Translations under genes and position numbers: made by a program
In this document: positions 1 to 64,000 of the stretch, piece by piece
Layout: each line of letters starts with the position of its first letter
How positions within the stretch are numbered: the stretch's first letter is position 1
Notes under the pieces: generated by a model
The model's input: the letters and a program-made list of their open reading frames with translations, nothing else
Told to the model about the DNA's origin: nothing
Database searches by the model: none
NCBI RefSeq assembly: GCF_000963925.1
Contig: NZ_BAMV01000017.1
Span: forward strand, 186,001 to 250,000
DNA length: 64,000 bases
Reading direction: 5' to 3'
Source: Acetobacter cibinongensis
GTDB lineage: Bacteria > Pseudomonadota > Alphaproteobacteria > Acetobacterales > Acetobacteraceae

Positions 1-791
1 TTGGCGGGATTGGGAGTCTTGTTCTTGTGCTGGGGGCTTTATATTTTGGGGTGGACCCAAGGCTGGTCATGAGCCTGCTTGATGGCGGATCAGCTTCTGC
101 GCCATCCGTCTCGCAAAGCACAAGTCAGGATGGGCTGGTGGCTCGGAATGATTCTCAAAAGCGGTTTATCTCCAAGGTTTTGGCCTCAACAGAAGACACA
201 TGGGGCACCTATTTTCAGCAGATGGGCCGCACATATCATGATCCGCGGCTTGTGCTGTTTACGGGAGGCGTGAAGTCCGCCTGCGGTTATGCACAGACCT
301 CCGTAGGGCCGTTTTATTGCCCCGCAGACCATAGGGTTTATCTGGATCTCGCGTTTTTCAGGGAGCTGGAAGGTCGGTTGGGGGCCCGGGGAGACTTCGC
401 AAAAGCGTATGTCGTGGCGCATGAAATCGGCCACCATGTCCAGAACGAGCTTGGCATCATGGCGCGGTATGCAGATATGAACGCCCCCATGCCGGAGAAA
501 GGGGACAACGGTAAGTCTGTCCGGTTGGAATTGCAGGCGGATTGCTTCGCAGGGATATGGGCAAAGCGTGCGGATGACAGCAAGGGTATTTTACAAAGCG
601 GTGATGTGGAGCAGGGCATGAATGCCGCCGCCGCTGTTGGGGATGACAGGCTGCAAAAGCAGGCGCAGGGCTATGTTGTGCCAGACAGCTTTACGCATGG
701 GTCTTCTGCCCAGCGCGTAGAATGGTTCCGGCGGGGGCTTGCCTCAGGCGATGTGAAGCAGTGCGACACGTTTAGCGTGCCGTCTCTGTAA
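1..791 (+). CDS. Neutral zinc metallopeptidase (YpfJ/KPN_00631 type), 5' end outside window
   Basis: This is the C-terminal part of a membrane-anchored putative zinc metallopeptidase. The reading frame is open from the first bases of the window: codons before the GTG at 27 encode a hydrophobic Gly/Leu/Val stretch that runs on into LYFGVDP. That stretch resembles the single N-terminal membrane segment of this family, so the true start lies upstream of the window. The zinc-binding HEIGHH motif sits about 132 residues after position 27. The downstream ELQADCFAG segment matches the family's conserved region and probably holds the third ligand. Physiological substrates of the family are not known. 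The stop codon is followed by an intrinsic terminator, so this is the last gene of its transcript. Confidence 0.85.
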   Translation, partial: GGIGSLVLVLGALYFGVDPRLVMSLLDGGSASAPSVSQSTSQDGLVARNDSQKRFISKVLASTEDTWGTYFQQMGRTYHDPRLVLFTGGVKSACGYAQTSVGPFYCPADHRVYLDLAFFRELEGRLGARGDFAKAYVVAHEIGHHVQNELGIMARYADMNAPMPEKGDNGKSVRLELQADCFAGIWAKRADDSKGILQSGDVEQGMNAAAAVGDDRLQKQAQGYVVPDSFTHGSSAQRVEWFRRGLASGDVKQCDTFSVPSL

Positions 792-820
792 CGTATTTAC
801 ACAGTGTGTTGGACGGGAGA

Positions 821-847
821 AGCAGGGCACTCGCCCTGCTTTTTTAT
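821..847. terminator. Intrinsic terminator between convergent genes
   Basis: An 8-bp stem (AGCAGGGC/GCCCTGCT) with a four-base loop is followed by a T tract on the plus strand. It lies between the metallopeptidase stop and the stop of the convergent aldo/keto reductase. Confidence 0.8.
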
Positions 848-1803
848 TAAGGCGTACTGGCGTGTTCCAGTTCAGCCTTGTCTTCATCCGTCAGGATAAG
901 TGTGGCGGCTTTTGCAAAGCTTGCAACATGGTCCCGCCGTGTGGCGCTTGCAATTGGGGCGGTAACACCCTTGCTGGCAATAAGCCATGCGAGCGCAATT
1001 TCAGCCGGTTTTGCGGCATGGCGTGCTGCAACATGGTCTAGGGCTTGAAGGATACGCAGGCCGCGTTCGGTCAGATATTTTGCAATGCCGTCACCGCGTG
1101 CGCTCTGGCTCAGGTCTTTTTCCGAGCGGTATTTCCCGCTCAAAAAACCAGATGCGAGGCTATAATAGGTCACAACACCCAGATTGTTTTGCAGGCAGAG
1201 GTCTTTCAACGCACCGTCAAAGCCTGAGCGGTCATAAAGATTATATTCCGGTTGCAGCACATCGTAACGGGGCAGGTTGTGTGCCTGAGAGACCGCTAAA
1301 GCATCCCCAAGTTGCTGGGCATCCAGATTGGAGGCTCCTATGGCGCGGATTTTTCCGGCTTTCAGCAGTTTGTCGTACGCCCGGAGGGTTTCCTCGTACG
1401 GTGTGTCCGGGTCTGCCCAGTGTGAAAAATAGAGGTCAATCCGCTCACAACGCAGCCGTTGCAGGCTGCCGTCTATTGCCTCTGTAATCCAGCGTTCGGA
1501 CAGGCCTTTTTGCCCTGCGCCTCCCAGATCTGAGCCTACTTTTGAGAAAATAAGAACCTGATCCCGTTTGGACGGGTTGGCCTTCAGCCAGTTGCCAATA
1601 ATGGTTTCAGACTCACCGCCTTCATTGCCGGGGCACCAGCGGGAGTAAACATCGGCAGTATCAATGGCGTTAAAGCCGTGATCGACGAAGGCGTCCAGAA
1701 TGGCAAAACTGGTTTTTTCATCAATGGTCCAACCAAACACGTTGCCGCCAAAGACCACAGGGGCAATGCGTAAATCGGTTGAGCCAAGTTGGCGAAAGTC
1801 CAT
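847..1803 (-). CDS. Aldo/keto reductase
   Basis: This is a putative cytosolic NADP(H)-dependent aldo/keto reductase of about 318 residues. The start is set at the ATG at 1803 (protein begins MDFRQLG), which has an AAGGGA ribosome site about nine bases upstream. A GTG at 1830 would add nine residues but has no such site. The family tetrad can be seen: Asp and Tyr in DTADVYSRW, Lys in IFSKVG and His in the YFSHWADPDTP stretch. The C-terminal region (SATRRDHV) resembles the NADP-binding segment of the family. The sequence is closest in pattern to the large group of aryl-alcohol-dehydrogenase-like reductases. The substrate cannot be deduced, and the gene appears monocistronic. Confidence 0.85.
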   Translation of the reverse strand: MDFRQLGSTDLRIAPVVFGGNVFGWTIDEKTSFAILDAFVDHGFNAIDTADVYSRWCPGNEGGESETIIGNWLKANPSKRDQVLIFSKVGSDLGGAGQKGLSERWITEAIDGSLQRLRCERIDLYFSHWADPDTPYEETLRAYDKLLKAGKIRAIGASNLDAQQLGDALAVSQAHNLPRYDVLQPEYNLYDRSGFDGALKDLCLQNNLGVVTYYSLASGFLSGKYRSEKDLSQSARGDGIAKYLTERGLRILQALDHVAARHAAKPAEIALAWLIASKGVTAPIASATRRDHVASFAKAATLILTDEDKAELEHASTP

Positions 1804-1953
1804 GACGTTAATCCCTTTTCTGGAAGACACACGGTTACGGTGTGGGTCTTCTGTAAAGCGCCCTTAAAAGGCAGGAATGCTGCCTCAAGGTAACGTCAGT
1901 GTGCTGGCGGCTGTTCCGTAAAAAATAACAGACAAGGCAGCCAACAGGCTCCT

Positions 1954-2370
1954 TTACTGCGCGGATGCCGTTGTGTCTGGCAGGCTGCCAACATTTTCGC
2001 AGGCTTTTACCAGTTTGACATCCGGGTTCTGGGTCTCACACAGTTTGTGCACATCTGGTGCGCACATTTCTATGGAGTTTTCAAAGTCAGATTCCAGAAC
2101 ATCCTGCGCAATGGCGAGGTCCTGATCGTTGGTGTGTTTCTGCTCTTCTTCCAGCAGGGCCTGCGTTTTGTGCAGTTCTTTCAGCGACTCGATGCAGGCT
2201 TCACTCGCGGCTTCAGGCTGAAACTGGAGAACAGCCAGTTCTTTCTGCAACTGCATGTTGGGTACTTTGCTGCGTACCTCGTCTCCGCCTTCTGCATGGG
2301 CGCTCAGCGGCACACACAGGAGGGCAACAAGCAGGGCGGGCAGGGCGGACAAAGCTGTAATTCTGGACAC
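1954..2370 (-). CDS. Small secreted protein of unknown function
   Basis: A 138-residue protein starts at a GTG codon. The first 26 residues form a clear Sec signal peptide: Arg near the N-terminus, then a Leu/Ala/Val core ending SAHA before EGGDE. The mature part is acidic, mostly helical in character (ELAVLQFQPEA, ELHKTQALLEEEQK) and carries four cysteines. Two of them, in MCAPDVHKLC, may form a periplasmic disulphide. No known domain was recognised. It is transcribed toward the aldo/keto reductase across a 150-bp gap, so co-transcription is uncertain. It could be a lineage-specific periplasmic protein; no function is proposed. Confidence 0.6.
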   Translation of the reverse strand: MSRITALSALPALLVALLCVPLSAHAEGGDEVRSKVPNMQLQKELAVLQFQPEAASEACIESLKELHKTQALLEEEQKHTNDQDLAIAQDVLESDFENSIEMCAPDVHKLCETQNPDVKLVKACENVGSLPDTTASAQ

Positions 2371-2536
2371 GCGCGCACACTTTCTGGGTCAGCAGGAAAC
2401 AATAAGCCCATCTGGCTAATGTTTGTGTCCTAGCGTGGTCTTGGGCGTTGGGCCAAGGGGTAAACACCTGTTATTTGGGTTTGGGGGCTATGTGCAGGGT
2501 TGGCATGGGGGCTGATTTGGTGTTATTGCTCGCGGC

Positions 2537-2631
2537 GGAAAGTCAGCGGTGGACGGATACCTTGTTGACCTGGTCAGATCCGGAAGGAAGCAGCCACAGT
2601 GAGTTTCGTCCGGGTCATTGTCTGGCTTTCC
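2537..2631 (+). ncRNA. ffs: Bacterial signal recognition particle RNA (4.5S RNA)
   Basis: The conserved SRP domain IV sequence is present at 2571-2595, including the GGTCAGATCCGGAAGGAAGCAGCC hallmark (given here only as landmarks: GGTCAG, then GGAAGGAAGCAGCC). The ends pair perfectly over ten bases: GGAAAGTCAG at 2537-2546 with CTGGCTTTCC at 2622-2631. This gives a hairpin RNA of about 95 nt, the usual size of the short bacterial form that binds Ffh. Its position just upstream of dnaX is common in Alphaproteobacteria. A second possible closing helix uses GGCGGAA at 2534 and TTCCGCC at 2637, so the mature ends are approximate. Confidence 0.92.
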
Positions 2632-2691
2632 ACCTATTCCGCCCGGCTCTCTGGTAGTCCTGCGGCGTGACCCTTAGTCCTCGGAACTGTC

Positions 2692-4782
<2,091 letters not shown>

Positions 4783-4884
4783 GTCGGGCTGGTTGCGTCT
4801 GCGGTTTGACGTTTGATGACCACCGCACCAGTTATAACCTATGCCAGACTACCTTTCTGGTGGTCAGATTAAGGAGAGCAAACC

Positions 4885-5208
4885 ATGAAGAACCTTGCCG
4901 GACTAATGAAGCAGGCAACGCAGATGCAGGCCAAGATGGAAGCCATGCAGAGCACGCTTGAAGCCATGAACATTGAAGGCTCTGCTGGCGCTGGGATGGT
5001 CAAGATCGTGCTGAGTGGCAAGGGTGACATGCGCTCCATTTCCATTGACCCCAAACTGGCAGACCCTGCGGAAATGGAAATGTTGCAGGACCTTATTCTG
5101 GCTGCCTGCGCAGATGCCCGCACCAAGCTGGACGCGACAGCCGCTGAAGAAATGCAGAAAGTAACAGGCGGCCTTAACCTGCCAGCAGGCATGAAACTGC
5201 CGTTCTAA
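4885..5208 (+). CDS. ybaB: YbaB/EbfC family nucleoid-associated protein
   Basis: This is a small DNA-binding protein (107 residues) of the YbaB/EbfC family, which forms tweezer-shaped dimers on the nucleoid. The N-terminus ([22 protein letters not shown]) is a Met/Gln-rich helix, followed by the family's beta segment ([20 protein letters not shown]) and a C-terminal helix ending in a Gly/Leu/Pro tail. Length and order match the family. A strong AAGGAGAG ribosome site lies a few bases before the ATG. The gene sits between dnaX and recR, its usual place across bacteria, and is probably co-transcribed with both. Confidence 0.95.
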
Positions 5209-5244
5209 ACAGCGTTTATCAGCATACAACAGGAACGCGGTCTT

Positions 5245-5841
5245 ATGGGCGGCCATGAAATAGAGCAGCTTATCAAGCTACTGGGTCGCCTGCCGGGGTT
5301 TGGCCCGCGTTCTGCACGCCGTATTGCCCTGTTTCTGCTCCGGGAGCCACAGGCGCGGCTGGCACCGCTGGCGCGTGCGCTGGAACTTGCCGGACAGGCC
5401 GTGAAAACCTGCTCAACCTGCGGAAACCTCGATACATCAGACCCCTGCCATATCTGTACGGACCCGGTGCGGGACCGCAGCATTGTGTGTGTTGTGGAAA
5501 CGGTGGGTGACCTCTGGGCGCTGGAGCGTGCAGGGGTACATAGGGGGGTGTATCAGGTGCTGGGCGGTACTTTGTCCCCCTTGGCGGGCATTGGGCCGGA
5601 AGACCTCAACATTGCTTCACTGCTGGACCGCTTGGCGTGTGGCAGCGTGCGAGAGGTTATTCTAGCCCTTGGGGCCACGGTGGAAGGTGCCACAACCATG
5701 CACTGGCTTATGGACCGTCTGGCAGACTATGATGGCGTTGCCGTTAGTCGCGTAGCGCAGGGTGTGCCAGTTGGCGGCGCTCTGGATGTGCTGGATGATG
5801 GCACACTGGCGGCGGCTCTCGGGGCAAGGCGGCCTGCGTAA
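5245..5841 (+). CDS. recR: Recombination mediator protein RecR
   Basis: RecR acts with RecF and RecO to load RecA onto gapped DNA. The 198-residue product has an N-terminal helix-hairpin-helix (LIKLLGRLPGFGPRSARRIA, residues about 9-28), a zinc finger with Cys56, Cys59, Cys68 and Cys71, and then the Toprim domain starting at VCVVETVGDLWALE. Length is normal for the family. The gene lies 36 bp after ybaB, completing the conserved dnaX-ybaB-recR unit. Confidence 0.97.
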   Translation: MGGHEIEQLIKLLGRLPGFGPRSARRIALFLLREPQARLAPLARALELAGQAVKTCSTCGNLDTSDPCHICTDPVRDRSIVCVVETVGDLWALERAGVHRGVYQVLGGTLSPLAGIGPEDLNIASLLDRLACGSVREVILALGATVEGATTMHWLMDRLADYDGVAVSRVAQGVPVGGALDVLDDGTLAAALGARRPA

Positions 5842-5877
5842 GGCCTGACACAAAGCCGCATAACAGAGAAAGTAGGC

Positions 5878-6675
5878 ATGGCTGACAACCTATTTCCCAT
5901 TTCCGCTAAAATTCCGCGTCGGGCGCTGGTTACCGGCGGCAAAGCCCGCTTGGGTAAGGCCATTGTTCTGGCTCTGGCTGAAGCCGGGTTTGATGTGGCT
6001 ATTCATTACCGGGGCAATGCCGAGGAAGCGGAAAAAACCCGTCAGGCCGTGCTGGCCCTTGGCCGAAAGGCATGCCTTCTTCAAGCCGATATGATGCGGG
6101 AAGAGGAAGTTGAACCGCTGATTGGCAAGGCGGCGGAGGGGCTTGGTGGCCCGCTGGGGGTGTTGGTCAACAACGCCTCTACCTTTGAGCGGGACGAATG
6201 GCATGATGCCACCCGCTCAAGCTGGATAGAGCACATGAAGCCCAACCTGCGCGCCCCATTTGTGCTGATGCAGGACTTTGGCAAGGCTCTGCCAAAAGGG
6301 GCTGAGGGTCTTATCCTCAACATGCTTGACCAGCGTGTGTGGTCACTGACACCCCATTTTGTAAGCTATACCGTGTCCAAAAGTGCTCTCTGGACTTTAA
6401 CGCGCACCATGGCGCTTGCGCTGGCTCCGCATGGCATCCGGGTGAATGCTATTGGTCCTGGGCCGGCAATAGCCAGTGTGCGGCAGTCAGATGAGCAGTT
6501 TGCCCGCCAATGCGCTTCTGTGCCTTTGGGGCACGGCACATCTGCCGCCGAGGTTGCGCGTGCGGCCTTGGCGTTTTTGGCTCTCCCCGCCGTAACAGGT
6601 CAGATGCTGGCTCTTGATGGCGGGCAACATCTGCAATGGTCTCCCGCTGCTGTTGGCAGCCCGCTGGAAGAATAA
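5878..6675 (+). CDS. folM: FolM/pteridine-reductase-type short-chain dehydrogenase
   Basis: This is a cytosolic NADPH-dependent short-chain reductase of 265 residues. The nucleotide-binding motif TGGKARLG (residues 19-26) has the TGxxxRxG form typical of pteridine reductases and FolM, rather than the TGxxxGxG of ordinary SDRs. The catalytic Tyr and Lys are in YTVSK (about 164-168), and LVNNAS is the structural motif. FolM-type enzymes reduce dihydromonapterin or dihydrofolate. The next gene is folB, which supports a pterin or folate role. The symbol is inferred from the motif and context; another SDR substrate remains possible. Confidence 0.75.
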   Translation: MADNLFPISAKIPRRALVTGGKARLGKAIVLALAEAGFDVAIHYRGNAEEAEKTRQAVLALGRKACLLQADMMREEEVEPLIGKAAEGLGGPLGVLVNNASTFERDEWHDATRSSWIEHMKPNLRAPFVLMQDFGKALPKGAEGLILNMLDQRVWSLTPHFVSYTVSKSALWTLTRTMALALAPHGIRVNAIGPGPAIASVRQSDEQFARQCASVPLGHGTSAAEVARAALAFLALPAVTGQMLALDGGQHLQWSPAAVGSPLEE

Positions 6676-6683
6676 AACCCGAC

Positions 6684-7091
6684 ATGACTGTTTTTGCTCC
6701 ATGGGGCGATGAGCCACCCCTACGGTCCCTGTTTCTGAACAACATGGTGGTGGATGCGCATATTGGCATTTTCCCGCATGAGCAGGGGGTGACCCAGCGT
6801 ATCCGGGTTTCTGTCACGTTTGGTGTAGATGATGATGACACCCAGATAATTGGGGTGGATGATCTGAGCCGCACGGTTTCCTATGAACCTGTTGTGCAGT
6901 TGGTGCACCGTATTGTGCGGGAAGGGCATGTCAGGCTGGTTGAAACACTGGCCGAACGCATTGCTGCTGGTGTTCTGGCTGATGAACGCGTGCGTGTGGT
7001 ACGGGTCAAGATTGAAAAGCTGGATGTCTTTGCAGAAATTGAATCCGTAGGCGTTGAGATAGAACGGCGGACGGCGCGCGCCACCCGCTGA
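6684..7091 (+). CDS. folB: Dihydroneopterin aldolase
   Basis: FolB converts 7,8-dihydroneopterin to 6-hydroxymethyl-dihydropterin in folate synthesis. The start chosen at 6684 gives MTVFAPWGD and 135 residues, a little longer than the usual ~120. An earlier in-frame start at 6636 lies inside the upstream gene. The family signature appears as LFLNNMVVDAHIGIFPHEQG, with the conserved Glu in PHEQ. The C-terminal KIEKLDVFAEIESVGVEIER holds the expected Lys. The ATG lies eight bases after the folM-like stop, so the two are probably translated from one message. A strong terminator follows. Confidence 0.85.
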   Translation: MTVFAPWGDEPPLRSLFLNNMVVDAHIGIFPHEQGVTQRIRVSVTFGVDDDDTQIIGVDDLSRTVSYEPVVQLVHRIVREGHVRLVETLAERIAAGVLADERVRVVRVKIEKLDVFAEIESVGVEIERRTARATR

Positions 7092-7109
7092 GAGTAGTGA
7101 AACACGCAT

Positions 7110-7141
7110 AAAAAAAGCCTGCATCAAGCAGGCTTTTTTTA
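7110..7141. terminator. Bidirectional intrinsic terminator
   Basis: AGCCTGC and GCAGGCT arms separated by a short loop are flanked by an A run on the left and a T run on the right. The element can therefore stop transcription from folB and from the convergent TIGR02300-type gene. Confidence 0.9.
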
Positions 7142-7184
7142 CGCTCTGTCCCGGACTTTGGGTCCGGGAGGGTGCTGGTACAAA

Positions 7185-7520
7185 TCAGCTATCGTGCTCA
7201 TCCGTATCCGTGCTGACATCAATATCAGAGCTGATGTCATCATCGTCGTCATCCAGATCGGATGTGTCTTCCATCACATCATCGTCATCGGACTCGGTGT
7301 CCGTATCCAGATCCAGATCCTCGTCATCATCCTTCTTCTTTACCGGGGCTGTATCAGCCGGGTTGGCAGAAAGGCTGTCCGTGCTGCGGCGCAGACGGGA
7401 GACAAGTTCAGGCTGTTCCGTGCTGCATTTCGGGCAGACAGCGGGGGAGCGGTTAAGGTCGTAAAAACGGGCACCACAGGACACGCAGACGCGTTTGGTG
7501 CCGAGATCGGGCTGGGACAT
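7185..7520 (-). CDS. TIGR02300 family protein (zinc-ribbon with acidic tail)
   Basis: This is a small alphaproteobacterial protein of unknown function. The start at 7520 (MSQPDLGTKRVC) is chosen because the conserved family N-terminus begins there; upstream in-frame codons do not look like family sequence. The N-terminal 35 residues contain two CxxC pairs (CVSCGARFYDLNRSPAVCPKC) typical of a zinc ribbon. The remainder is low-complexity and strongly acidic: runs of Asp and Ser/Thr after a short KKK patch. Length is 111 residues. The gene is divergent from aroA. The family has no established role; the acidic tail may bind a basic partner, which is speculation. Confidence 0.8.
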   Translation of the reverse strand: MSQPDLGTKRVCVSCGARFYDLNRSPAVCPKCSTEQPELVSRLRRSTDSLSANPADTAPVKKKDDDEDLDLDTDTESDDDDVMEDTSDLDDDDDDISSDIDVSTDTDEHDS

Positions 7521-7754
7521 CTTGCTACCTGTCGATCCTGAGCAGACATTGGGGGGCATATCACCCCGTAAAATGGGCGATTCCCTGATCGGATCAGCCC
7601 CGATGCCGGAATCACACACAACTCTTTAAGCCGAGGGCAAATGCCACTGCATACGGGCGCTGTCAAACCCCACAAGACTGAAAAGCACGATTTTCCCTAT
7701 TTTAAGGGCAGTTTCCTCCCTCTGGCGGATTGACTTACGGCAGGACAAGCCGGA

Positions 7755-9128
7755 ATGAACATGAGCATGACACAGCCAGTATCCGCCCCATCCCATCCCG
7801 CTGTTCGCTCTTTGCAAGTGAGCCGAATTTCCACACCCCTGACCGGCACTGTGGCCGTGCCGGGTGATAAATCCATCAGCCATCGCTCGCTCATGTTTTC
7901 TGCCCTTGCAGAAGGCGAGACGCGCATTGTGGGCCTGCTGGAAGGTGAGGATGTTCTGCGCACAGCAGACGCCATGCGCGCACTTGGTGCACGGATTACA
8001 CGGGAAGATGATGGCCGCTGGCATGTGCATGGCTGCGGCCTTGGTGCCCTGAAGGAACCAGCCGATGTGCTGGATATGGGCAATTCCGGCACCGCGGCAC
8101 GCCTTTTGTCCGGCTTGCTGGCCAGCCACGGCATGACCTCTGTCATGACCGGCGATGCCAGCCTGCGCCGCCGCCCCATGAAGCGCGTGACCGACCCGTT
8201 GGCCGCAACGGGTGCCGTGTTTTTAGCGCGGGAAGGGGGGCGTCTGCCTTTGGCCATTCAGGGCAATGCCAACCCGCCGCCGCTCAATTATCGCCTGCCT
8301 ATGGCATCGGCTCAGGTTAAATCCGCTGTTTTGCTGGCCGGTTTGAACGCTGAGGGAGAAACCCGGGTTGAAGAACCCGTGCCAACCCGCGACCATACTG
8401 AAAACATGCTGCGCCATTTTGGCGCAAAGGTGAGTGTGGAAGAGACGCCAGAGGGTGGGCGAGTCATCCGCCTGCAAGGGAAACCACGCCTGATTGCGCG
8501 GGATATTACAGTGCCCGGTGATCCTTCCTCAGCGGCTTTTGTGCTTGTTGCGGCGTTGCTGGTTGCCGGGTCGGATGTGGTGATTACCAATGTTGGCCTG
8601 AACCCCCTGCGGACCGGCCTGTTCACCACCCTGCGGGAAATGGGGGCACGGCTGGATATTACCAATGAACGCACGGAAGGCGGAGAACCTGTAGGGGACC
8701 TGCACGTCAAGGCATCCTCCCTTCTGGCCGTGGATGTACCGGCAGACCGTGCTGCTTCCATGATTGATGAATATCCTGTTCTGGCCGTAGCGGCCGCCTA
8801 TGCCCGTGGTATTTCGCGCTTCCGTGGCGTGGAGGAATTGCGTGTTAAGGAAAGTGACCGCTTGGCCTCCACTGTGGCGCTGCTGGAAAAAAATGGCGTG
8901 CGCACCAAAGTGGACGGTAACGACCTGATTATTTACGGCACACAGGGTGCCATTCCCGGTGGCGGTGTTGTGGAGACCCACATGGATCACCGTCTTGCCA
9001 TGAGCGCCTCCGTTCTGGGGCTTGTGGCAGAGAATCCGGTGGAAATTGACGATACCGCGTTTATTGACACCAGCTTTCCCGGTTACTTCCCACTGTTCAA
9101 CAGCCTTGGGGCGGGGTTTACGGCATGA
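7755..9128 (+). CDS. aroA: 3-phosphoshikimate 1-carboxyvinyltransferase (EPSP synthase, class II-like)
   Basis: AroA transfers the enolpyruvyl group from PEP to shikimate-3-phosphate, the sixth step of the shikimate pathway. The 457-residue protein has the signatures VPGDKSISHRS near the N-terminus, RRRPMKRV, ASAQVKSAVLLAG, a TRDHTE loop, NPLRTG, and IDEYPVLAVAAA with ELRVKESDR. The SAQVK, RDHTE and NPLR forms are those of class II enzymes such as Agrobacterium CP4. The glycine that class II glyphosate-tolerant enzymes replace by alanine is retained (GNSGTA, about residue 110). The start has an AGGA site nine bases upstream. The stop overlaps the cmk start by four bases (ATGA), indicating translational coupling. 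Confidence 0.96.
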   Translation: MNMSMTQPVSAPSHPAVRSLQVSRISTPLTGTVAVPGDKSISHRSLMFSALAEGETRIVGLLEGEDVLRTADAMRALGARITREDDGRWHVHGCGLGALKEPADVLDMGNSGTAARLLSGLLASHGMTSVMTGDASLRRRPMKRVTDPLAATGAVFLAREGGRLPLAIQGNANPPPLNYRLPMASAQVKSAVLLAGLNAEGETRVEEPVPTRDHTENMLRHFGAKVSVEETPEGGRVIRLQGKPRLIARDITVPGDPSSAAFVLVAALLVAGSDVVITNVGLNPLRTGLFTTLREMGARLDITNERTEGGEPVGDLHVKASSLLAVDVPADRAASMIDEYPVLAVAAAYARGISRFRGVEELRVKESDRLASTVALLEKNGVRTKVDGNDLIIYGTQGAIPGGGVVETHMDHRLAMSASVLGLVAENPVEIDDTAFIDTSFPGYFPLFNSLGAGFTA

Positions 9129-9769
9129 CACCCCACGGCCCGGTTATTGCTGTTGATGGCCCTGCGGCTGCGGGGAAGGGAACTCTGGCCAAAAAGCTGG
9201 CGCAGGAACTAGGCCTGCCGTATCTGGATACAGGGCTGCTCTACCGTGCTGTTGCGCGGTTGGCGCTGGATGCCGGGCAAGATCCGTCTGGTCCTGCTGA
9301 GAATTTTGCCGAGCACCTGACCCAGCAGGATATGGCCCGCAAGGACCTGCGGACTCCAGACGTTGCGCAGGCTGCCAGCAAGGTGGCAGCTCAACCCGCC
9401 GTGCGTCAGGCACTGGTTGAGACACAGCGCCGGTTTGCAGCAGAGCGTGGCGCGGTGCTGGATGGGCGGGATATTGGCACCGCCATTTTCCCTAATGCGG
9501 ATGTAAAGCTTTTTATCACGGCTTCTCCCGCCACACGGGCCTTGCGCAGATACATGCAGATGCAGGGCAACCCGGCGGCACCGGATGCTGGGGAAAAACT
9601 GGCAGAGATGGAAGCCACGTTAAAGGCACGGGACGCGGCGGATTCCAGCCGTGCAGCAGCACCATTGCAGGTTGCTGCTGATGCAAAGGTGATTGAGACA
9701 GACCACCTGAGTGCGGAGGCCGTTCTGGCGCTGGCCCTGGCCTACACGCGGGAGCGACTCGGCAGCTAG
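9125..9769 (+). CDS. cmk: Cytidylate kinase
   Basis: Cmk phosphorylates CMP and dCMP with ATP. The 214-residue protein carries the P-loop DGPAAAGKGT at about 11-20, the DTGLLYRAV substrate segment and the DGRDIGTAIFPNADVKLFITAS region characteristic of bacterial CMP kinases. Length is at the normal value for the family. The ATG overlaps the aroA stop. The aroA-cmk-rpsA order is a widely conserved bacterial arrangement. Confidence 0.95.
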   Translation: MTPHGPVIAVDGPAAAGKGTLAKKLAQELGLPYLDTGLLYRAVARLALDAGQDPSGPAENFAEHLTQQDMARKDLRTPDVAQAASKVAAQPAVRQALVETQRRFAAERGAVLDGRDIGTAIFPNADVKLFITASPATRALRRYMQMQGNPAAPDAGEKLAEMEATLKARDAADSSRAAAPLQVAADAKVIETDHLSAEAVLALALAYTRERLGS

Positions 9770-10064
9770 CATGGCCTTTCCGCCGGGGGTGGATGTTACC
9801 TGCGCGGCACAACCGCCTGTTTTCAGGCTCCCTCACGTTATTTTCGTGGGGTTTGTGTTGACAATGCGCCGCAGGACGGTGTCTCTGCCAACAGATGCCT
9901 GCTGTTTGACGGCAGGTCTTCGTTTTCTTTCGACATATGGCCTAGCGGACCATGAAGGGCCCTTCCTTCATGCCACGGTCCCGGGCAAGCCGTGCTGCAT
10001 TGGTGGCGCGCAGGAGTGACCGGTTTAGCCACACAGCAGGCCGGTGCAGGATTTACAGTTACAC
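9770..10064 (+). promoter_or_regulatory. Long leader upstream of rpsA
   Basis: This 295-bp stretch has no convincing gene. It holds a TTGACA at 9858-9863 that could be a -35 element, although the sequence 17 bases downstream is a poor -10. It also holds two potential hairpins: CCTGC/GCAGG flanking a short loop near 9899-9917, and a self-complementary GAAGGGCCCTTC near 9954. No strong Shine-Dalgarno precedes the rpsA ATG, as is common for S1 mRNAs. Such leaders often carry S1 autoregulation, but that is inference here. Confidence 0.4.
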
Positions 10065-11777
10065 ATGGCTTCAGCCGCAACCCCGACCACGGACCACTTC
10101 CGTGGTGAAGATTTTGCTACCCTTCTCGACGAGACCCTCGGCCGCGATACCGGTTTTGACGGGTCTGTTGTGCGTGGACGCATCGTTCGCCTGACCGACG
10201 AATTCGCTATCGTTGACGTTGGCCTGAAGAGCGAAGGTCGCGTTTCCCTGCGTGAATTTGCACCTCCGGGTGTAACGCCGGACATCAAGCCGGGCGACGT
10301 GATCGAACTGTATGTTGAGCGTTACGAAGACCGTGACGGCAGCATTGTTCTGTCCCGCGAAAAAGCACGCCGTGAAGAAGCCTGGACCAACCTGGAAAAA
10401 GCTTTCGAAGCAAACCAGCGCGTGAACGGCACCATTTACGGTCGCGTTAAAGGTGGCTTCACGGTTGATCTGGGTGGCGCCATGGCGTTCCTGCCTGGCA
10501 GCCAGGTTGATATCCGCCCTGTGCGTGACGTCAGCCCGCTGATGGGTGTTCCCCAGCCTTTCCAGATCCTGAAAATGGATCGTGCACGTGGCAACATTGT
10601 TGTCTCCCGTCGTGCAGTGTTGGAAGAAACCCGTGCAGAACAGCGCAGCGAACTAATCCAGGGCCTGACCGAAGGCATGATCCTGGACGGCGTTGTGAAG
10701 AACATCACCGACTACGGTGCGTTCGTTGACCTCGGCGGCGTTGATGGCCTGCTGCATGTGACCGACATCGCATGGAAGCGTATCAACCACCCATCCGAAG
10801 CTCTGCAGATCGGCCAGCCGGTTCGCGTGCAGGTTATCCGCTTCAACTCCGATACGCAGCGTATCTCCCTTGGCATGAAGCAGCTTGAAGCTGATCCATG
10901 GGAAAATGTTGCTCTGAAATATCCACCAGGTGCACGTTACACCGGCCGCGTGACGAACATCACCGATTACGGTGCATTCGTTGAGCTGGAACCGGGTGTT
11001 GAAGGTCTGGTACACGTTTCTGAAATGTCCTGGACGAAGAAAAACGTCCATCCGGGCAAAATCGTTGCAACTTCTCAGGAAGTTGACGTGATGGTTCTGG
11101 ATGTAGACAGCGCAAAACGCCGTATCTCCCTGGGTCTGAAGCAGGTTCAGCGCAATCCTTGGGAACAGTTTGCGGAAGAGCACAAAGTTGGCTCCACCGT
11201 AGAAGGCGAAATCCGCAACATTACCGAATTCGGTCTGTTTGTGGGTCTGTCTGCAGACATCGACGGCATGGTTCACATGTCCGACCTGTCTTGGGACGAA
11301 GCTGGCGAAGAAGCCATGAAGAACTACGAAAAGGGCCAGGTTGTAAAAGCCAAGGTTCTGGACGTGGACGTGGAAAAAGAACGTATCTCTCTGGGCATCA
11401 AACAGCTTCAGGAAGATCCGGCAGCTGACGTTCTGACCAGTGTTCAGAAAGGCGCTATCGTAACCTGCACAGTGACCGCTGTTCAGACCAATGGCATTGA
11501 AGTGAAGGTTGACGACGTTCTGACCGGCTTCATCCGTCGCGCTGAACTGGCTCGTGACAAAGCAGAACAGCGTCCGGAACGCTTTGCAATTGGTGAACGC
11601 GTTGACGCGAAAGTTGTCTCCGTTGACCGTGCAGCCCGCAAGCTGGCCCTGACCATCAAAGGCCGCGAAGTGGAAGAAGACAAACAGGCTATCAACGAAT
11701 ACGGCTCATCCGACAGCGGTGCGTCTCTCGGTGATATTCTGGGTGCGGCGATCCGTCGTCGTAACACAGACGCCTAA
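10065..11777 (+). CDS. rpsA: 30S ribosomal protein S1
   Basis: S1 binds mRNA and helps its docking on the 30S subunit. The ATG at 10065 (MASAATPTTDHF) is preferred over an in-frame GTG at 10044, giving 570 residues. Six S1 repeats begin near residues 31, 119, 204, 289, 375 and 462. Repeats 3 and 4 are the most conserved (ITDYGAFVDLGGVDGLLHVTD and ITDYGAFVELEPGVEGLVHVSE). Codon choice is visibly biased toward preferred codons, as expected for a highly expressed ribosomal protein. A strong terminator follows about 75 bp downstream. Confidence 0.97.
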   Translation: MASAATPTTDHFRGEDFATLLDETLGRDTGFDGSVVRGRIVRLTDEFAIVDVGLKSEGRVSLREFAPPGVTPDIKPGDVIELYVERYEDRDGSIVLSREKARREEAWTNLEKAFEANQRVNGTIYGRVKGGFTVDLGGAMAFLPGSQVDIRPVRDVSPLMGVPQPFQILKMDRARGNIVVSRRAVLEETRAEQRSELIQGLTEGMILDGVVKNITDYGAFVDLGGVDGLLHVTDIAWKRINHPSEALQIGQPVRVQVIRFNSDTQRISLGMKQLEADPWENVALKYPPGARYTGRVTNITDYGAFVELEPGVEGLVHVSEMSWTKKNVHPGKIVATSQEVDVMVLDVDSAKRRISLGLKQVQRNPWEQFAEEHKVGSTVEGEIRNITEFGLFVGLSADIDGMVHMSDLSWDEAGEEAMKNYEKGQVVKAKVLDVDVEKERISLGIKQLQEDPAADVLTSVQKGAIVTCTVTAVQTNGIEVKVDDVLTGFIRRAELARDKAEQRPERFAIGERVDAKVVSVDRAARKLALTIKGREVEEDKQAINEYGSSDSGASLGDILGAAIRRRNTDA

Positions 11778-11852
11778 GAGACGAAGCCTGTCAGGCTCTG
11801 GCGCGGGGACTACTCCTCGCGTTACAGAGTGTGAGAGATCGTTTCTTGAAGA

Positions 11853-11883
11853 AAGCGGCACCCGCAAGGGTGCCGCTTTTTTT
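11853..11883 (+). terminator. Intrinsic terminator of rpsA
   Basis: A ten-base perfect stem (GCGGCACCC...GGGTGCCGC) with a GCAA tetraloop is followed by a run of seven or more T residues. Confidence 0.93.
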
Positions 11884-12011
11884 GTGTCTGCTCGTAGAAA
11901 ACGTGATGGGGGAGTGGGGTAGGCAGGGTTGTTTTAGGCGGGAAGAGGTGAAACCATGCTTGCATACCCCTGATTGGGGCATCTTCTGCCGCCACTGAAA
12001 GTTCGGACCTC

Positions 12012-13298
12012 ATGCCCCGTAAATTTCTTACAGGAAACTCCATGCCCTCCTCTTCCGCTATGGGGGGTGCAAACACGCATCAAAGGGTAAGAGACGGGCT
12101 AAGCCGCCGTATAACGCTTCTGGCCGGGCTTTGCGCGGGCAGTGCGGCTGCGTGTCTGAGCCCACATGCACGGGCAGCGGGTGGCATGCTGACAACAGGG
12201 CCAAATGGAGACCAGGGGTACGAGCCCGCCGGGGCCTTTGAAATTGTGGCGGATTTTTACGGTCCGGGCCCTTCAGGCGTTGTGGTGACGGAGAGCGGGC
12301 GGATTTTTGTGGGGTTCCCCCGCCATGCGGTTAACCATAAAGGGGCAACACTGGGTGAGCTTGTGCAGGGGCGTGTCGTGCCTTGGCCAAGTGTGGCGCT
12401 CAGTCTGCCTTCTGGAGCAGAGCCTGCCGACAGGTTGATGTCAGTGCATGGTATGACCCTGGATAGTCAGGGGCGTTTATGGGCTATTGATGACGGTAAG
12501 CTGGCCGGACAACCCTTGTCTCCCGGTGCGGCCAAAATAATGTGCTTTGATACAGGTTCAGGCCGGCTGCTGCATAAGATCATTCTCAAAAGCCCAGCCC
12601 TTTTGCCGGATAGCCACATGAATGACCTGCGCGTGGATCTGACGCATGGCAGTCAGGGCACCGTGTTTGTAACAGATAGCTCTTTTGGGCATAGCCCGGC
12701 CTTGGTGGTCGTGGATGTTGCGTCTGGCCAACAGCGGCGGGTGCTGGCGCATCATCCTTCAACACAGGCAGAGGCCGGGTTTATGGCCGTCGTGGAAGGG
12801 GTGCCGCTTGTGTATAACCCAGACCAGAAACCGCGTTTTGTAGTGGGAGGTGCAGACGGCATAACCCTGAGCCCGGAGAGTGACCGACTTTATTATGCCC
12901 CTTTGACAAGCCGCAAACTGTACAGCCTGCCGACGGCTTTATTGGCAAACCCGACCGTGACAGAGGCTGATTTAGGCGCAGCCGTGCGGGATGAGGGTGA
13001 AAAAGGCACAGCAGACGGTCTGGCAACAGATTCAAAAGGACGTATCTACACAACCAATTTTGAGCATGACTGTATTTTACGCCGGAATGTGGATGGTACG
13101 TTTGATTTGATGGTGCATGACCCGCGTATTTTGTCACCTGATGGCATTTTTTGCACAGCCACGCATGTTTATTGTACCCTTGGGCAATGGAACAGGCTTG
13201 CAAGCTTTAATGGTGGGCAGGATAAACGCCGCCCACCGTATCACCTTATCAGGTTCCCCATTGAGGGCGTTGCCGCCTATAATGCAGAACAAGGATAA
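12012..13298 (+). CDS. Exported Yellow/major royal jelly protein-family beta-propeller
   Basis: This is a 428-residue predicted exported protein. The region from about residue 70 (FEIVADFYGPGPSGVVVTESGRIFVGFPRH) through LMSVHGMTLDSQGRLWAIDDG, MNDLRVD, VFVTDSS, GGADGITLSPESDRLYYAPLTSRKLYSLPT and TADGLATDSKGRIYTTNFEHDCI follows the repeat pattern of the MRJP/Yellow family, related to the SMP-30/gluconolactonase propellers. The N-terminus has a twin-arginine-like SRRITLL followed by a hydrophobic Ala/Leu/Cys stretch and an AHARAAG cleavage-like site, suggesting Tat export. The start could also be the ATG at 12042. Bacterial members have no firm function; lactonase activity is a guess. It is monocistronic and faces mtnK. 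Confidence 0.75.
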   Translation: MPRKFLTGNSMPSSSAMGGANTHQRVRDGLSRRITLLAGLCAGSAAACLSPHARAAGGMLTTGPNGDQGYEPAGAFEIVADFYGPGPSGVVVTESGRIFVGFPRHAVNHKGATLGELVQGRVVPWPSVALSLPSGAEPADRLMSVHGMTLDSQGRLWAIDDGKLAGQPLSPGAAKIMCFDTGSGRLLHKIILKSPALLPDSHMNDLRVDLTHGSQGTVFVTDSSFGHSPALVVVDVASGQQRRVLAHHPSTQAEAGFMAVVEGVPLVYNPDQKPRFVVGGADGITLSPESDRLYYAPLTSRKLYSLPTALLANPTVTEADLGAAVRDEGEKGTADGLATDSKGRIYTTNFEHDCILRRNVDGTFDLMVHDPRILSPDGIFCTATHVYCTLGQWNRLASFNGGQDKRRPPYHLIRFPIEGVAAYNAEQG

Positions 13299-13348
13299 GG
13301 GATAAGAAAGGATAACTTTCTAACAGAGTGTGAATGCAACACTAAAAA

Positions 13349-14608
13349 TCATAAATTATTTTCTTTGAAAGGTATGATGTTTTGGAAAAATATTTCAAAA
13401 ACATCCTCCAAACTTTTCGCACTGTTTCTGTGTATTAAAAGATTTTTTGCGAACAGAAGCACCGTTTTTTTACGATCTGCAATTTTATTATGATCTTTCA
13501 AGGCCGAAAAATCTGCAACATGCGCGTAGCCAATAATGCGGCGTATAATTTCTGTGGCGCAATAGCCTAAAGCATCCTGAAAAATAGTCTGTATGAACTT
13601 CTTTTTGTTTGCAGATGAGTTTTTAGAAGAAGAGTCTTCCTCATAATAATGTGTGGATGGGTCAGGGTTTTTGGAGGTGGTCATCCAGAGTTTTAAAAAC
13701 TCTGACTCGAAGGAAATCCAGAATTTTTCAATCATTCTTATCTGAAGAGATGTTTTTTCAATAGTCTCTTGCGCGGCGAGGCTCAGAAACAGGTTGGCCA
13801 TAAAGAGCCCTATATCAAACCCGATAGGCCCATAGGTTGCAAACTCGCCATCAATAACGCGCGTATCAGACTGGGTGGCCATCACAGAGCCTGTATGCAG
13901 GTCTCCATGTAAAAGAGCTTGAGGGTTTGAGAGAAATTTCAAACGCAACTCATCAACACGTGTTTTCATAGTCTGGTTTGAGCGTATGTCCGCTACAATA
14001 GCTGTCAGTTCCGTCTCCGCCCAATGGTTGCGTGGGTGGGGGATGTAAGGGTCTGTCAGAACGAGATCTACTGTTATCCGGGTCAGTGTCTGATTGCGCG
14101 CAAAAAGAATGCGCTGGTCCATTATTTTTTCAAAAGAATATGCAAATAACGAGGTATGGAAAGTGCTGCGGGCTACAAAAAGCCCGACATGTGCAGCGCT
14201 TTGCTCAGGGGCTGTTCCGTTCATCAGGGCTGTGCGGAGCACTGTGTAACCCGCAAGGCTTTCGACGATTAAAATAAATTGCTCAGGGTCAAAATGCAGG
14301 CACTCTGTTGTCAGGTCAGGCACATAATTAAATACTTCCCGCAGGTAGGAGGCTTCAAAAAATGTGCGGTCAAGCGGCATTTTCCAGGAAGGATCTACCC
14401 GCACATGGGGGAGAGCCTGTTTCAGACAAAGCCCTCCGTTTGGCCCGTGTGCCAGAAAAACCATATTCAGGTTGCCATCACTGACTTCGCGTATGGTCCA
14501 GTCAGCGGGGTTCCCGCCAAGACGGGCTGCAAGATGGGGGAGTTTGGCTACATAAGCCCGAACACCCTCAGCATCCACAGTGCGGTAAGCGGATTGGGGT
14601 GTGCTCAT
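13349..14608 (-). CDS. mtnK: S-methyl-5-thioribose kinase
   Basis: MtnK phosphorylates methylthioribose in the methionine salvage pathway. The 419-residue protein has the family N-terminus (ADWTIREVSDGNLNMVFLAHG), a LKQALPHVRVD region, a catalytic loop LLHGDLHTGSV at about residue 229 and the metal-binding DGEFATYGPIGFDIG. The last 120 codons are clearly richer in A/T and Lys/Ile/Phe than neighbouring genes. This suggests relaxed composition or horizontal origin. No other methionine-salvage gene (mtnA, mtnB, mtnC) is adjacent, so its partners must be elsewhere. Confidence 0.88.
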   Translation of the reverse strand: MSTPQSAYRTVDAEGVRAYVAKLPHLAARLGGNPADWTIREVSDGNLNMVFLAHGPNGGLCLKQALPHVRVDPSWKMPLDRTFFEASYLREVFNYVPDLTTECLHFDPEQFILIVESLAGYTVLRTALMNGTAPEQSAAHVGLFVARSTFHTSLFAYSFEKIMDQRILFARNQTLTRITVDLVLTDPYIPHPRNHWAETELTAIVADIRSNQTMKTRVDELRLKFLSNPQALLHGDLHTGSVMATQSDTRVIDGEFATYGPIGFDIGLFMANLFLSLAAQETIEKTSLQIRMIEKFWISFESEFLKLWMTTSKNPDPSTHYYEEDSSSKNSSANKKKFIQTIFQDALGYCATEIIRRIIGYAHVADFSALKDHNKIADRKKTVLLFAKNLLIHRNSAKSLEDVFEIFFQNIIPFKENNL

Positions 14609-14703
14609 GGGGAGTGATCCTGACAGACTTTATAAAAATACAGCCAGAGCATAAGGCCCCGGCTGTACAAGCCTATCAGACGAAAAAAAGCTTTGCCAAG
14701 GCT

Positions 14704-15303
14704 TCAGGCCAGACACTCTTTCTGAAACAGGGCAAAGGCGCGGGCACGGTGGCTGATGGCATTTTTTTCTGCCTCGTCCATTTCCGCAAAGGTACGTTTT
14801 TCACCCTCTGGGGTAAAAATAGGGTCATAACCATGCCCTTTGTCCCCGCGTGGGGGCCACGTAATCTGCCCATCTACCCGCCCGGCAAAGCTGTAGGATG
14901 TGCCGTCCGGGAACGCCAGACACAGAACGCAGGTAAACCACGCATCCCGTTCATCCTGACCAATGCCTTCCTGTATGCGGGTCATGGCTGCCGGAAAATC
15001 CTTGTCCGGCCCCGCCCAGCGGGCAGAGTAGATGCCGGGTGCGCCACCAAGGGCAGAAACGCACAATCCGGAATCATCCGCCAGAGCGGGCAGGCCTGTT
15101 GCCTTGGCGGCGGCCAAAGCTTTCAGGGCGGCATTGCCAGCAAAAGTGGTCTCGGTCTCCTCGGGTTCTGGCAGGTCCAGGTCCCCAGCCGAGAGAACGG
15201 TAATGCCAAAGTCTGCCAGCAGAGTGGAAAACTCTGCCAGCTTGCCTTTGTTATGGCTGGCCAGCACCAGTTTGGTGCCAGCTTTCAGAGGAAGGGTGCT
15301 CAT
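14704..15303 (-). CDS. rdgB: RdgB/HAM1 family non-canonical purine NTP pyrophosphatase
   Basis: RdgB hydrolyses dITP, dXTP and ITP to monophosphates and so keeps deaminated purines out of DNA and RNA. The 199-residue protein begins with the conserved [14 protein letters not shown] at about 12-25. It also has [48 protein letters not shown] and the C-terminal SHRARAF segment, all family signatures. Its start lies three bases after the rph stop, so the two form an rph-rdgB operon, a recurrent alphaproteobacterial pairing. Confidence 0.95.
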
Positions 15304-15306
15304 GCC

Positions 15307-16035
15307 TTAGCGGTTTTCAGCACGATTAACGGCTTCTGTCTGTGCTTCAAACAGAACGGAAACCCCTTGGCGCGCCAGAGCGAACAGCTCGTTAAAGGAG
15401 TCTTCCGTAAAAGGAGATTCTTCGGCAGTACCCTGAATTTCCACAATGCGGCGGTCAGCGGTCAGCACGAAGTTTGTATCGGCCGCAGCGGAGCTGTCTT
15501 CAACATAATCCAGATCCAGCACAGGCCCGGCGGCGGTCAAACCGCAGGACACAGCGGCAACCTGCCCCCGTAAAGGCAACTGGCGCAGAACATTGGTGGC
15601 TACCAGCTTACCCAGTGCCAGACGGAGTGCCACCCATGCGCCGGTAATGGAGGCGCAGCGGGTGCCGCCATCTGCGTTCAGCACGTCACAGTCCAGCGTA
15701 ATGCTCATTTCACCTAGCGCGGGCAGGTCCACAACGGAGCGCAGGGAACGGCCAATAAGGCGCTGAATTTCCTGCGTGCGGCCAGATTGCTTGCCCTTGG
15801 CAGCTTCACGGTTGCCACGGGTATGGGTGGCGCGGGGCAGCATGCCGTATTCAGCCGTAACCCACCCCGTGCCTTTGCCACGCAGGAAAGGGGGAACGCG
15901 GTTTTCAACGCTGGCGGTGCAGAGCACTTCCGTGTTGCCAACGCGAATAAGGGCAGAGCCTTCAGCGTGGTGGGCAAAGCCGGTTTCAATGGAAATGGTG
16001 CGCATTTGGTTAGCAAGGCGGCCTGATGGACGCAT
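15307..16035 (-). CDS. rph: Ribonuclease PH
   Basis: RNase PH trims the 3' ends of tRNA precursors phosphorolytically. The ATG at 16035 ([17 protein letters not shown]) has an AAGGAG site nine bases upstream and gives 242 residues, the normal family length. An upstream in-frame start at 16071 would cover this site. Recognisable segments are [52 protein letters not shown] and the [20 protein letters not shown] phosphate-site region. The gene is divergent from hrcA. Confidence 0.95.
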
Positions 16036-16200
16036 GAGAGAAATCTCCTTGGGGCAACGGTTTACCTGCACATAAAGCGGTTTGCGCTTGAGTGAAACAT
16101 TATCCTGTCTTGTCAGATACGTTCCGGCTGCGCAGAAAGAAGGCTGGTGCTACGTAATGCGGCTTGACGCATGCAGGTGTAAAAGGGAGGCCTGTTACCC

Positions 16201-17274
16201 ATGAAGCGCGGTCTGCTGCCTGTAAAATCAGCCCTACCGCCGGGGCTGGACGCACGTTCTGCAACCATTTTGCGGGAAGTGGTGGAGGAATATGTGGCCA
16301 GTGGGGAGCCGGTGGGCTCCCGCACGCTTTCCCGCAGGTTGGGGATGCCCCTTTCTCCGGCCACTATTCGGAATGTCATGGCGTCCCTTACCGAGGCCGG
16401 GCTGCTGTTCTCCCCTCACACATCCGCAGGGCGGCTCCCAACCGAGGCCGGGTTGCGCCTGTTTGTAGATGGGCTTTTGCAGTTTGGTGGTCTGTCTGAA
16501 GAAGAGCAGGCGGGAATTGGGCGCTCTTTGGAAGCGCGGGGCCGCTCCCTTCAGGACACTTTAACGGAGGCATCCTCCCTTCTGTCTGGTATGTCGGATG
16601 CTGCTGGCCTTGTTGTCGCCCCCAAGGGGGAAGGCGGTATCAAGCATATTGAATTTGTGGCCCTGGCTGGTAACCGTGCCCTTGTTGTGCTGGTCGGCAC
16701 GGATGGGCGTGTGGAAAACCGTGTGATGGAAACACCGGTTGGCATGCCGCCTTCAGCCCTTGTGGAGGCCGCAAACTACCTGAACACCCGTGTTCTCGGC
16801 AGTACCTTGCCTGACCTGCGTAAGCGCGTAGGGGCAGAAATTGCCGAAAACCAGACCATGCTGGACCAGTTGACAGCAGATGTGGTGGAGAGCGGACTGG
16901 CCGTGTGGGGTGGCGGGGGAGATGAGCGTGGCGGAACGCTTATTGTCAGGGGTCAAGGTAAGCTTCTGGCGGATGTGGACGGGCAGGAACGCCTGCAAGC
17001 CATTCAGACCCTTTTTGACCGGCTGGAAACGCAGGAGACCATGCTGCGTTTGCTGGAGTTGGCAGAAAGCTCGGAGGGTGTGCGTATTTTTATAGGGGCG
17101 GAAAGTGGGCTTTTCGGGTCTTCCGGTATGTCCATGGTGGTCGCCCCCGCCCGGAACGAGACCAACCGGATTGTTGGCGCTATAGGCGTTATAGGGCCAA
17201 AGCGTATCAATTATGGCCGGATTATCCCGGTTGTGGACTATACAGCCCGTTTATTGGGCGAAATGCTGAGTTAA
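16201..17274 (+). CDS. hrcA: Heat-inducible transcriptional repressor HrcA
   Basis: HrcA represses chaperone operons by binding CIRCE elements. The 357-residue protein has the N-terminal winged-helix (LDARSATILREVVEEYVASGEPVGSRTLSRRLGMPLSPATIRNVMASLTEAGLL, in parts) and the conserved SPHTSAGRLPTEAGLRLFVDGLL. The C-terminal effector region contains the family's IFIGAE and GAIGVIGPKRINYGRIIPVVDYTA segments. A GGGAGG site lies just upstream of the ATG. In many Alphaproteobacteria hrcA is followed by grpE; here the next gene is a class A penicillin-binding protein. No CIRCE inverted repeat was seen between rph and hrcA. Confidence 0.95.
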   Translation: MKRGLLPVKSALPPGLDARSATILREVVEEYVASGEPVGSRTLSRRLGMPLSPATIRNVMASLTEAGLLFSPHTSAGRLPTEAGLRLFVDGLLQFGGLSEEEQAGIGRSLEARGRSLQDTLTEASSLLSGMSDAAGLVVAPKGEGGIKHIEFVALAGNRALVVLVGTDGRVENRVMETPVGMPPSALVEAANYLNTRVLGSTLPDLRKRVGAEIAENQTMLDQLTADVVESGLAVWGGGGDERGGTLIVRGQGKLLADVDGQERLQAIQTLFDRLETQETMLRLLELAESSEGVRIFIGAESGLFGSSGMSMVVAPARNETNRIVGAIGVIGPKRINYGRIIPVVDYTARLLGEMLS

Positions 17275-17353
17275 GTACAATTTCTGCCATCATGCGGTCA
17301 TGATACCGCATGAGAAGGAAGACGGCAGAGCATGGGAGTGGTAAAGGGCCGGC

Positions 17354-20065
17354 ATGACACAAAATTCGTCTTCTGGTGATTCTGGTTCGTCTTCCGGGCA
17401 GGATAAGCGTGTGCGTACACCGCGTTTCCGCCGCTGGCGTGGGCTGTTGGGTGGTGTTGCTGCTGTGGCACTTGTTGGAAGTGCCGGGGCCGGGCTGGTA
17501 GTCTGGCACCAATATGAAGGCATAGTTGCAGACCTACCCACCGTAGAAGGGTTACAGTCCTACCAACCGCCGGTGATGAGCCGCTTGTACGCAGCGGACG
17601 ACAAGGTGATTGCAGAACTGGCGGATGAACGCCGGGTTTTTGTGCCGTACAGCGCCATCCCGGACCGGGTAAAAAACGCCTTTATTGCCGCTGAAGACCA
17701 GAAATTCTGGACCCACAAGGGGGTGGACCCGCTGGCTATTATCCGTGCGGGCCTGACTGATCTGACGCGGGGCAAGGGGCGGAGGCCTATTGGGGCTTCC
17801 ACCATTACGCAGCAGGTCGCGCGTGTCATGCTGCTGGGCAGCAATGCTGTCTCCATGAAAAGAAAGGCCAAGGAAGCCTTTCTGGCCATGCGGATTGAGC
17901 AGGTACTGGCCAAAGAGAAGATTCTTGAGATCTATCTGAACGAAATTTACATGGGCAGCGGGGCTTACGGCATTGGGGCCGCCGCACAGACCTATTTTAA
18001 CAAGCCGCTCGATCAACTTGATGATGCCGAGGCTGCATTTCTGGGTGCCCTCCCCAAGTCTCCCACCAACTACAATCCTACCCGTTTTCCGGATGCGGCA
18101 CGGGGGCGGCGTAACTGGGTGCTGGAGCGTATGGCAGAAATTGGTGCCATTACGCATGATGCCGCCCGCGCTGCTGAAGCCGAGCCACTCATCCCGCGTG
18201 CCTTCGTGCGCCCCGGCCCAGCCCCTGGTTCCGAGTGGTTTGCAGAAGAAGTCCGCCGTCAGCTCATTGAAAAATATGGTCAGGACGTCACCATGCAGGG
18301 TGGGCTGGATGTTCATACCAGCCTGGACCCGGACCTTCAGTTGACCGTGCAGAACACGTTGCGGCAAGGCCTTCTGGCGTATGACCGTGTGCATGGCGGC
18401 TGGCGTGGAGCCATCAAGCATGTTGCTGGCGTTACGGCAGAAACGGCGCAGGACGGTTGGGTTGCAGCACTTCAGGCTGAGCTTGCTCCACCCGGCATGG
18501 TGGACCAGTGGCGTCTGGCTGTGGTGCTTGACCCCGCAAAGGGGCGTGTTGGCTGGCTTGAAGGCGCTATTGTGCGGCGTAATGGCGCAGCACAGGGCGG
18601 TGTGCCGCAGAGCGGACAGATTCTTGACCGCGACCTTGGGTGGGCGCGCCGGACTCATCCGCTCAAAGCAGGGGATCTGGTCATGATCCAGCCTCAGGCC
18701 AAAGCGGAAAGCGTTGCCCTGATGCAGATACCCCATGTGGAAGGGGCGGTTGTTACACTTAATGCCCATACAGGGCGTGTTCTGGCGCTTGTTGGCGGCT
18801 GGTCTTTCCAGATGTCACAGTTTGACCGTGCTACGCAGGCACTCCGTCAGCCGGGGTCTTCGTTCAAGCCGTTTGTGTATCTGGAGGCAATGGAGCAAGG
18901 CATTTCTCCTTCCCAGATGTTTGACGACTCGCCGGTTTCTTACGGGACGTGGCACCCTAATAACTATGAGAAAGACTTCTGGGGGCCGACCTCCCTGCAT
19001 GATGCGTTGCGGGAGTCCCGTAACCTTGTGACCATTCGTCTTGCGGCGCATATCGGCATCAAGACCGTGGCTGATCTGGCAACGCAGATTGGTCTGGTTG
19101 ACTCCATGCCTCATGTCCTGCCAGCGGCTCTGGGGGCTGTGGAAACAACTGTCATGAAGGAAGCGGCAGCTTATGCCACGCTGGCAGCCGGGGGGCGAAA
19201 GGTTACGCCTACCCTGATCGATGATGTACAGGACCGGCAGGGCAAGGTGATCTGGCGTCCGGACAGCGTTGCGTTGACCACAGCAGCTCAGGCTGAAGCC
19301 GCGGCGGCAGACGGTAAAAATACGGCATCCCAGCAAGACCAGCCGGATGCAGTCTTTCCCGGTGGGCAGCCTGAGGCACAGCCCGCAGCGTCTCCTAAGC
19401 CGGTAACGGCAGCCGCTCCGGTCTTGGGCATGGATGATCTGCCCTATCTTCAGGATAACCGGCCGCGCGTGGCATCAGAGCAGAGTGCCTTCCAGATTAC
19501 CGCCATGTTGCAGGACGTTATCCGCCACGGTACCGGTTTTTCTGCCGGGAAAGGTATTGATAGGCCAGTTGCCGGGAAAACCGGCACAAGCCAGAACTTC
19601 AATGACGCCTGGTTTGCGGGCTACTCCCCAGACCTTGTGACCGTTGTGTGGGTCGGGTTTGATACGCCACAGTCTCTGGGTAAAAATGAGACAGGTGGCG
19701 TGATTGCTGGCCCAATCTGGAACAAAGTGATGCGGACGGCTTTTGAAGGCCAACCCAAGCTCGACTTCCCTGTGCCGGAGGGCATTACCCTTGTGCGGTA
19801 TGATACCGGACGTGGTGTGGGGATTGATGGCTTTAAACCGGACCAGATTCCGGGTGTGAGCGTCAGTCTGGCTGACAATGGCGCATCGCAGGAGCTGACA
19901 GCCGCCGATACGGGTGCTGAAAACATGCCGGATTCGGAAAGTGACATGGCTGCGGGGGGCGGTGGTCAGCCCGGCAGTGGGGCAGGCAATGGCCAGCGAC
20001 CAGATGCACAAAGACCCGCCCAGCAGCCTTCCGGGGGTGACATTGGCATGGGTGGCCTTTATTGA
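17354..20065 (+). CDS. mrcA: Penicillin-binding protein 1A (transglycosylase/transpeptidase)
   Basis: This is a bifunctional class A PBP that polymerises and cross-links peptidoglycan. The 903-residue protein has a cytoplasmic basic tail, one membrane helix near residues 35-50 (VAAVALVGSAGAGLVVW) and a glycosyltransferase-51 domain. That domain carries AAEDQKFWTHKGVDP at about 112-126 and ASTITQQVARVMLL. The transpeptidase domain has SSFK (catalytic Ser about 502), SRN and KTGTSQN at about 741. The C-terminus is an extended Gly/Pro/Gln-rich tail. It lies 80 bp after hrcA and 52 bp before prfB on the same strand. Confidence 0.95.
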   Translation: MTQNSSSGDSGSSSGQDKRVRTPRFRRWRGLLGGVAAVALVGSAGAGLVVWHQYEGIVADLPTVEGLQSYQPPVMSRLYAADDKVIAELADERRVFVPYSAIPDRVKNAFIAAEDQKFWTHKGVDPLAIIRAGLTDLTRGKGRRPIGASTITQQVARVMLLGSNAVSMKRKAKEAFLAMRIEQVLAKEKILEIYLNEIYMGSGAYGIGAAAQTYFNKPLDQLDDAEAAFLGALPKSPTNYNPTRFPDAARGRRNWVLERMAEIGAITHDAARAAEAEPLIPRAFVRPGPAPGSEWFAEEVRRQLIEKYGQDVTMQGGLDVHTSLDPDLQLTVQNTLRQGLLAYDRVHGGWRGAIKHVAGVTAETAQDGWVAALQAELAPPGMVDQWRLAVVLDPAKGRVGWLEGAIVRRNGAAQGGVPQSGQILDRDLGWARRTHPLKAGDLVMIQPQAKAESVALMQIPHVEGAVVTLNAHTGRVLALVGGWSFQMSQFDRATQALRQPGSSFKPFVYLEAMEQGISPSQMFDDSPVSYGTWHPNNYEKDFWGPTSLHDALRESRNLVTIRLAAHIGIKTVADLATQIGLVDSMPHVLPAALGAVETTVMKEAAAYATLAAGGRKVTPTLIDDVQDRQGKVIWRPDSVALTTAAQAEAAAADGKNTASQQDQPDAVFPGGQPEAQPAASPKPVTAAAPVLGMDDLPYLQDNRPRVASEQSAFQITAMLQDVIRHGTGFSAGKGIDRPVAGKTGTSQNFNDAWFAGYSPDLVTVVWVGFDTPQSLGKNETGGVIAGPIWNKVMRTAFEGQPKLDFPVPEGITLVRYDTGRGVGIDGFKPDQIPGVSVSLADNGASQELTAADTGAENMPDSESDMAAGGGGQPGSGAGNGQRPDAQRPAQQPSGGDIGMGGLY

Positions 20066-20117
20066 GGCCACACTAAACCAGACAGATACGTCTAGCAGTT
20101 GATGGAGAGCAGGCCCC

Positions 20118-21249
20118 ATGTCCGCCGAGACAGACGCCCTTAACGAACAGATCAAGCAGTCGGTCGCGCTGCTGAGGAGGCATCTTTAACTGGGATGTCG
20201 CTGAAGCCAGACTGGCAGAACTAAACAACCGGGCAGAAGACCCCGAGTTGTGGAACGACCCCGAAGCCGCCCAGAAAATGATGCGCGAGCGCACCCTGCT
20301 GGCAGGACAGATTGACGGCGTTCTGGCACTTGAGACAAGTGTGCAGGACACCTGCGACCTTGTGGAAATGGCCGAAGCCGAAGCTGACACTGAAATGGTG
20401 CAGGAGGGCGTGAAAACCCTTAAAGCTCTGGCCGAGGAAGCCAAACGCCGCGAAACGGAAAGCCTGCTTTCCGGGGAAGCGGACAGCAATGACTGTTACC
20501 TTGAAGTCAACGCCGGTGCAGGCGGTACAGAGGCTCAGGACTGGGCCCAGATGATGCTGCGCATGTACACGCGCTGGGCAGAAGCCCACGGGTACAAGGT
20601 TACACTGATGGAAAGCTCAGAAGGCGAGCAGGCCGGTCTGAAGTCTGCCACCATTCTGGTCAGTGGTCCCAATGCCTACGGGTGGCTGAAAACAGAAGCT
20701 GGTGTGCACCGGCTTGTGCGGATCTCCCCATTTGACTCCGCAGCACGCCGTCAGACCTCGTTTGCATCGGTCTGGGTTTATCCCGTGATTGATGATTCGA
20801 TTGAGATCGAGGTGAACGATTCGGATTTGAAAGTTGATACGTTCCGTGCGTCAGGCGCGGGTGGTCAGCATGTGAACAAAACCGATTCGGCCATCCGTAT
20901 CACCCATATCCCGACAGGGATTGTGGTGGCGTGCCAGACTGACCGCTCGCAGCATCGTAACCGTGCCACAGCCATGCAGATGCTGCGTGCCCGCTTGTAC
21001 GAGGCCGAGTTGCAGAAGCGTGAAGCGGCGGCAGCGGCAACGGAAGCAGCCAAAACCGATATTGGCTGGGGGCATCAGATCCGCTCTTACGTGCTGGCAC
21101 CCTATCAGATGGTCAAAGATCTGCGGACCAGCGTGGAAACCGGGAACCCGGATGCTGTGCTGGATGGTGACCTGGATGCCTTTATGGCAGCCGCTCTTGC
21201 GGCCCGTGTGGGCGCAACCCGCTCCGAGGCGAGTGCCAACGCACAGTAA
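20118..21249 (+). CDS. prfB: Peptide chain release factor 2, programmed +1 frameshift
   Basis: RF2 recognises UGA and UAA stop codons. The gene is read in two frames. The ATG at 20118 opens 23 codons ending at CTT (20184-20186), followed by in-frame TAA at 20187-20189. A +1 shift skipping T20187 continues with AAC TGG GAT and runs to 21249, giving about 376 residues. The RF2 landmarks are present: the SPF anticodon-like motif in [14 protein letters not shown] and the GGQ motif in [14 protein letters not shown] at about 248. The N-terminal region across the shift aligns with other RF2 proteins. A Shine-Dalgarno-like AGGAGG sits three bases before CTT, as in E. coli. The stop is UAA, not the usual UGA. 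Confidence 0.93.
20175..20190 (+). promoter_or_regulatory. prfB: Programmed +1 ribosomal frameshift site of prfB
   Basis: The site reads AGGAGGCATCTTTAAC: an internal Shine-Dalgarno-like hexamer, a three-base spacer, the CTT slippery codon, TAA and C. Layout and spacing equal the classical AGGGGGTATCTTTGAC. When RF2 is scarce the ribosome slips +1 and makes RF2. Confidence 0.88.
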
Positions 21250-21276
21250 GCTTTAGAGAAAAAAGACAGTTTTGTT

Positions 21277-21315
21277 AAAAAGCGGGCCCCGGTTTCGAGG
21301 CACGCTTTTTTTATA
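21277..21315 (+). terminator. Intrinsic terminator of prfB
   Basis: AAAAAGCG and CGCTTTTT arms enclose an imperfect GC-rich inner stem (GCC...GGC), followed by a seven-T run. Confidence 0.8.
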
Positions 21316-21714
21316 TTTCGCTGATGTGAAGAAACTCTTTTACGATCCTGTGCGTTCGGCAGAATTTTTTTTCATTATCTTGCTGTCATAAAAAAGCGCA
21401 GTGGTTAGGAAACTGGTAAAGATTTCTTGATCAAATATGGCGTTTTTCTGCCAAAAAAGGCGAGGTGCCTGTTTTTTACGCTATTTGCTTTATACGAGGC
21501 AGGACGTATTTTACAAAAAGAACATTCTTGACATATGTGCTTCCAAATTGCCCAATTAGCGTCAGGAAGATGGCAGATATGCAGCTCTGTCAGTCTGCCC
21601 AGTGCTGAGGCACGAAATGTTGGGGTGTAGCCGCACACTCGACAAATTGGGCGAAGAGTGCGGAACACACACCAGCGTTTTATGGCTGGCGTGGAAGAAG
21701 GAGGATGTAGAAAT
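21316..21714 (+). promoter_or_regulatory. AT-rich spacer and structured leader upstream of tonB
   Basis: No gene was recognised here. A TTGACA occurs at 21528-21533, with no clear -10 at 17 bases. Downstream, CCGCAC-A-CTC at 21631-21640 can pair with GAGTGCGG at 21656-21663. AATTGGGC in the loop of that hairpin (21645-21652) is complementary to GCCCAATT at 21550-21557. The leader could therefore form alternative structures. It ends at an excellent AAGGAGG ribosome site at 21698-21704. Confidence 0.45.
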
Positions 21715-22422
21715 ATGAAGGACCACGCGCAACAGCAACGGAGACCGATGAATTATGTCATCGGGACAGGAGCTGTTGTCGGTGTTGTCGCTCTGCTGGT
21801 TGTTATTCTGCTGCACATTTTAGCAGTTGTCGGTCTGACACTTGGTATGGGAGCTTCTACGAGCGTTCCGGTGCCCAAGCCGCCTATCAAGACCAGGGTT
21901 CTGCCACCACCGCCACCACCGCCACCGCCGCCACCACCGCCGCCGCCACCGCCGACCATGGCAGTGCCGCCGCCGCCATATATTCCGCCGCCGAAGATTC
22001 AGCTGCCGCCGCCGCCAAACCCGCCGATCAAGCATGTTTCGCGGACGCCGCCTAAGCATCCTTCGCCGCCGCAGACAGTGACGTCACCGGCACCACCGGT
22101 TACGGAGCCTGCGTCCAAGGCTGCACCGTCTGACTCGCCGGATACAACGGCTGGTACGTCGCCGCTTAATAACGCCCGTCCGGTCTATCCACCGGATATG
22201 GAAGAAGAGAACATTGAAGGCCGCGTAACCGTAGCCTGTGACGTTGAGACAACCGGTATGACGAGCAACTGCTCCGTACAGGGCGTACAGGGTGGTCAAT
22301 CCTTCGCTCAGGCTGCTCTCGACTATGTTCACAAGGCACGCTACCGCCCAGCGACCAAAAACGGGGTTCCCGTTAAGGAGCTGCACAAGGTTTATGTGAT
22401 CAGGTTCAGACTGGACGACTGA
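21715..22422 (+). CDS. tonB: TonB-like energy transducer
   Basis: TonB couples the proton-motive force, harvested by ExbB/ExbD, to outer-membrane receptors. The ATG at 21715 is chosen for its AAGGAGG site ten bases upstream, giving 235 residues. A cytoplasmic basic segment is followed by one membrane helix (about residues 17-42, VIGTGAVVGVVALLVVILLH). A periplasm-spanning Pro-rich region then contains a run of about 17 consecutive Pro residues plus further PPPP blocks. The C-terminal domain (YPPDMEEENIEGRVTVACDVETTG ... ALDYVHKARYRPATKNGVPV, in parts) matches TonB C-terminal domains. The long proline run should depend on EF-P for translation. It is first in the tonB-exbB-exbD-exbD-TPR operon. 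Confidence 0.9.
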   Translation: MKDHAQQQRRPMNYVIGTGAVVGVVALLVVILLHILAVVGLTLGMGASTSVPVPKPPIKTRVLPPPPPPPPPPPPPPPPPTMAVPPPPYIPPPKIQLPPPPNPPIKHVSRTPPKHPSPPQTVTSPAPPVTEPASKAAPSDSPDTTAGTSPLNNARPVYPPDMEEENIEGRVTVACDVETTGMTSNCSVQGVQGGQSFAQAALDYVHKARYRPATKNGVPVKELHKVYVIRFRLDD

Positions 22423-22516
22423 TCCCGGCGTTTAGCCGAGTTACTGGGGAAACTGCCTGGTGCCAGATTAAAGGGTACTGACACCAGGCCGCACAAGAAT
22501 AAGGATTTTACGTTTC

Positions 22517-23563
22517 ATGATCAGACTGTCTCGTCTTCCAGTGTCGGGTCTCGCGGTTCCGGCTCTCGCGGTCATGCTGGGCACGGCGACACCGGTCCTG
22601 GCTCTGGCTCAGGATGCCTCTGCTCCTGCGGCTTCTGCGCCTGCTCCTGCAGCGCCTGATTCCACAGCTCCGGCTGCTCCGGCACCTGATGCAGCAGCAC
22701 CTGCCGCACCGGCTGACAGCGCAGCGCCCGCAGCCCCGACCCCTGATGCTTCTGCTCCGGCAGCCGCAGCACCAGACGCAGCAGCGCCTGCTCCAGCAGC
22801 AGAAGCTCCTGCAAAAGACACCAAAGAAGAAGCCAACCCCTACGGTCTGAGCGCTCTGTGGTCCAACGGTGACATCATTGCGCGTGGCGTTCTGGTTATC
22901 ATGCTCATCATGTCCCTTGGCACATGGTTCATCATGATCACGAAGTTCATTGAGCAGGCTCGTCTGTTCACGGCTGCTAAAGAAGCTACCAAGAACTTCT
23001 GGACCAAAACATCCATTCAGGAAGGTGCAGCTTCTCTGAGCGCCAACTCACCTTTCCGCTACATTGCCGACACCGGTATTGTGGCTGCTGAGCACCATGA
23101 AGGGACGATGCAGGAATCCATCGACCTGAACAGCTGGACCTCCATGTCCATCCAGCGCTCTGTCAACAACATCCAGAACAGCCTTCAGAAAGGCCTCGCC
23201 TTCCTGGGTACGGTTGGTTCCACCTCTCCGTTCGTGGGTCTGTTCGGTACCGTTTGGGGTATTTACCACGCTCTGACAGCTATCGGTATTGCCGGTCAGG
23301 CTTCCATCGATAAAGTTGCAGGCCCTGTTGGTGAATCTCTCATCATGACCGCTATTGGTCTGGCAACGGCTGTTCCTGCGGTTCTGGGTTACAACCTGCT
23401 GGTACGTCGTAACAAAGCTGCCATGGACCATGTGCGTGACTTTGCTGCTGACCTTCAGTCCATCCTGATCGGTGGTTTCCGTCACGGTGCTGGTGCAGCT
23501 GGCATTACGGTCCGCGCTGATAACTCCCCGACCACATCAACTGTTTCTAACCGGGTAGGCTAA
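22517..23563 (+). CDS. exbB: ExbB/TolQ/MotA-type proton channel protein
   Basis: ExbB forms the proton-conducting ring that powers TonB. The 348-residue protein has an N-terminal signal peptide (ending near ALAQDAS), then about 70 residues of low-complexity Ala/Pro/Asp (repeats of the APAAP kind). The conserved core follows. It has three membrane helices: VLVIMLIMSLGTWFIMI, the region around FLGTVGSTSPFVGLFGTVWGIYHAL, and SLIMTAIGLATAVPAVLGYNLLVRR. The signal-bearing extended form is known from other proteobacterial TonB systems; the length and purity of the Ala/Pro linker are notable. exbD starts two bases after the stop. Confidence 0.92.
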   Translation: MIRLSRLPVSGLAVPALAVMLGTATPVLALAQDASAPAASAPAPAAPDSTAPAAPAPDAAAPAAPADSAAPAAPTPDASAPAAAAPDAAAPAPAAEAPAKDTKEEANPYGLSALWSNGDIIARGVLVIMLIMSLGTWFIMITKFIEQARLFTAAKEATKNFWTKTSIQEGAASLSANSPFRYIADTGIVAAEHHEGTMQESIDLNSWTSMSIQRSVNNIQNSLQKGLAFLGTVGSTSPFVGLFGTVWGIYHALTAIGIAGQASIDKVAGPVGESLIMTAIGLATAVPAVLGYNLLVRRNKAAMDHVRDFAADLQSILIGGFRHGAGAAGITVRADNSPTTSTVSNRVG

Positions 23564-23565
23564 TC

Positions 23566-23991
23566 ATGGGTATGTCTGTCGGAGACAGCGGGGGGGAAGA
23601 CGACGTCGTATCTGCTATCAATACGACCCCCCTCGTCGATGTCATGCTGGTGTTGCTGATCATCTTCCTGATCACAATTCCGGTCGCAACGCACACGGTA
23701 AAAGTTAAATTACCGAAGGATATGAACCAGCCGACACAGACCAAAATGGGAAATGTCGTGCTTGCAGTGACGGAGAACGGACAGGCATACTGGGACGAAA
23801 CGCCGATTAAAGGACGTGCTGATCTTATGAGCCGTCTGGAAAAGGTCGCTGTCATGCAGCCCCAGCCGCAAATTCAGATCCGGGGTGACATGAAGTCCCG
23901 CTATGAATCTGTGGGTAAGCTGATTGAAGCCTGTCAGGAAGCCGGTATTGCACATATCGACTTTATTACAGAAAAGCCGAAAGACGGCTGA
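23566..23991 (+). CDS. exbD: ExbD biopolymer transport protein (first copy)
   Basis: ExbD is the one-helix partner that sits in the ExbB ring. The 141-residue protein has a short cytoplasmic N-terminus, then INTTPLVDVMLVLLIIFLITIPV, in which the membrane Asp is the conserved protonatable residue. A periplasmic domain follows (VVLAVTENGQAYWDETPIKGR, IQIRGDMKSRYESVGKLIEACQEAGI). It follows exbB with a two-base gap, indicating coupled translation. Confidence 0.93.
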   Translation: MGMSVGDSGGEDDVVSAINTTPLVDVMLVLLIIFLITIPVATHTVKVKLPKDMNQPTQTKMGNVVLAVTENGQAYWDETPIKGRADLMSRLEKVAVMQPQPQIQIRGDMKSRYESVGKLIEACQEAGIAHIDFITEKPKDG

Positions 23992-24003
23992 TCACCTAAC
24001 GAA

Positions 24004-24040
24004 GCCCTGCCTTTTCTGCCCTTAGGGGCAAGGGCAGGGC
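24004..24040 (+). promoter_or_regulatory. Intra-operon nested hairpin between the two exbD genes
   Basis: GCCCTGCC (24004-24011) pairs with GGCAGGGC (24033-24040), and TGCCC pairs with GGGCA inside it. The hairpin is followed by C/T-rich sequence rather than a T run. It may stabilise or process the message between the two genes rather than fully terminate it. Confidence 0.55.
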
Positions 24041-24120
24041 CTCTGTCCCCCTCCTTCTGTTACCAGGCCATTTTGGGCCCGGATGGCAGAACCAGAAGTT
24101 TGATAAGAGAGTGACAGCCC

Positions 24121-24561
24121 ATGGGCATGAATGTCGGATCTGAGAGCACGACAGAAGACGAAGGCATTGTAGATATCAACACCACACCGTTGATTGACGT
24201 CATGCTGGTGCTGCTGATCATGCTTATCATCACTATCCCGTTGCAGACCCAGGCCGTTTCCATTGACCTGCCACAAGGCAATCCCCCGCCATCTACGGTG
24301 GAAACACCAGTCGTCACCCTTGCTGTAGATTTTGATAACAGCATTACGTGGAACGGCTCCCCCATTTCTGGTGAGGATGACCTTCAGGCACGTCTGCGCG
24401 AAGCCGCTACTGGTCCTGTAGAAAACCAGCCGGAAGTTCATCTGCAGCCAAACCGGCTAGCGGATTACAAAACGGTGGTGCATGTTATGGCAGACGCCCA
24501 ACGCCTTGGCGTGACCAAACTTGGTATTGTCGGGCAAGAGCAGTTTGCAGAAGGACAGTAA
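24121..24561 (+). CDS. exbD2: ExbD biopolymer transport protein (second copy)
   Basis: This 146-residue paralogue of the preceding exbD has the same architecture: INTTPLIDVMLVLLIMLIITIPL with the conserved membrane Asp, then a periplasmic domain (VVTLAVDFDNSITWNGSPISGEDDL). Sequence outside the membrane segment differs considerably from copy one, so it is not a recent duplication. Two ExbD-like proteins with one ExbB also occur in some other TonB operons, where the second copy serves a subset of receptors. The symbol exbD2 is a convenience. Confidence 0.9.
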   Translation: MGMNVGSESTTEDEGIVDINTTPLIDVMLVLLIMLIITIPLQTQAVSIDLPQGNPPPSTVETPVVTLAVDFDNSITWNGSPISGEDDLQARLREAATGPVENQPEVHLQPNRLADYKTVVHVMADAQRLGVTKLGIVGQEQFAEGQ

Positions 24562-24565
24562 GTTT

Positions 24566-25801
24566 ATGTCTTCCCATCTTTTACGCATCTCGCTGTTTGC
24601 CACTGCGGCATTCGCATTTGCCCAACCCATGGCCCACGCAGAAGACACGCTGAAGCTGGAAGTGGGTAAAGCGTTGCAGCAGGCCCAGAGCGCTCTGGCT
24701 GCACATAATTACACCAAAGCCATGGCCGCGGTGGATGAAGCAGATGCCGTAAAAGGCAAGACCGACTACGACTCCTACACCGTCACACAGATGCGTGCTG
24801 CCGTGGCAACACAGGCAGGCGATGTTAGTGCTGCAAGCGCTGCATATGATAAGCTGATTGCTTCTCCCCGCACGCCCAAAGCGACCAAACAGCAGATGCT
24901 GATGTCCGAAGCGACCATGGCCTACACCGCCAAGGATTACCCGCGTGCGGTTAAAGCGATTGAGCGTTACCAACATGAAGTGGGCCCTAACCCCACAATG
25001 GATACGCTGCTGGCGCAGTCTTACTATCTGCAAAAGGATTACCCCAACACAATCCGCGTTTTGAAAGCGCAGATTGCTGCTGAGGTCAAAGCCAAAAAGG
25101 CACCTACAGAAGCACAGCTTCAGATGCTGGCGGCCAGTGCAACTGCACAGAAAGATTCTACGGCAAGCACCCATGCTTACGTCATGCTGGCAACCTACTA
25201 CCCCAAAAAGGAGTATTGGGACCTGCTACTGCATGAGCTGATTGTGAATGCCAAAATTCCGCCAACACTTCAGCTTGATGTGTACCGCATCCGTCTGGCA
25301 GCCGGGAATGTGTCTCAGGTCCGTGACTTCATGGACATGACCGAGATTGCTGTGCAAACAGGCCTGCCGCAGTTGGCACTCGACCTGATGAATAAAGGGT
25401 ACGAGGCGAAAGTGCTGGGGCAGGGTGCGGAAGCACCGCGTCAGGCACGTTTGAAAGCACTGGTAGAAAAAGCCGTTGCTGACAAAAAAGCGTCTATCGC
25501 TGCGGATGAAGCTAAGGCACTTCAGGCCAAAACAGGCGATGACCTGCTGAACGTTGGCTATAACTACGTCATGTTCGGTCAGGCTGATAAGGGCTTGGAC
25601 CTTATGCAGAAAGCCATTGCGAAAGGGGTTAATGACCCTAACCTGGCTTCTCTGCATTACGGTCTGGCTCAAATGCAGGCTGGTAAGAAGGCAGACGCCA
25701 TTACAACGCTTAAAGCGGTTGAAGGGGACAACGGAACGCATGATATTGCCCAGCTTTGGGTGCTCAAGCTTTCCCCGGCTCCGGTTGCTACCAAGAAGTA
25801 A
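24566..25801 (+). CDS. Secreted TPR-like protein of the TonB operon
   Basis: A 411-residue periplasmic protein. The ATG at 24566 (MSSHLLRISLFATAAFAFAQPMAHAED) gives a clear signal peptide and has AAGGA ten bases upstream; the earlier in-frame start lies inside exbD2. The mature protein is almost entirely alpha-helical. It has Ala/Lys-rich helix pairs spaced like tetratricopeptide repeats (QAQSALAAHNYTKAMAAVDEAD, AYTAKDYPRAVKAIERY, YYLQKDYPNTIRVLKAQI, ADKGLDLMQKAIAKG). It overlaps closely with the exb genes and ends at the operon terminator, suggesting a scaffold or accessory role in the Ton machinery. That role is inference. Confidence 0.8.
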   Translation: MSSHLLRISLFATAAFAFAQPMAHAEDTLKLEVGKALQQAQSALAAHNYTKAMAAVDEADAVKGKTDYDSYTVTQMRAAVATQAGDVSAASAAYDKLIASPRTPKATKQQMLMSEATMAYTAKDYPRAVKAIERYQHEVGPNPTMDTLLAQSYYLQKDYPNTIRVLKAQIAAEVKAKKAPTEAQLQMLAASATAQKDSTASTHAYVMLATYYPKKEYWDLLLHELIVNAKIPPTLQLDVYRIRLAAGNVSQVRDFMDMTEIAVQTGLPQLALDLMNKGYEAKVLGQGAEAPRQARLKALVEKAVADKKASIAADEAKALQAKTGDDLLNVGYNYVMFGQADKGLDLMQKAIAKGVNDPNLASLHYGLAQMQAGKKADAITTLKAVEGDNGTHDIAQLWVLKLSPAPVATKK

Positions 25802-25814
25802 GAGACTTTTTCGT

Positions 25815-25848
25815 TAAAAAGGCTGTCCTTGTGGCAGCCTTTTTTTAT
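25815..25848 (+). terminator. Intrinsic terminator of the TonB operon
   Basis: AGGCTG/CAGCCT arms around a nine-base loop are flanked by A and T runs, with seven T residues downstream. Confidence 0.88.
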
Positions 25849-25859
25849 TGGGAGACCCT

Positions 25860-26408
25860 ATGCTGCGTGATGCTATGCCTCATCCGCCCTTTACTATTCG
25901 TGCAACGCGGCAGGAGGACGTAGGCCAGCTCCCTGACCTTGAATGTTCAGCAGCACAAAGTTTCAAGGCACATCCTGATCTGGCTTTTCTGGCTCAGGAG
26001 CCTGCGGCTATTTCTGTAGAAGAGCATAGCGATTGCCTTGCCAAACAGAACAGTTGGGTTGTTGTTGATGCAGCGCAGAGGCTGTGGGGGTTTCTCTGTG
26101 CAGAGACGCACGGAGACACGTTGCATATTCTGGAGCTCTTTGTGGCACAGGTTGCTCAGGGCCAAGGGCTGGGAACCGCGCTGATGCTAGAAGCCTGCAC
26201 GCAGGCCCTAACCCGCCATTACAGGCGTATGACCCTCACAACCTTTGAGAGCGTGCCATGGAATAGGCCGTTTTATGAAAAGCTGGGGTTCGTCAAAACC
26301 GTGCCTACACAGCAGGATGGTTTTTTACTGGATATTCTTCGGGAAGAAGCGGCTTTTGGGTTTCTTCCAGGGGTAAGGTGCGTCATGCACAAGCTGTTGG
26401 CAGGCTAG
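25860..26408 (+). CDS. GNAT family N-acetyltransferase
   Basis: A 182-residue acetyl-CoA-dependent acyltransferase. The start at 25860 (MLRDAMPHPPF) has GGGAG just upstream; the ATG at 25875 is an alternative. The GNAT core is visible: IRATRQEDVGQLPDLE at the N-terminus, a VVVDAAQRLWGFLCAE strand pair and LHILELFVAQVAQGQGLGTALMLEA. In the last of these, QGQGLGTA is the acetyl-CoA pyrophosphate-binding loop. The C-terminal NRPFYEKLGFVKT is the usual GNAT motif B. Substrate is unknown. It lies after the TonB terminator and is probably transcribed alone. Confidence 0.87.
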   Translation: MLRDAMPHPPFTIRATRQEDVGQLPDLECSAAQSFKAHPDLAFLAQEPAAISVEEHSDCLAKQNSWVVVDAAQRLWGFLCAETHGDTLHILELFVAQVAQGQGLGTALMLEACTQALTRHYRRMTLTTFESVPWNRPFYEKLGFVKTVPTQQDGFLLDILREEAAFGFLPGVRCVMHKLLAG

Positions 26409-26422
26409 CACAGCAGCATAAA

Positions 26423-26470
26423 GAGAGAGGCACCCAAAGGCTTATATGCCAAGGGGTGCCTCTTTCTCTG
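26423..26470. terminator. Bidirectional intrinsic terminator
   Basis: AGAGGCACCC at 26426-26435 pairs with GGGTGCCTCT at 26454-26463, with purine-rich and pyrimidine-rich flanks. It separates the acetyltransferase from the convergent RND efflux operon. Confidence 0.8.
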
Positions 26471-26471
26471 T

Positions 26472-28010
26472 TTAGCGTGTTTGAGACATAGGGTGCTGGG
26501 CAACATTCACCGGAGATTGTGGTGGGAGAGTATGCTCTTTCCATCCGCCGCCCAGAGCACGATAAATCGTGATCAGGTTTTGATAGTTGGAGACATCCAC
26601 CATAATCTGTATCTGGCGGGATTGCAGGTAAGAACGCTGGGAATCCAGAGTGGTCAGGTAAGAATCCGTTCCCGCATCATAGCGCATCTTGGCCAGACGG
26701 AAGGCATCCTGAGAGGATGTGACAAGCTCATCCACCTGCTTTTTCTCATCCAGATAGGCCTCACGCGCAGCAAGCGCATCCGCCACTTCGCGGAAAGCAG
26801 ACTGAACAGTTTTTTCATAAGACGCAATTTTACCATCACGCCGCGCTTTGGATGCCTTGAGGTTGCCGCTGTTCATGCCCCAGGTCCAGAGCGGTATTTG
26901 CAGGCTGGGGTTCAGGCCCCATGTGGTTGCGGCGGACGTAAACAGCTTATGAAACTGAAGGCTGGAGACGCCATCATTCGCGGTCAGGGTCAGACGAGGG
27001 AAGAAGGCTGCCCGTGCTGCCCCAATATCAGCCTGTGCTGCCAGCAGGTCATGCTCTGCTGCCACAATATCCGGACGACGGTTGAGCAGGTCAGAAGGCA
27101 CACCTGCGGGCAGGTCTGCCAGAATGGTCTGCTGCCCTAACGGCTGCGGAGCGGGCAGGGTGTCCGGAATAGGTGCCCCAATAAGCAGGGTTATCAGGTT
27201 TTCGTCCTGTGCCAGCTTGCGGCGGGAATCGGCCCGCAAGGCAGCGCTTTGGCGTACCTGTGTTTCGGCCTGACGCACGGTCAGCAGGTTGGCTTCCCCG
27301 TGGTCATATTTCTGCTGGGTCATACGCAGGGTGGCTTCCTGCGTTTCCAAGGTGCTGTTTGCAAGATCCAGCGCTTCCTTGTCGCCCAGCCAGGTGACGT
27401 AAGCGGTGGCAACCTGAGAGACAATGCTGATAAGCAGGCTGCGCAGGTTGGCTTCCTTTGACAAAGCCGTTTCAGCAGACTCACGGGTCAGACTGCGGAT
27501 GCGGCCAAACAGGTCAATTTCGTAGGACGAAAAGCCAATTCCACCTTGGTAGTATTTGAAAACGCGGCCGCCACCAAACGCCGCATCACTTCTGTTTTGT
27601 TCCAGCCCAGGTGCAAAGCTAAGGCCGGATGCACTGGCTGGCGCCTGATAAATGGGGCCGCCTGTGGCAGAAATGGTCGGGAACAGGCCCGCATGTTGCA
27701 CATCGTACTGGCCCTGAGCTTCCGCAATGTTGGCTGCGGCAACCCGAAGGTCACGGTTTTCACGAATAGCAATGGCAATAAGGGCCTTCAGGCGAGCATC
27801 GGTAAAGAAGTCGCTCCAGCCGATATCATAAGCTGCCTGTTGCATACGGGGGTTACCCGTGCCGGGGTAGGCAGGCCATGTTTTTGCCAGTGGTGGCGCT
27901 GGCCGGTTGTAATGCGGAATCATGGTACACCCCGAGAGCAGCCCCCCAGCCAAAGCCAGGGAAACTGCACGGAAGCGGAGTGTGCGGGAAAAAGGCGTGA
28001 AAGCTGGCAT
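26472..28010 (-). CDS. Outer-membrane efflux lipoprotein (OprM/NodT type)
   Basis: This is the outer-membrane channel of the tripartite RND pump encoded by the next two genes. The start at 28010 (MPAFTPFSRTLRFRAVSLALAGGLLSGC) gives a lipoprotein signal with lipobox LLSGC and a 512-residue protein; an in-frame ATG at 28028 is also possible. Conserved TolC-family segments include WPAYPGTGNPRM, GWSDFFTDARLKALIAIAIRENRDLRVAAANIAEAQ, and NRRPDIVAAEHDLLAAQADIGAARAAFFPRL. The start falls next to the stop of the RND gene (28015), so the two are probably translationally coupled. Confidence 0.93.
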   Translation of the reverse strand: MPAFTPFSRTLRFRAVSLALAGGLLSGCTMIPHYNRPAPPLAKTWPAYPGTGNPRMQQAAYDIGWSDFFTDARLKALIAIAIRENRDLRVAAANIAEAQGQYDVQHAGLFPTISATGGPIYQAPASASGLSFAPGLEQNRSDAAFGGGRVFKYYQGGIGFSSYEIDLFGRIRSLTRESAETALSKEANLRSLLISIVSQVATAYVTWLGDKEALDLANSTLETQEATLRMTQQKYDHGEANLLTVRQAETQVRQSAALRADSRRKLAQDENLITLLIGAPIPDTLPAPQPLGQQTILADLPAGVPSDLLNRRPDIVAAEHDLLAAQADIGAARAAFFPRLTLTANDGVSSLQFHKLFTSAATTWGLNPSLQIPLWTWGMNSGNLKASKARRDGKIASYEKTVQSAFREVADALAAREAYLDEKKQVDELVTSSQDAFRLAKMRYDAGTDSYLTTLDSQRSYLQSRQIQIMVDVSNYQNLITIYRALGGGWKEHTLPPQSPVNVAQHPMSQTR

Positions 28011-28014
28011 ACTC

Positions 28015-31000
28015 TTATTTGCTTTCATGGAGGGTCTGGACGGGGGCTGCTTGTTCCTGACGTTCGCTAAGGCGTTTGACCCGGAACAGACGCAGCACCG
28101 CGATAAAGAAGACCGGCACAAAATAGACAGCCAGAAGGGTTGCTGTTGCCATCCCACCAACCACGGCAGTGCCAATGGCAATGCGGGACGCAGACCCGGC
28201 ACCAGACGCAATGGCCAACGGAAACACACCAACCACAAAGGCAATGGAGGTCATAAGAATGGGGCGAAGACGCTCACGCGCTGCTGTCTGCACAGCTTCT
28301 TCAAGGCTTTCGCCGCGTTCAAATCCGGCTTTGGCGAACTCCACAATCAGAATGGCGTTTTTGACTGCCAGACCAACCGTGGTGAGCAGACCCACCTGAA
28401 AATACACGTCGTTAGCCATGCCCCGTAAGAGCGTTGCCGCAATGGCGCCCAGAACACCCAGAGGCACCACCAGAATAACGGCAAACGGAATGGCCCAGCT
28501 TTCATACAGAGCCGCCAGGCAGAGCAGAATAACAATAGCTGCCAGAGCATAAAGCGGGCCGGTGGCGGAGCCAGAGGCAAGCTGTTCAAAAGACAGGCCG
28601 GTCCATTCATACCCTATGCCGGTGGGCAGTTTTTCCAGAATAGCCTTGATGGCTGCAATGGAGTCCCCAGAACTGTAACCCGGCGCTGGCTGGCCCAGAA
28701 TTTCAAAGGAGTTCAGGCCGTTATAGTCTTCCACCTTCTGCGGCCCCATGATCCAGTGGCCGCTGACAAAGGCGTTCATGGGGGTCAGGGTGTTCATGGC
28801 GTTGCGGATATACCATTTGTTCAGGTCCTGCGGCAGCATACGGCCTTCCGGAATACCCTGAATGTAAACCTGCTTTACACGGTCATCCCGCGTAAACTGG
28901 TTGACGTAAATGGACCCCAAAGCACCTTCAATGGTGTTGTTGATATCATCAATGGTGATGCCAAGGGCGTTGGCTTTTTCACGGTCAATGTCCAGAGAGT
29001 ACTGGGAGGCATCTTCCATACCATTCGGGCGCACAGCCATCAGGCGGTGATCCTTGGAGGCGAGGCCAAGCACCATATTACGGGCTTCAAGCAGTTTGGC
29101 ATGACCAAGATGGCCACGATCTTCCAGCTCAAGGTCAAAACCCGTTGCGTTACCCAGTTCCAGCACGGCAGGCGGGTTGATGGCAAAGATCTGCGCCTTT
29201 GGGTTGAACCAGAAGTGCATCATGATGCGGTTGGCAATGGCCGCAGAGGTTTCTGAAGACTTGGTGCGGAATTTCCAGTCTTTCAGACGGATAAAGAATG
29301 CCCCTGCACTCTGTCCCTGACCGGCGAAGTTAAAGCCGTTCATGGCATACACGGATTCAACCAGATTACCCTCGGTCTTGAGGATGTAATCCGTGATTTC
29401 GTGGTTCATCTGCGCCGTTTTTTCCATAGGCGTATTGGGTGGCATGGTGACCTGCCCAAAAATCAGCCCCTGGTCTTCATCCGGCAGGAAGCCGCCCGGC
29501 AGCTTCATGAACAGGAACACGGCCAGACCGGTAATGATGGCAAACCCGATGAAGGACACCACCATACGGCTGACAAGGAAATTGACCCCTCGCAGGTAAC
29601 CATTGGTAAGCTTGTGGAAGTTACGGTTGAACCAGCCGGCAAGGCCGGTATCTTTCTCATGCGTGCCGGGTTTGAGCATGGTGGCGCACAGGGCAGGTGT
29701 GAGCACCATAGCCACCAGCACCGACAACCACATGGCGGCAACAATGGTGATGGAGAACTGGCGGTAAATCACGCCAACGGAGCCGGAGAAGGCTGCCATA
29801 GGCAGGAACACTGCACTGAGCACCAGCACAATGCCGACCAGTGCGCCGGAAATTTCATCCATGGAGACGCGGGAGGCTTCAACCGGAGAAAGGTTTTTCT
29901 CCGACATCACACGTTCCACGTTTTCCACCACAACAATGGCATCGTCCACTAGCAGACCTACGGCCAGCACCATGGCCAGCATGGTCAGGGTATTGATGGA
30001 GTAGCCCAGTATGTTCAGCAGCCCGAATGTACCAAGCAGCACCACAGGCACGGCAATGGTGGGAATAAGGGTGGCCCGGAAGTTCTGCAGGAAGATGAGC
30101 ATGACCACAAACACAAGCGCAATGGCTTCCAGCAGGGTCACGACAACGTCTTCAATAGACAGGGTAATGAAAGGCTCTGTATCCAGCGGATAGACGGTTT
30201 TCAGCCCCGGCGGGAAGAACTTCTCAAGCTCTTTCATCTGGGCGCGCACGGCAGATTCTGTAGCAAGCTGGTTGGCACCGGGGGCAAGCTTCAGCGCCAT
30301 GCCGGACGCGGGCATGTTGTTGTAGAAAGAGTTGGTATTGTAGGTTTGTGGGCCCAGCTCAACCTTACCGATATCGCCAATACGGACCTGTGACCCATCA
30401 GGCTGCACCTTAAGCAGAATACTGCGGAACTGCTCGGGGTCTTTCAGGCGGGTCGGGCCAATAATGGTGGCATCAAGCTGGATGCCTTTTGCGGCAGGCA
30501 GGCCGCCCAGTTCACCTGATGAGACCTGAATGTTCTGGGTCTGGATGGCCGCCTGAACATCCTTGACCGTCAGGCCGTAGCTGAACAGTTTTGCAGGGTC
30601 CATCCAGATACGCATGGCGTATTCGGCACCGAACAATGTGTGGTCGCCCACGCCGGTAACGCGGCTGAGGGGATCAGAGATGTTGGAGGCCACATAGTCC
30701 GCAATGTCAGCACCACTCATGCTGCCATCGGTTGAAATGAACCCCAGAACCATCATGAAGTTCTTGACGGCCTTGGTGATGCTCAGACCCTGCGCGGTAA
30801 CTTCCGTTGGGAGTTTGGGCTGAGCAAGCTGGAGTTTGTTCTGTACCTGCACCTGCGCAATGTCAGGGTTGGTCCCCTGCGCAAAGGTGAGGTCAATTTC
30901 CATTTGGCCAGAGGCGTAAGACTGCGAGGAGATGTATTCGAGGTGATCCAGCCCGAACATCTGTTGCAGAATGGGGCGTACCACGGTGTCGTTCACCGTA

Positions 31001-31170
31001 TTGGCGGATGCGCCCGGATACGTCACGGAAATGGCGATCTGTGGCGGAGCAATGCTGGGATACTGCGCAATAGGCAGACGGAAGATGGACAGGCCACCGA
31101 TCAGCATGATGATAAGGCTGATAACCCATGCAAAGATGGGCCTATCAATAAAGAAGCGTGACAGAGACAT
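28015..31170 (-). CDS. RND efflux permease, HAE1 family (AcrB/MexB type)
   Basis: This is an inner-membrane drug/proton antiporter, trimeric in the family. The 1051-residue protein has the typical N-terminus MSLSRFFIDRPIFAWVISLIIMLIGGLSIFRLPIAQYPSIAPP. Repeated membrane regions include LAMVLAVGLLVDDAIVVVENVER, in which the Asp-Asp pair lies in TM4 of the proton relay, and LLTTVGLAVKNAILIVEFAK. Two large periplasmic loops are present (VGDHTLFGAEYAMRIWMDP, GQSAGAFFIRLKDW). Length is normal for HAE1. Substrates cannot be told from sequence. It lies between the adaptor and the outer-membrane factor in one operon. Confidence 0.95.
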   Translation of the reverse strand: MSLSRFFIDRPIFAWVISLIIMLIGGLSIFRLPIAQYPSIAPPQIAISVTYPGASANTVNDTVVRPILQQMFGLDHLEYISSQSYASGQMEIDLTFAQGTNPDIAQVQVQNKLQLAQPKLPTEVTAQGLSITKAVKNFMMVLGFISTDGSMSGADIADYVASNISDPLSRVTGVGDHTLFGAEYAMRIWMDPAKLFSYGLTVKDVQAAIQTQNIQVSSGELGGLPAAKGIQLDATIIGPTRLKDPEQFRSILLKVQPDGSQVRIGDIGKVELGPQTYNTNSFYNNMPASGMALKLAPGANQLATESAVRAQMKELEKFFPPGLKTVYPLDTEPFITLSIEDVVVTLLEAIALVFVVMLIFLQNFRATLIPTIAVPVVLLGTFGLLNILGYSINTLTMLAMVLAVGLLVDDAIVVVENVERVMSEKNLSPVEASRVSMDEISGALVGIVLVLSAVFLPMAAFSGSVGVIYRQFSITIVAAMWLSVLVAMVLTPALCATMLKPGTHEKDTGLAGWFNRNFHKLTNGYLRGVNFLVSRMVVSFIGFAIITGLAVFLFMKLPGGFLPDEDQGLIFGQVTMPPNTPMEKTAQMNHEITDYILKTEGNLVESVYAMNGFNFAGQGQSAGAFFIRLKDWKFRTKSSETSAAIANRIMMHFWFNPKAQIFAINPPAVLELGNATGFDLELEDRGHLGHAKLLEARNMVLGLASKDHRLMAVRPNGMEDASQYSLDIDREKANALGITIDDINNTIEGALGSIYVNQFTRDDRVKQVYIQGIPEGRMLPQDLNKWYIRNAMNTLTPMNAFVSGHWIMGPQKVEDYNGLNSFEILGQPAPGYSSGDSIAAIKAILEKLPTGIGYEWTGLSFEQLASGSATGPLYALAAIVILLCLAALYESWAIPFAVILVVPLGVLGAIAATLLRGMANDVYFQVGLLTTVGLAVKNAILIVEFAKAGFERGESLEEAVQTAARERLRPILMTSIAFVVGVFPLAIASGAGSASRIAIGTAVVGGMATATLLAVYFVPVFFIAVLRLFRVKRLSERQEQAAPVQTLHESK

Positions 31171-31175
31171 GGGTC

Positions 31176-32357
31176 TTACTGCCCTTTGTTCTGGCTGGCT
31201 GGGGCGTCAGGTGTGGCTGTGGCAGAAATTTCCTGCGGCTTGACCTTGGCTCCCGGTGTGACCTTTTGCAGGCCTACCACGACAATGCGCTCACCGGCTT
31301 TAAGGCCGCTCGTTACCAGCCAGTTGGTGCCAAAGGCAGCGCCGGTCTGGATCTGGCGGCGTTCTACCGTGTCGTCAGGTTTGACAACCCATACTTCCGC
31401 ATCACCATGGGTGTTGTGGGTTACAGCTTCCTGAGGCACCAGAAGGCTGTTGGGGTCAGTGCCTTCTTCAAGTTCTGCATGCACATACATGCCGGGCAGC
31501 AGCAGCTTGTCCGGGTTGGGCATGATGGCACGGACAATGACAGAGGCCGTTGACGTATCAACATTCACTTCCGATAAGGCCATGTGGCCTTTGTGCTCAT
31601 AGCCTGAGCCGTCTTCCAGTGTCAGGGTGACGGGCACTTCACCATCCGGCTGGCGCTCAATACGGCCTTCAGCCAGTTCCCGCTTGAGGCGGAGCAACGT
31701 AATGGCGGGCAGGTTGACGTCCACATAAATAGGGTCAAGGCGTGTGATGATGGCCGTATTATCTGTCTGGTTTGCGGTCACCAACGCGCCGACCGTAACC
31801 AGGGTACGGCTGATTCTGCCGGAAATAGGGGCATACATTTTTGTGTAGCCCAGATTGACCTGTGCGCTCTCCACCTGACCTTTGGCGCTAAGAATCTGAC
31901 CCTGTGCCTGCTTTTCAGCGGCGACAGCATCATCATATTCCTGTTTGCTGACGGCGTGTTCTTTCACTAGGGAGCGGTAGCGTTCCAGCTTGGCGCGCGC
32001 CGTAACTTCCCCAGCCTCGGCTTCGGCCAGTTGGCCGCGTGCCGTGTCATACGCGGCCTGATAACGGGAGGCATCAATCTGATAAAGCTGCTGCCCGACT
32101 GTTACGTCAGACCCTTCCTTGAACAGACGTTTTTCAATAACCCCGGTCACCTGTGGGCGAACCTGCGCAATTTCAAAAGCGTCCGTGCGGCCCGGCAGGC
32201 TGGTATGGATAACAACCGGCTGTGTACGGAGGGTTAATACACCAACGCTCTGGGGCGGCATCTGATGTTGGTCATTTTTACGTTCGCACCCTGCGAAAGC
32301 CAGCATAGCCACAGCTGATGCCAGAAGCGGACGTAGGGGAAAGCGGTGCGTTGTCAC
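31176..32357 (-). CDS. RND efflux periplasmic adaptor (AcrA/MexA type)
   Basis: This is the membrane-fusion protein linking the pump to the outer-membrane channel. The 393-residue protein starts at GTG with an AGGA site upstream. The N-terminus is a lipoprotein signal with lipobox LAFAGC. Core segments are TDAFEIAQVRPQVTGVIEKRLFKEGSDVTVGQQLYQID (lipoyl half-motif), a coiled-coil hairpin (AEAEAGEVTARAKLERYRSLVKEHAVSKQEYDDAVAAEKQA), GYTKMYAPISGRISRTLVTVGALV and the beta-barrel region. It is the first gene of the three-gene operon and five bases precede the permease start. No TetR-type repressor gene is adjacent. Confidence 0.94.
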   Translation of the reverse strand: MTTHRFPLRPLLASAVAMLAFAGCERKNDQHQMPPQSVGVLTLRTQPVVIHTSLPGRTDAFEIAQVRPQVTGVIEKRLFKEGSDVTVGQQLYQIDASRYQAAYDTARGQLAEAEAGEVTARAKLERYRSLVKEHAVSKQEYDDAVAAEKQAQGQILSAKGQVESAQVNLGYTKMYAPISGRISRTLVTVGALVTANQTDNTAIITRLDPIYVDVNLPAITLLRLKRELAEGRIERQPDGEVPVTLTLEDGSGYEHKGHMALSEVNVDTSTASVIVRAIMPNPDKLLLPGMYVHAELEEGTDPNSLLVPQEAVTHNTHGDAEVWVVKPDDTVERRQIQTGAAFGTNWLVTSGLKAGERIVVVGLQKVTPGAKVKPQEISATATPDAPASQNKGQ

Positions 32358-32529
32358 TCTGGCAAATCCTGTTTTTTGAAAAACAACACAAAAAAATGCG
32401 CTCGGGCATTCTGTTAGACGGGTCGGGCCCTACGGCCTCGGGGAGAGAACGAACAGAAAGCCAGTGCGCACGAAAAGCGTTATGGGGGGAAAGAATAAAA
32501 ACAGTACTGTTTGTTACCTTTTCCGAGGC

Positions 32530-32558
32530 AAGCTAAGAGCGCTTTTGACATAAGTCAA
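32530..32558 (-). promoter_or_regulatory. Candidate promoter with overlapping palindrome for the RND operon
   Basis: On the minus strand TTGACT (32558-32553) and TAGCTT (32535-32530) are separated by 17 bases, a plausible sigma-70 promoter upstream of the adaptor gene. The -35 lies inside a 14-base palindrome, TTGACATAAGTCAA (32545-32558). A repressor or activator could bind there. Confidence 0.5.
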
Positions 32559-32568
32559 GAGAAGACAC

Positions 32569-32607
32569 GCCAGAGCGCCGTGCTTTTAACAAGCACGGCG
32601 CTCTGGC
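32569..32607. terminator. Long perfect inverted repeat downstream of the sugar transporter
   Basis: Two 17-base perfectly complementary arms (beginning GCCAGAGCGC) are separated by TTAAC. On the minus strand the stem is followed by TGTCTTCTCTTG, which is T-rich but not a clean T run. It probably ends the sugar-porter transcript; being symmetrical, it could also act on plus-strand transcription or bind a dimeric protein. Confidence 0.6.
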
Positions 32608-32651
32608 CCCAAGGCTGTATCAAAAAGGGAAAAGGAGAGGCGAGGGGCGGT

Positions 32652-34046
32652 TTATTGCCCGATATCGCGCAGTTTTTTACCGGCCATCAGGTTCTGCTCA
32701 ATACGCTCCAGAGAGGCCCCCCGTGTCTCGGGAACAAACAGGAATGTCAGTGCAAAGAACACGGCATTGAGCACCGCCATAAGCCCGAATGTGTTGGCAC
32801 CCCCAAGCCAGCCCAGCACACTCAGGAAGGAGGCACCCACAACCATGTTGGAAATCCAGTTGGTCAGGGTGGAGATGGTAATGCCCAGATCCCGCCCTTT
32901 GATGGGCTGGATTTCAGAGCAGAGCACCCACATGAGTGGGCCAGCAGACATGGCATGTGCGGCAATAAAGACAATGATAAGCCCGACACACAGGAATTTG
33001 GCCGTTTGCGTTTCCATGCCGGTGTAGTTAAGCCATGCCAGCGCCGCCAGTGCGGCTGTCATGGTGGCAAAGCCGCAATACAGGATGGGTTTGCGGCCCC
33101 AACGGTCCACCAGCCCAACGGCCGCAATAGTGGCCAGCACATTCACAAACCCGACAATGGCTGTGCACCAGAGCTGTGCTGCCCCAACAAAACCGGCCAG
33201 CGCAAAAATTTTGGGGGCGTAATACATAACCACGTTAATACCGGCAAACTGCTGCATGACCTGCAACAGGATGCCCAGCATAATGGACCGCCGAAAGTTA
33301 GGGTTTGAGCGCAGCAGGGCAAAGCCGCCCTGACGCTGCTGAAGCTGGGCTTCAATGGCCTCAATTTCCCCGTGTGTATCGTGTGACTTGGGGCGCAGGT
33401 AGGACAGGACATTAAAGGCTTCCTCCCTCCGGCCACGCATCATCAGCCAACGGGGGCTGTAAGGCAGAAACACCACACCGATAACAAACAGCACACCGGG
33501 GATAGTGATTACCCCAAACATCCAGCGCCATTGCCCATGATAGCTGAACAGCGTGTCACTCAGAAAAGCCAGAAAAATACCCACGGTAATCATGAGCTGA
33601 TAGGTGGAGATCATGGCTCCACGCGTTTTCTCGCTGGCAATTTCAGACAGATAGAGCGGGGAGGTAAAAGCTGCGACACCAATGGCAAGCCCCATCAGTG
33701 CCCGGCCCATGATCATGCTGGCGACAGACCACGCCAAGGCGCAGCCAAGTGAACCTAAAATGAAAATAAGGCCACCAAGCACAAGCGACCATTTGCGGCC
33801 CGTAACCCGTGAGAGCCAGCCTGCGGTGACGGCTCCTATGGCCGCCCCGGCCATCATGGCGCTGACAATCCATTCCTGCGCCATGGTGGACGCATTGAAG
33901 TCCTTCGCCACGAAGTCCAGTGCGCCAGAAATTACCCCGATATCCAGCCCGGACATCAGGCCTGCTGTTGCCGCCAGAGTACCAATCAGAGCGCTCCTGA
34001 TGTGGAGAGAAGATGAGGTGGGCGAAGCTGAGAGGTCTTGGGACAT
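32652..34046 (-). CDS. MFS sugar/proton symporter (sugar porter family)
   Basis: A 464-residue inner-membrane transporter with twelve predicted membrane helices. Sugar-porter signatures include GLMSGLDIGVISGAL in TM1, GRALMGLAIGVAAFTSPLYLSEIASEKTRGAMISTYQLMITVG, the cytoplasmic RYSPRWL-like region (FLPYSPRWLMMRGR), QQFAGINVVMYYAPKIF in TM7, VDRWGRKPIL and a C-terminal FVPETRGASLERIE. These match GalP/XylE-type hexose or pentose symporters. Exact sugar specificity is not deducible. It is monocistronic by appearance, with a 190-bp gap to rodA. Confidence 0.92.
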   Translation of the reverse strand: MSQDLSASPTSSSLHIRSALIGTLAATAGLMSGLDIGVISGALDFVAKDFNASTMAQEWIVSAMMAGAAIGAVTAGWLSRVTGRKWSLVLGGLIFILGSLGCALAWSVASMIMGRALMGLAIGVAAFTSPLYLSEIASEKTRGAMISTYQLMITVGIFLAFLSDTLFSYHGQWRWMFGVITIPGVLFVIGVVFLPYSPRWLMMRGRREEAFNVLSYLRPKSHDTHGEIEAIEAQLQQRQGGFALLRSNPNFRRSIMLGILLQVMQQFAGINVVMYYAPKIFALAGFVGAAQLWCTAIVGFVNVLATIAAVGLVDRWGRKPILYCGFATMTAALAALAWLNYTGMETQTAKFLCVGLIIVFIAAHAMSAGPLMWVLCSEIQPIKGRDLGITISTLTNWISNMVVGASFLSVLGWLGGANTFGLMAVLNAVFFALTFLFVPETRGASLERIEQNLMAGKKLRDIGQ

Positions 34047-34234
34047 GGGGTGATCAGATTTCCGGCTCTGGTTCTTGTTATTCGTTAAAAGACCACTTGC
34101 ATGGTCCCCGACCGTAAAGGGCAGGTAGGTTCAAAAAAGTGTTGCACCCTTTACCATCCTATTATTGGCCAAAATAGTATTGCTGTATAGCGCGTGGGTA
34201 AAACAACGCCTTGCTTGCATGGTTGTTCAGGAGG

Positions 34235-35392
34235 TTACTGGGTATCTTCTTCGTTAATTTCTCCGAAACGGGAATCACGATGAACCCATGTGGAGAGAAG
34301 CAGACCAAACCCCAGCATAACGTTCAGCATGGCAGATCCCCCATAGGAGACCAATGGCAGCGGCACGCCCCCTACGGGAATGGCCCCCATGACCATGGAG
34401 AGATTAACCAGACAATACAGAAAGAAGTTCATGCTGATGCCCAGTGCGACCAGCCGCCCAAAGCGGTTGCGGCTTCGGATGGCCATGACCATACCACCCA
34501 GAATAAGCAGCAGCAGTAACCCGATAACAGCAATAGCGCCCGCAAACCCCCATTCTTCCGCCAACATGGTGAAAATGAAGTCGGTCTGTTTTTCCGGTAG
34601 GAAGTTGAGCTGCCCCTGAGAGCCATGCAGGTAACCCTGCCCCCACATGCCGCCTGATCCGAGCGCAATTTTGGACTGGATAATATTGTAGCCAGCCCCC
34701 AGCGGGTCACTTTCCGGGTTCAGGAAGGTGGTGATACGCGCACGCTGGTAATCGTGCAGATGCGTGTAGGCAAATTTGGCCAGATACGGGACAGGCAGCA
34801 GCAGGAGTATGATCTGCCAGAGCCGCATTCCTGCTGCAAAAAACAGCGTTGCACCAATGCCGCCAATAATGGTGGCTGTTCCCAGGTTAGGTTCCTTAAG
34901 AACCAGTACCACAGGCAGTAGCACCATAAAGGCAGGGGGAATAAGCCAGAGCGGGTTGCCCATGCGGCGGTAATTGATGCGGTAAAACCAGGATGCCAGC
35001 GCCAGAACAAGCGCCACTTTGGCATATTCAGAAGGCTGAACCTGTAGGCCGCCTATCATCAGCCAGCGCTCTGCACCTTTGCCGGTATGCCCCATGTGCA
35101 AAACGGCAACCAGCAGGATGATGGAGACAAAATAGAGCGGCCAGGCCCCCCGGACCAGTATTTTCGGGGGAAGCATGGCTACGGTTATCATGAGCACCAG
35201 GCCCACGGCAAAGCGTGCTGCCTGCGGTGCCGCAAAAGGATAAGGTGCCCCGCCCGCAGCGGAATACAGCGTGACATACCCTACACCGGCCAGCGCACAG
35301 ATAAGCAGGACATATAGCCAACTGATGCGCCAGAGTTTGGACAATAACCGGAAGCTGGGTTCATCCCGCAAAAGGCGTTTGTGAAACTTCAT
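34235..35392 (-). CDS. rodA: Rod-shape peptidoglycan polymerase RodA
   Basis: RodA is the SEDS-family glycosyltransferase that works with PBP2 in lateral wall synthesis. The 385-residue protein has about ten membrane helices. Family segments are QPSEYAKVALVLALASW, LVLKEPNLGTATIIGGIGATLFFAAG, the long periplasmic loop with YQRARITTFLNPESDPLGAGYNIIQSKIALGSGGMWGQGYLHGSQGQLNFLPEKQTDFIFTMLAEEWGF (in parts), and IPVGGVPLPLVSYGGSAML near the C-terminus. It begins three bases after the mrdA stop and is the distal gene of the shape cluster. Confidence 0.95.
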   Translation of the reverse strand: MKFHKRLLRDEPSFRLLSKLWRISWLYVLLICALAGVGYVTLYSAAGGAPYPFAAPQAARFAVGLVLMITVAMLPPKILVRGAWPLYFVSIILLVAVLHMGHTGKGAERWLMIGGLQVQPSEYAKVALVLALASWFYRINYRRMGNPLWLIPPAFMVLLPVVLVLKEPNLGTATIIGGIGATLFFAAGMRLWQIILLLLPVPYLAKFAYTHLHDYQRARITTFLNPESDPLGAGYNIIQSKIALGSGGMWGQGYLHGSQGQLNFLPEKQTDFIFTMLAEEWGFAGAIAVIGLLLLLILGGMVMAIRSRNRFGRLVALGISMNFFLYCLVNLSMVMGAIPVGGVPLPLVSYGGSAMLNVMLGFGLLLSTWVHRDSRFGEINEEDTQ

Positions 35393-35395
35393 TGG

Positions 35396-37387
35396 CTATT
35401 CCGTATCCGGGGGAACATCCCCTTCTCCCGACGTCGCAGCGGGTGCAGGCCCGGATGCAGGAGGGGGCGCGGCATCGGGTGAGGGGGCCGGTATGGGGTC
35501 TGGCGCAGGGGTTGTACGGTTTGCAGGGTCACGTTGCAGGGTATCAATCATGATGTCCCGCGCCAGAGGGGCTGCTGCATCTGCCCCCGTGTTACCGTGC
35601 TCAATAACTACAGACACCGCATATTGTGGGTTTTCGTAGGGCGCAAAACAGATGAACAGCGCGTGCGGCCTATATTCCCACGGCAGGTTGGCGGAGTTGA
35701 AGTGCCCGCTTTCCCGCATGGCGCGGGAGACGCGCCGCACCTGCGCGGAGCCGGTTTTCCCGGCCATGGTGATGTTAGGCAGGTTCAGCTTGGCCTTGGG
35801 GGCTGTACCGTGCGGTTCATTGACCACAGCAAACATGCCTGACCGGAGGGCTTCCAGATATTTGGCAGGCATGTCCAGTGCAGGCCAGTGGTCTGGCGTA
35901 GCCTGTGGCCCGATGTCCCGATTGAGGGCGCGTACCAGATGCGGCTGTACCGCGCGCCCCGTTGCCAGCCGGGAGGTATAGGTCGCCAGTTGCAGGGGGG
36001 TCACCTGCACAAACCCCTGCCCGATACCGCTGACAATTGTGTCACCCCCGTTCCAGTGGTGGTGGTGGGCCTGCCGCCATGCGGGGGTGGGAATAAGGCC
36101 GGAGCGAATATGGGGCAGCTCAATATCAAGCTGTGTTCCCAGCCCGAACTGATGGGCGGTTTCCGCAATACGGTCCATGCCAACGCGGCGGGCCATTTCG
36201 TAAAAATAGACGTCACAGGAATATTTGAGCGCCTGGTGCAGGTCTACCGACCCATGCCCCCAGCGTGACCAGCAGTGAAAGCGCGTGCCGCCCACATCCA
36301 GATGGCCGGGGCAGAACACACGGTCGGAAGGGGAAAATAGGCCGGATTGCAGCCCCGCCATAGCCACGGCAGGCTTGAAGGTGGAGCCGGGCGGATAAAC
36401 ACCGGCCACGGTTTTATTGATAAGGGGCGTGCGTTCGTTGTTTGTCCACTCCACCCACTGAGCGTGGCTTACACCACTATCAAAGAGGGACGGGTCAAAG
36501 GAGGGCGTGCTGACCATGGCCAGCACCTCACCATTCCGGCAGTCCATCACAACGGCGGAGGCCGTTTGGTCTGCAATACGGTTCAGAACCTTCTGTTGCA
36601 GGCCACGGTCTATGGTCAGGCCAATTTCTGCCCCCGCGGCGCCTTCCTCACGGTTCAGTTCGGACATGACACGGCCGATGGCGTTCACCTCCATTTCGAC
36701 CGAGCCAGCGGTGCCGCGCAGTTTTTCGTCCTGACTCTGCTCAATACCAGCCCGTCCCACCCGCATACCGGGCAAGGCGAGCAATGCAGAGCGGGCCACG
36801 TCCTTTTCGTTTGGTGGGGCGACATAGCCCACAATATGCGCCAGCAACTCCCCTTCCGGGTAGACGCGCCGTGTGCCCACATCAATGAGCACACCGGGGA
36901 GGGAGGGAGCGTTCAGTTCAATACGCGCCATCTCATCCCAAGACAGGAAGTCCCGGAGCATGACCGGTACAAAGCGCCGCTGGTGGCGCATTTCCCGCGC
37001 AATACGGGCGCGGTCGCGGTCATCCAGCGGTATCATGGTGGAAAAGCGCTCTATGGTGCCTGCAACATCCGTTGTTTCTTCCGGCATGAGCAGAGCGCGC
37101 CAGTTTTCCTTGTTATTGGCCAAGGGCACCCCGTAGCGATCCACAATCCGGCCACGTGGCGGGGCCAGATAGCGTTTGCTCATGCGGTTGCTGGCCGCCA
37201 TGCGGGCGTAGCGGTCACCATCCTTGACCTGAAGCGTATAAAGCTTGTGGGCCAGAGTGCCCAACGCGCCAGTCTGAACAGCCATCAGCAAAAGGGCACG
37301 GCGGGTAAAGACACCCTGTGCCGGGTCTTTCTGGTTCTTGATAGGCATGAGGCGCTGGTTTTCGCGCTTGCGCCGCTTCAGCCGCAT
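35396..37387 (-). CDS. mrdA: Penicillin-binding protein 2
   Basis: PBP2 is the elongation-specific transpeptidase partner of RodA. The 663-residue protein has a basic cytoplasmic start, one membrane segment (RALLLMAVQTGALGTLAHKLYTLQ) and the dimerisation region with RGRIVDRYGVPLANN. The transpeptidase domain carries the active Ser in PPGSTFKPAVAMAGL, SCD as the second motif and KTG in MAGKTGSAQV. The C-terminal 40 residues are Pro/Ala-rich low complexity beyond the catalytic domain. It sits between mreD and rodA, the usual order. Confidence 0.95.
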   Translation of the reverse strand: MRLKRRKRENQRLMPIKNQKDPAQGVFTRRALLLMAVQTGALGTLAHKLYTLQVKDGDRYARMAASNRMSKRYLAPPRGRIVDRYGVPLANNKENWRALLMPEETTDVAGTIERFSTMIPLDDRDRARIAREMRHQRRFVPVMLRDFLSWDEMARIELNAPSLPGVLIDVGTRRVYPEGELLAHIVGYVAPPNEKDVARSALLALPGMRVGRAGIEQSQDEKLRGTAGSVEMEVNAIGRVMSELNREEGAAGAEIGLTIDRGLQQKVLNRIADQTASAVVMDCRNGEVLAMVSTPSFDPSLFDSGVSHAQWVEWTNNERTPLINKTVAGVYPPGSTFKPAVAMAGLQSGLFSPSDRVFCPGHLDVGGTRFHCWSRWGHGSVDLHQALKYSCDVYFYEMARRVGMDRIAETAHQFGLGTQLDIELPHIRSGLIPTPAWRQAHHHHWNGGDTIVSGIGQGFVQVTPLQLATYTSRLATGRAVQPHLVRALNRDIGPQATPDHWPALDMPAKYLEALRSGMFAVVNEPHGTAPKAKLNLPNITMAGKTGSAQVRRVSRAMRESGHFNSANLPWEYRPHALFICFAPYENPQYAVSVVIEHGNTGADAAAPLARDIMIDTLQRDPANRTTPAPDPIPAPSPDAAPPPASGPAPAATSGEGDVPPDTE

Positions 37388-37406
37388 GGCACGTCTCCCC
37401 GGCGCA

Positions 37407-37973
37407 TCAGGCGTCTTCCTTGTCGTCCAGCCGGTTCAGGATCGATGAAAACAGGGCCGAAAGAGGGGGATAGAGACCAATACACAGGAAGGCCTCAAAT
37501 AACGCTGGAGGCAGGTCCATAAACGTGAGCCTGAACAGGCAGGCCAGCCCCCATTGCAGCAGGCAGGCTGCCAGCGCAACAAGCGAAAATACGCCCCACA
37601 CCAGCAGAAAAGGCAGCCGCATCAGGCCAAAGCGGGCATAGAGCCCCACGCCATGCACAAGCAGCAATAACAGGGCGCTGACCCCAAGCGGGGTAAACCC
37701 GACAAGGTCCATAAACAGGCCCAGTAAAAATACAGCAAGGCTGGGCATGCCGGTTGGCCGCCAGAACGACCAGAAAAATACGGTGGTCAGGACAATGGCG
37801 GGCATAAGTTCTGCAATGCCGGGTATAGGCAGGGGGGCCGAAAGCACCACAATAACCAGCGCACAGAACAGGGTGGGCAGCAACCGGCGCGCACCATGGT
37901 CCAGCCGATGCCAGATCGTCTGGCGTGGCTGAATTTCAGGCTCCCATGCCCGCATGGAGGGGTCAGGCATCAT
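37407..37973 (-). CDS. mreD: Rod shape-determining protein MreD
   Basis: This is a small integral membrane protein (188 residues) of the elongasome. It has five or six hydrophobic helices, among them TLFCALVIVVLSAPLPIP, VFLLGLFMDLVGFTPLGVSALLLLLVHG and LVWGVFSLVALAACLLQWGLACLF. LGLFMDL...TPLG is a recurrent MreD pattern. Sequence conservation of MreD is low in general, so the assignment rests heavily on its place between mreC and mrdA. Confidence 0.9.
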   Translation of the reverse strand: MMPDPSMRAWEPEIQPRQTIWHRLDHGARRLLPTLFCALVIVVLSAPLPIPGIAELMPAIVLTTVFFWSFWRPTGMPSLAVFLLGLFMDLVGFTPLGVSALLLLLVHGVGLYARFGLMRLPFLLVWGVFSLVALAACLLQWGLACLFRLTFMDLPPALFEAFLCIGLYPPLSALFSSILNRLDDKEDA

Positions 37974-37988
37974 GGCTCAGGCTCCTCC

Positions 37989-38900
37989 TCATTCCTGCCC
38001 CAGCAGGTTTTTGAATGGCAGATCAAGGGATTTGTGTGGCGGGGCGAGAGGCACATGGCCCGGTGCGTCCGGTGGTTCAACCTGTGACCGTCCGAAGTTG
38101 AAAACACGCAACAGGGACAAATGGTCCAGTTGCGCAAAAGGAGCCACAACAGGCCGCCCTTCGGCAACGTAATGGACCGTGCCAATCGGCAGACCGGCCG
38201 GGAACGCGCCTGCCTGATCACTGGTGACAACACGTTCCCCCTCAACCGGGCGGGTATCCTGCGCATAATACATCAGGCGCGGCATGGGGGAGTTGTCCCC
38301 TACCATGATGGCCGGAGCCTGACTGGCCTCCAGCATAACGGGCAGGCGGCTGGCGATATCGGTAATAAGCAGAATACGCGCGGAATGGGTCCCCGTTTCC
38401 GTTACACGGCCAGCCAGACCATTTGCAGCAAGGGCTATGTTGCCAACCTGCACACCGCTATCCGTGCCCGCGACCAGCAACACGGCGCGCGTATAAATAC
38501 CGCCACTGTCTGCCACAACGCGCCCGGTTACAAAGGCGGGGGCAGGCTCGGGAATCCAGTGCAATGCGGTTTTGAGGGAATCGTTTTCCCGCGTGAGGGA
38601 GACGGCAACATCATACCACCGGCGCAGATTTTCGTTTTCTGCTTTCAGGCGTGCATTTTCCTGCGCCAGCTGCCCGGCCTCTTGCAGGTTATGGGTAATG
38701 GCAACTGCGCGTTCCTGCCCAATGCTCACCAAAGACCAGAAAGGGGACAGGATATCGGTCGTGTACATCCGGGCCCTGTCTGCCAGCTTACGGTTTGCCT
38801 GACCGGCAATAAGAATAGCCAGAGAAAGCAGGACCAGAAGGGGCAGAACAAGTTTGCCGAGAGCCTGACGGAGCTGAATGGAGACAGGAATCACGCGCAC
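37989..38900 (-). CDS. mreC: Rod shape-determining protein MreC
   Basis: MreC is a bitopic protein linking cytoplasmic MreB to periplasmic wall enzymes. The 303-residue protein starts at GTG, has one N-terminal membrane helix (LVLPLLVLLSLAILIAGQA), a coiled coil (EAGQLAQENARLKAENENLRRWYDVAVSL) and the beta-rich MreC core. The core contains VTGRVVADSGGIYTRAVLLVAGTDSGVQVG and GDNSPMPRLMYYAQDTRPVEGERVVTSDQAGAFPAGLPIG. It lies 181 bp after mreB and 15 bp before mreD. Confidence 0.94.
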   Translation of the reverse strand: MRVIPVSIQLRQALGKLVLPLLVLLSLAILIAGQANRKLADRARMYTTDILSPFWSLVSIGQERAVAITHNLQEAGQLAQENARLKAENENLRRWYDVAVSLTRENDSLKTALHWIPEPAPAFVTGRVVADSGGIYTRAVLLVAGTDSGVQVGNIALAANGLAGRVTETGTHSARILLITDIASRLPVMLEASQAPAIMVGDNSPMPRLMYYAQDTRPVEGERVVTSDQAGAFPAGLPIGTVHYVAEGRPVVAPFAQLDHLSLLRVFNFGRSQVEPPDAPGHVPLAPPHKSLDLPFKNLLGQE

Positions 38901-39081
38901 AAAGCCTTGGGCGGCAGGAGGGGTGCCGCACCGTAAGCGCTCAGGGTATGGATGCTCTTACCCCACATGACCTGTGATATGTCCTTTCTGTCAGTCAGGC
39001 TGACGGGATGATCGCCCTTCCGTAGCAGGCAGCAAGGCGCAGGAGTTGCGAAGTCTGTAAACGATATGTTTTGACGAGGGT

Positions 39082-40167
<1,086 letters not shown>

Positions 40168-40311
40168 TCAGGCCAAGCGCAAGCCAAACAGGACGTAACT
40201 TGGGTCGATCGTGTTGGTGTATGTGGGGCAGGCATTAACGACCCGCAACCTGCGGCACAAGACCTTTCCTCAACAAACAGGGCGGAAAGATGGCAGCCTG
40301 CCCAGTTTAGG

Positions 40312-40350
40312 CTCCAAAGGCGCGGCAGAATGATACCACGCCCTTTGGAG
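40312..40350 (-). terminator. Inverted repeat downstream of leuA
   Basis: CTCCAAAGG at 40312-40320 and CCTTTGGAG at 40342-40350 are perfectly complementary, with partial extension inward. It begins 13 bases after the leuA stop. No T run follows, so it is a weak or Rho-assisted terminator, or an mRNA-stabilising hairpin. Confidence 0.5.
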
Positions 40351-40362
40351 GGTAAGCGGGAA

Positions 40363-41949
40363 TTAAGCCGTCAGGGCTTCTGGTTCCGCACGGTCACGCT
40401 TGACCAGCAGCTTGTTGAGGGCATGCACATAAGCGCGCACGGCGGACACCACAGTGTCAGCATCCGCGCCCTGACCATCAACAAGTTTGCCTTCTTCTTC
40501 CAACCGCACGGTTGTGAGGGCCTGTGCATCCGTCCCTTCGGTCACAGCACCAACGGAGAACAGGGCCAGACGGGCTTCATGCGGGAAGGCAACGCGCAGG
40601 GCATTAAAGGCGGCATCGACCGGGCCATTGCCGGAAGACTGGGCTGCAACCGTCTTGCCATCAACCTGCAAGGCCAGTTCCACCTCAGACGGTTTGCCGG
40701 AGCGGGAAGACAGGCTGAGGCTTTCAAAGCGAATACGGTCGTGGTCGCGCACTTCATCATCGACCAGCGCGACAATGTCTTCGTCGTACACAACCTTTTT
40801 GCGGTCAGCCAGATCCTTGAAGCGGGAGAAGGCATCATTCAGCTTGCTGTCTTCCAGCTCGCCATAACCCAGTGCTTTCAGCTTGTCGCGGAAGGCGGCA
40901 CGGCCGGAATGTTTGCCCATGACCAGAGAAGACCGGCTCCAGCCTACGCTTTCCGGTGTCATGATCTCATAGGTCGCGGCGTTTTTCAGCACACCATCCT
41001 GATGGATACCGCTTTCATGGGCAAAAGCATTGCGGCCCACAATGGCTTTGTTGGGCTGAACGTCAAAGCTGGTGATAGTCGCCAGCATGCGGGACACTTT
41101 CAGCAGGCTGGGTGTGTGAATGCCGGTGGTGAAGGGGTACTGGTCATGGCGGGTACGGATGGCCATGACAATTTCTTCCAGAGCGGCATTGCCTGCGCGT
41201 TCGCCAATACCGTTGATGGTACATTCAATCTGGCGGGCCCCGCCGCGGACGGATGCCAGCGTGTTGGCAACGCCCAGCCCCAGATCGTTATGATTATGTG
41301 CGGAGAAAATAACTTTCTCTGCTCCAGGTACGCGCTCCAGCAGCATGGCAAAAATCCGTTCCATGTCTTCTGGTGTGGCATAGCCTACCGTATCGGGAAT
41401 ATTGATGGTGTTGGCACCAGCCTTGATGGCGGCCTCAACACACCGGCACAGGAAGTCCGGGTCTGTGCGGGAGCCATCTTCGGCAGACCATTCCACGTCA
41501 TCAGTCAGGTTGCGGGCTGCCGTGTTGCCAGTCGTAATCAGGTCCAGAACGGTCTCTGGCTCCATCCGCAGTTTGTATTTCATGTGCAGCGGGGAGGTGG
41601 AAATGAAGTTGTGGATTCGCTTGCGTTCAGCCGAGGCCAGAGCTTCACCCGCAGCAATAATATCTTTCGGTCCACCAGTACGGGCCAGAGCGCAGATAAC
41701 AGCCCCTTTTGTGTTACGGGCAATCTGGCTGACGGATTCAAAATCGCCCTTGGAGGCTACGGGAAAACCAGCCTCAATAACGTCCACACCCAGCGCGGCC
41801 AGGGCTTCTGCCATGCGCAGCTTTTCAGCAAGGTTCATGGAGAAGCCGGGGGACTGCTCCCCGTCACGCAGGGTGGTGTCAAAAATAATGACCCGATCTG
41901 CGCTCATCTGACCAAAGGAAGGATGGGTAATGGTATGGGTGGCTGACAT
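40363..41949 (-). CDS. leuA: 2-isopropylmalate synthase
   Basis: LeuA condenses acetyl-CoA with 2-ketoisovalerate, the first committed step of leucine synthesis. The start at 41949 ([32 protein letters not shown]) gives about 528 residues; in-frame ATG at 41991 would add 14. The TIM-barrel motif [13 protein letters not shown] holds the metal-binding Asp and substrate Arg. [42 protein letters not shown] carries the metal-binding His pair. The C-terminal regulatory domain, which binds leucine in the family, is complete ([30 protein letters not shown]). Feedback inhibition is expected from the family. Confidence 0.95.
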
Positions 41950-42287
41950 GAAAGGACTGTCCTTGGAATCTGTCTTGTCTGGTTTCAGCATGCGGTGACG
42001 CACGCCCTGCTCCCGCACGAATGCGAAAAATCAACTTCATTCATCCCCTAAGCGCGACAGCACGAGGCCGCCTCGATCGCTCAGGGGCAGATTAGTCGAA
42101 GGAGGAGGAGGGGAAGACGCAGGCTCACGCCGCCCGCCTGCGCCGTAACGGCGCCGTGCGGTAGGTCTGACGTGAACAGAACGGAGGTCATACACGGCAC
42201 CATACAGGCTCAAACCGTAAAAGCAACCGCAGAAAAAGCAGAGCCGCCTGCAAAAAACGGCTCAATCCTTGCGCGGTTGTTCTGCTT
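41950..42287 (-). promoter_or_regulatory. Intergenic region and leader upstream of leuA
   Basis: It contains the terminator structure after ctaA (42222-42281) and a palindrome GCGCCGTAACGGCGC at 42140-42154. A short open frame reads on the minus strand from ATG at 42044 to TGA at 41985. The short frame would encode 19 residues with three Cys (MNEVDFSHSCGSRACVTAC) and its end overlaps an in-frame ATG of leuA. No leucine run typical of leu attenuators was found, and no T-box. Confidence 0.4.
42222..42281 (-). terminator. Terminator of ctaA
   Basis: On the minus strand GAGCCG and CGGCTC form a stem around a T-rich loop, followed by TGCTTTTTC. An outer CAACCGC/GCGGTTG pairing followed by CTTTT encloses it. 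Confidence 0.65.
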
Positions 42288-43388
42288 TTAGCGGGCGGAA
42301 GCACCCCGCAGGCCATGCAGCACATACAACATGACACCCAGCAGGACCGCAGCAAAGGTCTGGTGCACCGTACCCGCCCAGACGGGAACGACCAGCAAGA
42401 GAGTGGTGACACCCAGTGCGTACTGAATGGCAACAGCCCACCCCAGCGCCATCAGGGCACTATGGGCACGGCTACCCGGTGCAAAGTTTTTCAGGCCCAC
42501 CAGCAGAATGCCGCCGATGGTCAGAGCCGTCAGGGTGGCCAGAAGGCGGTGGTCAAACTGAACAGCCGCCTTGTTTGCAACCCAGTTCAGCCAGAGTGGA
42601 GTCAGGTTGGCATAGTCTGTCGGGACCAGATGCCCGTCCATAAGCGGGAAGGTATTGTAAACAAAACCGGCGTGCGTGCCTGCGGTAAAGCCGCCCGCTA
42701 TGATGGTCAGGCAGATAAGAGCTGTGCCAAGCCACACCAGCTTTTTGGTCAGACGTGCGCCAGCCGAGGCAACGCTGGGCTGTGGTTCTGGCCAACGGAT
42801 GGAAAAAGCGGTCCACAACACGGCGCTGTAGAGAATGAGCGCGGCACTTAGGTGTAGGACCAACCGCACAGGTTCTACTGCCGTGCTGTCCGGCCGAAAG
42901 CCGGATGCCACCATGAACCAGCCGATGGCGCCCTGAAGCCCACCCAGAATAAAGAACAGGAACAGCCGGAGGGCGAGGCCACGCGTAATCATGCCGCGAA
43001 TGGTAAACCAGATAAGCGGCACAATGAGCACAAGGCCCATCAGACGCCCCCAGAAGCGGTGAATCCATTCAGCCCAGAAAATTTTCTGGAATCCTTCCAG
43101 CCCAAAGCCTTCATGCTGCAAATGATACTGCGGAATAGTCTGGTACAGGGCAAACAGGCGCTCCCACTCAGCGTGGGACAAGGGGGGGATAAACCCGCTG
43201 ACCGGCTGCCAGTCCATAATGGACAGCCCGGAGCCTGTCAGGCGCGTAATGCCCCCAATGGCAATCATGCCCAGCAGCATGAAGCATAGAACGAAGAGCC
43301 AGTTTGAAATCAGACGGCGATGGTGGGGCGCCATGTCAGCATGGCGTGCAGGAGAGGAGGACATGGCAGCCTTTGCAAGGTGAGACAT
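42288..43388 (-). CDS. ctaA: Haem A synthase (COX15/CtaA)
   Basis: CtaA oxidises the C8 methyl of haem O to the formyl of haem A in the inner membrane. The 366-residue protein has eight predicted helices. Signatures are the [22 protein letters not shown] segment typical of alphaproteobacterial CtaA, haem-ligand histidines in [13 protein letters not shown] and [13 protein letters not shown], and later in [12 protein letters not shown] and [20 protein letters not shown]. Its presence implies at least one haem-A-containing oxidase, which fits the cytochrome a1-type quinol oxidase starting at 61.4 kb. No ctaB or oxidase gene is adjacent. Confidence 0.94.
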
Positions 43389-43451
43389 CGTGTGCTGAAG
43401 GCTTTAAACCCTGCTTGCGGCCTGCGGCAAGAAGATGCTAGCGCCGCCAGT

Positions 43452-44159
43452 ATGGAACCTGCCCCGCCTTCTTCACCTGTTGCGCCGCCACGGCCTGTAA
43501 CGCGCTTTCTGCGGCCTGTGCTCATGCTAGGTTTTCTGGTGGGGGGAGCGCTCCTGCTGCGGCATATTCCAGGCCTTAGGCATGTGCTGGACAGTACGGA
43601 CCTGTTGCGTGCAGGGCTAAAGGGCCGGGCGCTGTTTGTGGCGGGGGCGGCTGTATGGTGTGCCTTCGGGCTGCCGCGTCAGGTTGCTGGTTTTGCCGCC
43701 GGGTTGGCTTACGGTTTGTGGGAGGGGACGGCACTGATTACCCTAGCCTCTACTGCCGGATGTGTTGCCGGGTTCTACTGGGCCAGATGGGGCGGCCGAG
43801 ACTGGGCCAGAACCAAGCTGGGGACTCGTTTTGCCCGTATGGATGCCATGCTGACAAAACAGCCCTTCCTGAGCATTCTTACCTTACGCTTGCTCCCTGT
43901 TGGGTCTGCTTTGCTGCTCAATATTCTGGGCGGTGTATCGGGTATGCGGTTGCTTCCTTTTGTGGGAGGAACCGTTCTGGGCGGGTTGCCGCAGAATCTG
44001 GTGGCCGTTCTGCTGGGGTCGGGTGTGCGCCTGAATGCTGTGTGGCAAACCGTGCTGGGCGGAGGGCTGTTCCTTGTCTCAGCTTTGTTTGGTATGTGGT
44101 TATGGCGGCGTTCCACTATGGTCAGTTTGTTGCCGCAGACGGAAGAAAGCAAAAAATAA
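43452..44159 (+). CDS. TVP38/TMEM64 (VTT/DedA-like) membrane protein
   Basis: A 235-residue inner-membrane protein. The start at 43452 (MEPAPPSSPVAPPRP) is chosen because earlier in-frame codons overlap the divergent ctaA start. After a Pro-rich cytoplasmic tail come about five hydrophobic segments. The VTT domain shows GLPRQVAGFAAGLAYGLWEGTALITLASTAGCVAGFYWARWGGRDW and LTLRLLPVGSALLLNILGGVSGMRLLPFVGGTVLGGLPQN, the family's re-entrant-loop pattern with conserved Gly and Arg. Members are linked to lipid scrambling or membrane homeostasis; the exact role here is unknown. Shares a 64-bp divergent promoter region with ctaA. Confidence 0.8.
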   Translation: MEPAPPSSPVAPPRPVTRFLRPVLMLGFLVGGALLLRHIPGLRHVLDSTDLLRAGLKGRALFVAGAAVWCAFGLPRQVAGFAAGLAYGLWEGTALITLASTAGCVAGFYWARWGGRDWARTKLGTRFARMDAMLTKQPFLSILTLRLLPVGSALLLNILGGVSGMRLLPFVGGTVLGGLPQNLVAVLLGSGVRLNAVWQTVLGGGLFLVSALFGMWLWRRSTMVSLLPQTEESKK

Positions 44160-44284
44160 ACGTCTCACTGTCGCCACTTAATACTGTCAGAATACGCCTT
44201 GAATGAAGGCATGTTCTGATTATCTCTGCGTATTACTACAGCATCCCTGCTTTTTTCTGACATTGACCTGTTTTGGAGCGCCTT

Positions 44285-45553
44285 ATGGCTTCTGCCTCTG
44301 TCTCTCGAGACTCTGCTGCACAAGCAATCCCTTCTGAGCGTGCAATCCCCGGTTGGGTGCCCCTGCTGCTTGGTTTTCTGACAGCTGTTGGCCCAATTTC
44401 AACAGACATCTACCTCCCGGCCTTTCCCGCCATGGAGCAGAGTTTCCAGACGGATGCAGGCAATGTGCAGATGACATTGTCCATCTGGTTTATAGGGCTT
44501 GCGTTGGGGCAATTAACGGTTGGCCCCCTGTCTGACCGTTTTGGGCGGCGTGGGCCCATGCTGGCGGGCAATTTCATTTATGCGGTGGCGTCAGCGGTCT
44601 GTGCCTTTGCACCCGATATTCTGACATTTTCCATCGCCCGCTTTGTAGCGTCCATTGGGGCATCTGCCAGTCTGGTTGTGCCAACCGCCTGCGTGCGGGA
44701 CATGGTGCCAGACCGCAATGCCGGGGCCAAAATGCTCTCACGGCTGGTGATGGTGATGGGTGTTGTGCCTATTCTGGCCCCCATGTTGGGGGGGATGGTT
44801 GTCGCAGTTGTGTCATGGCGGGTTATTTTCTGGGCATCGGCTGTGTATGGCGCGTTGTGTGTTGGTCTGGTGTGGTTCCTGTTGCCGGAAACGCTCCCGC
44901 TTCAGAAGCGTGTGAGCCTGTCCCCCTTCACGCTGATTGCCCGTTATACAACACTTCTGAAAGACCGGGCATTTTCATCTCATGCGCTGGTGACCGGCTT
45001 TTCCACTTTCATGCAGTTCAGTTACCTGACGGCTGCTGCCTTTGTGTTCATCAAGATGTTCCACTTCTCCCCTCTGCATTTTTCCATGCTGTTCGGGGTG
45101 TTCTCGGTGTTCATGATCGGGGCATCGCAGATTAACGGTTTGCTGGTGGGGCGTATTGATTCCACCCGCCTGCTTACAGGTGCCGTGCTCGTGTCCATGC
45201 TGGGTGGGATTTTGCTTGTGGCTCTGGTTGTCTGGGGCAAATGGTATGCTGGCCCCGCATGGCAGCAGCATCAGGTCTGGTTCATTATCGCCGCCATGCT
45301 GTTAACGCTGGCCCCTACCGGCATTATTTTCCCTAATGCCATGATGGGAGCGTTAGCAGATCACCCAAGCCTTGCAGGGGCTGCCGCAGCACTGGCAGGC
45401 ACCATGCAATATGTTCTGGGTGCGCTGGCAGGGTTTACGTTGGGGCAATTTGCAACAACGTCTGCATTGCCCATGGCGGGGTGCATGTTGTTCGGGACCA
45501 TAATGATGTTCGTTATGTGCCAGTTCAGGCCCAAAAGTGCTGCAACCGCATAA
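44285..45553 (+). CDS. Bcr/CflA family MFS multidrug exporter
   Basis: A 422-residue drug/proton antiporter with twelve predicted helices. The start at 44285 has TGGAG upstream and is preferred to 44273. Family features are LLGFLTAVGPISTDIYLPAFPAMEQSF in TM1, where the conserved Asp lies, GLALGQLTVGPLSDRFGRRGPMLAG as the A motif, RFVASIGASASLVVPTACVRDM, and a loop LLPETLP. Bcr/CflA members export bicyclomycin, chloramphenicol-like drugs or small metabolites; the substrate is not deducible. Terminates near a 22-base palindrome. Confidence 0.9.
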   Translation: MASASVSRDSAAQAIPSERAIPGWVPLLLGFLTAVGPISTDIYLPAFPAMEQSFQTDAGNVQMTLSIWFIGLALGQLTVGPLSDRFGRRGPMLAGNFIYAVASAVCAFAPDILTFSIARFVASIGASASLVVPTACVRDMVPDRNAGAKMLSRLVMVMGVVPILAPMLGGMVVAVVSWRVIFWASAVYGALCVGLVWFLLPETLPLQKRVSLSPFTLIARYTTLLKDRAFSSHALVTGFSTFMQFSYLTAAAFVFIKMFHFSPLHFSMLFGVFSVFMIGASQINGLLVGRIDSTRLLTGAVLVSMLGGILLVALVVWGKWYAGPAWQQHQVWFIIAAMLLTLAPTGIIFPNAMMGALADHPSLAGAAAALAGTMQYVLGALAGFTLGQFATTSALPMAGCMLFGTIMMFVMCQFRPKSAATA

Positions 45554-45617
45554 TTCCGCGCTCTTCAAATAGCCGATCAGAAAAAGCATTATGCGTCACG
45601 AAGGCTTGACGGATACG

Positions 45618-45639
45618 GTCAGGACTGCACAGTCCTGAC
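45618..45639. terminator. Perfect 22-base palindrome between the MFS exporter and the kinase
   Basis: GTCAGGACTG is followed after CA by its exact complement CAGTCCTGAC, then TTTTCG. It can fold into a hairpin with a short T tract and so terminate the exporter message. Its symmetry and closeness to the kinase start (36 bp) also suit an operator. Confidence 0.6.
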
Positions 45640-45674
45640 TTTTCGCGTGGCGGTTAAGGGAGCTTGTACACCGC

Positions 45675-47909
45675 ATGGCACGGCACCCGGCAAGAAGAGC
45701 CCATATACTCGCCTTGATTGGCGCAGGCCTGCTTATTGTGACGTTTGGCACAATGGGCATAGAGCTTGGCAATGAAATGGCCCGCCATGGTGACATGGAC
45801 AGGCAAAGCACCGCCGCAGGCAGTTACCTGCGAGCCCTGCATCATGCCACCAGTCAGGCGCGTATTTGCCATTATGCGTGGGAAGCCAAAAAACAGCCTA
45901 GCGATGCTGCCTGTTATAGCCATGCCGTTACCCAGATTGGGGATGCACAATCCGGCTTTGATGCCTTTAAGGCAGTGCACCAGCGGGAAGGCTCCAACCG
46001 TGCAGAGCCCCTGAAGGCCATTGAGCAGGAACTGGCCCGCATCGCATCCTGGAAAAAGGAGGCCGCGGCCATCCCCGCCAATGGGGAGGCGGTACTGGCC
46101 ACGCTGGATGAAAACCTGTCCGTTCTCAGCCGTGTCAGTACGCTTGATCAGGCAGACCGTGTGGCCAACATGCTGCGTAATACCGGCTGGCAGCGCAGGT
46201 TGGCGCTCCTGGGTATTTTGACGGGTGTGCTCAGTCTTATCGCTTCCGGCTGGGTGTTGGACCGGTCCTCCCTCGCCGCAGTACGTGCTGAAACATCGTC
46301 CCGTGATCTGGCGCTGCGTTTGCGTGCCACGTTGGACAGCCTCAGCCTTGGTGTGGCGGTTTTTGGGGCAGATGGCCGCCTGTGGCACTGGAACGAAAAA
46401 CTGGGCACAGTGCTGGGTTTGGAGAAAGATTTTCTCAAATTCGGCCTGCCTTACGATGAACTGAGTGGCGTGTTGGTCGTGGGGGGCGTTCCCCTTCTTG
46501 AGCCGTTTGAACATATTGAGGAAAGCCTTGCGCTCGGCAAAGCTGTGCCGCCGGTTGTGGCTGAGTGTAAAGGCCCCAATGGGGCGGACCTCGAACTCTG
46601 CCGAACCCTGTTTTTTGCGCCGGATGGTGCCGCAGGCCAGAGAGGCTTTGTGTTGACCGCAGCGGATATTAGCATGCGGTTGCGGAGCGAACGTGCGTTG
46701 GGTGAAGCCCAGAAGCTGCGTGCCCTCGGTCAGTTGACCGCCGGCATTGCGCACGACTTCAAAAACCTGCTGACCGTTATTCTGGGTAATCTGGAACTGG
46801 CAGCGGATTACGATCAACCTGAACATGTAGAGCAGCGTCAGGAATATCTGTCTGCGGCAACACATGCAGGCAGACGGTCGGAAGCCCTGACGGGCCAGCT
46901 TCTTTCCTTCATGCGGCGTGAAAGAAGTACCCCGGATTCGCTGTCCCTTTCGGACCTCTTTTCGTTCTTGAACGGGTTGCTGGGGCGTATTATCGGGTCG
47001 CGTATTGAGGTCACGTGCCTTGATGCAACAGGGGTATGGACTGTGCGGGCGGATGCCGCCCAGCTTGAAAGTGCGGTGCTTAATCTGGCCATTAATGCGC
47101 GGGATGCCATGCCAAAGGGCGGCAGGCTGCGTATTGAGGCCCATAACATAACCTTCCCCGTTAACGCAGACCTTATGAGCCTGCCGGTTGAGGGTGGGCG
47201 GAACCGTCGTGTCGTGTCAGACATCATGCCCTTGCCTGCCGGGGACTGGGTGCGGCTGGATGTGATTGATAGCGGCAGTGGCATGACAGAGGATGTGTTG
47301 AATCATCTGTTTGAACCTTTCTTCACCACCAAGGCAGAAGGGGCAGGCACCGGGCTGGGTATGGCCATGGTCATGGCGTTTGCACAACAGATGCGCGGGC
47401 GTGTGATGGTGGCAACGGGTATGGGGCAGGGCACATCCGTATCTCTCTGGTTACCGCGTGCCACGGCAGAGGTGCAGGATGCTGCGCTGACATTGCCAAA
47501 ACTTCCCGCCGCCAGCACAGAACCCCGGCAGCTTCAGGTGTTGGTGGTGGAAGATGATGCCGCTATTCGAGATATTGTCGTGACCATTCTGGGCATGGCG
47601 GGCCATCGTGTGCTGGATGCGGCAGATGGTGAGCAGGCTTTTGATGTGGCCGCCGCTGCCGGAGGGCAGATTGACCTTCTGGTAACAGATGTAAACCTGC
47701 CCGGCCCACTGGATGGCCTGACCTTATCCCGTGTTCTGTCAGACCGTTATCGGTCCATGGCCATTGTGTATATGTCCGGTGACCTGACGCCTGAAACCGT
47801 GTCACTGCCCGGTGCGGTAGAAGGCGCACGCCTGCTGGCCAAACCTTTCCGGCGGGACGGGTTGATGCAGGCGGTCACAACCGCCCTTGGCGCACGGGCC
47901 CGCGTGTAG
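45675..47909 (+). CDS. Hybrid sensor histidine kinase with PAS domain
   Basis: A 744-residue membrane sensor. The first helix (ILALIGAGLLIVTFGTMGI) and a second near 172-195 (RLALLGILTGVLSLIASGWVL) bracket a helical periplasmic domain of about 140 residues containing two Cys. A PAS-like domain follows (ATLDSLSLGVAVFGADGRLWHWNEKLGTVLGLE). The HisKA H-box is AGIAHDFKNLLTVILGN, His about 360. The ATPase has N-box NLAINARDAMPKGG and G-boxes DSGSGM and GAGTGLGMAM. A C-terminal receiver (LQVLVVEDDAA, phosphoacceptor Asp in LLVTDVNLP, Lys in LLAKPF) completes it. No response regulator or HPt gene lies beside it, so its output is unknown. Confidence 0.93.
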   Translation: MARHPARRAHILALIGAGLLIVTFGTMGIELGNEMARHGDMDRQSTAAGSYLRALHHATSQARICHYAWEAKKQPSDAACYSHAVTQIGDAQSGFDAFKAVHQREGSNRAEPLKAIEQELARIASWKKEAAAIPANGEAVLATLDENLSVLSRVSTLDQADRVANMLRNTGWQRRLALLGILTGVLSLIASGWVLDRSSLAAVRAETSSRDLALRLRATLDSLSLGVAVFGADGRLWHWNEKLGTVLGLEKDFLKFGLPYDELSGVLVVGGVPLLEPFEHIEESLALGKAVPPVVAECKGPNGADLELCRTLFFAPDGAAGQRGFVLTAADISMRLRSERALGEAQKLRALGQLTAGIAHDFKNLLTVILGNLELAADYDQPEHVEQRQEYLSAATHAGRRSEALTGQLLSFMRRERSTPDSLSLSDLFSFLNGLLGRIIGSRIEVTCLDATGVWTVRADAAQLESAVLNLAINARDAMPKGGRLRIEAHNITFPVNADLMSLPVEGGRNRRVVSDIMPLPAGDWVRLDVIDSGSGMTEDVLNHLFEPFFTTKAEGAGTGLGMAMVMAFAQQMRGRVMVATGMGQGTSVSLWLPRATAEVQDAALTLPKLPAASTEPRQLQVLVVEDDAAIRDIVVTILGMAGHRVLDAADGEQAFDVAAAAGGQIDLLVTDVNLPGPLDGLTLSRVLSDRYRSMAIVYMSGDLTPETVSLPGAVEGARLLAKPFRRDGLMQAVTTALGARARV

Positions 47910-48077
47910 CGTCAGGGTGGGTTTCTCTTGCTTAAAGGGTGTTGCACGGGCTAGAGCGTGTGCCGACCTTGCAGCAGCCGGTTATGGCTGTGGGCTGTAC
48001 GCAATATTATTTTAAGGAAAACTGCGGGACTATCAGGCTCTTTCCGCAGCTTTCAGACAGGAAGGAAAAGACCGAAC

Positions 48078-48611
48078 ATGACGACGCACGAAGAGATTGA
48101 TCTGAAGCGTTATATTCGGAATATTCCGGATTTTCCCAAACCCGGTATCCTGTTTTACGATATCTCCACCCTTCTGCGTGATGCTGATGCCTGGCAGCTT
48201 GCTATGGGGCGTGTGGCCCGGCAGGTTGCGCCTTGGCAGCCGGATATTCTGGCGGCAGTGGAATCCCGCGGTTTTCTGACGGCAGCACCCCTTGCAGACC
48301 GTCTGGGCTGTGGCCTGCTGATGATGCGTAAACCGGGCAAACTGCCGGGTGAGACAATCTCCCATACCTATGACCTGGAATATGGTAGCGATACCCTCCA
48401 GATTCAGGCTGATGCGGTTAAGCCCGGCCAGCGCGTTGTGGTCATGGATGATCTGCTGGCAACAGGCGGCACTCTGGCGGCATCTGTTGCACTTCTGCGC
48501 AAAGCGGGGGCCAACGTTGTTGGGGCCTCTCTGCTTGTTGAACTGACAGGTCTTGGTGGGCGCAACAAACTGGACGTGCCCGTAAAAAGCCTGCTCTCTT
48601 ACGAAGACTAA
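48078..48611 (+). CDS. apt: Adenine phosphoribosyltransferase
   Basis: Apt converts adenine and PRPP to AMP in purine salvage. The ATG at 48078 ([30 protein letters not shown]) has GGAAGGAAAAG upstream and yields 177 residues, the family's normal length; the longer open frame upstream adds non-family sequence. The adenine-site [15 protein letters not shown] region and the PRPP-binding loop [16 protein letters not shown] are both clear. Monocistronic as far as can be seen. Confidence 0.95.
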
Positions 48612-48756
48612 TCGTCTGTTCTGCTTCGTATTGTGCTGTGAAAGTCTGATCTAGGCAGAAAGCACATACGAGGTGTGAGTACAGTTTTACGCTGGCATGG
48701 GGTATGTAAAACCCCATGCGACAGGCACAGACTCCCCTTTTATCAAGACAGGTTGC

Positions 48757-51012
48757 ATGAGGCGCGCGGTGCTCTCTGCACACCAGTTTTATCTGGCTTT
48801 GGCGGAGATGGTCCGGCAAACGCTGCTGGGAGAAGGGCCGCCACGCAAACTTGACCATTTACGCTGGTTATTTGCGCCAGACTTATTGTCCTTTGGGTAT
48901 GCGCTCCGTACAACTATTTCGTCCCTCATAGCGCTTGGTATTGCGTTATGGTGGGAGCTTGGCAGCCCGCAATGGGCGGCGCTGACAGTCTGGATGGTTG
49001 CGCAGGGCACGCGCGGGAAGTCCATTGCCAAGGCGCGTTGGCATATGTTCGGCATGGTGGTGGGCACTGTATGCGCCATTATGCTGGTCGCATGTATGCC
49101 GCAAGCGCCGCTGCTGTATGTCTTCAGCCTTGCTGTGGGCATAGGGGCCTTTTGTTTCATAGGCACGCTTCTGCCCGGCCCTGCCGCCATGACCAATTAC
49201 CGTATTCACGGGATGCGGGCCTCAGGTTTTACTTATGCCATTATTGCGTTGGATGGCGTGCTAGCGCCCGACCATATTTTCGAAATTGCCATGGCGCGCG
49301 CCACCTATATTACGCTGGGTATTGTTGTTGAAACGACCATTTCCTCTCTTTTTCAGTATCGGTTGGAAAACCGGGCAAGGGACCGCCTTGCTACCAATTT
49401 TGTACAGGCTCTTGGAGGGGCGACACGCGCCCTGAGCAAACTGCTCCGGGGTGAGCGGCAGGCTGTTGCACATTCCACAGATATTTTTGGCACGATCCTG
49501 ACACTGAGCGATCAGGTCGAGTTTGCAGAAATTGAAATGGGCCGCCATCAGCATGAAGGCCACCATGCCCGCGCAGCTCTGGCGGCCATGACGGTCCTGA
49601 TGTCTCGCGGGTTGGAGTTGGCGGCCTTATTGGCTGTGCCCAACAGTCAGGGCGGTCATTACCGCCAAACGGCTGAACAGGTGAGCAACTTTTTACAAAC
49701 ACTGCCCCAGCGCCTAAAGGGGCAGTTGCCTATTCAGCCAGTGTTGGCAGAACTGTCCCTGCAACGGGCAACCTGCCGCGAACTAGCAGCAACCTGCTTG
49801 CAGGAAGAAATGGTCGCGGCCACGCACCCCCCAGTTGATCTGCCGCTTGAGCGCCAGTTGTCGCGCGAGGGGCAGATTCTACACAAACTGAGTGAAATGC
49901 TGGATGAACTTTCTCTGGCACTGCAACAGTTTGAAATGAGCCGCAACCCTCAGCCGCATGACCATTTCCATTACGGCATGCAGACATATCGTGACTGGCG
50001 CATGGCCTTTACCAACAGCCTGCGTGCTTCGGTCACTATTTTCTGTGCCGGGCTGATCTGGGTTGTCACCGCGTGGCCGGACGGGCTGACCTTCATGATG
50101 TTTGTGTCCATCGTGTGCGCCCTGTTCTCAACGCTTGAACAACCGGCACTGGCAACGCAGGCCTTTTTGCACGGCACCATATGCGCCATAGGCATGGGCG
50201 CGCTGCTGGACCTATGGGTGATTGCCCAGCCCACAACTTACGAAATGCTGGCACTCTGTCTGGCTGTTCCCATGTTGATAGGGGGGCTGGCTTTTGCGTA
50301 CCTGCCCCTTATTCTGGGGGCTGTGGCCTATAATCTTTTCCTGCCCATCCTGATAGGCCCTATTAATCAGGGGCGGATGGATGAGATCATGTATTTCAAC
50401 ACAGCCTTGCCGCTCCTGCTGGCCATGGTTTTTGCCATGTGGATGTACCGTGTTTTTCTACCGTTTGACCCGGATGGTTTGCGGTGGGACATGCGGATGG
50501 ACATTCTCCACTGGCTGCGCAGGCTGGCCACATGGCGCACACCACCATTGCCATCCGAGGTTGTGGGACGCGGCGTTGATAATTTTGTGCGCCTGTCTTC
50601 CATGTCCAGCAACAAGGGATCTTTTGTTCTGGAACGCTATTTAAGCGGCGTGCTGGCTAGCATGACCATCGGGCTGAATGTCCTGCGCCTGCGCGATATT
50701 CTGGCACGGGGTGTCCTGCCTGCGGGGGCGCACAGAGCCACACAGGACATGATGAACCGTATGCAGCGTTTTTCTGGCCGATATGGTGGCCAATATGGGC
50801 GCACGGCACGAGCAACGCATCTGGCTGTCAGCTATCTTGTGGACTGTGAGCAGACGGAAACAAACCTGTCTGTCCGGCTGGAAATGCTGCGTGCTCTGGC
50901 CTGCCTGCGGGTTATTGAGACAGAGCTTGCGCAGAATCAGGCCTTTTTTGATGCCTCGACACCATATCTTGATAAGGCTTTTCCCAAGCCGGACCTGACA
51001 GAGAAACACTGA
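48757..51012 (+). CDS. FUSC family membrane transporter (aromatic acid exporter-like)
   Basis: A large inner-membrane protein of about 751 residues from the start at 48757; an ATG at 48697 would add 20. It has two hydrophobic blocks, each of several helices, separated by a roughly 200-residue cytoplasmic helical region. The first block contains YALRTTISSLIALGIALWWELGSPQWAALTVWMVAQGTRGKSIAKARWHMFGMVVGT and the second SLRASVTIFCAGLIWVVTAWPDGLTFMMFVSIVCALF, the repeated FUSC pattern. Relatives include fusaric acid resistance proteins and AaeB. The substrate is unknown; no adjacent AaeA-type adaptor was found. Confidence 0.85.
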   Translation: MRRAVLSAHQFYLALAEMVRQTLLGEGPPRKLDHLRWLFAPDLLSFGYALRTTISSLIALGIALWWELGSPQWAALTVWMVAQGTRGKSIAKARWHMFGMVVGTVCAIMLVACMPQAPLLYVFSLAVGIGAFCFIGTLLPGPAAMTNYRIHGMRASGFTYAIIALDGVLAPDHIFEIAMARATYITLGIVVETTISSLFQYRLENRARDRLATNFVQALGGATRALSKLLRGERQAVAHSTDIFGTILTLSDQVEFAEIEMGRHQHEGHHARAALAAMTVLMSRGLELAALLAVPNSQGGHYRQTAEQVSNFLQTLPQRLKGQLPIQPVLAELSLQRATCRELAATCLQEEMVAATHPPVDLPLERQLSREGQILHKLSEMLDELSLALQQFEMSRNPQPHDHFHYGMQTYRDWRMAFTNSLRASVTIFCAGLIWVVTAWPDGLTFMMFVSIVCALFSTLEQPALATQAFLHGTICAIGMGALLDLWVIAQPTTYEMLALCLAVPMLIGGLAFAYLPLILGAVAYNLFLPILIGPINQGRMDEIMYFNTALPLLLAMVFAMWMYRVFLPFDPDGLRWDMRMDILHWLRRLATWRTPPLPSEVVGRGVDNFVRLSSMSSNKGSFVLERYLSGVLASMTIGLNVLRLRDILARGVLPAGAHRATQDMMNRMQRFSGRYGGQYGRTARATHLAVSYLVDCEQTETNLSVRLEMLRALACLRVIETELAQNQAFFDASTPYLDKAFPKPDLTEKH

Positions 51013-51170
51013 AAAATCATTTTTCTCATTATTTTATAGAGTGTTTTTCAAGACTGTTGAGTGATGCGTCTGGTTAAAAGAAACTCATCCACACGGTGTA
51101 TGGTGGCTTTCGGGAAAAGGGTGCCGTAAAATCAAGGTCTTGGTTTTGACCCGTGTGGCTGGAAAAATAG
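51013..51170 (+). promoter_or_regulatory. Leader upstream of nadA with inverted repeat
   Basis: CCACACGG at 51089-51096 and CCGTGTGG at 51151-51158 are perfectly complementary and flank about 54 bases just before the nadA start. A folded leader or a looped operator is possible. No known riboswitch was recognised. Confidence 0.4.
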
Positions 51171-52169
51171 ATGCGCCAGGTTTCTGACTCGTCCCTGTAT
51201 CATGACAAGGCAAACGCGCTTTATGAGCGTGTGAAGCATGTTGTGCCCGCTATGGAGTGGGCGACTTTTGTGGATGATATTGCAGCTATTCTGGAACTGA
51301 AGGAAAAACGGAACGCCGTTATTCTGGCGCATAATTACCAGACACCAGAAATTTTCCACTGCGTTGCAGATATTACTGGTGACTCACTCGCACTGGCGCG
51401 CAAGGCCCAGACCGTGCAAGCCGATGTTATGGTGATGGCTGGTGTTGAGTTCATGGCCGAAACGTCCAAACTGCTTAACCCTTCCAAAATGGTATTGCTC
51501 CCGTCTCAGGAGGCCGGGTGTTCTCTGGCCGAGTCCATCACAGCGGATGATGTCAGGCTGATGCGGCAGAGATACCCCGGTGTGCCTGTCGTTACTTACG
51601 TCAACACCTCGGCTGCGGTAAAAGCTGAAAGCGATATTTGCTGTACGTCAGGCAACGCCCGTCAGGTCATAGAAAGTCTGGGTGTTGAGGAAGTGATTAT
51701 GATTCCGGATGAGTTTCTGGCGCAGAATGTTGCCAGGGAAACCGGGGTCAAGGTCATTACCTGGAAAGGCCATTGTGAAGTGCATGAGCGCTTTATACCT
51801 CAAGAAATCAGGGAATGGCGTAAGGCTTTTCCGGATATTGTGGTGCTGGCTCACCCAGAATGCCCACCAGAGGTCGTGGCTGAGGCTGATTTTGCAGGCT
51901 CCACTGCCGGGATGTCTGACTTTGTTGCATCCGGCAAAGCGGCACGCGTCCTTCTGGTGACGGAGTGCTCCATGAGCGACAATCTGGCAGTTGAGCATCC
52001 GGAAGTGGAGTTTGTACGCCCCTGCAACCTGTGCCCGCATATGAAGCGTATTACCCTTCCGGCTATCCGGCAGACGCTGGAAGCAATGTCCGGGCAGGTG
52101 GAGGTTGATGCAGCCATAGCAGACCGTGCCCGGCAGTCTATTGAGCGCATGTTGGCTGTAAAAGTTTAA
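51171..52169 (+). CDS. nadA: Quinolinate synthase
   Basis: NadA is a [4Fe-4S] enzyme that condenses iminoaspartate with DHAP to quinolinate for NAD synthesis. The 332-residue protein has the three repeated domains of the family: [67 protein letters not shown], and [11 protein letters not shown]. Cluster-ligand candidates are the Cys in EAGCS, in HPECP and in the C-terminal [12 protein letters not shown]. nadC follows after 16 bases. nadB (aspartate oxidase) is absent from this operon, so iminoaspartate must come from elsewhere. Confidence 0.95.
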
Positions 52170-52185
52170 ATCAGGAGTCTTTCCC

Positions 52186-53043
52186 ATGGTGCCCTCCCTG
52201 CCAGATATCATGCTGGAACCACTGGTAAGAACCGGTTTGCTGGAAGACCTTGGCCGTGGGGGAGACCTTACGACCAATGCGTTGATTGGCCCGCAGGAAA
52301 GGGTTCGTGTTGCTGTACGCAGCAGGCAGGCCGGGGTGCTGGCGGGGCTTGATCTGGTGCGTTTGTCTTTTCACCTCATTGACCCTGCGGTGCGGTTTGA
52401 ACGCCTGATGCAGGAAGGGGCAAGCGTTGCTCCGCACGATGTTGTGGCCATAGCAGAAGGACCAGCCAGCTCCATCCTGACGGGCGAGAGAGTGGGGCTA
52501 AATTTTCTATCTCATCTAAGTGGCATTGCGTCAGCAACGGCGGCCATGGTGCGTTCCGTACAGGGCAGTGGTGCGCAAATTTGCTGCACACGCAAAACTC
52601 TTCCGGGTATGAGAGCCCTTCAAAAATACGCCGTCAAAGCTGGTGGCGGAGCAAGCCACCGCATGGGGCTGGATGATGCCATCCTCATCAAGGACAACCA
52701 TATTGCGCTGGCGGGTAGTGTTGCCGGTGCCGTGGCGAAAGCGCGCGCCTATGCAGGCCATATGGTGAAAATAGAAGTGGAGGTAGATACCGTTGAGCAA
52801 CTGCAAGAACTGTTGCAGGCTGATCGGGTCGATGCCGTTCTGCTGGACAATATGTCCCTGCAGGATCTGAAAACCTGTGTCAGCATGGTGCAGGGCGCTA
52901 TGGTGGTTGAGGCATCCGGTGGCATTACCCCGCAAACGGCTCCCGCCATTGCTCAAACAGGGGTGGACCTGCTGTCTGTCGGCTGGCTGACGCACTCTGT
53001 GACAGCGCTTGATTTTGGGCTTGATTTTGAAAAGGCGCTTTAG
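52186..53043 (+). CDS. nadC: Nicotinate-nucleotide pyrophosphorylase (carboxylating)
   Basis: NadC converts quinolinate and PRPP to nicotinate mononucleotide. The 285-residue protein has the N-terminal LEDLGRGGDLTTNALIG, then GERVGLNFLSHLSGIASATAAMV, CTRKTLPGMRALQKYAVKAGGGASHRMGLDDAILIKDNHIALAG (in parts) with the conserved Arg, Lys and His residues, and VEVDTVEQLQELLQ and VEASGGITPQTA at the barrel C-terminal end. A CAGGAG site precedes the ATG. It forms the nadA-nadC unit. Confidence 0.96.
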   Translation: MVPSLPDIMLEPLVRTGLLEDLGRGGDLTTNALIGPQERVRVAVRSRQAGVLAGLDLVRLSFHLIDPAVRFERLMQEGASVAPHDVVAIAEGPASSILTGERVGLNFLSHLSGIASATAAMVRSVQGSGAQICCTRKTLPGMRALQKYAVKAGGGASHRMGLDDAILIKDNHIALAGSVAGAVAKARAYAGHMVKIEVEVDTVEQLQELLQADRVDAVLLDNMSLQDLKTCVSMVQGAMVVEASGGITPQTAPAIAQTGVDLLSVGWLTHSVTALDFGLDFEKAL

Positions 53044-53151
53044 GTTTCCTTGGTGGAAGAAAGAGCCATCAACAATCTTTGAACAGACTTTTGTATAGCT
53101 CTTATGCAAGGGTGGCGGGTCTATAAAACACAACAATAAGAGTGGCTTTCC

Positions 53152-54483
53152 ATGCGGGTTTCCCAACAGGATAAAGTGTCAGACTTTACCAATACGGCAC
53201 CGGAGGCGTGGTCTGACCAACAGGTTCGGGCTTTTTTACGCAGTCTGTTTGATGCCGCTATAGCCAGTGCCCAACCATCCCGCATTTTAGCCAAAGCCCT
53301 GCCGGAAAAGCCCAAAGGCCGCTGCATTGTGGTGGGAGCGGGCAAAGCGTCTGCCGCCATGGCCGCAGCACTGGAAGAGGCATGGCCCGACGTTGCGCTG
53401 GAAGGCGTTGTGGTGACGCGGGATGGGCACGCAGTGCCTACGCAGCATATTACCATTCTTGAGGCGTCTCACCCCGTGCCAGATGCCCGGAGTGCACAGG
53501 CTGGTCAGGCCGTGCTCAACGCAGTGAGCGGCCTTGGGGAAGAAGATTTGGTGATAGCGCTTATTTCTGGGGGCGGGTCATCTCTTCTTACCTTGCCCGT
53601 GACAGGCATGACGCTGGAAGATAAAATTTGCATTGGTCAGGAACTTTTGCGTTCTGGCGCAACAATTTCAGAAATGAACACCGTACGCAGGCATTTGTCT
53701 GCCATTAAGGGTGGCCGTTTGGCACAAGCCGCATTCCCTGCGCGTGTTGTCACGTTTGTCATGAGTGACGTGCCGGGTGATGACCCCGCAGTTATTGCCA
53801 GTGGCCCAACAGTTTCCTCCCCCACTACGGCGGAGGATGCACTGGCTATTCTGGAAAAATACGACATCACTGTGCCGGAAAGTGCCAAAGACTATTTGCG
53901 GCAGCAGAAAAAAGCATCAGAGAAACAGGCTGCCACGCACCCGGACAATAGTGTGCATATGATAGCAACCCCTTATCTGGCCCTTCAGGCAGCTGCACGT
54001 GCTGCCGGAAAAGCTGGGGTAAGAACCCTCGTTTTAGGGGATGCGCTGGAAGGCGAAAGCCGTGTAGCGGGCACTGTTTTGTCGGGTATTGCCCTGTCCG
54101 CCAAACAGCATCAGGTGCCTGTTAAAGGGCCTGCGGTTTTGCTCAGTGGGGGGGAAACCACAGTAACAATCCAGAAAGGCGAAAAACCCGGCAAAGGAGG
54201 CCGCAATACCGAATTCTTGCTGTCCTGTGCGTTAGCTTTGCGAGAAGCGGAAGGAATTTGGGTTCTGGCGGGGGATAGTGATGGCATTGACGGCACAGAA
54301 GACGCAGCGGGCGCTCTTGTAACCCCCACCACCTTGAAGCGTGGACAAAAGTCAGGTCTCAACGCAGAAAAATTCTTAAAAAATCATGATAGCTATAGTT
54401 ATTTTGAGGCTTTGAAGGATCTGATTATCATGGGTCCAACACTGGTCAACGTGAATGATATTCGCCTGATTTTTATACAATAA
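53152..54483 (+). CDS. Type-2 glycerate kinase / MOFRL family protein
   Basis: A 443-residue protein of the GckA/TtuD (MOFRL) family, which phosphorylates D-glycerate to 2-phosphoglycerate; some members were earlier called hydroxypyruvate reductases. The N-terminal domain contains RCIVVGAGKASAAMAAALEE, VVTRDGHAVPTQHI, EASHPVPDARS and LVIALISGGGSSLLTLPV. NTVRRHLSAIKGGRLA and VMSDVPGDDPAVIASGPTVSSPTT follow. The C-terminal MOFRL domain has LSGGETTVTI and GKGGRNTEFLLS. Its pathway could be glyoxylate/glycerate or tartrate use; there are no neighbours to decide. Confidence 0.9.
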   Translation: MRVSQQDKVSDFTNTAPEAWSDQQVRAFLRSLFDAAIASAQPSRILAKALPEKPKGRCIVVGAGKASAAMAAALEEAWPDVALEGVVVTRDGHAVPTQHITILEASHPVPDARSAQAGQAVLNAVSGLGEEDLVIALISGGGSSLLTLPVTGMTLEDKICIGQELLRSGATISEMNTVRRHLSAIKGGRLAQAAFPARVVTFVMSDVPGDDPAVIASGPTVSSPTTAEDALAILEKYDITVPESAKDYLRQQKKASEKQAATHPDNSVHMIATPYLALQAAARAAGKAGVRTLVLGDALEGESRVAGTVLSGIALSAKQHQVPVKGPAVLLSGGETTVTIQKGEKPGKGGRNTEFLLSCALALREAEGIWVLAGDSDGIDGTEDAAGALVTPTTLKRGQKSGLNAEKFLKNHDSYSYFEALKDLIIMGPTLVNVNDIRLIFIQ

Positions 54484-54511
54484 GGCAAGTCTTGCGGCAG
54501 GCTTTGGGTCT

Positions 54512-55135
54512 TTACGCGCTTAAAGCCTGCGTGACAGCCTGCCTGAGTGCAGGAAGAACATCGTCCTGAAAGGCCGGTGTGTGTCGTTCCCATGCGCCTG
54601 TACGCCATGATGGGTGCGGCAGCGGAAAATATCGGGGTAAATAGTCCCGGAACGCAAGGGTTCTTTCATAAACCTTACCTTTTCCCAACGCATAAGTTTG
54701 GGAATACGCCCCCACCAGCAGGGTAAGGCGAATATTGGGAAGAAGCGCCAGCACACGTTGCCGCCATAATGCGGCACATTCTGGCGGCGGGGGTTTGTCA
54801 CCGCCTTTTGGCAAAACTCCTGGGTAACAAAACGCCATGGGAACAATAGCGATCTTGTGGGGATTATAGAATTCATCCCGGCTCATGTTCAGCCATGACC
54901 GAAGGCGCTCGCCTGAGGCATCATTAAAAGGAATGCCTGTTTCATGCACGCGGGTTCCTGGTGCCTGTCCGGCTATCAGAATACGGGCGTCCGGTGAGAA
55001 ATCGAGAACAGGCCTTGGTGCAAAGGGTAATTTTCCAGCACAGGCCGTGCAGTGCCGTACTTCCTTTAAAAAGCAGGAAACCTCTTCCTGTGATGGCAGC
55101 TCAGCTAAAGCATGACCCTGCGTAAAAAGATCCAT
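54512..55135 (-). CDS. Uracil-DNA glycosylase superfamily protein
   Basis: A 207-residue protein of the PF03167 superfamily. The start at 55135 (MDLFTQGHALAELP) has GGAAGAG upstream; the open frame further upstream runs into the adhB terminator and is not used. Motif 1 is GQAPGTRVHETGIPFNDASGERLRSWL, in the place of the water-activating loop. The C-terminal motif is LPHPSWRTGAW. An early Cys pair (CTACAGK) is present but no full four-Cys cluster set is obvious. This alphaproteobacterial subgroup is uncharacterised; true uracil excision is not assured. Confidence 0.82.
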   Translation of the reverse strand: MDLFTQGHALAELPSQEEVSCFLKEVRHCTACAGKLPFAPRPVLDFSPDARILIAGQAPGTRVHETGIPFNDASGERLRSWLNMSRDEFYNPHKIAIVPMAFCYPGVLPKGGDKPPPPECAALWRQRVLALLPNIRLTLLVGAYSQTYALGKGKVYERTLAFRDYLPRYFPLPHPSWRTGAWERHTPAFQDDVLPALRQAVTQALSA

Positions 55136-55276
55136 CACGCACGTCTCTTCCAGCAGCGTCTCTCTGCGTAAGGTGAAAAGTGTGCGGGGGAGCGGTGACC
55201 AATCATGCTCAGCATATGAGGTGCTGGGGACTTGCCTGCAAGATGTGTGGCATGGTCCTTTCAGAGAAGCAGGCAT

Positions 55277-55314
55277 AAAAAAAGCGCCGCCATGTTGCCA
55301 CGGCGGCGCTTTTC
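55277..55314 (-). terminator. Strong intrinsic terminator of the adhAB transcript
   Basis: On the minus strand an AAGCGCCGCC arm and its complement GGCGGCGCTT form a GC-rich stem around a ten-base loop, followed by a T run. It lies about 40 bases after the adhB stop. A second inverted repeat (GGCTCTC/GAGAGCC) is at 55319-55341. Confidence 0.93.
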
Positions 55315-55356
55315 CCTGTGGCTCTCTGTTGCCAGAGAGCCTGCAAGGTCGTGATT

Positions 55357-56769
55357 TTACTGAGCTGCGTCTTCGCCCGTGTGGGTCTGCGGCGCAAAGG
55401 TCCAGCCAGAGCCGTATGGCTGCGGATGGAACACACCCCATGTTGCCGTTGCATCTCCACCGAAACCCCAGGAGGTGGTGGAAATTGGAGCATGGTTCAC
55501 GCGCAGTTTCTGAATGTCAGAAGCTGTGACGTTAGCAGGTGCTTTATTGCCCCATGATGTGCGGATGAAGTTGACTACATCAGCAATCTGCTGGTCAGAC
55601 AGAACGCTTTTGTAACCAGGCATAGCGACGGCAGAGGGTGCCCAGTTGGTCGGAGGCAGAACGCCACCGGCAACAATGATATGCGCCACGGATGTCGGGT
55701 TATCCGTTACCACAACGGAGTTGCCAGCCAGCGGTGGGAACATACGGCCTACGCCGCCCCCATCATTACGATGGCAGATTGCGCATTGTTCAACATAGGT
55801 GGCGGCACCCGGAGCAGAGGTATTGCCGGAATCCAGCGCCTGTGCCGTTGAGGCATCATACGTGTAGTCTCCACGTGACGGTGGGACCGGCGGCAGAGCC
55901 TTCAGGTATTTTGCCATGGCGTGCAGGTCTGCATCCGTAAAGTACTGGGTGCTCCAGCCAACAACGTCTGCCATGCCACCAAATACGGCGGAGTGGTCTG
56001 TACGGCCAGACTTCAGGAACAGGTACAGGTCTTCTTCAGACCAGCGACCAATACCAACAACCGGGTCGTTCCGCAGGCTGGGAGCAATCCAGTTATCAAT
56101 TGGTGCGCCGCCAGCCAGGAAGTCTGCACCACCGGAGGCATCAAGCGCTTTTTCCTGCATACCAAGGCCACGCGGGGTATGGCACGCACCGCAATGACCT
56201 GGGCCTGTTACCAGATATTCACCACGTGCAATCTCAGCATCGGTGCCGGGAGCCGGGGTGAAGGGTTTTGGTGTGGGGGCAAAGGTGGAGCGCCAGATGG
56301 ACAGCGGCCAACGCATGGACAGCGGCCAGGAGATACCAACAGGTTTGTTGGGCTGGGCAACCGGCTTTACGCCATGCATGAAGTAGGCATAGAGCGCCTT
56401 GATGTCTTCGTCCGACATGCGGGCAAAGGACGGGTAAGGCATTGCCGGGTACAGGCTGCTGCCGTCTTTGCGCACGCCATGACGGATGGCTTTGTCAAAG
56501 TCTTCCAGCGTGTAAGAGCCAATCCCGTAAGTGGGGTCTGGCGTGATGTTGGTGGAGTAGATGGTGCCGACCGGTGTTTCGATCGTCAGGCCACCTGCAT
56601 ACACCTGACCATGCAGTGCTGTATGGCAGGCAACGCAGTCCCCAAGGCGAGCAACATACTCGCCTTTTTTCACCAGTTCAGTGTCAGCGCCCTGAGCGTG
56701 GGCCAGTGAAGCACCAGCCAGAAGCCCGACGGTGACCGCTCCCAGAGCGGTTTTTAGTCCTTTAATCAT
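55357..56769 (-). CDS. adhB: Alcohol dehydrogenase cytochrome c subunit (subunit II)
   Basis: This is the membrane-anchored triheme cytochrome c that takes electrons from the PQQ subunit and reduces ubiquinone at the periplasmic face. The 470-residue precursor has a signal peptide ending ASLAHAQ. Three haem sites are visible: CVACH at 45-49, CGACH at about 190 and CAICH at about 328. Typical segments include GLTIETPVGTIYSTNITPDPTYGIGSYTLEDFDKAIRHG and PSFARMSDEDIKALYAYFMHGVKPV. It directly follows adhA and ends in a strong terminator. The small third subunit of the complex is not in this window. Confidence 0.95.
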   Translation of the reverse strand: MIKGLKTALGAVTVGLLAGASLAHAQGADTELVKKGEYVARLGDCVACHTALHGQVYAGGLTIETPVGTIYSTNITPDPTYGIGSYTLEDFDKAIRHGVRKDGSSLYPAMPYPSFARMSDEDIKALYAYFMHGVKPVAQPNKPVGISWPLSMRWPLSIWRSTFAPTPKPFTPAPGTDAEIARGEYLVTGPGHCGACHTPRGLGMQEKALDASGGADFLAGGAPIDNWIAPSLRNDPVVGIGRWSEEDLYLFLKSGRTDHSAVFGGMADVVGWSTQYFTDADLHAMAKYLKALPPVPPSRGDYTYDASTAQALDSGNTSAPGAATYVEQCAICHRNDGGGVGRMFPPLAGNSVVVTDNPTSVAHIIVAGGVLPPTNWAPSAVAMPGYKSVLSDQQIADVVNFIRTSWGNKAPANVTASDIQKLRVNHAPISTTSWGFGGDATATWGVFHPQPYGSGWTFAPQTHTGEDAAQ

Positions 56770-56825
56770 CGTTTTTTACCACTATCTCGCTTGTGTGCCG
56801 AATGACGTCATGACTCGCCGGACCA

Positions 56826-59042
56826 TTACGGCGTGATGCCGAGGGTCGCGTTTTCAGGAATGCCCTTGTCATTCTTTCGTGCATCGACTTCACGCTGATA
56901 GGTGTCGTTGGCACGCTTGATGATGAACTGGCGGATGTTTTCAATCTCGTCAGGCTTCATGCTCGTATCAAAACGATCCATGCCATAAGCCGTCAGAGCG
57001 CCACGACCAACCACGTTGTAGAAGGCGTCCTGATGACGGATGGAGCCGGACCACCGCAGGTCAGGCAGCACACCAGCGCCTTCTGCGTTATCACCATGGC
57101 AGGCGGCGCAATAGGTCTGGAACTGGAAGTACCCGTTATCGGTAACCTTGGTGTCGTACTGTGCTGGCGGTTTGACCGGCAGGAAGCCCTTGTCGTTCTG
57201 CGGAGGCAGTTCAGCCTTGCCATCCAGAGAGAAGGCGACAACGCGGGAATGGTTGACTGTCCAGCCGGATGTACGGGCCAGACCACCAAGGAAGAACGGA
57301 TAAATGCCGCCCCAGCCCACTTCTACCGCAACGTACTGCTTGCCTTGTGCCTTGTAGGTAATAGGCGGTGCGATAATACCGCTCTGGGCATCAAAGTGGA
57401 ACAGATCTGCGCCGTTGGTTGCGTCATAGGCATGGAATTCACCATTTGCCAGACCCTGGAAGAGCAGGTCACCACCGGTTGCAAGAATACCGCCGTTCCA
57501 TGGGCCCTTGTGGTCAACACTCCAAGCAGCTTCCTGCTTTTTGGGATCCCAGGCGATAATCCACCCTTTCAGGTCCTTCATGAAGGCTGTGCGGGCTTCT
57601 GGGGTATCCGGCAGACCGGCCTTGTTCATGTCCAGACCAAGGTTCCAGGAATCCGGGTGGGCTTTAAAGCCGCCAACCTGGTTTTTATACAGGAACGGAA
57701 CCTGCTGGGCCGGAATGTACACCAGACCGGTTTTGGGGCTGTACGCCATGGCCGCAAAGTTATGGCCGCCAAGGTCACCCGGAATGCCGTACCATTCTTT
57801 ACCGTTGAGGGTGTAAAGTGCGTCAGGGTTATAAATCGGACGGCCCGTTTTGGGGTCCAGACCCTGTGCCCAGTTCTGGTACACATAGTTTTTGCCGGAC
57901 AGGAATTCACCCGTTTTGGCATCCAGAATATAAAAGAAGCCGTTTTTAGGAGCATGCACAATAACGCGGCGGGTTTCACCGTTAATGGGCATATCCAGCG
58001 TCATGATCTGCTGAACCGAGGTGTAATCCCACTGGTCCATCGGCGTTTCCTGGAAGTGCCACACATATTCGCCGGTTTCCGGCTTAACGGCGACAATGCT
58101 GCCAAGGAAGAGGTTATCGCCAATCCCGTCAGAGCGGTATTTGTAGTTCCAGGGGGAGCCGTTCCCAACAGCCAGATACACAAGGTCTGCCACCGGATCA
58201 TAGGCAATGGAGTCCCAAACGGTGCCGCCACCGCCCTGTTGGGTCCATGCGCCCGTGGGGCTCCAGGTCTTGTAGGCCTTTTTCATGAGCACTTCATCAG
58301 AAGCGGCATGGTCAGCCTGGTTCTTGTTGTTAGGAACCGTGTAGAAGCGCCATTTCAGCTCACCGGTTTCTGCATCAAACGCAGACACAAAGCCACGGGC
58401 ACCAAATTCTGAGCCGCCATTGCCGATCAGCACAAGGCCTTTGACAACGCGCACAGCACCGTCAACGGTGTAGGAGCGCTGCTGGCCGAGGGAGGCTTCT
58501 TTGGGGATGGTGTTCTTTTCCCAAACCCGTTTGCCGGTTTTGGCGTCCAATGCCACCAGTCGGCCATCAAACGTCCCGAAGAAGACCTTGCCGTTCCAGT
58601 AACCAGCGCCACGGTTAACCGTGTCACAGCAACCTTTGTCAGCAATGTTGCCCGGCACGCGCGGGTCGTATTGCCACAGCAGTTTACCGGTTGCTGCGTC
58701 GAGTGCTTTCATTTTGGACCAGTTGGTGGTGGCATACATCACACCATCAACAACCAGCGGAGTGCCTTCCTGGCCACGGTTGGTATCAAGGTCAAAATAC
58801 CAAGCCAGCTTGAGGTTACCAACGTTGGATTTGTTGATGTCTTCCAACGGGCTGTAGCGCTGCTCGGTATAGGTGCGGCCGTAGCTCAACCAGTTTTCAG
58901 GATGGTCGTCAGCATGGACGATTGCTTGTCCCGTATCACCCAACCCATCAGCATGGGCGGGAAGAAAGGGAGCGGCACAGATCGTTCCAGCCGCGAGAAT
59001 TCCTAGCAGCGAACGTCTCTTGGCGGAGGCGGGGCGGGTCAT
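56826..59042 (-). CDS. adhA: PQQ-dependent alcohol dehydrogenase, quinohaemoprotein subunit I
   Basis: This is the periplasmic ethanol dehydrogenase of acetic acid bacteria. The 738-residue precursor has a signal peptide ending PAHAD. Tryptophan-docking repeats of an eight-blade propeller recur (ALDAATGKLLWQYD, ALDAKTGKRVWEKN, AFDAETGELKWRF, ILDAKTGEFLSG). The adjacent-cysteine ring that covers PQQ is in GCCDTVNRG, about 137. The C-terminal cytochrome domain carries one haem at CAACH, about 646. The start has GAGGA ten bases upstream. Ethanol becomes acetaldehyde; electrons go to AdhB. High expression is likely, judging from its even codon use and long untranslated leader. Confidence 0.97.
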   Translation of the reverse strand: MTRPASAKRRSLLGILAAGTICAAPFLPAHADGLGDTGQAIVHADDHPENWLSYGRTYTEQRYSPLEDINKSNVGNLKLAWYFDLDTNRGQEGTPLVVDGVMYATTNWSKMKALDAATGKLLWQYDPRVPGNIADKGCCDTVNRGAGYWNGKVFFGTFDGRLVALDAKTGKRVWEKNTIPKEASLGQQRSYTVDGAVRVVKGLVLIGNGGSEFGARGFVSAFDAETGELKWRFYTVPNNKNQADHAASDEVLMKKAYKTWSPTGAWTQQGGGGTVWDSIAYDPVADLVYLAVGNGSPWNYKYRSDGIGDNLFLGSIVAVKPETGEYVWHFQETPMDQWDYTSVQQIMTLDMPINGETRRVIVHAPKNGFFYILDAKTGEFLSGKNYVYQNWAQGLDPKTGRPIYNPDALYTLNGKEWYGIPGDLGGHNFAAMAYSPKTGLVYIPAQQVPFLYKNQVGGFKAHPDSWNLGLDMNKAGLPDTPEARTAFMKDLKGWIIAWDPKKQEAAWSVDHKGPWNGGILATGGDLLFQGLANGEFHAYDATNGADLFHFDAQSGIIAPPITYKAQGKQYVAVEVGWGGIYPFFLGGLARTSGWTVNHSRVVAFSLDGKAELPPQNDKGFLPVKPPAQYDTKVTDNGYFQFQTYCAACHGDNAEGAGVLPDLRWSGSIRHQDAFYNVVGRGALTAYGMDRFDTSMKPDEIENIRQFIIKRANDTYQREVDARKNDKGIPENATLGITP

Positions 59043-59289
59043 ATGATAGTGTCCTCGACTGGTATTAAGGTGAGGAAAAAAGACAATAAAAGCCGGTATT
59101 CCGGTTTAGGAGACACTCAGCCAATGCACCCTGTTTCTGTCAATCACGCCAACGGAATGGCTGCCTCCATTCTTGTCGCGGATTTGCGACAGGTGGAACG
59201 GTCATGACGGGTGGTGTGCAGGCTTTATCGTGTGCCTGAAAATACAGTTATAGCTGTTATAACATTTGCCAAAATCGGCTGAATTTCTC

Positions 59290-59820
59290 TCAGAAAGGGT
59301 ATTCGGTTTCCGCCGTATAAAAAGTTGTTTCGGAATTTTTCCAAGTGCTGAAAAGGGTAATTTCCGAAATCGTGTCTTCTTCAAAAGGCGTGGAGTGGTG
59401 CACTTGTAACCATGCGCTCACGTCTTCTGCCTCCACACCTGTAATGGTTGCCAGCGGGATGGAGAGAGGGGTCATGACGTGAGGATTTTTCACGCCTGCC
59501 CGTTTGGCTAGCGTTCCAATTTTCACGGAAAGGTGATGTAAAACGGGGGCGCGTATTTTCAGTTCAAGCGTGATTCGGTCCCGGCGCGTAAAGACGCCAA
59601 AACCGTCAGCCGCCAGCGTGGCTGGGCCTTTGCCACGTAGCCCTAGCAGGCCGTGGTCCAGCTCTTCCAGAATAAGGGGGGAGGTCACCTCACCAAGTTT
59701 GCACAAGGGCAACATCAGGAATGAGGTAGGCTCCCACGCATCGCTCCAGAACTGGCTTTGGAGCGCTACAATCTGGGCGCGGAGGCTATCAGGCGGCGCA
59801 ACGCCGAGAATGAGGTGCAT
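59290..59820 (-). CDS. 2H phosphoesterase/2'-5' RNA ligase-like protein lacking catalytic histidines
   Basis: A 176-residue protein whose fold pattern follows the ThpR/LigT 2H family: MHLILGVAPPDSLRAQIVALQSQF, then MLPLCKLGEV, ADGFGVFTRRDRITLELKIRAP, a region ending MTPLSIPLATI, and a final SEITLFSTWKNSETTFYTAETEYPF like the VLYSS...Y family end. The family's two HxT motifs align with MLP and LSI; both catalytic His are gone. It is therefore probably not an active phosphoesterase. Fold assignment is by pattern only. It sits alone, upstream of adhA on the same strand, 247 bp away. Confidence 0.6.
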   Translation of the reverse strand: MHLILGVAPPDSLRAQIVALQSQFWSDAWEPTSFLMLPLCKLGEVTSPLILEELDHGLLGLRGKGPATLAADGFGVFTRRDRITLELKIRAPVLHHLSVKIGTLAKRAGVKNPHVMTPLSIPLATITGVEAEDVSAWLQVHHSTPFEEDTISEITLFSTWKNSETTFYTAETEYPF

Positions 59821-60015
59821 ATAACAACCCTAATGCCTGAGTTCTGACAAATTAAGCCCGTATGACGTACTGCAAGAGCATGTATGGCCCAAGGCTTATG
59901 TTCTGTGAGCCTCTTCCTTGAATCACGGAATCATCAGGCCGCAACCCTTGACGCAGGGGCAGGGCAGCCACAAGTATAAAGCAAAGCCGGCTGAGCCGGA
60001 CAAGGAGAGGAAAGC

Positions 60016-60792
60016 ATGTCGTTCGGTCACGACTATCGTTCACCCGCTGCGGCTTCTGGCTGGAATGCTCAGGCAGGAGCTTTGGATGCAGGCCTGCGGG
60101 CCTACATGCTGCGTGTTTATAACTGGATGGCTTCTGGCCTGCTGCTGACAGGCATTGTGGCCTATGCTGTGGCCTTCACAGGGCTGCGCAATCTGTTTTT
60201 CCAGGTTGTGCCAACCGCTGGCGGCTTGGCTGTGCACCCCACGTTGCTGGGCGGTGCCGCCATGATTGCGCCGCTGGGTTTTGTGCTGGTCATGTCCTTT
60301 GGTGTAAACCGCCTGTCCCGGCAGGGCGCGCAAGGCCTGTTCTGGGCATTCTGCGCCACCATGGGGGCCAGTCTTTCCAGCATCTTCCTGGTTTACACGG
60401 GTGTTTCGGTCGTTCGCGTTTTTCTGGTAACTGCCTGCATGTTCGCAGCCACCTCACTGTGGGGCTACACAACCAAGGCTAATCTGGCCAAATTTGGCTC
60501 GTTCCTGATGATGGGGCTTTTTGGTCTGGTTATTGCAGGACTGGTGAACATCTTCCTGAAAAGCCCGGCAGTGTATTTTGTCTACAGCATTGTAGGCGTG
60601 CTCATTTTCACGGCATTCAGCGCGTTTGATGCTCAGCGTATTCGTGTGACTTACCCGCAATACGCTGCTTATGAAGGGCCGGATGAAGCTGCCAAACGCA
60701 GCGTGTACGATGCGTTGAGCCTCTATCTCAACTTCATCAACCTGTTCCAGTTTTTGCTACAGTTCATGGGTGTTCGCAGCTCTAACGACTAA
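60016..60792 (+). CDS. Bax inhibitor-1/YccA family membrane protein
   Basis: A 258-residue protein with a polar N-terminus of about 35 residues followed by seven hydrophobic helices, the BI-1 (TMBIM) layout. Conserved elements are LRAYMLRVYNWMASGLLLTGIVAYAVAF, GASLSSIFLVYTGVSVVRVFLVTACMFAATSLWGYTTKANL, and the C-terminal FSAFDAQRIRVTYPQY with SLYLNFINLFQFLLQFMG. Acidic residues in the last helices correspond to the pH-sensing Asp pair of the family. Bacterial members act as Ca2+ leak channels or in membrane-protein quality control. A strong CAAGGAGAGG site precedes the ATG. Confidence 0.92.
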   Translation: MSFGHDYRSPAAASGWNAQAGALDAGLRAYMLRVYNWMASGLLLTGIVAYAVAFTGLRNLFFQVVPTAGGLAVHPTLLGGAAMIAPLGFVLVMSFGVNRLSRQGAQGLFWAFCATMGASLSSIFLVYTGVSVVRVFLVTACMFAATSLWGYTTKANLAKFGSFLMMGLFGLVIAGLVNIFLKSPAVYFVYSIVGVLIFTAFSAFDAQRIRVTYPQYAAYEGPDEAAKRSVYDALSLYLNFINLFQFLLQFMGVRSSND

Positions 60793-60844
60793 GAGCTGAA
60801 CCCAAACATAAAGCCTGCGGTGTAGGAGTCTGCACCATTATGCA

Positions 60845-60876
60845 AAGCCCGACCCCAAAAGGTCGGGCTTTTTTGC
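60845..60876 (+). terminator. Intrinsic terminator of the BI-1 gene
   Basis: AAGCCCGACC and GGTCGGGCTT form a ten-base perfect stem with a six-base loop, followed by TTTTTG. Confidence 0.93.
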
Positions 60877-60943
60877 AACAGCTGCTATGCATAAAGAGAA
60901 AAGGACTATTTTGGTCTGGAATACGACAAAAATAAGACTTATA

Positions 60944-61309
60944 CTAAGCACGAACAGGTGAGTAACAGGTTTGTGATTTTGTGAAACACCACTCAACTGG
61001 TTGATCTAAAAAAGATTTCTCAGAAATATCCGAAAATTTGTAACATTTTGAAATAAATTGTGAAGCCTTGTCGGCCTTCAAAAACAGCGGAATAACACCG
61101 GGATAGGACATTCCTACGGGAGGAACCTCTGTGTGGTGAAGGGCTGCTGTCACTTTTCTGACATTGAGAATCTGGCCTTTAGGAATAAAGTAGCGTCCAA
61201 GGCGTTTCCACTGCCCGTGGAGCTGAAGCATTGTTCCGGCATGAAGCCTGTCACTCTTCCTGAAAGAAGTGGCGGATTTCCTGCCGGTTTCATGGTGTTT
61301 GAGCCTCAT
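60944..61309 (-). CDS. Possible small protein divergent from the quinol oxidase operon
   Basis: An open frame of 121 codons lies in the 619-bp space between the BI-1 gene and the oxidase operon and is read away from the oxidase genes. No domain was recognised with confidence; RKSDRLHAGTMLQLHG faintly recalls the start of a PilZ domain. The sequence is AT-richer than neighbours and has no clear ribosome site. A plus-strand frame of similar size overlaps it. It may be a real small gene or only the oxidase leader. Confidence 0.3.
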   Translation of the reverse strand: MRLKHHETGRKSATSFRKSDRLHAGTMLQLHGQWKRLGRYFIPKGQILNVRKVTAALHHTEVPPVGMSYPGVIPLFLKADKASQFISKCYKFSDISEKSFLDQPVEWCFTKSQTCYSPVRA

Positions 61310-61411
61310 GGGGAGATGAGCGTAGTTTCTTGCTGTTATCCGGCTTCTATGGCAGCAGGAACAAGAGAGTCTTTGTGAGGCTAAGTTGATGTCAGAACCA
61401 AGAGGCGTGCG

Positions 61412-62335
61412 ATGAAAAACAAGTTACTGGCGAGAATGGCGCGATTGGGCGGCCTATCGTCAGCGTTGCTGCTTGCCGGGTGTGAATTAGATGTTCTGGA
61501 CCCGAAAGGACCGGTTGGGGAGGGCGTTAAGTCGCTCATCCTGACCTCAACAATCGCAATGCTGATTGTGGTCGTTCCGACCATTATTCTGTCACTTTAT
61601 TTTGCTTGGCATTACCGCCAGTCAAACACCAGTGCAGAATATCTCCCCAAATGGTGCCACTCCAACAAGATCGAACTGATCATCTGGGGCGTTCCCACCC
61701 TGATCATTATCTTTCTGGCAGTGATCACCTACCAGACGTGTCATTCTCTTGACCCGTACAAACCGCTGGAAGCAGAAGCCAATACCAAACCGCTGCATGT
61801 TGAAGTTGTAGCGCTGGACTGGAAATGGCTGTTCATCTACCCGGAACAGGGTATCGCAACAGTTAACCAGCTGGCTATTCCTGTTAACACCCCCATTGAT
61901 TTCGTAATCACTTCCGATTCCGTGATGAACTCTTTCTTCATCCCGCGTCTTGGTTCCATGATCTACGCAATGGCCGGTATGCAGACCCAGCTTCACCTGC
62001 TGGCTAGCGAACCGGGCGACTATCTGGGTGAATCCGCTAACTATAGCGGTCGTGGCTTCTCGGACATGAAATTCCGCACGCTTGCTGTAAGCGGTGACGA
62101 ATTCAATGCCTGGGTTGAAAAAGTCAAATCTTCCTCTGAACAGCTGGATGCCCAGACGTATCCTAAACTTGCTGCTCCGAGCGAAGCCAATCCTGTTGAA
62201 TACTTCTCTCACGTAGAGACCGGCATGTTCGACACGATTGTGGCCAAGTACAACAACGGCATGGTCATGGACAAAAAGACTGGACAGATGCTCCAGATGC
62301 AGTCCGCGATGTCCGACATGAATATGAAGGAATAG
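61412..62335 (+). CDS. cyaB: Ubiquinol oxidase subunit II
   Basis: Subunit II of a haem-copper quinol oxidase (named cyaB in A. aceti cytochrome a1, cyoA in E. coli). The 307-residue precursor has a lipoprotein signal with lipobox LLAGC, two membrane helices ([27 protein letters not shown] and [22 protein letters not shown]) and a periplasmic cupredoxin domain with [21 protein letters not shown]. The CuA-binding Cys pair of cytochrome c oxidases is absent: the region around [14 protein letters not shown] lacks CxxxC. This marks a quinol oxidase. It opens the operon; subunit I starts five bases after its stop. Confidence 0.93.
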
Positions 62336-62340
62336 GATCA

Positions 62341-64000
62341 ATGTTAGGGAGACTATCTCTATCGGCCATCCCGTTTGATGTGCCAATTCTCGTTGGTACA
62401 TTTGCTGGCGTTGTCATCATTGGCCTCGCGGTTCTGGGGCTGATTACTTATCTGGGTAAATGGGGCTATCTCTGGAAAGAGTGGTTCACTTCTGTTGACC
62501 ATAAGCGTCTGGCTGTCATGTACATCGTACTGGCGCTAGTTGCCCTGTTCCGTGGTTTTGCGGACGCTATCATGATGCGTACCCAGCTTGCGCTGGCTTA
62601 CGCAGGTAACCCCGGTTACCTCCCACCCCATCACTACGATCAGATCTTCTCCGCTCACGGCACGATCATGATCTTCTTCTTGGCCATGGCGTTCATGACC
62701 GGTCTGTTCAACTTCGTTGTGCCGCTGCAAATCGGTGCCCGCGACGTTGCATTCCCGTTCCTGAACAACCTGAGCTTCTGGATGACCGCTATTGCGTTTA
62801 TCCTGGTGAACGTTTCCCTGTTCATCGGTGAGTTCTCGCAGTGCGGCTGGCTGGCTTACCCGCCGCTGTCCGAATCTCAGTTCAGTCCTGGCGTTGGCGT
62901 GGATTACTACATCTGGGCTATTCAGCTCTCTGGTGTTGGTACGCTGCTGACCGGTGTGAACTTCTTTGTGACCATCGTGAAGATGCGCGCTCCTGGCATG
63001 ACCTGGATGAAAATGCCGGTCTTCACCTGGACCGCTTTCTGCGCTTCCATTCTGATCATGGTATCCTTCCCCGTGCTGACCGTTGCGGTTGCACTGCTGG
63101 GTCTGGACCGTTACTTCGGCATGCACTTCTTCACCAATGACGGTGGTGGTAATCAGATGATGTACCTCAACCTGATCTGGGCTTGGGGCCATCCTGAAGT
63201 TTACATTCTTGTTATTCCCGCCTTCGGCGTGTTCTCTGAAGTTGTTCCGGCATTCTCAAAGAAACCGCTGTTTGGTTACGGCACCATGGTTTACGCAACC
63301 TGCGCCATCATGGTTCTGTCCTTCCTTGTGTGGGTTCACCACTTCTTCACAATGGGCGCAGGCCCGGACGTGAACGCTTTCTTCGGCATTGCAACCATGG
63401 TGATTTCGATCCCGACGGGTGTGAAGCTGTTTAACTGGATGTTCACCATGTATAAGGGCCGCATCGAGTATCATGCTTGCATGTACTGGGTTATTGGCTT
63501 CATGGTGACCTTCACCATCGGTGGTATGACCGGTGTGATGATGGCTATTCCGGGTGCAGACTTTGTGCTGCATAACTCCCTGTTCCTGATCGCCCACTTC
63601 CATAACGTGATTATTGGTGGTGTGTACTTCGGCTACATCGCTGGCATGAACTTCTGGTTCCCGAAAGTGATGGGCTTCAAGATGAACGAAAGCTGGGGCA
63701 TTCGTGCTTTCTGGTTCTGGTTCGTTGGCTTCTACTTTGCATTCGTTCCGCTGTATGTTGTCGGCTTCGAAGGCATGACCCGTCGTCTGAACCACTACGA
63801 CAACCCTGCCTGGTACCCCTGGCTGCTGGTTGCTGAAGTTGGTGCAGTGCTGATCCTGCTGGGTATCGTCTGCCAGCTGACGCAGCTTTACGTCACCATC
63901 CGTGACCGTAACCTGCCGCAGAACCGTGACGTTACCGGTGATCCATGGAACGGCCGCTCTCTGGAATGGTCTACCTCTTCACCGCCTCCGATTTACAACT
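62341..64000 (+). CDS. cyaA: Ubiquinol oxidase subunit I, 3' end outside window
   Basis: This is the catalytic subunit, reducing oxygen at the haem-CuB centre while pumping protons. The frame from ATG 62341 is open to the window end, about 553 codons; the family's length is about 660. Landmarks: the quinol-site RGFAD and HYDQ (equivalents of E. coli Arg71, Asp75, His98, Gln101), low-spin haem His in FSAHG, WGHPEVY with the cross-linked His-Tyr and the channel Glu, the VHHF CuB pair and LIAHFHNV haem ligands. cyaA (haem-A type) or cyoB (haem-O type) cannot be told apart from this alone; Acetobacter context and ctaA favour the former. Confidence 0.94.

Follow-up and report, generated by a model that had tools for sequence, protein, structure and literature searches.

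The prfB gene analyzed here raises the question of whether the frameshift loop of release factor 2 (RF2) needs a stop codon that RF2 alone reads. The usual argument for this switch is that UGA makes the loop RF2-specific; in the present gene the stop at the switch is UAA, which is likewise read by RF2. The window, that is, the whole stretch of 64,000 nucleotides that was analyzed, sits within the 3.10-Mb genome of Acetobacter cibinongensis, and prfB spans positions 20118-21249 on its forward strand. The zero frame starts at ATG 20118-20120 and runs through 23 sense codons to CTT (20118-20186); codon 24 is the in-frame stop TAA (20187-20189), followed by a C in weak context (20190). Ahead of the stop lie a Shine-Dalgarno-like AGGAGG (20175-20180), the three-base spacer codon CAT (20181-20183) and the slippery CTT-T (20184-20187, with CTT at 20184-20186), so that each of these elements is found where the original prediction had placed it. 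A +1 slip at CTT-T would lead into AAC TGG GAT (NWDVAEARL...), and the +1 frame (20188-21249, stop TAA 21247-21249) adds 353 residues to the first 23. The resulting RF2 of 376 residues agrees with the expectation that a +1 shift restores the full protein. In a genome profile search, the +1 frame scores 518 bits against TIGR00020 (cut-off 370), the part from 20248 alone scores 500 bits, and the best solved-structure matches are RF2 entries, with 1gqe at the top. The predicted RF2 carries both SPF and GGQ. Upstream, 52 bases separate the ATG from the end of a gene for a PBP1A-family penicillin-binding protein (17354-20065, forward strand), which was identified from the open reading frames and a family search and serves as context only. 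An RF3 gene and a weak match to the prfB model (G000:C113:26300-26563) are also present in the same genome.

The cassette does not appear by accident. An exact search finds AGGNGGNNNCTTTRAC a single time in the window, whereas 100 shuffles give 0.01 on average, which rules out a chance occurrence; when two mismatches are allowed, six matches are found and 9.5 are expected, that is, no excess over chance. A start that bypasses the site is also unlikely, since the first start codon of the +1 frame past the site, TTG 20248, would give a truncated RF2. Read by eye, the +1 frame is closed by a TGA shortly before the site, with no ATG, GTG or TTG between the two. The gene thus belongs to the prfB +1 frameshift sites, as it is an RF2 gene with an early in-frame stop and has the Shine-Dalgarno-like sequence, the spacer, CUU-U and the C. 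The classic site is complete except for its stop, and here autoregulation through a codon read by RF2 only does not apply, because the stop is UAA and RF1 is encoded in the same genome (G000:C103:133873-134910). CTTTAA at this position corresponds to a published TAA variant of the motif. Downstream of prfB, an open reading frame with a long polyproline stretch that reads like TonB occupies 21658-22422 (forward strand). In 16 of 46 assemblies of the genus, a contig ends within 1.9 kb downstream of the frameshift site; this clustering suggests that the repeat in the polyproline frame probably breaks assemblies.

By comparing relatives, the distribution of the UAA stop may be outlined. The pattern GGNGGNNTCTTTRAYTGG matches in 46 of 49 Acetobacter genomes, 31 with TAA and 15 with TGA, and the 31 represent different species. 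Conservation of CTTTAAC among relatives, which the original prediction took as a sign of function, is therefore found, and CTTTGAC, which it thought might turn up in other strains, does not occur inside the clade; the 15 TGA genomes form a separate one. In the genus search, G030, G035 and G042 (91%, 68% and 96% complete) gave no prfB match at E <= 1e-90 and are uninformative on the stop codon; the missing genes are probably gaps, although G042 is rated 96% complete. G027, one of the 31, has a +1 frame that breaks downstream of the site, probably through an assembly fault; it was counted by pattern and left out of the 30-gene analyses below. All 26 Gluconobacter genomes (g54) match, 11 with TAA and 15 with TGA, and both sampled genomes of genus g30 have TAA. 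Of 397 genomes sampled across the family, 338 match the pattern with either TAA or TGA; the TAA version is present in 18 genomes from 3 of 102 genera. Neither version was matched in any sampled genome of g4, g17 and g95, which may be further losses or divergent cassettes. Within a class sample of 289 genomes, eight match the TAA pattern, and five of these are prfB (the window's own and four of the other seven). Among named genome contigs, at least 14 prfB TAA sites were identified by blastp among at least 115 matching stretches; two of the 14 listed, L049 and L148, have shortened frames, and the remaining 101 of the 115 listed are counted as chance matches. The titles of the prfB-positive records among the matches listed include Proteobacteria, Bacteroidota, Spirochaetes and others, and the site is also present in records named A. 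pasteurianus LMG 1262 and A. okinawensis DsW_060. In general, UAA at the prfB site is scattered, rare and concentrated in acetic acid bacteria.

Synonymous codon use reveals how the cassette has been kept. Synonymous change is absent from 12 of 356 degenerate codons across the 30 UAA Acetobacter prfB genes. Among the 82 six-fold degenerate codons, only two are invariant; both, an AGG and the CTT, are in the cassette, which argues that it is kept as a signal. The longest run free of synonymous change is RHLNWD, at the site, and the longest such run in the 15 UGA Acetobacter genes, LLRRHLDWDV, coincides with it in position. The second AGG is present in 30/30 genes, the first in 29 (CGG in one), the spacer is CAT in 28 and TAT in two, and both CTT and TAAC are found in 30/30. 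G038 and G039 (L272 and L034), which belong to the Acetobacter UAA clade, keep GGAGGTATCTTTAAC although the preceding codons have changed; these are reduced genomes (1.5 and 1.7 Mb) with an odd base make-up and a long rpoB branch. On the other hand, G113 (L160, genus code g66), a relative with a 2-Mb genome, has lost the frameshift and encodes RF2 in one frame. Its site reads AGGCGCCATTTGGAC, which codes for the same residues in frame, and this implies that the cassette codons are dispensable for the protein. From these comparisons we conclude that the frameshift signal should still work in the UAA species. The constancy of TAA as opposed to TGA, however, is no proof of selection for UAA, since these 30 genes show no variation at 71% of first and 83% of second codon positions anyway; only two of their 40 Asp/Asn columns switch.

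The number of stop codon changes was estimated from rpoB trees, which were built by a quick search with SH-aLRT support only. In the protein tree, which covers 73 genomes, all 29 UAA rows from Acetobacter fall into one clade (support 99), the 15 UGA Acetobacter rows are its sister (support 95), and a minimum of three changes is needed, one each for Acetobacter, Gluconobacter and g30. This tree lacks G030, G027, G021 and G042, and G035 has no rpoB. The DNA tree contains all 31 UAA Acetobacter rows, which stand together among the labelled groups (100), and needs four changes, with the low-GC3 UGA relatives G061 and G087 placed inside the UAA fork beside G038 and G039. It was flawed by two rows, G378 and G143, on the wrong strand, a fault corrected in the protein tree. 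The placement of G061 and G087 is attributed to long-branch attraction, because long branches were flagged there and the protein tree moves both out. The Gluconobacter UAA group has support of 78 (protein) and 99 (DNA), with 13 of 26 genomes in the trees. On this topology, a single change of the stop may have occurred at the base of one large Acetobacter clade and persisted thereafter; judging by the UGA state of the relatives, the direction would be from UGA to UAA.

As to the origin of the change, near-neutral drift is quite plausible, if just short of an even chance: UGA and UAA would be nearly equivalent at the site, and an AT-biased G-to-A change in lower-GC lineages would carry no regulatory meaning. 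The UAA groups indeed have lower rpoB GC3. In Acetobacter, the median is 0.61 (0.26-0.76) for UAA and 0.71 (0.57-0.83) for UGA, although these ranges overlap; in Gluconobacter, the medians are 0.56 and 0.71, and the two g30 genomes have 0.36 and 0.38. Furthermore, in the +1 frame the middle base of the stop is the first base of a codon, where change is infrequent anyway. Several low-GC3 relatives, however, retain UGA (G087 0.28, G061 0.43, G148 0.47 and G108 0.49), and UAA is rare overall, with five prfB sites in the 289 class genomes and 1.4% in the published motif survey, as given in passages of PMC12421855. Stop usage also fits drift, as it is much alike in the two Acetobacter clades. In rough counts of 95 open reading frames per clade from ten 20-kb stretches each, TGA accounts for 64% of stops among the UAA species and 70% among their UGA sisters (a cruder caller gives 57% and 63%), so that a collapse of UGA usage is rejected as a cause. 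By this rough count, genes of both clades end most often in UGA; the window departs from this, with TAA ending 24 of 35 open reading frames compared to approximately 30% in other stretches of the same clade. The high share in the window may be a local effect, and little weight is put on the stop-usage comparison for this reason. UAG is the rarest stop (about 6% by one rough caller and 14% by another), suggesting that the demand for RF1 is probably small. In any case, AT-biased drift concerns how the stop arose and not how it works, and it can be compatible with a loop dominated by RF2 as well as with one that does not distinguish the two factors.

The release factors themselves were compared in the same genomes. 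RF1 genes were found in 72 of the 73 genomes searched and a match to prfC (RF3) in all 73; the searches covered 38 of the 44 counted UAA genomes, all of which have both. Loss of RF3 is thereby rejected as a cause of UAA. In five groups (UAA and UGA Acetobacter, UAA and UGA Gluconobacter, and g30), RF2 retains SPF and has, four residues ahead of GGQ, an Ala that is presumably the equivalent of E. coli residue 246, and RF1 keeps P(A/S/T/M)TE and GGQ (70 of the 72 RF1 genes, without G113 and G117). At a threshold of 85%, 11 RF1 columns and seven RF2 columns differ in a nearly fixed manner between the two Acetobacter clades. The sole such column that also splits UAA from UGA Gluconobacter and sets off g30 is RF2 residue 24, which differs as a direct result of the stop change. 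RF1 column 278 (Ala versus Leu) separates the groups in Acetobacter and, apart from one exception, also in Gluconobacter; it was discarded because g30 has Leu in 2/2 and the other UGA relatives have Ala in 7/11. Parallel changes in RF1 or RF2 accompanying UAA were likewise rejected, as only residue 24 holds across groups.

Based on the sequence, conservation, clade distribution and RF1 and RF3 gene presence computed here, we favor, at a probability of roughly 0.6, ordinary RF2 frameshifting in a loop that is dominated by RF2, with some coupling to RF1 and a partial loss of RF2 specificity. By analogy with known RF2 biology, ribosomes would read 23 codons, AGGAGG would pair with 16S rRNA, and the ribosome would pause at UAA-C; two outcomes would then be open to it, termination or a slip from CUU to UUU that yields RF2. 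According to passages of PMC5009743, termination at a weak stop is slow, and this gives the Shine-Dalgarno-like pairing the chance to assist the tRNA in moving from CUU to UUU. UAA would be readable by RF1 as well as RF2, and as to which factor terminates there and how strong the feedback is, we infer only that RF2 would still do most of the termination and so still limit its own synthesis, while the loop would now also sense RF1 and have a lower gain. UAA is named as a stop read by RF2 in passages of PMC12421855, where Prince et al. suggest that RF2 may be its principal reader in most taxa. In E. coli ribosome profiling, according to passages of PMC5373646, the prfB signal is 736.7 compared to 82.8 for prfA with the K-12 RF2 (approximately nine times) and 526.2 compared to 87.1 with the Ala246 RF2 (six times), and both factors read UAA in the latter case. 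This excess suggests that RF2 may do much of the termination at UAA, which would keep the loop.

The main rival concerns a site that is indifferent to which factor acts, either as a fixed-rate attenuator that keeps RF2 low or as a sensor of total RF1 plus RF2 only. In B. subtilis, as reported in passages of PMC8073009, no ribosome queues form at UAA upon depletion of either RF1 or RF2, an rsbV variant given a UAA stop responds to neither knockdown, and RF1 is more abundant and UAG more often used than in E. coli. Were Acetobacter to behave likewise, the UAA site would not be a sensor of RF2 alone; the insensitivity to the loss of either factor also favors the concern, raised from the sequence at the outset, that RF1 competes at the site, and RF1 genes accompany UAA in all 38 genomes covered. 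However, three independent switches with the cassette fully retained are also expected of a working RF2 loop, and the E. coli excess of prfB over prfA shows that RF2 can be the main factor, and we regard an indifferent site as unlikely. The published data on UAA sensing, as given in these passages, point in different directions. A different regulatory logic, as the original prediction proposed, is possible. Its specific form, in which the switch of the Acetobacter clade and, independently, of part of Gluconobacter reports the summed capacity of RF1 and RF2 at UAA and not RF2, is a doubtful but tenable reading; if it were true, RF2 synthesis would be coupled to the RF1 level, and a textbook loop would have been stably rewired in nature by one base. 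A sequencing error, a strain mutation or a pseudogene, finally, is refuted by the sharing of TAA among 31 genomes of different Acetobacter species and by an RF2 that is otherwise full length, and has next to no probability.

A UAA cassette kept under selection in a 31-genome clade suggests either that an RF2-only stop is unneeded or that RF2 dominates termination at UAA. The UGA sister clade of 15 Acetobacter genomes has the same cassette, and the two form a matched natural experiment in which the need of the loop for an RF2-only stop becomes testable. The site was initially taken as unusual; it is real, conserved and under selection, but it is not new, as the UAA variant is already in print at 1.4%. 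According to passages of PMC12421855, the motif stop among 8,164 motif-bearing genomes is TGA in 98.6%, TAA in 1.4% and TAG in none, the TAA variant is spread over several phyla, and UAA has not become fixed in clades. The clade-wide fixation found here appears new and runs against that last statement, as worded in text passages and the Discussion of the paper. A literature search covering few subscription journals found nothing on Acetobacter with RF2 frameshifting, and the phrase 'acetic acid bacteria' is absent from the literature on RF2 frameshifting among the matches listed.

Compared to the E. coli-type UGA site, as described in passages of PMC13245932, PMC12421855 and PMC5009743, the present site has the same Shine-Dalgarno-like sequence, three-base spacer, CUU-U slip, C after the stop and +1 direction, and a similar position about 23-26 codons into prfB. 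It differs in its stop, UAA, which RF1 and RF2 read, and in the residue after the slip, which is Asn instead of Asp. Relative to the TAA motif variants in passages of Prince et al. (2025, mBio, PMC12421855), the variant has here reached fixation across a 31-genome Acetobacter clade and is also present in 11 of 26 Gluconobacter genomes. The frameshift-less prfB of the G113 type is the same gene in the same family, but it is read in frame with a decayed cassette, whereas the UAA prfB genes keep theirs intact.
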